DNA from: Bacteroidaceae bacterium
GTDB taxonomy: Bacteria; Bacteroidota; Bacteroidia; Bacteroidales; Bacteroidaceae
Direction: 5' to 3'
DNA: 34,138 nt
NCBI GenBank assembly: GCA_017447625.1
Contig: JAFSNB010000009.1
Coordinates: 1 to 34,138 of the forward strand
A program made the position numbers and the translations under genes. Below are positions 1-34,138 of the stretch, one piece after another. The notes beneath the pieces were generated by a model. It did no database searches. It was not told the DNA's origin and was given only the letters and a program-made list of their open reading frames with translations. How positions within the stretch are numbered: the stretch's first letter is position 1; every line of letters starts with the position of its first letter.

Positions 1-98
1 ATGCATTTTTCGTCCAAAGATTTTCGAGGTAATTGCGTCTTGTGTCTCAAAGCGAGTTCCTGTAGCTCTTTCAATTCTAAATCTTCTGTTTTATCCAT
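1..98 (-). CDS. partial hypothetical ORF leaving the left edge
   Basis: A minus-strand frame opens at the ATG at 96-98 and stays open for 32 codons to the window edge, so its end is unknown. The peptide is charged and helical in character (MDKTEDLELKELQEL...). It begins 48 bases after the stop of the AbiEii gene on the same strand and could be a third gene of that operon. I do not recognise the family. It could also be a chance frame, because only 98 bases are visible. Confidence 0.35.
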   Translation of the reverse strand, partial: MDKTEDLELKELQELALRHKTQLPRKSLDEKC

Positions 99-146
99 TT
101 TAAAACGTTGTTTTTTATTCAACGGTTTTCAGGGCAACACATTCTG

Positions 147-848
147 TCATTTCTCTATTTGAGGGAACGATGCGAATAAATCCAGAGCTTGTGCGGTCTC
201 CTCAATAAGTTTGGTTTTGATAAAGGTTTTGGTTCGCGTGTCATCAACGACCTCGCCCAATCCCTGCATCAGTAGCTTTGGACTTGCTTCGCGGACTCGG
301 ACTGCACACCAATTGGCATATTCGGATACAGATTTTCCTGTTCTTTCCATGATTATCGTTTCGTTGATATTGGCATGTAGCTGCTGCAAGAAAAACCAGA
401 CATCGAAGACATCGCGCGGAGACAGTCTTTCGCCCATTGCACATAGCTTGTGTGCAAACATATCTGCGGTTCTTAGTACGCGGATGTCCGTGCCTGCCAG
501 TGTGCGCATTTCGTAATGATTGTCAAATTGTCGCGTAGAGATCTCCACCTTCAGCATCCGTTCACCCTTGCCGTAGTTGAGTACAAGAATGGGTCCAAAC
601 TGTTTCTTGGCTTCATCGTCAATGGTGCCGAATCGTAGAAGAATCTGTCGCACTTTGGCATAAACGATATCCAGTTTGTCTGTATCCAACAGGTTAAAGT
701 CTAAATCTGTAGAGAAACGTGGCAGGTTGTGGAAGAACATAAGTGCCGTACCTCCTTTGAAGCCCAGAACATTGCACAGGTCCTTATCTTTGAAGATGAG
801 ATTCAATATCTGAGCCATATACAGTTTATGTTTTTGCTTGTCCATCAT
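147..848 (-). CDS. AbiEii-type nucleotidyltransferase toxin
   Basis: This is a 233-residue protein of the AbiEii/AbiGii nucleotidyltransferase toxin family. The visible signature is KGGTAL at residues 31-36 followed by RFSTDLDF at 44-51, the glycine-rich and Asp-x-Asp motifs that bind NTP and metal. A conserved-looking ADMFAHKLCAMGERLSPRD stretch lies further on. Family members are cytoplasmic toxins of type IV toxin-antitoxin systems, and some act as abortive-infection phage defence. The start is the first of two adjacent ATGs (846-848), 3 bases after the stop of the upstream AbiEi-like gene, so the two are almost certainly co-transcribed. The length is somewhat short for the family, but the catalytic core is complete. 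The family call is confident; a role in phage defence here is inferred. Confidence 0.88.
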   Translation of the reverse strand: MMDKQKHKLYMAQILNLIFKDKDLCNVLGFKGGTALMFFHNLPRFSTDLDFNLLDTDKLDIVYAKVRQILLRFGTIDDEAKKQFGPILVLNYGKGERMLKVEISTRQFDNHYEMRTLAGTDIRVLRTADMFAHKLCAMGERLSPRDVFDVWFFLQQLHANINETIIMERTGKSVSEYANWCAVRVREASPKLLMQGLGEVVDDTRTKTFIKTKLIEETAQALDLFASFPQIEK

Positions 849-851
849 GTT

Positions 852-1430
852 TCAAAGTTTAATGTTTAACAATGTAGCCACGCGCTCATTCAGTTTCTGA
901 GATCGATAAAGAGGTAGTAAGTTACGCACCTGCTTTACAGACAGCGGGCGGAGGTTGTCGAAATAACAGTTGCCCGCACTCAGATAAACCATATCAAGAA
1001 AGGCCCGCTCTGGGGTAGCAATGGCCACATTGTCCAGTTGTTCTATACCCTCCAGCCCTATCCACAATTCGGGAGAGACCTTTCGGTATAGGTATTGCTT
1101 GCCGTCAACTTCGACCGAACGGCTCAAATAACTCACACAAGTAACGCTGTCATCCCATTGGAAGACAATACCTGCACGCTGCAATACATATTCGAGGGAG
1201 ATATACGACGGACGGAACAAACTGCAAGCCATCTCTAAGATGTCATATTTAAACTTAGTATAAACACCTCTTCTCGGATTCTGAATACGTCCTTCGTTGG
1301 CATAATAGTGGAGCGATTTCGTCAACCTCCCGCTATCATTGCAGCCCGTCAGCATCATCAACGACTGCACGGTAAACACCGTCCTCGGGCTCTCCAATAT
1401 CGATTGCAACACACTAATCTGTGAACTCAT
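852..1430 (-). CDS. AbiEi-type antitoxin / transcriptional regulator
   Basis: This 192-residue protein resembles AbiEi antitoxins. It has an N-terminal winged-helix-like segment (about residues 1-60, with the typical RRGVYTK turn) and a C-terminal domain with an ATPERAFLDMVYL stretch like those in AbiEi proteins. AbiEi proteins usually repress their own operon by binding repeats upstream, and they neutralise the AbiEii partner without a stable protein complex. It is the first gene of the pair and sits about 28 bases after a near-perfect Bacteroidetes promoter. The toxin gene starts 3 bases after its stop. There is no sign of truncation. The antitoxin role is inferred from family and gene order. 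Confidence 0.85.
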   Translation of the reverse strand: MSSQISVLQSILESPRTVFTVQSLMMLTGCNDSGRLTKSLHYYANEGRIQNPRRGVYTKFKYDILEMACSLFRPSYISLEYVLQRAGIVFQWDDSVTCVSYLSRSVEVDGKQYLYRKVSPELWIGLEGIEQLDNVAIATPERAFLDMVYLSAGNCYFDNLRPLSVKQVRNLLPLYRSQKLNERVATLLNIKL

Positions 1431-1458
1431 AATCGCATATTTTTGTATTTTCAGTTCA

Positions 1459-1490
1459 CAAAGGTATGCTTATTTGACGATATGTCCAAA
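1459..1490 (-). promoter_or_regulatory. Bacteroidetes-type promoter of the abiEi-abiEii operon
   Basis: On the minus strand the -33 box TTTG (1487-1490) and the -7 box TACCTTTG (1459-1466) are separated by 20 bases, an ideal match to the TTTG/TAnnTTTG consensus. The predicted leader is only about 20-25 bases, so any AbiEi operator should overlap this site. Confidence 0.8.
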
Positions 1491-1514
1491 TATTCCGGAA
1501 ATTTTTTTGCGCCC

Positions 1515-1548
1515 TTTCGACAACTTTCGAATAATATTATTACCTTTG
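1515..1548 (+). promoter_or_regulatory. promoter of the 1581-2141 membrane protein gene
   Basis: The -7 box TACCTTTG lies at 1541-1548, with a weak -33 TTTC at 1515-1518 and a 22-base spacer. It precedes the plus-strand gene at 1581 and is back to back with the abiE promoter. Confidence 0.6.
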
Positions 1549-1580
1549 CGCGCAGTTAATAATTAATAAGGTATAAGATT

Positions 1581-2141
1581 ATGCAGACAAGATTCAAGAA
1601 GACGGCGAAGGTGTTCGACATCGGCATTACCTTCGTGGCGGGCGTGGTTTCGGTGGGTATAATGCTGTACGGCGTGCTCCACTACGGGCTGGAGGACACG
1701 TGGCCGGAACTGGTGCTGAACCTGTTTTACGTGGCGTGTCTGGTGATGATATGGATGTATTTCTTCCGCCGCATAGACACCCAGCGGTTCAACTACTGGT
1801 GCTCTGTGTCGGTGGGCATTACGGTGCTGCTGCGCGACATCCTGTTTGCGCCGCCATTGGCCAGTTACCCGCTGCATCTGTCGTGTTTCACGCTGTCGGT
1901 GTTGCTGCTCTGCACGCTGACGTACTTCTATGCCCGCAAGGACTGGCAGAGCTACTCGAAGAACAACCTGTGGGCCATCTGCATCATCGATATGCTCATA
2001 GCCACACTATACCATATCGACATCACGTTCTTTGAGCCGGCTGACGATGGCACCAGCTACATGCTGACGGAGATCTGGATTCGCCCAACGATTACCTACG
2101 GTCTCGTGGCCTGCTTCGTGACAAATACAGGAAAAAGATAA
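1581..2141 (+). CDS. multi-pass membrane protein of unknown function
   Basis: This 186-residue protein is dominated by about five hydrophobic helices, near residues 12-34, 43-63, 73-90, 100-120 and 130-150. Short charged loops (FFRRIDTQR, YARKDWQSYSKNN) separate them. I do not recognise the family and see no catalytic motif. The ATG at 1581 follows a TAnnTTTG promoter by about 30 bases. The stop at 2139-2141 lies 8 bases from the convergent EnvC-like gene. The frame is GC-rich with codon use like its neighbours, so it is a real gene. It is transcribed alone, and its context says nothing about its job. Confidence 0.75.
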   Translation: MQTRFKKTAKVFDIGITFVAGVVSVGIMLYGVLHYGLEDTWPELVLNLFYVACLVMIWMYFFRRIDTQRFNYWCSVSVGITVLLRDILFAPPLASYPLHLSCFTLSVLLLCTLTYFYARKDWQSYSKNNLWAICIIDMLIATLYHIDITFFEPADDGTSYMLTEIWIRPTITYGLVACFVTNTGKR

Positions 2142-2149
2142 TTATAGCG

Positions 2150-3460
2150 TTAACGCCCAATCCACGCTTCGGGATTGAGTTTCTGGCGTTCCTTACGCAG
2201 CTGGAAGTGGAGGACATAAAGGCCTGAGGCATCTTCGGCAACTGTGCCGAGGATGTCGCGGGCTTTTACTTGTGCCCCGCGGGTGACAATCACGCTGGAG
2301 AGGTTGCAATAGACGGAGATATAGGAGCCGTGACGCACGAGCACGTTCTTCGTACTGCCCAGAGCGAATACGGCGCTGACCTCGCCGTCGAAGACCGCAC
2401 GGGCGCGGGCGCCCTGCTGCCCTATATAATTGACTCCCTTGTTGTCCAAAGTCACTCCGGCAAGACCAGCCACCTGATAGAGACCGAAGCGGTTGCCGAT
2501 GCGGTAAGGGCCGGTGAGAGGCACGGGCAGGCGGCCGCGGTTCTGCTCGAACGAGCCGTTCAGCTTCTGCTCCTGAGGTGTGAGCCATTTGGTCGGTGAG
2601 GTGGAAGGCAAAGTGGCCGTAGAACTGCCTTTGGACGATTTGCCCTTGGCGGTCTTTCCCTTTGCTGCTGCCTCGCGGCGATGGCGCTCTTCGGCTTCGC
2701 GACGGGCTTTCTCTTCGGCGCGTTTGCGGGCCTGCTCAATTTCGTATGCAATGAGTTCGTCGATTTTCTTGTTCAGGGCATCGATCTGCTTGCGCTGGGC
2801 GGCCACGCGCTGCTCCATCTCCTTCTGTTTCTTGCGCAGATTGACGACGTTAGTTTGCTCTACGGAGTGCTCGCGGGCAAGGGCTTTGCGCTGGCGGATG
2901 ACATCCTGCACGACGGCGTGGTGCTGCTGTTTCATCTGCAACAACTCGGCCTGATTGTCGCGCACGCGGTTCTGCTGCGCTATAACCTCAATGCCCAGTT
3001 GCTTCTGGTAGGAGGCGTATTCACGGGCGTAGCGCATACGGCGGCTCATCTGCCTGAATGTGGGGGCTGAGAGGACGAAGAGCGAGGGGCTGCGCAGAGC
3101 TGTTGAGCTGCGAGCCATGCGCAGACTGTGCTTGTATTTCTTCTTCTTCTCCTCCAACTGAGCCTCCAGGCGTTTGGCCTCGGCCTTGAGGGTGTCTATC
3201 TGAATCTCGATGCGTGTGATGTCGCCCTCGAGCTGCCGAATATAGTTGAGGCGGCTCTGGAGCTGGTTCTCGAGGAAGTCGATGCGGGCCTCCTTCTGAC
3301 CCACGTTCTGCTTGGTCTCTTTGAGGTCGCTCTGAGTCTTCTTCAGGTTGCGCTCCATCTGAGCCTTCTGGTTCTTGAGGTTGTTGATCTTCTTGGTCTG
3401 GGCCGAGAGGGGCAGGACGAGACAGAGGGATAGTATGATGAGTGTGATGCGCTTTGTCAT
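2150..3460 (-). CDS. EnvC-like murein hydrolase activator (degenerate M23/LytM)
   Basis: This is a 436-residue exported protein with a signal peptide at 1-20 (ending LSAQ) and a long coiled coil from about 22 to 265. A Lys/Ser/Thr-rich linker (about 266-295) leads into a C-terminal LytM/M23-type domain (about 310-436). The zinc ligands of active M23 peptidases are not intact: the first motif reads GVN where HxxxD-type residues are expected, and the last reads LHFQL rather than HxH. That matches EnvC-type activators, which recruit and switch on amidases rather than cut peptidoglycan themselves. It is the last gene of the dut-TPR-DUF4292-envC run, 10 bases after the DUF4292 gene. The fold is confident; the amidase partner is not in the window. 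Confidence 0.87.
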   Translation of the reverse strand: MTKRITLIILSLCLVLPLSAQTKKINNLKNQKAQMERNLKKTQSDLKETKQNVGQKEARIDFLENQLQSRLNYIRQLEGDITRIEIQIDTLKAEAKRLEAQLEEKKKKYKHSLRMARSSTALRSPSLFVLSAPTFRQMSRRMRYAREYASYQKQLGIEVIAQQNRVRDNQAELLQMKQQHHAVVQDVIRQRKALAREHSVEQTNVVNLRKKQKEMEQRVAAQRKQIDALNKKIDELIAYEIEQARKRAEEKARREAEERHRREAAAKGKTAKGKSSKGSSTATLPSTSPTKWLTPQEQKLNGSFEQNRGRLPVPLTGPYRIGNRFGLYQVAGLAGVTLDNKGVNYIGQQGARARAVFDGEVSAVFALGSTKNVLVRHGSYISVYCNLSSVIVTRGAQVKARDILGTVAEDASGLYVLHFQLRKERQKLNPEAWIGR

Positions 3461-3470
3461 AAGTCGATAG

Positions 3471-4172
3471 TTATCTTGAACCGGAGAAAAGTTCGATTAT
3501 TTCAGAGATTTCCACCTCGCGATACGAGCTGCCGACCTTGGTCTGAATGTTGCCGAGCTTGGCGGGAGCCTTCAGGTTGGAGTATTCGAAGATGCCGGCA
3601 TAGGCCTGACGGCCGGAGAGGATGGTCAGTTGCATCTTCTTGGGGAACTTGCGCTTCTCGACTTCAGTCCACTCCAGATAGGAGAGTTCCAGAGATACGC
3701 TGGCGGAGAGGGGAATGGTGAGGCTCTGACGGCCCTGCATGGGATATTCGCCCCAGAAGAACTGCTGTATGGCCTCGTAGCCCAAGCCCTCGGTCTGGGG
3801 CAGGTCGGCCCACGCCTTGCGGATGTAGCGCGAATTGTACTTGTCCAACACGAGGATGTATTCCGGTGTAATCTCCAGCCGACCCACTTCCATGATGAAA
3901 TAAACCAGAGAGAGCTGGATTATCTCGTTGCGCCCCATCTTTATACTGCCGCCCACGGAGAGGCTGTTCGTCCCGTTCTTGCGGGCTGTGAAATCCAGTT
4001 TGCCGGTGACATATTGCAGAGGGGTGAACTCTTTTGTCTGCTGCTTGGCGGTCTGTCCGGCTTGGTCGGCAGCCTGTTCGGCGGCACGTCGCGAGGAGCG
4101 GCAACCGGTCAGCAGGGCTGATATAATTAATAATAGTAAGAGGCTCTTACTGAGGAGGTGCTTATTTGACAT
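3471..4172 (-). CDS. DUF4292 family lipoprotein
   Basis: This 233-residue lipoprotein has a signal sequence of about 23 residues and a lipobox LLTGC placing the lipidated Cys at residue 24. The mature part resembles DUF4292, a LolB-like beta-rich family seen in Bacteroidetes (motifs such as KLDFTARKNGTNSLSVGGSI and LGYEAIQQFFWGEY). It probably acts at the inner face of the outer membrane. Its start overlaps the end of the TPR gene by 11 bases, and it is followed after 10 bases by the EnvC-like gene, so expression is likely coupled. A role in lipoprotein or envelope assembly is suggested by fold and neighbours but is not proven. Confidence 0.85.
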   Translation of the reverse strand: MSNKHLLSKSLLLLLIISALLTGCRSSRRAAEQAADQAGQTAKQQTKEFTPLQYVTGKLDFTARKNGTNSLSVGGSIKMGRNEIIQLSLVYFIMEVGRLEITPEYILVLDKYNSRYIRKAWADLPQTEGLGYEAIQQFFWGEYPMQGRQSLTIPLSASVSLELSYLEWTEVEKRKFPKKMQLTILSGRQAYAGIFEYSNLKAPAKLGNIQTKVGSSYREVEISEIIELFSGSR

Positions 4173-6006
4173 ATTTCTTGAGTTTTATTTTCTTTGGTAA
4201 AGCGGCGGTGAGGCCATCGCCTCCGGCTTTTGCTGCCAGTTGCCAGAAACGCAGAGCCTGAGCCATCTGCCCGTTTTTGGCAGCTATGTCGCCGGCGTGC
4301 TCGAAAACGGCTCCTGAGAGTGAGGGGTCGGCGAGCAGAGCCACATCGGAACTGTCCGGCGGCACGACCTTGTCCATATATGCCTGCGCTTCGGTGTATC
4401 GTCCTTTGACGAACAGCACCCAGGCGTAGGTGTCCAGATAGGTCTTGTTGTCCGGCGCGATGCGTACGGTGCGGTAGCTCATTTCCTCGGCCTTGTCAAG
4501 ATTGTATCCTTTCAGACTCAGGTAATAGGCATAGTTGTTGAGACAACCCACGTGGTCGTCCTGATAAACGAGACAGGAGTCGTATGCAGCGTAAGCCTCT
4601 TTCTCGCGCCCAAGCTCGTGAAGGACATCTCCCATCAGACTGAACAGGTCGGCAACCATAGCGGGGCGGCTCTCTTCGGTCTTCTGCACGATACCGTCCT
4701 GAAAGGCCTTGAGCGCATCTCCTTTCTTTTCCAACTGCCAGCAGGCAACGCCGAGATAATAATGGCAGACCAGCTCCTCGGGGTGGTTGATTACGGCGCG
4801 GCGGCACAGAGCTTCCAACTCGGTGAAGTGTTTGTGTGTGCCGTAGTATTGTATGAGATAGAACACCGCCTGCGTGTTTGCCGGGTCGAGAGCTATGATG
4901 CGCTCCATAACCTCGGCGAAGCGGCTCTCGTCCTGTTGCTCGTATGTGGCGAGATATGCGGCATGCATCTGGTTCAGCTCCAGGCTGTTGGGATAATCGG
5001 TTATCAGTCGGGCAAAAGCATCTTTTATGTTCTGCCTCCCGACGCTGTCCCGGGTGGCTTCAGTAGAGATATAATCGCGAAGCAGGGCGATACGGATCTC
5101 TTCGTCGGTGTCCTCGCCGAAGAGCATACTGTCGCGCTTTGCGCTGAAAAGGGCATTCTCGCCCGTGGCGCGGTAAAATTCAAGCCACGAGAGTTGCAGC
5201 CCTTTGTTGTTCGGTTCCTGAGCCTGCACCTCCTCATAAATCTTCTTGGCCTCCTCCGTGCGCCCCGCGGCAAGCATCTGGTCGCCAATGGTCAGTCTGT
5301 AGCTGAGTTCGTGAGGATATTCCTTGCAAAGGGCTTCCAGACAGGCGAAGGCCTCCTGCTCCTTGTCCAACGACTGATAAAGCTGGAACTTCTGATAGGC
5401 CACCGACGGAATAACCCCTTCCAGCGTTTCTATGCGGTCCAGAGCACGGATGGCGGCCTCGGTCTGCCCCGTGGCGCGATAAAGCTGCACCAGACGGGCA
5501 AGCACCTCGCTCCGCGACGGTTCAAGGCGCGAGAGGTCTTCCAACGGGGGTAAGGCTTGTTTGTAATCTCCGCGATTGATGTAGTAGGAAGAGATCACTT
5601 CCTTGTAGTGAGAGTTCGTCGGGTCCAGTTCCGATGCTCTGTTGAGGGACTTGACTGCGGACGTGTCCTGCCCGAGCATCAGCTGGCACACTCCGAGGTC
5701 GTAATGCAGTTCGGGCATATCCGGAGCAAGGTTGATGAGGTGGCGGCAGATGTCGTATGTCGCTGCATAATTCCCCGCCATCTTCTGCTTCACAGCCTCC
5801 ATATACAGATAGTCTATGCGGCGGCGGCCAGAAAGGCCCCTCTCTAACTCCCCTCGGTGGGGGGAGGACTTCTGCGTGGAAGATGTTGAAGCCCCGCGCA
5901 CACTACCAGCTGACTTGCAACTCTGCTGCAAGGTCAGGACTGCAATCACAAACAACGCTGTGAGAAGCAGCCTCACTGGGCTCTTATGGAAGTTGACAAA
6001 TGACAA
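4162..6006 (-). CDS. TPR-repeat lipoprotein with TTG start
   Basis: This 614-residue protein has a signal sequence and lipobox (LQQSC, Cys at residue 30). From about residue 65 to 590 it consists of tetratricopeptide repeats, with patterns such as YDLGVCQLMLGQDTSAVKSL and LNNYAYYLSLKGYNLDKAEE. It is expected to be a membrane-anchored scaffold. The only start that keeps the signal peptide is TTG at 6004-6006; upstream in frame there is a TAA at 6034-6036 and no ATG. The start lies inside AT-rich repeat DNA. Residues 46-58 are encoded by a GC-rich palindrome (5835-5871) that looks inserted in frame. It lies between dut and the DUF4292 gene and overlaps the latter by 11 bases. Confidence 0.87.
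   Translation of the reverse strand: MSFVNFHKSPVRLLLTALFVIAVLTLQQSCKSAGSVRGASTSSTQKSSPHRGELERGLSGRRRIDYLYMEAVKQKMAGNYAATYDICRHLINLAPDMPELHYDLGVCQLMLGQDTSAVKSLNRASELDPTNSHYKEVISSYYINRGDYKQALPPLEDLSRLEPSRSEVLARLVQLYRATGQTEAAIRALDRIETLEGVIPSVAYQKFQLYQSLDKEQEAFACLEALCKEYPHELSYRLTIGDQMLAAGRTEEAKKIYEEVQAQEPNNKGLQLSWLEFYRATGENALFSAKRDSMLFGEDTDEEIRIALLRDYISTEATRDSVGRQNIKDAFARLITDYPNSLELNQMHAAYLATYEQQDESRFAEVMERIIALDPANTQAVFYLIQYYGTHKHFTELEALCRRAVINHPEELVCHYYLGVACWQLEKKGDALKAFQDGIVQKTEESRPAMVADLFSLMGDVLHELGREKEAYAAYDSCLVYQDDHVGCLNNYAYYLSLKGYNLDKAEEMSYRTVRIAPDNKTYLDTYAWVLFVKGRYTEAQAYMDKVVPPDSSDVALLADPSLSGAVFEHAGDIAAKNGQMAQALRFWQLAAKAGGDGLTAALPKKIKLKKYVK
5835..5871. repeat. GC-rich palindromic repeat inserted in a coding frame
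   Basis: An imperfect palindrome (core CTCCCC-TCGG-TGGGGGGAG) falls in the low-complexity linker just after the lipobox of the TPR protein. It keeps the frame open. It resembles the palindromes at 12261-12294, 12435-12474 and 20095-20130, so it belongs to a dispersed GC-rich family. Confidence 0.6.
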
Positions 6007-6290
6007 TAATTTACTATTTGACGATTTGACGATTTACGATTTATTTACGATGGAGTTAATTTACGATTTGGGCTGGCGCGATGCTTTAGATTTTTAACAT
6101 GTAATTACCATGAATTTCCCATTAATTTTCCATATAATTATTATTCATGATAATTCGTGGGTCATTCGTGATAATTACTCCCAAGGTCGTGGGTCTGCGA
6201 CAAATCTCGTGTTTACTTAAAAATCCGTTAAATCCGTGTAATCCGTTGTTTTTATGATGGCAGCGAGCCCAATGTTCAATGTTCAATGGT
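6007..6290. repeat. intergenic mosaic of AT-rich repeat modules
   Basis: This 284-base gap between dut and the TPR gene holds no gene. It is made of pieces found elsewhere in the window: a TTTACGAT-iterated block (6009-6056, like 14041-14096), the block starting GCTGGCGCGATG (from 6072, like 15102), a 26-base block at 6188-6213 identical to 15284-15309, and a 22-base block at 6230-6251 identical to 15222-15243. It ends in short CAATGTT iterations. No terminator or promoter is evident. Confidence 0.7.
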
Positions 6291-6722
6291 TTAAATTCCG
6301 CTGTGTCCGAAACCACCGGCTGCGCGCTCTGTCTCGTCCAGAGTGTCGGTGAGCTGCCAGTCGGCGTGTTCGTGGCGCGCTATTACCAGTTGGGCGATGC
6401 GCTCGCCGTCGTTTATGGTGAATGTCTCGTTGGAGAGGTTGATGAGGATAACACAGATTTCGCCGCGATAGTCCGCATCGATTGTACCGGGAGAGTTCAG
6501 AACGGTTATGCCGCGCTTGAGAGCCAGTCCGCTGCGTGGTCTCACCTGTGCCTCCACCCCTTTGGGCAGAGCCATGAAGAGTCCTGTGGGCACGAGCACA
6601 CGCTGCATGGGTTCGATACTGATGGGTTCGCTGAGATTGGCACGCAAGTCCAGCCCTGCGGACAGCTCTGTAGCGTAAGCTGGCAGGGGGTGATGTGAGC
6701 GATTGATAACTGGAATATTCAT
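6291..6722 (-). CDS. dut: dUTP diphosphatase
   Basis: This 143-residue protein is a trimeric dUTPase, which converts dUTP to dUMP and pyrophosphate, supplying dTMP synthesis and keeping uracil out of DNA. All five family motifs can be read: AGLDLRA (motif I), RSGLALKRG (II), [11 protein letters not shown] (III), GERIAQLVI (IV) and a C-terminal GGFGHSG P-loop-like arm (V). The length is normal. It starts at the ATG at 6720-6722, is divergent from dgt with 112 bases between, and heads a minus-strand run with the TPR, DUF4292 and EnvC-like genes. A repeat-filled gap of 284 bases separates it from the next gene, so some of the operon may be transcribed separately. Confidence 0.96.
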
Positions 6723-6803
6723 TTGAGGTGTATTCTACTGATAATTTTGGCGCGAAATTACAAAAAAGCGGGCGAATCCGCCTTTAATTTCAGGTAAAAT
6801 AAC

Positions 6804-6811
6804 TAATTTTG
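6804..6811 (+). promoter_or_regulatory. -7 box of the dgt promoter
   Basis: TAATTTTG matches TAnnTTTG and lies 23 bases before the dgt ATG. The -33 region is weak (TTTA at 6783-6786, 17-base spacer). Confidence 0.5.
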
Positions 6812-6834
6812 ACCCGATTTTTATCAATAACAAC

Positions 6835-8262
6835 ATGAATTGGGAACAATTACTAAGCAATAAGCGCCTTGGACAGGAGGAAAACAGCAGCCGCCGCAAG
6901 GACGACCGCACCGAATTCCAGCGCGATTACGACCGCCTGATTTTCTCCTCTCCTTTCCGCCGCCTGCAGAACAAGACACAGGTCTTCCCCCTGCCCGGCA
7001 GTGTATTCGTACACAACCGCTTGACTCACAGTCTGGAGGTCTCCAGCGTGGGCCGCTCCTTGGGAAACGACGTGAGCCGCCAGCTGCTGGAGCGCCATCC
7101 GGAACTCTCCGACACACATCTGACAGAGCTTGGCGCCATCGTCAGCGCCGCCTGTCTTGCTCACGACATGGGCAATCCGCCTTTCGGCCACAGCGGAGAA
7201 CGCGCCATAGCCAAGTATTTCAGCGAGGGCGGCGGACAGTGGCTGCGGGACTATGTGGACCCAGTTACGGGCGACCACCTGACTGTGGGCCAATGGAATG
7301 ACCTCACTCATTTCGAGGGCAATGCGAACGCCTTCCGCCTATTGACTCACCATTTTGTAGGGCGTCGTCCGGGCGGGTTCGTGATGACATATTCCACCTT
7401 GGCATCGATAGTGAAGTATCCTTTTTCGTCTGATATGGCGGGCAGCCATCAGAAGTTCGGCTTCTTCCAGAGCGAGCGTCCGTTGTATATGCGGATAGCC
7501 GAAGAACTGGGCATTCAGCAGCTCGACCCGCTTACCGGACAGCCTATCACAGACGACGGACTCCGTCCACTCTCCAGCCTGATGGGAGAGGACGGCTGCG
7601 GCTCCTCGCTGCGATTTGCCCGTTTCCCGTTGGTATATCTTGTTGAGGCAGCCGACGATATCTGCTATGAGATTATGGATATCGAGGATGCCCATAAACT
7701 GAAGATTATCACCACCGAACAGACCCGCGAACTGCTCATGGCCTATTTCGACGAAGAGCGCCAGCAGCGCATTCTCCGCGCCATCGAACATCAGCACGTC
7801 AGCGACATCAACGAGCAGATGGTTTATCTGCGCTCGTGTGTCATTGGTCTTTTGGAGAGCGAGTGCGTCAAGGTGTTCGTGGATAACGAGGATAAGATTT
7901 TGGCCGGAACCTTCAGCGGCTCTCTGATAAAGCACATAAGCGAGCGCCCGCGACTGGCTTACGAGGCTTGCGAGCGTTTCAGCTATGAGAATATCTATCG
8001 GGCTAAGGATGTGCTGGACATCGAACTGGCCGGTTTCCGCGTCATTTCATCGCTCATCGAGCTGTTTGTTCACGCCGTGACCCACCCTGATCAGGCTTAT
8101 TCCAAACTGCTTCTGAACCGCGTCTCCTCGCAATATGAAATCAGGGCAGACGGTCTATACGACCGCGTTATGGCCGTATTGGACTATATCAGCGGCATGA
8201 CGGATGTATATGCTCTGGACCTCTACCGGAAAATAAACGGAATGAGCTTCCCGATAATTTAG
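6835..8262 (+). CDS. dgt: deoxyguanosinetriphosphate triphosphohydrolase
   Basis: This 475-residue HD-domain enzyme hydrolyses dGTP (or dNTPs) to the nucleoside and triphosphate. The metal ligands are visible: RLTHSLEV with His65, LAHDMGNPPFGH with His110-Asp111, and a later Asp in LVEAADDICYEIMDIEDAHK. Length and motif order fit the type with a C-terminal extension. The ATG at 6835 follows a TAnnTTTG box. It is divergent from dut, so two dNTP-pool enzymes share one 112-base intergenic region. Its stop overlaps that of sufS by 3 bases (convergent, 8259-8262). Strict substrate preference cannot be read from sequence. Confidence 0.95.
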   Translation: MNWEQLLSNKRLGQEENSSRRKDDRTEFQRDYDRLIFSSPFRRLQNKTQVFPLPGSVFVHNRLTHSLEVSSVGRSLGNDVSRQLLERHPELSDTHLTELGAIVSAACLAHDMGNPPFGHSGERAIAKYFSEGGGQWLRDYVDPVTGDHLTVGQWNDLTHFEGNANAFRLLTHHFVGRRPGGFVMTYSTLASIVKYPFSSDMAGSHQKFGFFQSERPLYMRIAEELGIQQLDPLTGQPITDDGLRPLSSLMGEDGCGSSLRFARFPLVYLVEAADDICYEIMDIEDAHKLKIITTEQTRELLMAYFDEERQQRILRAIEHQHVSDINEQMVYLRSCVIGLLESECVKVFVDNEDKILAGTFSGSLIKHISERPRLAYEACERFSYENIYRAKDVLDIELAGFRVISSLIELFVHAVTHPDQAYSKLLLNRVSSQYEIRADGLYDRVMAVLDYISGMTDVYALDLYRKINGMSFPII

Positions 8263-9461
8263 AACATCGCGCTCACACGGCGTATTCCGGCCACGAGAGC
8301 ATCTATCTCTTCTTTATTATTATAAAGGGCGAAGGAAGCCCTCACCGTACCCTCCACTCCGAGCCTGCGCATTAGCGGTTCGGCGCAGTGGTGGCCTGTG
8401 CGTACGGCGATTCCGAGCTGATCCAGCAGGGTGCCGAGGTCGAGGTGGTGAATGTTCCCGACATTGAAAGAAATAACGGGGTCTCCCGTCTCCGCTTTGT
8501 GGCCGTAGATCTGTATGTCCGGAATAGATTGCAACTGCTCCAGAGCGTATTGCGTCAGCTCTCTCTCATGGCGCTGAATGTCTGCCCATCCGATACTCTC
8601 GATAAAATCAATGGCGCGGGCCAGACCGGTCGTGGCCACGTAGTCGGGTGTGCCGGCCTCGAACTTATAGGGCAGGGAGTTGAATGTGGTTTTCTCGAAC
8701 GTCACCTTGCCTATCATTTCGCCTCCGCCCATATACGGCGGGATGCGCTCCAGCCACTCTTCCTTGCCGTAAAGCACCCCGATGCCTGTAGGCCCGTACA
8801 TCTTGTGCCCGCTGAAGGCCACGAAGTCGGCATCCAAAGCCTGAACACCCAGAGGCATGTGTGGCGCGCTCTGGGCGGCGTCAATCAGCACCGGCACGCC
8901 GTGAGCGTGTGCCATTCTGATGACATCTTCTACGGGATTCACCGTTCCGAGTACATTGCTCACATGTGCAACACTGATGATTCGTGTCTTGGGGCTTATC
9001 AACTGTTCCAAAGCCTCGATGTCCAGAGTCCCCGCATCCGTAATCGGGCATACGCGGATGGAGATGGGCTTGCGGGCTTGGAGCAACTGCCATGGCACGA
9101 TGTTCGAGTGGTGCTCCATCTCCGTAAGAATCACCTCGTCACCGGCCCTCATACATTCCTGACCGAAGGTGGCAGCTACGAGATTGATACTCTCTGTAGT
9201 ACCGCGCGTGAAGACGATTTCCGATGTGGAGCGTGCGTTGATGAAGCGGCGAACGCTCTCGCGGGCTGCTTCGTGCAGGTCTGTGGCTTTCTGACTCAGG
9301 AAATGAACTCCGCGGTGAACATTTGCGTTCACGTTATAGTATTCCTCAGTCATGGCCTCAACTACACTACGCGGCTTCTGCGTCGTGGCGGCGTTGTCAA
9401 GATATACCAGCGGATGCCCGTGTACCTCGCGTCCTAATATCGGAAATTCCTGTCTATTCAT
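8259..9461 (-). CDS. sufS: cysteine desulfurase SufS
   Basis: This 400-residue PLP enzyme removes sulfur from cysteine for Fe-S cluster assembly. It is a group II (SufS/CsdA) type: YLDNAATTQKP near the N-terminus, the EMEHHSN motif, the PLP lysine Lys220 in FSGHKMYGP, and the catalytic Cys359 in RTGHHCAEPLMRR. The length is normal. Its ATG overlaps the sufD stop (9458-9461, ATGA type), placing it last in sufC-sufD-sufS. Neither SufE nor SufU is nearby to accept the persulfide. Its 3' end overlaps the dgt stop, leaving no room for a terminator. Confidence 0.96.
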   Translation of the reverse strand: MNRQEFPILGREVHGHPLVYLDNAATTQKPRSVVEAMTEEYYNVNANVHRGVHFLSQKATDLHEAARESVRRFINARSTSEIVFTRGTTESINLVAATFGQECMRAGDEVILTEMEHHSNIVPWQLLQARKPISIRVCPITDAGTLDIEALEQLISPKTRIISVAHVSNVLGTVNPVEDVIRMAHAHGVPVLIDAAQSAPHMPLGVQALDADFVAFSGHKMYGPTGIGVLYGKEEWLERIPPYMGGGEMIGKVTFEKTTFNSLPYKFEAGTPDYVATTGLARAIDFIESIGWADIQRHERELTQYALEQLQSIPDIQIYGHKAETGDPVISFNVGNIHHLDLGTLLDQLGIAVRTGHHCAEPLMRRLGVEGTVRASFALYNNKEEIDALVAGIRRVSAMF

Positions 9462-10654
9462 TTTGTCGGACCGCAGAGTTGGCAGGTGCGGCAGTGGTTT
9501 AGATCGCCCTCGAAGCGACGGTTGGCGAGGTTGCGAAGCCAGTCGCGCAGAGGCTCAAAGGGGATTAGGTTGAGTACGTCAGCAGTAAACGCCTGTTTCA
9601 GAAGCAGACGCGCTTCGTCAGCCCCTATGCCTCGCTGCTGCATGTAGAAGAGGGCGGCCTCGTTCATCTGCCCTACGGTACTGCCGTGAGAGCATTGCAC
9701 GTCGTCAGCATATATCTCCAACATAGGCTGCGTGTAGATGCGGGCCCAGGGGGTGCAGACCAGATTGGCATTCGTCTCCTGGCTCTCTGTCTGCTGAGCC
9801 TCCTGCCTCACCAGCACCCGACCGGCAAAGGCACCCGTGGCGTGTTCATCTGCTACATATTTATATAGCTCATGGCTCTTGCAACCGGGAGCAGCATGGT
9901 CTATGAGCGTGTTGTTGTCACAATGTTGTTGTCCGTCGATGATGGCAGTTCCGAGCAACTCGGTGCTGGCTCCCTCACCGGAGAGGCGCACGTTGGTGGT
10001 GTTGCGCGTCAGTCCGCAGGTTGCCGTGAACGAAGTGTGCAGGAACCGGCCTCCGGCGCTCACATCGGCATACAGCTGGTGGAGACGGTGGCAGCGGGCA
10101 TTCGTGCGTTCTATGTCATAGACCTCCACGCTGGCCCCTTTGCCGACAAAAATCTCTGTCACTTGGGTCGTGAGGAAATCTTGGTCGTCATCGGTCTGGT
10201 CGCTCATGAGCAGGCTCACTTCGGCCCCCTCCTCAACAACAACGATGAGACGGCGGTTTTGCATCAGAGGCACAGTTGAGTGCAGCTGGCGTGTCAGACG
10301 TATAGGCTGCTGCCGGCGTTCGCCTGCCGGGATGTGAACCACCGTCAGTTCCTGTGCCAGCATCGTGTTCAGAGCCGTTATAGCATCGTCGTTCACGTCT
10401 GCCAGAGTTCCGTAGCGGCTGGCCACGACATCAGGAATAGTCTGTTGGCTAAGCGGCGTATCCAGTTTCAGTCCGTATTCGGGCGCGAAGGCAGAGGCCA
10501 CGTCTGTGTATTTGTATCTCTCCACACGCTTCGTTGGGAAACCGAGCCGGGCAAACGCCTCGGCAGCGGCTTCGCGGCACGAGTTCAGCAGCGGCAGGCT
10601 GTTGGAGTCAATCAGCGCGCGCTGTTCTTGGAAGAGTTCGAGATACTGGTTCAT
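9458..10654 (-). CDS. sufD: Fe-S cluster assembly scaffold protein SufD
   Basis: This 398-residue member of the SufB/SufD beta-helix family is expected to form the SufBC2D scaffold with SufC and SufB. The N-terminal helical part carries FPTKRVERYKYTDV, typical of SufD. The C-terminal core shows DVQCSHGSTVGQMNEAALFYMQQRG with the conserved Cys and His, followed by the LLLKQAFTADVL helix. It overlaps sufC upstream and sufS downstream by 4 bases each, implying translational coupling. The C-terminus ends in CRTCQLC, three Cys of a kind seen in some Bacteroidetes SufD proteins. The SufB partner is not encoded in this window. Confidence 0.93.
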   Translation of the reverse strand: MNQYLELFQEQRALIDSNSLPLLNSCREAAAEAFARLGFPTKRVERYKYTDVASAFAPEYGLKLDTPLSQQTIPDVVASRYGTLADVNDDAITALNTMLAQELTVVHIPAGERRQQPIRLTRQLHSTVPLMQNRRLIVVVEEGAEVSLLMSDQTDDDQDFLTTQVTEIFVGKGASVEVYDIERTNARCHRLHQLYADVSAGGRFLHTSFTATCGLTRNTTNVRLSGEGASTELLGTAIIDGQQHCDNNTLIDHAAPGCKSHELYKYVADEHATGAFAGRVLVRQEAQQTESQETNANLVCTPWARIYTQPMLEIYADDVQCSHGSTVGQMNEAALFYMQQRGIGADEARLLLKQAFTADVLNLIPFEPLRDWLRNLANRRFEGDLNHCRTCQLCGPTK

Positions 10655-11397
10655 AGAGTTTCTTTTATCCAGTCGAAACCGCGTTGCTCTATCTCTGTGG
10701 CCAGTTCGGGACCGCCGGTCTTGACTATGCGCCCGTCAATAAGCACATGCACGATGTCGGGACGAATATAATCCAGCAGACGCTGGTAGTGAGTGATGAC
10801 TATGGCGCTGGTGTCTTCCTTGCGCAGACGGTTGAAGCCCTCGCCAACAATGCGCAAGGCATCTACGTCAAGTCCAGAGTCTGTCTCGTCGAGGATGGCT
10901 AAAGACGGCTCCAGCATAGCCATCTGGAATATCTCGTTGCGTTTGCGCTCGCCACCGCTGAACCCTTCGTTCACGCCTCGGTTGGCCAGACGACTGTCCA
11001 GACCGACCAGCTTGCGCTTCTCCTGCATCAGAGTGCGGAACTCAGAAGCTCCGATAGGCTCCTGACCGCTGGCCTTGCGCTTGGCGTTGATGGCGGCTCG
11101 CATAAAATTGAACATCATCACTCCGGGAATCTCCACAGGCTGCTGGAAAGAGAGGAAGATGCCTTCGTGAGCGCGTTCGTCGGGAGACATCGTCAGCAGG
11201 TCTTTGCCGCGGTAAGTCACGCTCCCCTCTGTCACGGTGTATGCCGGATGGCCCGCCATGACGTACGAGAGAGTGGATTTGCCAGCTCCGTTCAGCCCCA
11301 TCAGCGCGTGGATCTCACCCGGCTTTACAGTCAGGTCAATCCCTTTCAGTATCTCTTTGCCGCCCACAGAGGCGTGCAGGTTTCTAATTTGAAGCAT
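10651..11397 (-). CDS. sufC: Fe-S assembly ATPase SufC
   Basis: This 248-residue ABC-type ATPase powers the Suf scaffold in the cytoplasm. The Walker A motif is GLNGAGKST (34-42), the signature is FSGGERKRNEI, Walker B reads LAILDETDSGLD, and the switch His is in VITHYQRLL. The FSGGE signature and DETDSGLD are typical of SufC rather than transporter ATPases. It starts 7 bases after the hisG stop and its end overlaps the sufD start by 4 bases. SufC usually follows sufB; here hisG takes that position. Confidence 0.96.
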   Translation of the reverse strand: MLQIRNLHASVGGKEILKGIDLTVKPGEIHALMGLNGAGKSTLSYVMAGHPAYTVTEGSVTYRGKDLLTMSPDERAHEGIFLSFQQPVEIPGVMMFNFMRAAINAKRKASGQEPIGASEFRTLMQEKRKLVGLDSRLANRGVNEGFSGGERKRNEIFQMAMLEPSLAILDETDSGLDVDALRIVGEGFNRLRKEDTSAIVITHYQRLLDYIRPDIVHVLIDGRIVKTGGPELATEIEQRGFDWIKETL

Positions 11398-11404
11398 AAA
11401 AAAA

Positions 11405-12325
11405 CTATAAAATCATTTTCTCAATCGGGATAACCAGGATGCCTTGGGCTCCGAGGGCTTTGAGCTGGGAAATAACTTGCCAGAAACGGCCCTCGTCAAT
11501 CACCGTGTGGACGCTGTTCCAGCCGGGTGTGGCCAACGGCATTACAGTCGGGCTCTTGGCACCTGGCAATACAGCTATAATCTCTTCGAGACGCTCAGAT
11601 GGCACATTCATCAACACATACTTCTTGTCCTCGGCGGCCTTAACAGCCTCGATACGGAAGAGCAGGTCCTGAAGGATTGTGCGCTTCTCCTCGTCCAAGT
11701 TCGGGGTGGCGATCAGCAGGGCCTCGCTCTGCATCACGGTCTCCACCTCGCTGAGGTTATTACTTACCAGCGTACTGCCGCTGCTAACGATGTCAAAGAT
11801 GGCATCCGAGAGGCCTATGCCCGGAGAGATCTCCACAGAGCCTGTGATGACGTGGATTTCGGCCTTCACACCTTTGTCGTTCAGGTACTTGCGCAGGATA
11901 TTGGGATAGCTCGTGGCTATCTTCTTGCCCTCGAACCACTCCACACCCGAGTAGGGGATAGACTTGGGGATGGCCAAAGAGAGGCGGCAGCGGCTGAAAC
12001 CGAGCCTGCGAACGGTCTCCACGTTCTCTCCGCGCTCCACCATCTCGTTCTCTCCAACGATGCCGAGGTCTGCAACGCCCGTAGCCACGGACTGTGGGAT
12101 GTCGTCGTCGCGGAGGTAAAGCACCTCAATCGGGAAGTTGGGCGACTGCACCAGAAGTGTTCGCTTGCTGGACGGAATCTTTATGCCAGCCTCTGACAGA
12201 AGCGCTATCGTGTCCTCATAAAGGCGCCCTTTTGACTGTACTGCAATACGTATCAGAGACCCACCCCCAGCCCCTCCCGTAATGGAGGGGCGCTGCTGGC
12301 GCGATGTATTTTCTTTGTTGCTCAT
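11405..12325 (-). CDS. hisG: ATP phosphoribosyltransferase, long form
   Basis: This 306-residue enzyme catalyses the first step of histidine synthesis, joining ATP and PRPP. The catalytic part starts at IRIAVQSKGRLYEDT (about residue 25), carries VADLGIVGENE, and has the PRPP-binding segment DAIFDIVSSGSTLVSNNL. The C-terminal about 75 residues (VLMNVPSERLEEIIAVLPG...) form the ACT-like regulatory domain for histidine feedback. The first 23 residues are unusual: about 11-22 are encoded by a GC-rich palindrome (12261-12294). No Met lies between that and the catalytic core, so the ATG at 12323-12325 is the only start. No other his gene is present. sufC follows after 7 bases. Confidence 0.95.
   Translation of the reverse strand: MSNKENTSRQQRPSITGGAGGGSLIRIAVQSKGRLYEDTIALLSEAGIKIPSSKRTLLVQSPNFPIEVLYLRDDDIPQSVATGVADLGIVGENEMVERGENVETVRRLGFSRCRLSLAIPKSIPYSGVEWFEGKKIATSYPNILRKYLNDKGVKAEIHVITGSVEISPGIGLSDAIFDIVSSGSTLVSNNLSEVETVMQSEALLIATPNLDEEKRTILQDLLFRIEAVKAAEDKKYVLMNVPSERLEEIIAVLPGAKSPTVMPLATPGWNSVHTVIDEGRFWQVISQLKALGAQGILVIPIEKMIL
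12261..12294. repeat. GC-rich palindrome within the 5' coding end of hisG
   Basis: An 8-base stem GCCCCTCC (12270-12277) pairs with GGAGGGGC (12284-12291) around a CGTAAT loop, flanked by a C/G-run. It is translated in frame as RPSITGGAGGGS-like residues that a normal HisG lacks. A GCTGGCGCGATG motif at 12295-12306 is shared with the intergenic repeats at 6072 and 15102. Confidence 0.6.
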
Positions 12326-12342
12326 AATACCTTTAATTTATA

Positions 12343-12474
12343 TTTAATCGAATAACCGAAAGGCCATTTTTTCTCTGAAAATCTCTCTTTTCTCTTTTCT
12401 TTTGTTCTCTTTTTTTCGCCTTCGCTCAACAATTCGTCTCTCCCCAACACCCCCTCCGGGGGGCAGGGGGCCTA
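12343..12474 (-). repeat. dispersed repeat, copy 1 (starts at a TAG stop)
   Basis: Read on the minus strand this element begins with the TAG stop of the glycosyltransferase (12472-12474) and ends at GATTAAA (12343-12349), 18 bases before hisG. It has a GC palindrome, a conserved block GGGGAGAGACGAATTGTTGA, an A/G-rich purine run, and a TTTCGGTTATTCGATTAAA tail. It matches 20095-20237 along its length. Confidence 0.8.
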
Positions 12475-13653
12475 CGGCAACACAAGCTCCTTAATAGATG
12501 GATATATAAGTCCGATTATGGCGGTGTGTCCCTGATCATGGCGACTGGCCATAATCTCTAATATGTTACGGACCGAATATGAGTCTGTGTCGAACACCAC
12601 GCAGTCGGGTTCGGTGGAGCTGTCTGTTTGCTCGAATGGGTTGTCGCTGCGGCTGAGTTTCCAACTATCATGACTGCAAGCCTGCAGAGCCTCCCAGCCC
12701 TCGTCGCTGCCGAAGAACGTAATCCGCAGGTTCGCGGGGACGTACGAGTAGTTTATGAAATGCCCGTGACTAAGGCCGTTCAGCCGTCGCCAGAGCCGCG
12801 TGATAGCCTTCCACATGAATCCTATGGCGGCACGTCCTCCCACGGCGAGGCGAACCAGAAGTGTCGTCAAGCGGTATTTATTTGCAAAATGCTTGTTGAA
12901 GAAGATTAGCATAGCAGCATAGAAGCGCTGCACATATCGATAGGAGGACTTCTGAGTGCTCTCGCCTTTGTAATGCAGGATGCGGCAGGGCAGATACCAG
13001 TTCTCCCAACCTGCCTGCATAAGGCAATAGGAGAGGTCTATGTCCTCGCCGTACATGAAATAGTCTTCGTCCATCAGCCCCACCTGCTCCAGAGCTTCGC
13101 GCCTTGCCATCAGAAAAGCTCCCGAGATAACTTCAATCTGGTTCGGCTGGGCGGGATCCAGATGCCCCATGTAGTAGCGTCCGAAACGTGGACTTGTAGG
13201 GAAGGCTGCACACAGACCGGACATCTTGTAGAAAGCTGTAGAAGGAGTGGGCAGTCCGCGTCGGCTTTCGCGTGCGAAGCCTCCGTCGCGGTCGTGCATC
13301 GCCACACCGAGCGCTCCGGCTTTGGGGTGAGTATCCAGAAAACCTATGCATGTGCGCAGAACATCTTCGCCAATAACGGTATCTGGATTCAGCAGCAGCA
13401 CATAGCGGCCTGAGCTTTGGCGGATAGCCATGTTATTTGCCCGGGAAAAGCCCACATTCTCGGTGTTAGCTATCACATGTACGTCCGGGAAGTTCGCCTT
13501 TATGCGTTCAACCGTGTCGTCCGTTGAGGCGTTATCCACAACCCACACGTCCACATCCAGACCCTCCGAGGCTCGGGCCACGGAGCGCAGGCACTGTTCC
13601 ACAAACGCCTGCACATTATAGCTTACTATTATTATGGATAAAGAAGAAGACAT
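12472..13653 (-). CDS. family 2 glycosyltransferase
   Basis: This 393-residue GT-A glycosyltransferase probably acts in cell-surface polysaccharide synthesis. Motifs include SLSIIIVSYN at the start, VVDNASTDDT for the nucleotide-sugar region, LLLNPDT in the DxD position, and SGAFLMARREAL with YGEDIDLSYCLMQAGW in the acceptor/catalytic part. About 80 C-terminal residues (from about 310) form an additional domain that I do not recognise. An upstream ATG would add 16 residues. I chose the ATG at 13651-13653 because it overlaps the upstream stop as TAATG and gives a clean family N-terminus. Its TAG stop is the first triplet of a dispersed repeat. The donor sugar is unknown. Confidence 0.9.
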   Translation of the reverse strand: MSSSLSIIIVSYNVQAFVEQCLRSVARASEGLDVDVWVVDNASTDDTVERIKANFPDVHVIANTENVGFSRANNMAIRQSSGRYVLLLNPDTVIGEDVLRTCIGFLDTHPKAGALGVAMHDRDGGFARESRRGLPTPSTAFYKMSGLCAAFPTSPRFGRYYMGHLDPAQPNQIEVISGAFLMARREALEQVGLMDEDYFMYGEDIDLSYCLMQAGWENWYLPCRILHYKGESTQKSSYRYVQRFYAAMLIFFNKHFANKYRLTTLLVRLAVGGRAAIGFMWKAITRLWRRLNGLSHGHFINYSYVPANLRITFFGSDEGWEALQACSHDSWKLSRSDNPFEQTDSSTEPDCVVFDTDSYSVRNILEIMASRHDQGHTAIIGLIYPSIKELVLP

Positions 13654-14033
13654 TATATAAAAAATAACCCCACAAGACACATCAGAGCCAAATAGCCGCA
13701 TGTTACGCCTGTGGAGAATCCGTAATATATTATTGTGTTTATGAGCAGAGCGCTGCCAATCATCGCCAACTGCAATGTGGCAACCGCCTGTAGGCCGGCT
13801 TCTGAGGCCTCTGCCTTCTCACGCATCTTTGGGAATGTGGGCAGTTTCAGACCCAGAGGCAGAGCCGTAACTGTCAGCAGCACAGCCACTACGCCCAACC
13901 AGTATTCAGCCAGCGGTGACACCAGAAATACAGGGTGATCCAGCACGCCGCACTCACACAAAAGAGCCAGCACCACTGCCACACCTATATATCCGGCCAT
14001 CTGCCATCTAATATTTTTATTATTTAGTTTCAT
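13653..14033 (-). CDS. small membrane protein of unknown function
   Basis: This 126-residue protein has about four hydrophobic helices (near 12-28, 38-60, 83-103 and 106-126). A short charged loop in the middle contains KLPTFPKMREKAEASEAG. I do not recognise a named domain. It lies between recR and the glycosyltransferase on the same strand, and its stop overlaps the glycosyltransferase start as TAATG, so the two are translationally coupled. The ATG at 14031-14033 follows a repeat-filled 190-base gap after recR. A role linked to the glycosyltransferase is a guess from coupling only. Confidence 0.78.
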   Translation of the reverse strand: MKLNNKNIRWQMAGYIGVAVVLALLCECGVLDHPVFLVSPLAEYWLGVVAVLLTVTALPLGLKLPTFPKMREKAEASEAGLQAVATLQLAMIGSALLINTIIYYGFSTGVTCGYLALMCLVGLFFI

Positions 14034-14162
14034 CCGATATAATTTACTATTTGACGATTTACGATTTACGATTTACGATTTATTTACGATTGAGTTATTT
14101 AACTATTTAGGCTGCGCGCAGCTCTAATCTCTAATCTTTAATCTCTAATCTTTCAGCGGTCG
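14034..14162. repeat. AT-rich iterated intergenic repeat
   Basis: This part of the gap between recR and the small membrane protein gene contains TTTACGAT iterations (14041-14096) that match 6009-6056. A GGCTGCGCGC motif and TCTAATCT iterations follow. No promoter box is seen. Confidence 0.6.
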
Positions 14163-14226
14163 GGCCGCCCATTTTTTCTCTGAAAATCTCTCTTTTCTTT
14201 TTTCTCTTCTTCTCTTTTCTCTCCTA
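14163..14226 (-). repeat. dispersed repeat, partial copy 3 (starts at the recR TAG stop)
   Basis: On the minus strand the recR stop TAG (14224-14226) is followed directly by the A/G-rich run and the block GAGATTTTCAGAGAAAAAAT, matching the 3' half of the copy at 12343-12474. The GC palindrome part is absent. Confidence 0.6.
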
Positions 14227-14829
14227 CATGACGAACTCTACCCTATTCACTATAGATCGCCCCAGTGTCACCTCGTCTGTATATTGCAGCTGGTCGTTCT
14301 GTGCCACGCCGCGTGCAATCGTCGTGATGCGCACGTCGCAGCCCGCCAGTTTGCGGTAGATATAGAAGTCTGTCGTGTCGCCCTCCATAGTCGGACTCAG
14401 CGCCAGAATCACCTCCTTTATGCCGCCGCCCTCGACGCGCTCCACGAGGCTCTGGATCTGAAGGTCGCTCGGCCCGATGCCGTCCATCGGCGAGATAACG
14501 CCGCCCAGTACGTGATAGACACCACGGAACTGCTGCGTCTGCTCTATGGCCATCACGTCCTGCACGTTTTCCACCACGCACACCGTTGCGTGGTCGCGCT
14601 GCGGATTCGCACAGATACTGCACTGCTCCTCGTCAGATATGTTGTGGCACACGGTGCAGTACTTCACGTTGTCCGCCAGCTCCGTCAGCGCATCCGCAAA
14701 TGCATGGATGTCCTCACGGTCGCGGCGCAGCAGATGCAAGGTTAAGCGCATCGCCGTCTTCCGTCCGATGCCTGGCAAGAGGCTGAACTGATCGACTGCG
14801 CGCTCCAGATATAGTGATGGTATTTCCAT
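14224..14829 (-). CDS. recR: recombination mediator RecR
   Basis: This 201-residue protein acts with RecO/RecF in loading RecA at gaps. It has an N-terminal helix-hairpin-helix ([12 protein letters not shown]), a C4 zinc finger with Cys58, Cys61, Cys70 and Cys73, and a Toprim domain starting [15 protein letters not shown] Walker-like [12 protein letters not shown] segment and the C-terminal [10 protein letters not shown] complete it. The length is normal. The ATG (14827-14829) lies only 8 bases after the -7 box, so the transcript is probably nearly leaderless. It is the first gene of a run that continues with the membrane protein, glycosyltransferase, hisG and suf genes. Confidence 0.96.
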
Positions 14830-14837
14830 TTCGGGCG

Positions 14838-14845
14838 CAAAGGTA
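14838..14845 (-). promoter_or_regulatory. -7 box of the recR promoter
   Basis: TACCTTTG on the minus strand ends 8 bases before the recR ATG. No good -33 TTTG is present at the right distance, only a T-run. Confidence 0.6.
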
Positions 14846-14929
14846 CGGCTTTTCTCTCAAAAAAACTTTTTTTTATATTTATTTTTCATTTTTTTTCTCT
14901 TTTCTCTTTTCTCTTTTCTCCAAAATTCG

Positions 14930-14937
14930 TACCTTTG
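14930..14937 (+). promoter_or_regulatory. -7 box of the tRNA-Pro promoter
   Basis: TACCTTTG lies 11 bases before the tRNA 5' end, preceded at about 20 bases by TTTC-containing pyrimidine runs. The spacing fits a transcript starting just before the mature tRNA. Confidence 0.6.
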
Positions 14938-14948
14938 CGCCCGCTTTC

Positions 14949-15021
14949 CGGGGTGTAGCGCAGTTGGTAGCGCACCTGGTTTGGGACCAGGTGGTCGCCC
15001 GTTCGAGTCGGGTCACCCCGA
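14949..15021 (+). tRNA. tRNA-Pro (anticodon TGG)
   Basis: A complete 73-base cloverleaf. The acceptor stem is CGGGGTG/CACCCCG, the D-stem GCGC/GCGC, and the anticodon stem CCTGG/CCAGG with loop TTTGGGA, giving anticodon TGG. The T-stem is GCCCG/CGGGT with loop TTCGAGT. The discriminator is A and CCA is not encoded, so it must be added after transcription. Confidence 0.97.
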
Positions 15022-15035
15022 CAAACAAAGCAAAG

Positions 15036-15067
15036 AGAGAGGGCGCGTCAACAGACACACCCTCTCT
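15036..15067 (+). terminator. possible hairpin terminator after tRNA-Pro
   Basis: An 8-base stem AGAGAGGG (15036-15043) pairs with CCCTCTCT (15060-15067) around a 16-base loop, 14 bases after the tRNA. Only a short T/A tail follows, so it is a weak intrinsic terminator at best. Confidence 0.4.
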
Positions 15068-15348
15068 TAATTCATAATTAATAATGCATAATGCATAATT
15101 AGCTGGCGCGATGCTTGGGATTTTTCACATGTAATTATCATTAATTTGTCCATATAATTATTCATTAATGATAAATTAACGGGTTAATTAACGGCAATTA
15201 ATGTTGAATAATAAACCCGTAAAATCCGTGTAATCCGTTGTTTGGGAAATAATTCGTTTTATTAGTGAGATTACTGCGTTCCTCGTGGGTCTGCGACAAA
15301 TCTCGTGTTCGTTTATCGTTATTACGCTGGCCGCCCAACTGTCAATTG
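15068..15348. repeat. intergenic mosaic of repeat modules
   Basis: No gene is seen. The stretch begins with ATAATGCATAATG iterations and then the GCTGGCGCGATG block (15102-15113 onward, like 6072). It has a 22-base block at 15222-15243 and a 26-base block at 15284-15309 that are identical to 6230-6251 and 6188-6213, but in the opposite order. It ends with TCAATTG iterations that run into the next gene's stop. Confidence 0.7.
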
Positions 15349-16245
15349 TCAATTGTCAACTGTCAACTGATTAAGCCTTATGCGTGCGAAAATCGGGTAG
15401 TGGTCTGAGAGGTTGCGGCGCGTTATCTTGCCGTCCTTCTCCGTTAGCCAGTAGCTGTCGGTGCGGACGGCGTATGCTTCTACCACGGTGGCGGGGGTGA
15501 CGAAAATGTGGTCTATGCGATCGCCGGTGAAACGGTTTGTATGGAAGCCGTTGAATGTACCGTTTTCAGCCCACCGCTCCTTAGCACATTCGTAACAGTC
15601 CTTCAGCACACCCGACTGGGTGAATAACGAGTACAGTTCATCTGCCTGCGACACGTTGAAATCGCCCGTCAGCACAGCCTGTTTTTTGCCGCCATCCGTC
15701 ATCTCCGTTATCCGCTTCATCACCAACTTCGCCGACTCGCTACGAGCCTTCACGCCGACGTGATCCATGTGCAGGTTGAGATAGTAGAAGTCCTTGCCCG
15801 TGGTGAGGTCTTCAAAATGCCCCCAAGTGCAGATCCGGATGCAGGCGGCATCCCATCCAAGAGCTGGGCGGTCGGGAGTCTCGTTGAGCCAAAAATGCCC
15901 CGTTTCAACGAGCTTTATTCGCTTTGGATTATAGAAAATAGGTGCATATTCGCCCTTAGTTTTTCCGTCGTCGCGCCCCACACCAATCCATTTATAATCC
16001 TGCAGATCGGCAACAAGATCCTGCAGTTGTCCGTGCAGCACCTCCTGCGCCCCGAAGATGTCAGGTTGTTCCCACCGAATCTGCTGACAGATACTTTTGC
16101 AGCGGCGTTCCCAACCGTTCCCTTTCTGCGCATCCTCCTTGTTCTCGTAGCGGATATTGTAGCTCCCAACAGTCAATGTCTGGGCCGCAACTGTCGCCGC
16201 AATGGCGAAAGCAAATACAAAACTGATTAATTTATTGTAATTCAT
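15349..16245 (-). CDS. secreted endonuclease/exonuclease/phosphatase family protein
   Basis: This 298-residue DNase I-fold protein has a signal peptide at 1-21 (ending TVAAQ). Metal and catalytic motifs are present in order: GSYNIRY (Asn30), FGAQEVL (Glu68), NLHMDHVG, LTGDFNVSQAD, DRIDHIFV and LSDHYPIFARI. Family members hydrolyse phosphodiester or phosphomonoester bonds in nucleic acids, sphingolipids, inositol phosphates or similar; the substrate cannot be told here. Export suggests a periplasmic or extracellular target. The last residues (NQLTVDN) and the stop are encoded by the TGTCAATTG-type repeat (15340-15369), so the original C-terminus has been altered. It is transcribed alone on the minus strand, divergent from the large discoidin-domain protein. 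Confidence 0.9.
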   Translation of the reverse strand: MNYNKLISFVFAFAIAATVAAQTLTVGSYNIRYENKEDAQKGNGWERRCKSICQQIRWEQPDIFGAQEVLHGQLQDLVADLQDYKWIGVGRDDGKTKGEYAPIFYNPKRIKLVETGHFWLNETPDRPALGWDAACIRICTWGHFEDLTTGKDFYYLNLHMDHVGVKARSESAKLVMKRITEMTDGGKKQAVLTGDFNVSQADELYSLFTQSGVLKDCYECAKERWAENGTFNGFHTNRFTGDRIDHIFVTPATVVEAYAVRTDSYWLTEKDGKITRRNLSDHYPIFARIRLNQLTVDN

Positions 16246-16294
16246 AATTCACAATGCTTAATTCATAATTGAGCTGTGCGGTGTTAAATCGCTG

Positions 16295-16302
16295 CAAAGT
16301 TA
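16295..16302 (-). promoter_or_regulatory. -7 box upstream of the EEP-family gene
   Basis: TAACTTTG on the minus strand fits TAnnTTTG and lies 49 bases before the ATG. The leader in between carries AATTATGAATTA-type repeats. No clear -33 box. Confidence 0.5.
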
Positions 16303-16353
16303 CGAATTCTGCACATATTTTAATATATTAAATGTGGATTTTTTGCACAAAAA

Positions 16354-16385
16354 CTTGCACACATGGGCAATCTGTTGTACTTTTG
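16354..16385 (+). promoter_or_regulatory. promoter of the 1214-residue secreted protein gene
   Basis: CTTG (16354-16357) and TACTTTTG (16378-16385) are separated by 20 bases. The leader of about 60 bases contains two near-identical 22-base units directly before the start codon (16408-16451). Confidence 0.6.
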
Positions 16386-16407
16386 CGGAATGGAAACAGC
16401 AATTATT

Positions 16408-16451
16408 AAGAATTAATAGCTTCTTTGACAAGAATTAATAGCATCTTCGAC
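16408..16451 (+). repeat. 22-base tandem duplication in a leader
   Basis: Two adjacent 22-base units starting AAGAATTAATAGC (16408-16429 and 16430-16451) differ at two positions. They end one base before the ATG at 16453. Confidence 0.7.
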
Positions 16452-16452
16452 T

Positions 16453-19400
16453 ATGAATAGACTGAAACTTACCTCTCTTCTTGCTTTCCTGTTCTTCTTC
16501 TTTGCAGGAATTGCTTGGGCTGTGCTTGTGCCAGACTCTGATCCCGATGAGAATCGGTTGGCGAGTGTGCAGGACGGGGCGCAGTTCTTTATACGTTCGG
16601 AACGCAGAACGCAGGATGTAAACTGGACTAACGGATACCGTTGGATCGCATTGCGCACGCCATACGAAGAAGGTAAGGAACTGCCAATAACGCTTGAGAA
16701 CGACGGCACGCAACTGACCGATGAGGGTTTGTTCACCGTTGAAGCCACAGGCTCGCAGGTGATAGCGTCCGACAACAAGAGCTACGATGCTTTTTATATC
16801 AAAAACGTAAAGTGTGGCAAGTACCTGTCTGTCGCTGCCACCTCAGGCGACGCAACTTTCCTCCGTTTTACCGATGAAAAGTCCTCTGCTGTGGTGTGGG
16901 GTTTCCGTCCGGTGGCCGCAAGTGAAGATGAGGCCGACGAATACAACACCGGCAAGTGGTTTATCTTCACCATCACAAATAATGGCGAGTTCTATCTCAA
17001 TGTCGGAGATCTGGATTACAACGGCATAAAGACTCCGTTTTACGGCCCGTGGGCTGATATGCCGGGCTGGTTTGACCTGATTCCGCCTGAAACGGCCGAG
17101 GCAGACCTCATAAACCAGCATCTGAAACTGTACGAGGATGCGATGGCTTACGGAAATACCGATGACGACGGGCATTATGTGCTTTTGGGCGGTATCGGAG
17201 GTTATAGCGATGAGCTTATGCAGGAATACTATGAAGTGATGTTCTATAACACCGACGACCTTATGGACATGGAGTTTAAGGGGCAGACGGTGGATTGGGA
17301 AACCAGCATTGCAAATCTCGAGGCGATGATAATAAAGCTGCAGAACGCAGTACCGCAGATGCCGGCCGATGGCTATTATCTTATCGTAAGTGCCTACAGT
17401 CCCTGGTCGAACGAGTCAAACTATCGTGCCATATATGCCAAGAAGGATGTGGTTTATTGGGGTGAACTGGGTGAGAACGCCACCAACCCCGCTTATATAT
17501 GGAAGTTCACGAAGAAGGAAGACGGCACTTACAGCATCCAGAACCTTGCTGAGGGCCAGTATTTCACCGCCTGTGTGAATAACGGCGCTGCAAAACTCAC
17601 TAATGACGCTGATTTCGGCGCACAGATTCATCTGTTGGGCAACGGACAGATGAATATCCAGGTGGGCGATGGCGGCGGAGGTAACTATGTTCACCCGAAG
17701 GGACACAGCGGCGGCACAGGAACTCAGGGAACAATAACCGGCTATCCGGGCGGCAAGGACTCGCAGAGTGCGTGGCGTCTGATTGCGGTAAGTGAGGATG
17801 TCTATGGTCCTTACCTGGAACAGATGCAGCGTATGCTGGAGATGCAGGAAGTGCATAATGAACTGACTGAGCGCATCACAGCCGTCCGAAGCGCATCCAA
17901 GGCCGCCTTCGAGTACGAAGTGCCGGCAGAAGCAGTCAACGTAACCCCGCTTGCGGCTGCTGACTTCGAGAGTAACTCCGCTATGAGCGCAGAACATGGG
18001 TTAAGCTGGGGCAGCGACGGCCAAGGGTTCGGCGCCCTGATCGACGACGACTACAGCACTTGGTTCCACACCTGCTGGACTTCATCTGCCAGCGAAATAA
18101 ACTGGACCGCCTACAACCCCGACGGCACACCGGCCGAGGGCGCAACCCAGACCACTCTGCATAACCTCAGCATGAAACTCAGTCAGCCCGCATCTGATGT
18201 CTCTTTCCAGGTGTCGGCACGCAAGGGCGGCTACAACAATCCGACCAAGATTGATGTGGAGGTGAGCGCCGACGGCATCCACTGGACCACGGTGTTCTAT
18301 GGCTATGACTTCTTCACACCAACAACTCAGGCCGAGAGCCCGTATATCATGGGCCCGTTCGATCTGGGCGGCTCATACGAATATGTCCGTTTTGCCAACT
18401 ACGGCAACGACCGCAACGCCGACGGATCTCGCTTCTTCTGCTTCTCCGAACTGAGAGCGTATTCAGGTGTCCGACTCACGAGCACCTGTCAGGCATCAAC
18501 TATGGACCAGACCATAGTAAGCAACTTCCTCGCTGCCTATTCGGCTGCCAACAAATATGTTGATATGCCTACATACGAGGAACTGGAAGATATGCGCACC
18601 GCGCTCTCAAACCTCAATGCGGCATTTGAGGCGTTCAAGAGTGCATTTGCCGACCCGACGGATTTGAAATCTCTCATTTCAACGGCCCAAAACGTTATTG
18701 CCAACTACAAGGTCGGCGAGGGTACAGTGGGCCTCTACGACGGTTCTCTGAGTACAGATAATCTCGAAACAGCAATAAGTAATGCTATAGATGTCCTCGA
18801 TGCCGGCTTCTACACACAGCAGACCCTGAAGGACGAGGTCGATAAGATCAATACCGAGTTGGAGCGTCTGAACGCAACTGTAATCCAGCCCCGTACGGAC
18901 AAGTGGTACCAACTCGTATTCCCGTCGGAAGAGGAATATGATGAGAATCCATCTTGGGATAAGGATAATGTGCAGCACAACGGCGAGGGTGAGCTGGCCC
19001 TCTTCAGCCGCGTGGCTGCTATAATGGACGGCGACGACTCCACCCCGTTCGAGGATATCGAGGCTCTCCGCGAGAGCGACAACCTGCATCTGTATCCTGT
19101 GCACGAGAGCACGATAGCAGATGCGCCGGAAGTCAGCTACTTCCGCTTTGTCCCTGTGAAGGATGGTTATGCCCTGCAGAACAAGGCCACGGGCTTGTAT
19201 ATCGCTCACATGAAACAGAGTGCCCACGCCGCTATGAGCAGCTGGCCGGGAGTCTATAAACTCCAGACTTTAGGTCAGGGATTCAGTATTCTGCAGAGCC
19301 ACGACTTCAAGACGGGTGAGTACGAGAACGGTACAATCCAGTTCACTTGGAACGGGAATATCATCGTGGGCTGGGTTGATACGGAAATCGGCACGAAGGC

Positions 19401-20097
19401 AAGCATACATATCCGCGAGGTTGATGTCGATTTCGACGGCGATCCGGTTATGCGCCGCTCTGCTGTTGAGGAGCAAGCCTTCGGTCTGACCCTTGCCGCC
19501 AACGTGACGCAGCTGAATGGTGCTGAAGCCTATGTTCCTGCCGGCATATACTATGATGAAACGGGAGAGGAGGCCGTCACATTTATAGGTCTTAAAAAGG
19601 TTGAGGCCAAAGATGGTAATATCATCCAACCCGGACAGCCCGTAATAGTCTTCCCTGACGATGAAGTGGTGGAATTTACACTCGGAACCCAACTCACTGA
19701 CAGTGCTCTTTGGGAGAATTCCCTTTGCGGCACCTTTCAGCGCATAGCCGCAATCGAGCCCGGAAGCGCAGCGTTGCAATATGATGAAGACGAGGATCTG
19801 AATTACTTCCAAGTCACCGGCGGCGCCATACAGCGCAGCGTGAATGCCTTCTCGGCTTATCTGGCTCTTCAGGATGGCGATGAACTGGCCGTTTGTGAGC
19901 GTCAGTCCGATTGCGATGTGTGGATTTTGCTTCGCGGGAAACTCAATGGCGCGTCCGTTATGCCTGTAGGCGCAGATTGCCCGTTGAATGGCGACGTTTA
20001 TGACATTGCCGGCCACAAGGTAGGTACGGCCAAGTCAATAAGCTCGTTGAAACGCGGTATTTATGTAGTCAACGGAAAGAAGATAATAATAATGTAG
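16453..20097 (+). CDS. large secreted discoidin-domain protein with T9SS-type C-terminus
   Basis: This 1214-residue exported protein has a signal peptide at about 1-23 (ending GIAWA). Residues about 35-470 contain repeated beta-rich segments that look like beta-trefoil/ricin-like modules (YYLIVSAYSP..., YSIQNLAEGQYFTAC...), a resemblance only. An F5/8 type C (discoidin) domain spans about 500-675, with DDDYSTWFHTCW near its start and EYVRFANYG. A helical FIVAR-like part (about 690-810) and another beta-rich module follow. The last 45 residues (NGDVYDIAGHKVG, LKRGIYVVNGKKIIIM) look like a type IX sorting domain. It probably binds glycans at the cell surface; no catalytic domain is recognised. 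Its TAG stop is the first triplet of repeat copy 2, and a sensor-fucosidase gene follows. Confidence 0.85.
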   Translation: MNRLKLTSLLAFLFFFFAGIAWAVLVPDSDPDENRLASVQDGAQFFIRSERRTQDVNWTNGYRWIALRTPYEEGKELPITLENDGTQLTDEGLFTVEATGSQVIASDNKSYDAFYIKNVKCGKYLSVAATSGDATFLRFTDEKSSAVVWGFRPVAASEDEADEYNTGKWFIFTITNNGEFYLNVGDLDYNGIKTPFYGPWADMPGWFDLIPPETAEADLINQHLKLYEDAMAYGNTDDDGHYVLLGGIGGYSDELMQEYYEVMFYNTDDLMDMEFKGQTVDWETSIANLEAMIIKLQNAVPQMPADGYYLIVSAYSPWSNESNYRAIYAKKDVVYWGELGENATNPAYIWKFTKKEDGTYSIQNLAEGQYFTACVNNGAAKLTNDADFGAQIHLLGNGQMNIQVGDGGGGNYVHPKGHSGGTGTQGTITGYPGGKDSQSAWRLIAVSEDVYGPYLEQMQRMLEMQEVHNELTERITAVRSASKAAFEYEVPAEAVNVTPLAAADFESNSAMSAEHGLSWGSDGQGFGALIDDDYSTWFHTCWTSSASEINWTAYNPDGTPAEGATQTTLHNLSMKLSQPASDVSFQVSARKGGYNNPTKIDVEVSADGIHWTTVFYGYDFFTPTTQAESPYIMGPFDLGGSYEYVRFANYGNDRNADGSRFFCFSELRAYSGVRLTSTCQASTMDQTIVSNFLAAYSAANKYVDMPTYEELEDMRTALSNLNAAFEAFKSAFADPTDLKSLISTAQNVIANYKVGEGTVGLYDGSLSTDNLETAISNAIDVLDAGFYTQQTLKDEVDKINTELERLNATVIQPRTDKWYQLVFPSEEEYDENPSWDKDNVQHNGEGELALFSRVAAIMDGDDSTPFEDIEALRESDNLHLYPVHESTIADAPEVSYFRFVPVKDGYALQNKATGLYIAHMKQSAHAAMSSWPGVYKLQTLGQGFSILQSHDFKTGEYENGTIQFTWNGNIIVGWVDTEIGTKASIHIREVDVDFDGDPVMRRSAVEEQAFGLTLAANVTQLNGAEAYVPAGIYYDETGEEAVTFIGLKKVEAKDGNIIQPGQPVIVFPDDEVVEFTLGTQLTDSALWENSLCGTFQRIAAIEPGSAALQYDEDEDLNYFQVTGGAIQRSVNAFSAYLALQDGDELAVCERQSDCDVWILLRGKLNGASVMPVGADCPLNGDVYDIAGHKVGTAKSISSLKRGIYVVNGKKIIIM

Positions 20098-20237
20098 GCC
20101 CCCTATAATCCCCCGGCGGGGGATATTGGGGAGAGACGAATTGTTGAGCGAAGGCGAAAAAAAGAGAAAAAGAGAAAAAAGAAAAGATAAATTTTAAGAG
20201 AAAAAATATATCGCGGCCTTTCGGTTATTCGATTAAA
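20095..20237 (+). repeat. dispersed repeat, copy 2 (starts at a TAG stop)
   Basis: It begins with the TAG stop of the preceding gene and runs through a GC palindrome, the block GGGGAGAGACGAATTGTTGA, an A-rich purine run and the TTTCGGTTATTCGATTAAA tail. It matches copy 1 (12343-12474), with the differences concentrated in the palindrome arms and the purine run. Confidence 0.8.
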
Positions 20238-20310
20238 CGATTAAACGATAATTCGGGATTCAGAGGCCGCTAAATCGTAAAATCGTAAATAGTCAAATCG
20301 TAAAATAGTC
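20238..20310. repeat. AAATCGTAAA iterations before the fusion gene
   Basis: Short iterations of AAATCGTAAA and AATAGTC, related to those at 6009-6056 and 14041-14096, run right up to the ATG at 20311. No TAnnTTTG box is seen, so transcription of the fusion gene probably starts further upstream or from an unusual promoter. Confidence 0.55.
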
Positions 20311-23300
20311 ATGGTGTTTCGAAGACTAATTGTAATAATTGCTGGGGTGCTGATGTGCTGCGCTCCTGTCGCAGCCCAGGAGGTGCAGAAAGAAATCCGC
20401 GCTTTCGAAAGCCACATATCCAAGGGACAGATAAAAGAAGGTGTTGAGTGCGCCACAAGAGCGGCTGCCATCTATTATGGCGGTACAAACTACCAGGAGG
20501 CGTTCGATCTCTTGCGGCTCGCAGACCAAGCCATAAACTCGTCAAAGCTGAGCGAGAGTCAGCGTGCAGGCCTGCGTTACCTCACGACCAAGGAGCGTAT
20601 GCTGATGTACAAGCAGATGAACCGCGGTGCTAAGGTCAAGGAGCAGCTCGATATCATGGAGGCTCAGGTGGCTGCCTCGCACGATGAAGAGCTTAAAAGC
20701 GACCTCCTGTATAATCAGGCAGTTTATTATTACTCTTTCGGACAAACGTCCAAGGGTAATGCTGTACTGAAGGAGATGACGGCCCGACTGACTACCAGCA
20801 AGAACTACGACAAGGTTGATGACGTCTATAAGACTCTTATTGCCAACGCCCGCAGATCCGGCAACGGGTTTATGGTCGCTCAGGCCTACAGCAACTATAT
20901 CGCTTGGAAGGACTCTGTCGATGCGCTGAAAGTGGCCGATGAAATCGGGGCTTTGAAGCAGCAGATAGCCGACGGAGAGGCACTCGTGGCTGAGAGAGAC
21001 AGCCAACTGTCTTCACGCCGTGCTGTGATAGGCGGCCTGATGGTTCTGGTCGCTATCCTGGCGGCTGCGTTGGTGCTCGGAGCTATCGTTTTACTCCGTT
21101 TTATCGTGCTTACGCGCAAGCAGAAGAAGGAGATTCGCATGGCGAAAGAGGACATCGCACTCAAGGCAAAATTCATCGGAAACATATCCGCACAGATAGC
21201 TCCAACGCTTATGAAACTGAACAGTGCAACGCCCGAGGTGCGTGCGCTGATGGATTTCACAAATCACATCCAGACGTTGTCGCAGTTGGATAAATTGGAT
21301 TCCAGTGAATTAGAGCTTGAGGACACCCAGTTGCAGCCGTTCTGCGAAAGCCTGATGGACGAGATTCGCGACAAGGTCAAGGGCGGCGTGACCCTTTCCG
21401 TCAACGCTCCGAAGATGAGTGCTAAGATCAACCGAGAATACGTCTCCCGCATACTCAAACACCTGCTTGAAAACGCAGCCGAGTTCACTCCCGCCGGAGG
21501 CAAGATCTGGCTTGACTTCAAGAAACGCAGTGCGCAGACGGGACAGTTCCAGGTGTCGGACACCGGAGAGGTTATACCGGAGGAGAAGCGCGAATCGGTG
21601 TTTATGCCGTTTGTGGAAATCCGCGACCTGACCAAGGGTGACGGCCTCGGCCTGCCCATCTGCTACAAGATGGCGAAACACATCGACGGCGAACTGGATA
21701 TAGATCCGGAGTTCACCAAAGGCACACGCTTCGTCCTGAAACTTAAACATCTGGCCACGGTGCTCCTGCTCCTGATGGTTCAGACTGTCGCCGCAGCCGA
21801 CAAGGCTGACCAGCGGACAGAGATGCTGCGCTACTACGAGCCGGCACGCATCTGGGTTGAGGCATTGCCTGTGGGCAACGGACATATCGGGGCGATGGTC
21901 TATGGAGGCATCGACCGCGAGGAGATTCAGCTGAACGAAGGCTCATTCTGGGGCGGCGGCCCTCACCGCAACGATTCCGAACGCGCACTGGAGGCTCTTC
22001 CTCAGGTGCGCGAACTTATTTTTAAAGGCCAGAACAAAGAGGCTCAGGATCTGATGGACCGCACGTTTATGTCCGGCCGCAACGGAATGCCATATCAGAC
22101 TCTTGGAAGCCTGATCATAGAGAACCTCACCAGTTCTAATCCCAAAGAGATAGAGAACTACTCCCGCACGCTCGACATCTCAAATGCCGTAGCCACCACC
22201 CGATGGACAGACAATCGCGGCGTCACATTTACCCGCGAGGTTATCTCCTCGCTCACCGACCGCGTGGTAGCCATTCACATCACGGCTTCCACAGCCAAAC
22301 AGCTCAATTTCCGCCTAAAGTTCAAGTCACCCTTGGACATCCAGCGCAGTCACAGTCTGAAAGGTCTTGTGATGAAAGGCGCAGGACGTGACCACGAGGG
22401 CGTGAAGGGCGTGGTTAGGATGCACACCGAAGCCCGTGTGGACGCTATGGGCGGCACTCAGGAACTCACCGACAGCACCCTCACCGTAAAGAACGCCACC
22501 GAAGTAGTTATCTATGTCGGAGCCGCCACGAATTTCGTGAATTACAACGATGTGTCCGCCAACGAGTCCGACCGCGTTGAAGCTATGCTCCGACCCGTTA
22601 TCGGAAGGCAGTGGCCGCTGTTGCTCACAGACCACCAGAATGCCTATCGCCGCTATTATAGCCGCGTTCATCTGCATTTGGACGGTTCTACGGCAGAGGC
22701 TGACACGATGCAGACCGACCGCCGTGTGGTTCGTTTTGCAGCTGGCGAGCCCGACCCCGCGCTGCCGGTCCTGATGTTCAACTATGGCCGCTATCTCCTT
22801 ATTTCCACTTCGCAGCCGGGCGGACAGGCTGCTGGCCTGCAAGGTCTGTGGAACAACGAACTGCTTGCTCCGTGGGATGGTAAATATACTATTAATATTA
22901 ATACGGAGATGAACTACTGGCCCGCAGAGGTGTGTAACCTGAGCGAGATGACTAGGCCGCTCTTCAGTTTGATTAAGGACCTGAGCCAGACGGGACGCGA
23001 GACGGCCCGCGTGATGTACGGAGCCAAGGGCTGGGTGGCGCATCACAACACCGACATCTGGCGTTGCACGGGTTTGGTCGATGGCCCCTTCTGGGGAGCC
23101 TGGCCAATGGGTGGCGCCTGGCTTACAACCCATCTCTGGGAACATTGGCTCTTTACCGGCGACCGTAAGTTCCTCGCCGATGCCTATCCCATGATGCGCG
23201 GAGCCGCCGAGTTCCTGCAGGACTTCCTCGTTCCGATACCAGGGGGCAATTACCTCGTTACCTGTCCGTCGGTTTCTCCGGAACACGGACCCAAGGGCGA

Positions 23301-24156
23301 GTGGGGCGTTCCCGCCGTTTGTGCCGGGCCCGCTATGGACACTCAGATTGTTCACGACGTCCTCAGTCAGACCATTATGGCGGCCAACACCCTTGGCATA
23401 GACAAGGCCTTCGCAGATTCTCTCAATCAGACTTTAAGCCAGCTGCCCCCGATGAAGATTGGCCGATTCGGACAGCTGCAGGAGTGGCTCGAAGACGCAG
23501 ATCGCGAGGATGACCACCATCGTCATGTCTCACATCTCTACGGCCTTTATCCCAGCCATCAGATATCCGCCTCTTCCAGCCCCGACGCGTGGAAAGCCTG
23601 CCGCGTATCGCTCACAGCCCGAGGTGATGAGGCAACGGGGTGGAGCATCGGCTGGAAACTGAATCTCTGGGCACGCCTGCTGGATGGCAATCACGCCTAC
23701 AAACTGGTTCAGACTCTGCTGAATCTCCTGCCGTCAGACCGCGATGGCCGCCGCTTTCCTGCCGGTCGTGTCTATCCGAACCTCTTCGATGCGCACCCGC
23801 CTTTCCAGATTGACGGTAACTTCGGCTTCACAGCCGGTGTGGCAGAGATGCTGCTCCAGAGTCATGAGGGTTTCATTCGCCTCTTGCCCGCTCTGCCGGA
23901 TGCGTGGCCTTCGGGTGAGGTGAAGGGCTTGCGTGCCCGCGGCGGTTTCGAGGTCGGCGTAGAGTGGAAACAGGGCGCTCTCATCCGCGCCTCCGTGCGC
24001 AGTCTGCTCGGTGGGCAGGCAGTTATCCAGTTGCCGAAAGGCGGTAATCCTGAAGTTAAGACCTCCGACGGCACGACCGTTCCCTCAAAGGTAAATGCCG
24101 CAGGCCAGCTGGAATTCAACACAAAGGTCAACACAACTTATATTATACAAACATAA
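20311..24156 (+). CDS. histidine-kinase-like sensor fused to GH95 alpha-L-fucosidase
   Basis: One open frame of 1281 codons carries two proteins. Residues 1-23 are a signal peptide, about 25-230 a TPR-like sensor region, and about 238-263 a membrane helix. About 275-330 is a DHp-like helix whose phosphoacceptor position reads NISAQIAP (Ala294 instead of His). About 350-478 is an ATPase domain with [19 protein letters not shown] and [12 protein letters not shown]. Without a stop it continues through a hydrophobic stretch (481-496, [16 protein letters not shown]) into a full GH95 enzyme (about 500-1281). Expected catalytic residues are present: Asn862 and Asn864 in [13 protein letters not shown], Glu991 in CPSVSPEH, Asp1168 in IDGNFG. 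GH95 enzymes remove terminal alpha-L-fucose (or L-galactose). No ATG near the junction offers a separate GH95 start. A permease gene follows after 3 bases. Confidence 0.85.
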
Positions 24157-24159
24157 ACC

Positions 24160-25251
24160 ATGTTCAATCAACCAATAACCTTCGACAGCTTCATCCGCTC
24201 GATTTGCTATCTGCTGCTTTTCGTCTGCGGAATATACGTGCTGGATATGTTGAGCGGTGTGCTGCTGCCTTTCTTCATCGCTTGGCTGCTGGCATATCTC
24301 ATGTATCCTCTAGTGAAATTCCTTCAGTATAAATGCCACTTGCGCTGGCGAATATTGGCCATCGTCGTGGCGTTCATCATTGTTTTGGCGGCTCTGAGCG
24401 CCCTCGTCCTTTTGGTGGTACTCCCAACCATTGAGGAGTTCTCCAAACTGAGCGGCCTAGTGTCTCAGTTCAGCCAACGCTACCTCAGCGACACCAACGT
24501 GGCTCCGTACGTAGAGCGCTTCCTTGCGGAGTTCCGCGAACAATACCACACCGAATTGATCAGTCTTATTCATCAGGATAATGTGCTGAATGCGTTGCAG
24601 TCGGTATTCGGCTATTGCTGGGATTTCCTTGCCGGCACAATAAACTTCGTCATCGGTCTCGTCGGATCAATCATCGTACTTCTGTATATGTTCTTCATCC
24701 TGCAGGACTATGAGAGCATCACACAGGGCTGGATAGAGTTTATCCCGAAGAAACGCCGCCCGTTTGCAGCCCAGCTCGTTGCCGACGTGGAGAGCGGCAT
24801 GAACTCCTACTTCCGCGGTCAGGCCACGGTGGCTTTCTGCGTCGGAGTGCTTTTCAGCATCGGTTTCCTCATCATCGGATTCCCTATGGCTATCGGTCTG
24901 GGAATGTTCATCGGTTTCCTCAACCTCGTACCCTACCTGCAGACGGTCGGTTTTATCCCGACAATCCTGCTTTCGCTGCTGAAAGCGGCCGATACGGGCG
25001 AGAACTTCTGGTGGATTCTTATTCCCGCACTCATAGTCTTTGCTGTTGTTCAGAGCATCCAGGATCTCTTTCTCGTTCCGAAGATTATGGGCGACGCCAT
25101 GGGCCTGAATCCGGCTGTCATCCTACTCTCGCTGTCCGTCTGGGGTTACCTGTTGGGATTCATCGGACTTATCATCGCACTGCCCCTCACAACCCTTGTA
25201 ATTTCCTATTATCGGCGCTTCGTTTTGGAAGATAACGACGAAGAGACGTAA
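24160..25251 (+). CDS. AI-2E family transporter (PerM/TqsA-like permease)
   Basis: This 363-residue membrane protein has about seven to eight transmembrane helices in the pattern of the AI-2E/PerM family. There are paired N-terminal helices (10-50), one at about 64-88, a soluble loop (about 90-150), then helices from about 150 to the C-terminus. The C-terminal motif LVPKIMGDAMGLNPAVILLSLSVWGYLLG is typical. Members export diverse small molecules or ions; the substrate is unknown, and quorum-signal transport should not be assumed. It starts 3 bases after the fusion gene's stop, so the two are likely co-transcribed. The stop is followed by A-runs and the tRNA-Lys promoter. Confidence 0.9.
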   Translation: MFNQPITFDSFIRSICYLLLFVCGIYVLDMLSGVLLPFFIAWLLAYLMYPLVKFLQYKCHLRWRILAIVVAFIIVLAALSALVLLVVLPTIEEFSKLSGLVSQFSQRYLSDTNVAPYVERFLAEFREQYHTELISLIHQDNVLNALQSVFGYCWDFLAGTINFVIGLVGSIIVLLYMFFILQDYESITQGWIEFIPKKRRPFAAQLVADVESGMNSYFRGQATVAFCVGVLFSIGFLIIGFPMAIGLGMFIGFLNLVPYLQTVGFIPTILLSLLKAADTGENFWWILIPALIVFAVVQSIQDLFLVPKIMGDAMGLNPAVILLSLSVWGYLLGFIGLIIALPLTTLVISYYRRFVLEDNDEET

Positions 25252-25266
25252 AAAAATGGTAAAAAG

Positions 25267-25298
25267 TTTGCTCCGCTCGCAGAAACTATGTACCTTTG
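25267..25298 (+). promoter_or_regulatory. promoter of tRNA-Lys
   Basis: TTTG (25267-25270) and TACCTTTG (25291-25298) have exactly 20 bases between them, a perfect Bacteroidetes promoter. The tRNA begins 57 bases further on, leaving a processed 5' leader. Confidence 0.8.
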
Positions 25299-25355
25299 CG
25301 CCCGATTTCGGACAAAACAGTTGTTTTAGCCTGAGCCGAATCACATAAACACGGA

Positions 25356-25428
25356 GATCCGCTAGCTCAGCAGGTAGAGCACAACACTTTTAATGTTGGG
25401 GTCTTGGGTTCGAGCCCCAAGCGGATCA
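25356..25428 (+). tRNA. tRNA-Lys (anticodon TTT)
   Basis: A complete 73-base cloverleaf. The acceptor is GATCCGC/GCGGATC, the D-stem GCTC/GAGC, the anticodon stem CAACA/TGTTG with loop CTTTTAA, and the T-stem TTGGG/CCCAA. The discriminator is A and CCA is not encoded. An integrase gene begins 475 bases downstream, so its 3' end is the likely attachment site of the integrated element. Confidence 0.97.
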
Positions 25429-25528
25429 CAATACAAGGCACTTTCGTGCTACTATTTGGTGCTACCGCAAATGGATATAGCCTAAATTGCTGAAACACAG
25501 CGTAAGGGTAAAATCCCAAACGGATCAC
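25416..25528 (+). other. possible attachment region: tRNA 3' end and near-copy
   Basis: The last tRNA bases plus flank, CCCAAGCGGATCAC (25416-25429), recur as CCCAAACGGATCAC at 25515-25528, 13 of 14 identical and 99 bases apart. This suggests an attL core at the tRNA end and a remnant or secondary site. The far attachment site is not in the window. Confidence 0.45.
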
Positions 25529-25613
25529 TTCAAACTGCTGAAGACTTCTTTGCCCGTGAGTTTTTGACAGGACGAAAGTCACTGCAAACAGAGAGCAAAT
25601 AAGCAGAAGATTC

Positions 25614-25664
25614 AAGAGAGGATACATAAGTCCTCTCTTTGATTTTCAACAGAAAATCAAAGAG
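25614..25664 (+). promoter_or_regulatory. two overlapping, mutually exclusive hairpins
   Basis: AAGAGAGGA (25614-25622) can pair with TCCTCTCTT (25631-25639). CTCTTTGATTTTC (25635-25647) can pair perfectly over 13 bases with 25652-25664 around an AACA loop. The two stems share 25635-25639, so they cannot form together completely. They lie 240 bases before the integrase start. Confidence 0.5.
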
Positions 25665-25866
25665 TTAGCCAAATTTCAAAGCGGCAAAAAAGACTCCAAA
25701 TAATCATTGTTATCTGACTCTTTCTTCCTGGTTCGTGAGAAACTTCACAAGTTCAACCTTTTGGACTGAGAAGGACTACAACGGACTGAAATCTGCATTT
25801 TGGTGCTACTTTTGGTGCTACCCACAATTTCCGTGGTGCTACCAATTTCAGGCGAGTTCGTTCCAG

Positions 25867-25874
25867 TACCTTTA
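25867..25874 (+). promoter_or_regulatory. possible -7 box of the integrase gene
   Basis: TACCTTTA differs from TAnnTTTG at the last base and lies 29 bases before the ATG. TTTC at about 25846 could be the -33 box. A GTGCTAC copy (25836-25842) lies just upstream, so the integrase could control its own promoter. Confidence 0.4.
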
Positions 25875-25903
25875 AGGCCCAAACCTTAAACCCACGAACC
25901 GCT

Positions 25904-27055
25904 ATGTTCGAGAAATCAGTTAAACTGGTCTTTGACCGCAAAAAGAAACCAACGAAAGACGGCCTTGTGACCGTAGAGATTCAGCTCTGTGTATCAAGAG
26001 ATTGTAGGAAGTACATTTCCCTTGGTGCTACTCGTGCTACCACCCCAGAGGAACGTGCTACCTATACTGCGAGGGAGGACGTTCAAGAGCATTTACAAAA
26101 GTATGTCAATGTGCTGGAAGCTATGCACATGCTCGGTGAAGAAATGACGACAGCCAACCTTAATGCACATCTTGGTATAACACCAAAGGAACATCTGACA
26201 AAGAAAGAAACGGCTATCCCGTTTAATGGTAATTTCATTGATTTTATGCATGATTCCATTATGTCTGAACGTATTGAGGAAAGCACCCGGAAAGTCAGGA
26301 TTGTCACATTAGATTCTCTCGTTGAGTTTGGGAAAATTAGGAAATTCCAAGATTTGACAGCTGAAAATATCCGTGCTTATGATGCCTGGCTACGAGAAGA
26401 TGGTACACGTTGTGATGTCACCATTGCTGGCTATCATAAAAGGGTGCGCCATTATGTAGCAGAAGTTTATGAGAGAGGATGGATAGATCGTAATCCGTAC
26501 AATCTCTTTACTTATCCCCACGGACATCATCGTGAGCGCAAACCTTTGACTGAAAAAGAATTGAAGAAAATGCAATCCCTGGACTTGCCATCAAAGGAAG
26601 CCAAAGCCCGCGACCTTTTCATTTTCTCTGCATATACTGGGCTTGCATATTGTGATGCACAGAATTTTGACTTTGAGACAATGACAGAACAGATGGGGGA
26701 TATGTATTACATTGATGGCAGCAGAATCAAGACTGGCAGCAATTTCTTTACCCCCATCTTTCCGCCAGCGATGGAAGTTTTGAAACGGTACAATTATCAT
26801 CTTCCGAGATTGAGCAATCAGAAAATGAACGATTATCTACACCTCATTGAGAGTCGTTTGAAACTAAACAAGAATCTGACTTCTCACATTGCCCGTCATT
26901 CATTTGCAACTATTGTTTTGGCACATGACGTTCCTATTGAGAATGTGGCAAGGATGCTTGGACACAAGAATATCCAGACCACTCAGATATATGCAAAGAT
27001 CCTGAAATCAACAATTGTCCGTCACGCAAACTCTCTCAAAGGGGTATTCAAATGA
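25904..27055 (+). CDS. tyrosine recombinase / integrase
   Basis: This 383-residue site-specific recombinase has an N-terminal arm-binding part (about 1-90), a SAM-like core-binding domain (about 105-205) and a C-terminal catalytic domain. Catalytic residues are His328 and Arg331 in SHIARHSFAT, His354 in MLGHKN and the nucleophile Tyr363 in TTQIYAK; RIKTG holds the likely Lys. The first catalytic Arg is missing: the motif reads AYTGLAYCD with Ala248, as in several Bacteroides integrases of the IntDOT type. It points away from tRNA-Lys, which is the likely integration target. Its stop overlaps the 3' end of the convergent tail gene by 8 bases. Codon use is less GC-rich than in the host genes, in line with a mobile origin. 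Confidence 0.93.
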   Translation: MFEKSVKLVFDRKKKPTKDGLVTVEIQLCVSRDCRKYISLGATRATTPEERATYTAREDVQEHLQKYVNVLEAMHMLGEEMTTANLNAHLGITPKEHLTKKETAIPFNGNFIDFMHDSIMSERIEESTRKVRIVTLDSLVEFGKIRKFQDLTAENIRAYDAWLREDGTRCDVTIAGYHKRVRHYVAEVYERGWIDRNPYNLFTYPHGHHRERKPLTEKELKKMQSLDLPSKEAKARDLFIFSAYTGLAYCDAQNFDFETMTEQMGDMYYIDGSRIKTGSNFFTPIFPPAMEVLKRYNYHLPRLSNQKMNDYLHLIESRLKLNKNLTSHIARHSFATIVLAHDVPIENVARMLGHKNIQTTQIYAKILKSTIVRHANSLKGVFK

Positions 27056-28889
27056 GCTTGTAGAACACCCCTTTCATCTTCCGCGACATTCCATTTTCCG
27101 TGAATGTCGCGGTTATTTTTTCACAGATGTAACGGAAGCCGTCAATATGGAAGATGGCTCGTGGATTAGGTACGTGGTCAGACAGGAAGGAGAATGTATA
27201 TTTCTTCTTCAAGTCCACGTTGTATGCCGGATAGTTGATGGCATCCCGCCCATCGAACCGCAGGGATGACGGATATTGCCTATAATGCCAGTTGGCATCT
27301 ATCATTATTGTATCCACCCAGGGCATCGGCACCTCGTTCTGCGGCACCTGTCCATCCCAATAAGCAAGGTATATCTTATCGTAGTATTCCTTCACCCCCT
27401 GTTTCTCCCCCTGTGCAATCATTGCCAGCGGAAACGGATTTACCAGCTTGGAGGCATCGTTTGCTCCAAGATTGTCCTCTGCCGTCTCGTCGTAGTTGTT
27501 CATCTGTAGGAACAGCATGAAGCCGTGTTCCGCGTCCGTCTCATCCAGCCATGCGGGAACCATCTTCAGCTCATCGACCTTCTCATCCTCTTCACCCGTC
27601 ATGCTGCGGTCACCGAATATATTGATGGGAACCGGAGCATAGTTGCGAGAATAGACCCAGTATGAGCCACTTGGCTGCACATCCCCATTCTGAACTACCA
27701 CCCCTTCCCTCGTCACCATCGACGTATTGCGGAAAGCGAAGTACGTATCCACTGAGCGTACATAGTGGATGGCGTTGATGAGCTGCATGTTCTCTTCCTG
27801 TTCCTGACTGTCGTTATACTGCATGATCAGCGTATGCAGGTCATGGCAGGTACTGAGGAAATCGCTCATCGTCGCGTATGTCCTCACCCTGTCCCACAAT
27901 GTCCTCAGCACCCACGGGCTGGAATAATACTTCCAGGCATTGTGGTCACAGTCTGCAAACTGCCTTTTCCTTGCAGGCAGGAACTTTTCATTTTTCTCCG
28001 AGGAAATATCCACCTTATACTCATCAATGACCGTATCGATGACCTCATCATACAGCTCATGTATGATGCTGGCCGTATATTTGAACGTCACCACCTTGTT
28101 CTTGTGGTCGATGTCAAATTCCGCATTCAGCAGCCGTTCAATCTGACTGAGCAGTTCTGTTATGCTCCAATGCGGCATCGCTCGGGCAAATGAATACACT
28201 TCCCATGCCCCGGGCAGTGTATTACAGATGAGGATAAACCGATGGTACGACTGTTCCCAATCCGTAAAGTCGTAGGTATATCCCATCGCCATCAGGATCT
28301 GCTTGACGGCATAGATAAGGAACGGCTGGAAAGACAGGCGCATCGAGTTCTGTCCGTTGCCGTATCGATATACCCAGGTGTAGTTCCCATGGTCGCCATC
28401 ATACCTTGCTTCATTCTGTATGTTGCCCGAATAGCTGTTCACCCACGGCAAGGCTGTATAGGTGATGAAGTTATCTCTTATCGCCCACACTTGGCCGGGC
28501 GCGAAGTTCCTTGCCAATCCTCTCGGGTACTGGCCCCACTCAAATTCATTGATGAAGGTATTGTCAAAAGTACGCTCGAAGTTCTGCGCCGATCGTCCTT
28601 CCAGAAACTGCGTCTTCACCTCCTTCTCCGTTACCTCCGTGATGGTGACAACCCCGCTTCGGTACAGCGAGCCGTGCATCAGGACACAGTCATATACCGT
28701 TGTGTCCTTTGCCACATCCTTTCGGTCAATGTTGCCAAAGATGGCGCGGTTCTGCGGACAGTCAGCCAATGGGAATGTCATTGTCAGCGTGTAGCTGTCC
28801 GAACCCGTGAAGAGTCTGTTTTCTGAAATATAATCGAAGCTGCTTCCTTTCTTCAGGATGGCTTCCTTGTCATCTATCAGTATAGTCAT
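27048..28889 (-). CDS. prophage tail-associated protein, function unknown
   Basis: This 613-residue protein lies directly after the tape measure gene (40-base gap, same strand), the position of distal-tail or baseplate proteins. The N-terminus (MTILIDDKEAILKKGSSFDY, then SDSYTLTMTFPLADC) looks like a beta-rich structural domain such as those of Dit-like proteins. The rest has no motif I can name. There is no signal peptide. It ends 8 bases inside the convergent integrase gene, so no further tail, fibre or lysis genes follow on this strand. A phage structural role is inferred from its neighbour and general resemblance to Bacteroides prophage proteins. Confidence 0.7.
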   Translation of the reverse strand: MTILIDDKEAILKKGSSFDYISENRLFTGSDSYTLTMTFPLADCPQNRAIFGNIDRKDVAKDTTVYDCVLMHGSLYRSGVVTITEVTEKEVKTQFLEGRSAQNFERTFDNTFINEFEWGQYPRGLARNFAPGQVWAIRDNFITYTALPWVNSYSGNIQNEARYDGDHGNYTWVYRYGNGQNSMRLSFQPFLIYAVKQILMAMGYTYDFTDWEQSYHRFILICNTLPGAWEVYSFARAMPHWSITELLSQIERLLNAEFDIDHKNKVVTFKYTASIIHELYDEVIDTVIDEYKVDISSEKNEKFLPARKRQFADCDHNAWKYYSSPWVLRTLWDRVRTYATMSDFLSTCHDLHTLIMQYNDSQEQEENMQLINAIHYVRSVDTYFAFRNTSMVTREGVVVQNGDVQPSGSYWVYSRNYAPVPINIFGDRSMTGEEDEKVDELKMVPAWLDETDAEHGFMLFLQMNNYDETAEDNLGANDASKLVNPFPLAMIAQGEKQGVKEYYDKIYLAYWDGQVPQNEVPMPWVDTIMIDANWHYRQYPSSLRFDGRDAINYPAYNVDLKKKYTFSFLSDHVPNPRAIFHIDGFRYICEKITATFTENGMSRKMKGVFYKLI

Positions 28890-28929
28890 ACCTTAAATCT
28901 CTTACGTGCGCGTGTGAGCGAATCATTAA

Positions 28930-31900
28930 TTATCTCTGTGCGCGCGGTGTCTTGTTCCGCATCAGGTTATCATATTCCTCCTGAGCCTGTTTCGTCCCCT
29001 TATCCCCTTCAACCGTGTTGACGGTGACAAACGGCTCATTCAGTCTGCGGTTTAGCTTGTCAATAGCCGACGAATAAGAAGCGATGGCCGCTGCCGTTGC
29101 CGCCATCGTCTTCTGCAAGCGTCCGTCCGTGCTCTGACTGGCAATGACAGCCGGAGCCGTTATAGAGCGCGAGACATCTTCACTGCGCAGTGTACCGATT
29201 GTGTTGGTTCTCTGCGCATAGTCCAGCGCATCAATCATCGGACGTGCCACTGGCGAATTGACCAGCGCCTGTGAAGCCACCCATTCCCCTGCATGGACTA
29301 CGCCAACTTCCATGTCCTTCGGTCCCATGGGCGTATAGCCACCTTCGGCATATCCCTGTGCCTCCGATGCCTGTTGCTGTTTCTTGATGGCCGCTATCTG
29401 TATAGCACCTGCAGCCACGGCCATAGCCGCTGCAATAGGTGCCAGGATATAGCCAATCATAGGCACTTGTGCCGCAGAACTGTAGGCATTGATAGCCGCC
29501 ATCGCCGTCTGTGCCACGGCCTGAATCACCTGCATGGCAAACATCTTACGGTTTGCCTCGTTCTTCATCTTGGCTATCTCGTTTTCTTTCTCCCGTTCCA
29601 GTTTCTTCACCTTGTACGTATTCCCCTCGGCAAAGGAGATTTCAGCATCGTAGCGACGTGTGATGGCCGCAGTCTGTATCTCCAATTCAGACTGTATGAT
29701 GTCCGACAGTCCGCTGAAGATGCTGCTCATGCCTGACACAATCGTATCGAAGCTTTCAAGTATGGCCTGCCCTCCGTCCGAGTCCATCCATTCGACCACC
29801 GCCTGTGTACTCTTCTGCATTCCATTCAGTTCTTCCCCGCCATACTTGCGTATCAGTGCAGCCTTGGCTTTCTGATACGCCTCTTCGATGCGCAGTTTCT
29901 CCTTGGCATTGTTTCCGGCAAGGCGTATCTCATCCTGATACACCTGCTGCAATGCCGCCAGATCCTGGGACAATGCCTGCTGCCTCTCTGCGAGGTTCAA
30001 ACCGAAATAATCCTTCTTGATTTTCTCTAACTTCTGCTGGTGTTCCTTCTCTTTCTGCTCATACTCCCTGCGTCTGCGCTCGGCATCAGCCAACAGCTTA
30101 CTATGATAATCCTTCTCAGCCTGTAGACGTTCCTTCGTTCCTTCCTGATAGATGTTCACGACCTTGCGGGCATGTTCCAGTTCCAGCATCTGAAGGGAAC
30201 TCTGGTACGTCTTGGTATCCATTTCCCCATCAATGTACCGTTGCTGAAGGGCTATCCGGCTTTCTTCGTATGCATCATCCTCTTCCTTTCGGGTACGTTT
30301 CAGTCCCGCTTCCGTCTGCGCTCTCAGCGCTTCATAGTAGTCAGCCTCTATGCTGATTCTTTCCTGATCCGTGAGGTCTGTATGTTCCAGCTTCTTGCGG
30401 TTGAACTCCACGGCTATCTCTTCGAGGCGTTTCTGGTACTGTTCATAATCAGCTTCGCCCTTGGCGTAGGCAATTCTGATCAGTGCCTCTTCCCGCTCTT
30501 TCCATTCCTTTTCCTTTTTGAACTTGTCGCGGTTCTTCTTGTCATCCGTGTCATCACCACCGCCACCATTTCCTCCGTCACCCCCTTCACCATTTCCTCC
30601 GCTCGCCTTTACTGCATTAGCCTGGTCTGCAAGGGCTTGGTTCTGTGCCGTGAGGTCATCAATGATACGGTTCAACTGCTTCACTTCCTTTTCAGCCTCT
30701 TTGAGCTGAGACCGGAACACCCGATAAGCCGTAGGTGAAGCGTTAGCCTTACCTGCTGCTTCATCGGGATTCAGCCCTTCAAGGTGTTCGTACAGTAGTG
30801 CATCCTGAAGGTTTGTCGGAGCCTCCTTCTGTATCTTGCGCAGACGTTCCTCGGCCTCAGGCAGCTTTGCCAATGCCGCCTGTATCTTGGCCGTGTTCTT
30901 CAGCTGTTCCACATAGATGCCAAGCACCTCGGCGTTATGCCCTATCAGTTCCCCTTCGTCACTGAGGCTGGCGTGGTAGTCCGGGATGATACTTTGCAGC
31001 TCCTCGATGGCCTTGCGTCTGTTGTCAATGCTCAAAGTCTCATTCTCTATGGTGGACTTCAACAGTTCAATACGCTTGATGTCCTCGGACGTATTGCGTC
31101 TGGCTTCCGACTCAATATCAGCAAGCAGTTTCTGTGCCTTGCTCTGCTTATTGAACGATGAGACGATGGCCACCCCTGCTGCCACAACAGCCGCCGCCAG
31201 CAGCGCATATATATTCGTCAATGCCGCTGTGTTCTTTTTCAGATCCGTCATAAGAAGGTTCTGTTTGGCATAGTTGCCTGTCAATTTGGCCATACCCACC
31301 TGCAAGGCAAGATGAGCAGTCTTCAAATGCGTGACGACAACCTCATACGCCTTGGTAGCCGTTGTGGTGATGGTGGTCCAGGCATTGAGAGCCTTCAGTT
31401 TGATGGTACTCAGGTTCACCACTACGGCATAGGTGGCAATAGCAGCTGTTGTAGAGATGATGGCTTTGCGATGTTCCGAAATGAACGTCACCGTGGTACT
31501 GAGGAAGCGCAGGGTCATGGATGTGGAGGTATAGATATGCTTCATCACCGGAAGAAGTTTTTCTCCCAGCTCCACAGCCAGCTCATTGACCCGCTTCCGT
31601 GCTTTCTCGATACCTGCCTGTGCCGTGTTGTTCTGAATGTCGTACATCTGTGTGACCTTGGTCGCACTGTCGAAGGCCTTCTGTGCCTCTTCCTGTTCCC
31701 ACTTCACCATATCAATGTTATTGGCCAGCGTAGCCATAACCTGTGAGGCACGTGCTCCGTTTTCACCCATGTCCTTGAACACGGGAGCCAGTGCGTCCAT
31801 GTTGCCAATCTCCTTGAAACGTTCAAGAATCATGATAAAGCCAGCGTTGGCATCCTCAGCCATGACCTTCTTGAACTGCTCCGCATTCAGGTTCAATGCC

Positions 31901-32958
31901 TTGGCAAACTTATCACTCTCCTTGTAGGCATCCATAATCAGCTTAGACACAGCCGTAGCCGACATCTCCGCTGCCTGTCCGTTTGCATCAAGGACGGCAC
32001 CGATGGCGATAAGCTGCGGCAGTGTCATCCCTGCTGCCTTACCCACACCACCCATACGTCGTGCGAAGTTAGCCAGGTACTCACTTCCAGCCGTACAGTT
32101 CTGGGACAGCTCCGTTATCGTTGAACCGATGGCCAACAGCGCTTGTTCCGTGCCAAGTTCATCCTTGATACCGAAGATGCTACTCAACTTGGAGAGGACA
32201 AGTGTTGCCCCGTCACCGATGTCAGCGAGGGCTACATTGATCTGGTCGGCACCCCGGACATATCCCATGATATCCTCAATTGTCTTCATGCCCAGCTTAC
32301 CTGCATCCTCAGCGTACTTATTCAGTTCGATGAGCGATGTTCTGGTGTTCATCTTCTTCATCTCCTCGTTCAGCTCCTTGACCTTTTCCATTGGCAAGGA
32401 AGTGAACTTCTGGACGTTGGCCATCTCCTGTTCCAGTTCCGCGTAGGCATTCACGGCCGAGCGTCCGGCCATGACAAGGCCAGTCACTGCAGCTGCTGCC
32501 GTGGCGATGGTTGCTCCCCATTCGTTGAAGCCCCGGTTCAACCGTTGCAGCAGGGATTCCGACTGTCTGAGTTCCGCGTTTACGCGGTCAATCTCAGCCT
32601 TAACCCGCTGTATCTTTTGCACCTGGATATTCCATGCTTCGCTGTCCCGCTCTATTCCGTTGAGCTGGCGGCGAAGCACTGTCAGGGTCTGATTCAACTG
32701 CTTGGGTGTTGCCCGGTCCAGGCGTCGCATGACATCTTCTGCCGATGCCGTTGCCGACTGAATCTGTTTGATTTGTGCGTTGGTCTGGTTGAGTTCCTTT
32801 TGGAGTCGTTTCAGCGTGGCCTTGTCCCCGCTGCGACGGGCTTTGTCAATGGCCGCTTCCAGCTGCGTGGCCTTCTGTTTGAGGTTATCCAACATCTCCT
32901 GAGCCTGTCGGCCATTGACAGTGAGGGTGACTGTTGCGTTTGTGTTGAGTTCGGACAT
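28930..32958 (-). CDS. phage tail tape measure protein (TP901 type)
   Basis: This 1342-residue protein determines tail length. Residues about 1-140 are coiled coil. About 165-440 is the TP901-type core (YAELEQEMANVQKF, EDAGKLGMKTIEDIMGYV, LSQNCTAGSEYLANFARRMG, MTLPQLIAIGAVLDANGQ). About 500-610 has hydrophobic helices, and about 625-760 coiled coil. A Gly/Asp-rich linker (about 780-800) leads into a long coiled coil to about 1110. A hydrophobic stretch near 1200-1230 and the C-terminal tail follow. It is intact and of normal length for long-tailed siphoviruses. A TAnnTTTG promoter lies just upstream. Upstream there is non-coding tandem-repeat DNA instead of the usual tail-tube and chaperone genes. 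Confidence 0.93.
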   Translation of the reverse strand: MSELNTNATVTLTVNGRQAQEMLDNLKQKATQLEAAIDKARRSGDKATLKRLQKELNQTNAQIKQIQSATASAEDVMRRLDRATPKQLNQTLTVLRRQLNGIERDSEAWNIQVQKIQRVKAEIDRVNAELRQSESLLQRLNRGFNEWGATIATAAAAVTGLVMAGRSAVNAYAELEQEMANVQKFTSLPMEKVKELNEEMKKMNTRTSLIELNKYAEDAGKLGMKTIEDIMGYVRGADQINVALADIGDGATLVLSKLSSIFGIKDELGTEQALLAIGSTITELSQNCTAGSEYLANFARRMGGVGKAAGMTLPQLIAIGAVLDANGQAAEMSATAVSKLIMDAYKESDKFAKALNLNAEQFKKVMAEDANAGFIMILERFKEIGNMDALAPVFKDMGENGARASQVMATLANNIDMVKWEQEEAQKAFDSATKVTQMYDIQNNTAQAGIEKARKRVNELAVELGEKLLPVMKHIYTSTSMTLRFLSTTVTFISEHRKAIISTTAAIATYAVVVNLSTIKLKALNAWTTITTTATKAYEVVVTHLKTAHLALQVGMAKLTGNYAKQNLLMTDLKKNTAALTNIYALLAAAVVAAGVAIVSSFNKQSKAQKLLADIESEARRNTSEDIKRIELLKSTIENETLSIDNRRKAIEELQSIIPDYHASLSDEGELIGHNAEVLGIYVEQLKNTAKIQAALAKLPEAEERLRKIQKEAPTNLQDALLYEHLEGLNPDEAAGKANASPTAYRVFRSQLKEAEKEVKQLNRIIDDLTAQNQALADQANAVKASGGNGEGGDGGNGGGGDDTDDKKNRDKFKKEKEWKEREEALIRIAYAKGEADYEQYQKRLEEIAVEFNRKKLEHTDLTDQERISIEADYYEALRAQTEAGLKRTRKEEDDAYEESRIALQQRYIDGEMDTKTYQSSLQMLELEHARKVVNIYQEGTKERLQAEKDYHSKLLADAERRRREYEQKEKEHQQKLEKIKKDYFGLNLAERQQALSQDLAALQQVYQDEIRLAGNNAKEKLRIEEAYQKAKAALIRKYGGEELNGMQKSTQAVVEWMDSDGGQAILESFDTIVSGMSSIFSGLSDIIQSELEIQTAAITRRYDAEISFAEGNTYKVKKLEREKENEIAKMKNEANRKMFAMQVIQAVAQTAMAAINAYSSAAQVPMIGYILAPIAAAMAVAAGAIQIAAIKKQQQASEAQGYAEGGYTPMGPKDMEVGVVHAGEWVASQALVNSPVARPMIDALDYAQRTNTIGTLRSEDVSRSITAPAVIASQSTDGRLQKTMAATAAAIASYSSAIDKLNRRLNEPFVTVNTVEGDKGTKQAQEEYDNLMRNKTPRAQR

Positions 32959-32986
32959 GGTGCGATGTGTTGTGTTATAATCGCTG

Positions 32987-33018
32987 CAAAGCTACCTATT
33001 ATTCCGCGCAAGCGAAAA
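32987..33018 (-). promoter_or_regulatory. promoter of the two-gene tail operon
   Basis: On the minus strand TTTC (33015-33018) and TAGCTTTG (32987-32994) are about 20 bases apart, with the tape measure ATG 29 bases after the -7 box. This is a host-style promoter in front of late structural genes. Confidence 0.55.
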
Positions 33019-33426
33019 GACAGCTTTAGCACAAAAACGGCCATCGGCTACCTCTTTCCCCGCAAAGTCGGGAACCATGAAAAGGCTCAGAAACGGGCAT
33101 TTTCAACATGCCCGAAAAGCCTGTATTCATGCGGTTTTGCGGCCATTTTTAGCCATCAATTTTTCACGATTCCTTCAATTTGTCCTAAGTTGAAGTACCT
33201 TAACTTGCTAAAAATGAGTTTTCTGGGGGTGTCGGGGGAATGAAAATTCCCCTGACTTCGCGCTATGCACCCCCCGACCGCCCTGCCGCTTGCCCTCCCT
33301 CTCGCCCTCCTTGACCTTTGCGGAATATGTAGGCGGTCTCTTTGAGAATACCCCCTTCTTGGTCTCAATGCGTTGGCTTGTCTTGTTGGTCTCATTGTTG
33401 CCGCCACCTTCAAACTTGCCGCCCTT
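33019..33426. other. non-coding stretch upstream of the tail operon
   Basis: I see no gene I can support. A minus-strand frame at 33208-33483 exists but is low complexity, with ETK/ETN repeats and a K/R/E/G-rich middle. GGTCTC occurs at 33335, 33361 and 33388 and foreshadows the array that follows. The rest shows neither promoter nor hairpin that I would report. Confidence 0.5.
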
Positions 33427-34060
33427 GGTCTCATATCGTTGGACTTGCCTTGATGGTCTCACAATAACCTCCCGACCTCTCACGCGCTCACGCGCTGACC
33501 ACCGCCACCCCGAAAACAGCCTTTAGGGTCTCATATTGTCATAACCGCCCCGATGGTCTCACAATAGCCTCCCGACCTCTCACGCGCTCACGCGCTGACC
33601 ACCGCCACCCCGAAAACAGCCTTTAGGGTCTCATATCGTCATAACCGCCTCTATGGTCTCACAATAGCCTCCCGACCTCTCACGCGCTCACACGCTGACC
33701 ACCGCCACCCCGAAAACAGCCTTTAGGGTCTCATATCGTCATAACCGCCTCAATGGTCTCACAATAGCCTCCCGACCTCTCACGCGCTCACACACTGACC
33801 ACCGCCACCCCGAAAACAGCCTTTAGGGTCTCATATCGTCATTACCGCCCCGATGGTCTCACAATATCCTCCCGCCCTCCTACGCGCTCACGCGTTGACC
33901 ACCGCCACCCCGAAAGCCGCCTTTATGGTTACAATTCGACATACCCCCCCGATGGTCTCACAATAGCCTCCCGACCTCTCACGCGCTCACACACTGACCA
34001 CCGCCACCCCGAAAGCCGCCTTTATGGTTACAATTCGACATAACCGCCCCAATGGTCTCA
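33427..34060. repeat. 100-base tandem repeat array with paired GGTCTCA motifs
   Basis: About 6.3 copies of a 100-base unit (one unit is 99) follow one another without spacers. Landmark CCCGACCTCT recurs at 33471, 33571, 33671 and 33771. Most units carry two GGTCTCA motifs 28 bases apart, then CTCACGCGCTCACGCGCTGACC and a CCGCCACCCCGAAA block. In the last two units the first motif has decayed to GGTTACA. Neither strand is coding, because every frame has stops and the period is not a multiple of three. Confidence 0.85.
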
Positions 34061-34138
34061 CAGCAACTCCCCACTTTCACCCTCTCACACATACCCGACA
34101 GCAGCCACGACAGCCCCGCACGACATCCAAAAACGCCC

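What the first reader, a model, noticed from the sequence alone, without database searches (positions are those of the whole stretch)
20311..24156. Sensor-kinase-like protein fused in frame to a complete GH95 fucosidase
A TPR/ATPase sensor and a full-length GH95 enzyme share one 1281-codon frame. The join is at residues 478-481, exactly where the kinase domain normally ends (GTRFVLKL) and where a GH95 signal peptide would begin ([16 protein letters not shown]). No ATG is present at the join to start the enzyme alone. The old signal peptide could serve as a second membrane helix and put the enzyme in the periplasm beside the TPR sensor. A glycosidase tethered to the sensor of its own product would be a new arrangement. 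The simplest alternative is a recent deletion or a one-base sequencing error, since an out-of-frame TAA lies at 21744-21746.
Basis: partly seen in the sequence, partly recalled or inferred. Interest (0 to 1): 0.82.

Follow-up and report, generated by a model that had tools for sequence, protein, structure and literature searches.

The report
Kinase-like protein fused to fucosidase
A gut-type bacterium carries one gene that joins a membrane signalling-type protein to a sugar-cutting enzyme through the enzyme's old export signal; the join looks real and inherited, and may be a rare bacterial two-in-one protein that is cut apart during export.

Summary
The 1281-codon frame (20311-24156) is real as assembled: a membrane HATPase protein joined to a complete GH95 enzyme at residue 478/479, with no ATG at the join. 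A sequencing error is unlikely. The closest kinase homologue (G077, 79% identical) has the same in-frame join, LKL-KHLA plus eight hydrophobic residues, then a stop, with the GH95 gone; 28 of 28 other homologues aligned end 2 to 4 residues after LxL. No single-base indel tested gives GH95 an ATG with an intact signal-peptide core outside the ATPase domain. GH95 is flanked on both sides by genes related to one G077 contig. The join therefore probably predates the split of two species, one of which lost the enzyme. The linker has the features of GH95 signal peptides. The "sensor" lacks the phospho-acceptor His, as do the 29 relatives aligned, and has no Pfam TPR match. A second GH95 fusion (SNF2 helicase, G010) may be a one-base artefact. 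The full-length fusion is known from one draft genome; processing could not be tested.

The parts
20311..21744 (+). Membrane HATPase (histidine-kinase-like) part, residues 1-478; homologues stand alone in genus and family
20311..20379 (+). N-terminal signal peptide of the kinase-like part (about residues 1-23)
   Evidence: read by eye from the sequence; inference
21022..21114 (+). Transmembrane stretch, about residues 238-268
   Evidence: hydrophobic run read by eye; inference
21169..21210 (+). H-box-like motif [13 protein letters not shown] with no phospho-acceptor His
   Evidence: residue 294 never His in 30 of 30 rows; His position taken from the DivL alignment and the recalled canonical motif
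21439..21747 (+). HATPase_c domain (residues 377-479)
21745..21798 (+). Join: [18 protein letters not shown], internal signal-peptide-like segment without a start Met; KHLA shared in frame with G077
21826..24147 (+). GH95 enzyme, all three Pfam domains (residues 506-1279)
24160..25251 (+). AI-2E family transporter, 3 bases after the GH95 stop; homologue 83% identical on the same contig as the G077 kinase

Best explanation
A genuine, inherited gene fusion. A deletion removed the stop codon of a kinase-like membrane protein gene and the start codon of the GH95 gene downstream, in the common ancestor of this species and G077; G077 later lost the enzyme and keeps a 12-residue stub of its signal peptide. 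The product is a two-part precursor: N-terminal region outside, one membrane span, HATPase domain in the cytoplasm, then the GH95 signal peptide acting as an internal signal (positive residues KLKH inside) that carries GH95 into the periplasm. Signal peptidase I most likely cuts after AAA (about residue 496), giving a kinase-like protein with a short hydrophobic tail and a free GH95. Shown: the frame, the shared join, intact GH95 domains, signal-peptide-like features. Inferred: the deletion, topology, export, cleavage, activity.
For: Same in-frame tail in G077 (LKLKHLAILLVLFAI, then stop), with three third-position differences in the shared KLKHLA codons; 28 of 28 other homologues aligned (L125-L152) end 2 (27) or 4 (1) residues after LxL. 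DNA similarity to G077 runs 20315-21757 and 24160-25245, so GH95 is flanked on both sides by this genome's own genes. The G077 draft (86% complete) has no close GH95 (best 36% identity). Signal features lie inside the range of 116 GH95 homologues with an ATG: hydrophobic peak 3.1 (median 3.04), uncharged run 16 (median 17), n-region charge +2, A-x-A-like site (present in 103 of 116). Purifying selection: kinase part vs G077 dN 0.135, dS 1.79 over 483 codons; GH95 vs G137 72% identical over 780 codons, dN 0.22, dS not computable. Codon usage of GH95 correlates with the other window genes as the kinase part does (0.917 and 0.910).
Against: The complete fusion is seen in a single draft genome, 73% complete. 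Beyond KHLA the G077 tail has only eight residues, two of them identical, so a native kinase tail later joined to GH95 is not excluded. A GTG start at 21760 would survive any indel upstream of it with the core [12 protein letters not shown] intact, so a split with a GTG-started enzyme is not excluded by that test; the codon is CTC in G077. GC of GH95 (0.577) is above that of its direct neighbours (0.515-0.531), though within the range of the window genes checked (0.515-0.585). In yeast, longer stretches before a signal sequence lower signal peptidase cleavage (PMC8277137, abstract and passages), which would favour an uncut tether. No reads, transcripts or proteomics were available.
Confidence: 0.5

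Rival explanations
1. Uncut tether: the linker serves as a second membrane span and holds GH95 in the periplasm beside the N-terminal region.
For: Topology is consistent (KLKH before, acidic residues after); yeast data show less cleavage of signals behind longer N-terminal stretches.
Against: The uncharged stretch is as short as in GH95 signal peptides and carries an A-x-A site; the sister species lacks the enzyme and keeps the kinase part, so the coupling is not required there; phospho-His absent.
Confidence: 0.22
2. Neutral or failing fusion: the frame is joined but export of GH95 is poor and the enzyme is on its way out, as in G077.
For: G077 lacks GH95 at this very place; only one intact example.
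Against: GH95 domains complete, motifs conserved against solved relatives, 780 aligned codons with dN 0.22 to G137.
Confidence: 0.13
3. Sequencing or assembly artefact: two separate genes joined by an indel or a chimeric contig.
For: Draft metagenome-type assembly without reads; in G010 a comparable GH95 fusion can be explained this way; a GTG at 21760 could start the enzyme if the frame were broken upstream.
Against: Same join in a second species. Of 324 single-base indels tested at 21661-21822, 20 leave or create an ATG with an intact core, all of these ATGs inside the ATPase domain; none gives one at the join. Both flanks match one G077 contig. Longer indels were not tested.
Confidence: 0.08
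4. Internal translation start: a free GH95 is made from a non-ATG codon at the join (for example a CTG or GTG), next to the fused product.
For: CTG stands just before AAA CTT AAA at the join and GTG at 21760.
Against: No ATG there and no AT-rich leader (by eye); 116 of 120 surveyed homologues were scored with an ATG, two had none and two could not be scored; the GTG is not kept in G077.
Confidence: 0.07

Closest known systems
Bradyrhizobium fbcH cytochrome b/c1 precursor (recalled; no paper seen; searches and look-up 41 did not retrieve it)
   Same: One bacterial gene gives a membrane protein and an exported protein separated at an internal signal peptide
   Different: There both halves belong to one complex; here the partners look unrelated and cleavage is untested
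GH95 enzymes of Bacteroidota (closest solved 4ufc; then 7kmq)
   Same: All three GH95 domains, conserved [14 protein letters not shown] and DGNFG motifs (motif roles recalled)
   Different: Lacks its own start codon and hangs on a kinase-like protein
DivL-type pseudokinases (4q20)
   Same: Best solved match of the ATPase half, E 2.2e-10; His replaced in the H-box
   Different: Ala at the site, not Tyr; only the ATPase region aligns well; remote similarity
SNF2 helicase-GH95 frame in G010
   Same: GH95 of the same 13-row clade, signal peptide core retained, no in-frame ATG at the join
   Different: Different partner; one-base changes would explain it

Membership tests
GH95 | N-terminal, catalytic and C-terminal Pfam domains in order | tested here: met
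   226, 577 and 97 bits
GH95 | Conserved active-site motifs (roles recalled) | tested here: met
   [19 protein letters not shown] kept against 4ufc and 7kmq
GH95 | Alpha-L-fucosidase or alpha-L-galactosidase activity | not testable with these tools
   closest homologue, in G137, lies two genes from fucP, suggestive only
Sensor histidine kinase | HATPase_c domain with N, G1 and G2 boxes | tested here: met
Sensor histidine kinase | Phospho-acceptor His in a dimerisation domain | tested here: not met
   residue 294 is Ala; no His there in 30 of 30 rows, though one row has His one residue on; no HisKA match
TPR protein | TPR repeats recognised by Pfam | tested here: not met
   only HATPase_c at E up to 0.1
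Bacterial polyprotein with internal signal peptide | One frame, internal signal-peptide-like segment before an exported-type domain | tested here: met
Bacterial polyprotein with internal signal peptide | Cleavage into two proteins | not testable with these tools
   needs proteomics or blots

The most novel reading that the evidence does not exclude
A His-less kinase-like membrane protein and a periplasmic glycosidase work as one uncut two-faced protein, the enzyme feeding or reporting its product to the attached receptor.
Probability: 0.15. Interest if true: 0.75.

Novelty: new variant of a known kind. Interest (0 to 1): 0.45.

Why it matters
If the precursor is cut, it is a rare bacterial example of two unrelated proteins made as one chain and separated by signal peptidase, showing that a signal peptide can keep working deep inside a long protein and that neighbouring genes can fuse without losing the exported enzyme. 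If it is not cut, it is a glycosidase physically bound to a signalling-type membrane protein. In both cases the G077 stub gives a natural comparison with and without the enzyme.

Tried and rejected
One-base error at the join: judged unlikely for the window, from the shared G077 join and the indel tests, with the GTG caveat told in the Against line. Chimeric contig: unlikely, since both flanks match one G077 contig and codon usage agrees.

G010 as an independent confirmation: set aside, because 12 of the single-base removals tried both end the helicase at 774 residues and give its GH95 an ATG with an intact signal core. Separate neighbours exist in G138 and G114 (the helicase was confirmed by Pfam in G138 only).

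Other long GH95 frames (L012, L086, L156, L162, L163): ordinary, with an ATG before a signal peptide; L047 and L164 are joined to secreted N-terminal parts (L047's partner recognised by eye only). The long-frame loci were picked from the cut list.

Solved-structure searches were run with the two halves. Paper searches (15 of 54 and 10 of 47 papers listed) showed no kinase-GH95 fusion. Papers were seen as listings with the start of abstracts, except PMC8277137 (outline, abstract and 12 passages). No structure prediction was run because it would not decide cleavage.

Full report
What is there. The frame 20311-24156 codes for 1281 residues without a stop. Pfam finds HATPase_c at 377-479 and the three GH95 domains at 506-1279. 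The join reads [27 protein letters not shown]; the GH95 has no ATG ahead of its signal peptide. The AI-2E transporter gene starts 3 bases after the GH95 stop.

Is it an error? The window genome (G000) is a draft in 46 contigs, 73% complete. A genus search covered 139 genomes. The closest homologue of the kinase part, G077:C81, is 79% identical and its frame ends GTRFILKLKHLAILLVLFAI, then stop. The codons for KLKHLA agree in frame, with three third-position differences. The other 28 homologues aligned (L125-L152, the next best) end 2 residues (27 of 28) or 4 residues (1 of 28) after the LxL. So among the 30 aligned the tail is shared by these two species only. Of 324 single-base indels tested at 21661-21822, 20 leave or create an ATG with an intact signal core, all inside the ATPase domain, and none gives one at the join; an in-frame GTG at 21760 with the core behind it exists in the assembled sequence and would survive indels upstream of it, so it is a loophole, but it is CTC in G077. 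Longer indels were not tested. DNA similarity to G077 covers the kinase (20315-21757, 75%) and the transporter (24160-25245, 77%) but not the enzyme, and the G077 draft has no close GH95 (best 36%). In G077 other genes lie between the two flanks. I read this as fusion in a common ancestor followed by loss of the enzyme in G077. The weaker alternative, a native hydrophobic kinase tail joined to GH95 only in the window lineage, is not excluded.

How unusual is it? Of 399 family genomes (drawn evenly from a larger group) 78 have a homologue of the kinase part at E 1e-30 or better; only the window's lies in a frame long enough to hold a GH95 as well (the next longest, 760 codons in G240, comes with a stop inside the match). 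Of 121 loci given to a GH95 survey 120 matched; 116 were scored with an ATG-started N-terminus, two lack one (G010 and a secreted multi-domain protein, L164), two could not be scored. The choice of ATG was mechanical, so L047, whose GH95 follows a secreted part, may be among the 116, and the set is not a random sample: it holds the best matches plus frames picked for their length.

The G010 case. In G010 a GH95 of the same clade is joined in one 1609-codon frame to an SNF2 helicase; in G138 and G114 the two genes are separate neighbours. But 12 single-base removals at that join would both end the helicase at 774 residues and give the GH95 an ATG with an intact signal core, so I do not count it as a second proven fusion.

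The enzyme. The closest GH95 is that of G137 (72-73% identical; sister in the tree with ultrafast bootstrap 91 and SH-aLRT 95, short of the tool's star). It is followed by an aldo/keto reductase, fucP (556 bits against a cut-off of 280) and, further on, a tagaturonate reductase (595 against 359), which hints at L-fucose or L-galactose use. Motifs are conserved with 4ufc and 7kmq. GH95 dN to G137 is 0.22 with dS not computable; kinase dN and dS to G077 are 0.135 and 1.79.

The 'sensor'. Only HATPase_c is recognised, no TPR and no HisKA. The H-box reads ISAQ; the column aligned with the phospho-acceptor is Ala in 23 and never His in 30 aligned sequences, while the next residue is Gln in 28, His in 1 and Tyr in 1. 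The position rests on a weak alignment to DivL and on the recalled motif. ATP-binding motifs are largely kept. The best solved match is the pseudokinase DivL. So classical phospho-signalling by this protein alone is doubtful, and this holds for the family, not just for the fusion.

Mechanism. The linker matches GH95 signal peptides in peak hydrophobicity (57th percentile of 116), uncharged length (16; median 17), charge and A-x-A site; no dedicated signal-peptide predictor was available. Orientation fits a cytoplasmic HATPase domain and a periplasmic enzyme. A cleaved precursor is therefore favoured. Against cleavage, yeast work found that signals behind longer N-terminal stretches are cut less, and less hydrophobic ones more (PMC8277137); bacterial signal peptidase may differ. 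The bacterial precedent fbcH is recalled, not retrieved.

Verdict. Paper searches of the open library showed no report of this fusion in their listings; that library is partial.

Noticed in passing
20311-21744 and relatives L124-L152: A membrane HATPase family, found in 78 of 399 family genomes, has no His at the phospho-acceptor position in the 30 members aligned while largely keeping the ATP-binding motifs: a pseudokinase-like family.
   Followed up: partly
25904-32958: Phage-type integrase followed by a 613-aa protein and a tail tape-measure protein: a prophage or its edge begins just past the stretch shared with G077 (ends 25429).
   Followed up: partly
27048-28889 (-): 613-aa protein with no match in Pfam, NCBIfam or PHROGs at E 0.001, between integrase and tape measure genes.
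   Followed up: no
L027 about 1050-1310: In G077 an array of roughly 30-base repeats (read by eye) lies about 200 bases after the kinase stub, near the place where the enzyme is missing.
   Followed up: no
16453-20097: 1214-aa protein with a signal-peptide-like start, a weak ricin-type lectin match and a sorting-signal-like C-terminus (by eye), just upstream of the fusion.
   Followed up: no
L165 5249-10075 (-): SNF2 helicase and GH95 in one frame in G010; explainable by one-base changes.
   Followed up: partly
147-848 (-): AbiEii-type nucleotidyltransferase with a 192-aa neighbour (852-1430) without a Pfam match, possibly a type IV toxin-antitoxin pair.
   Followed up: no
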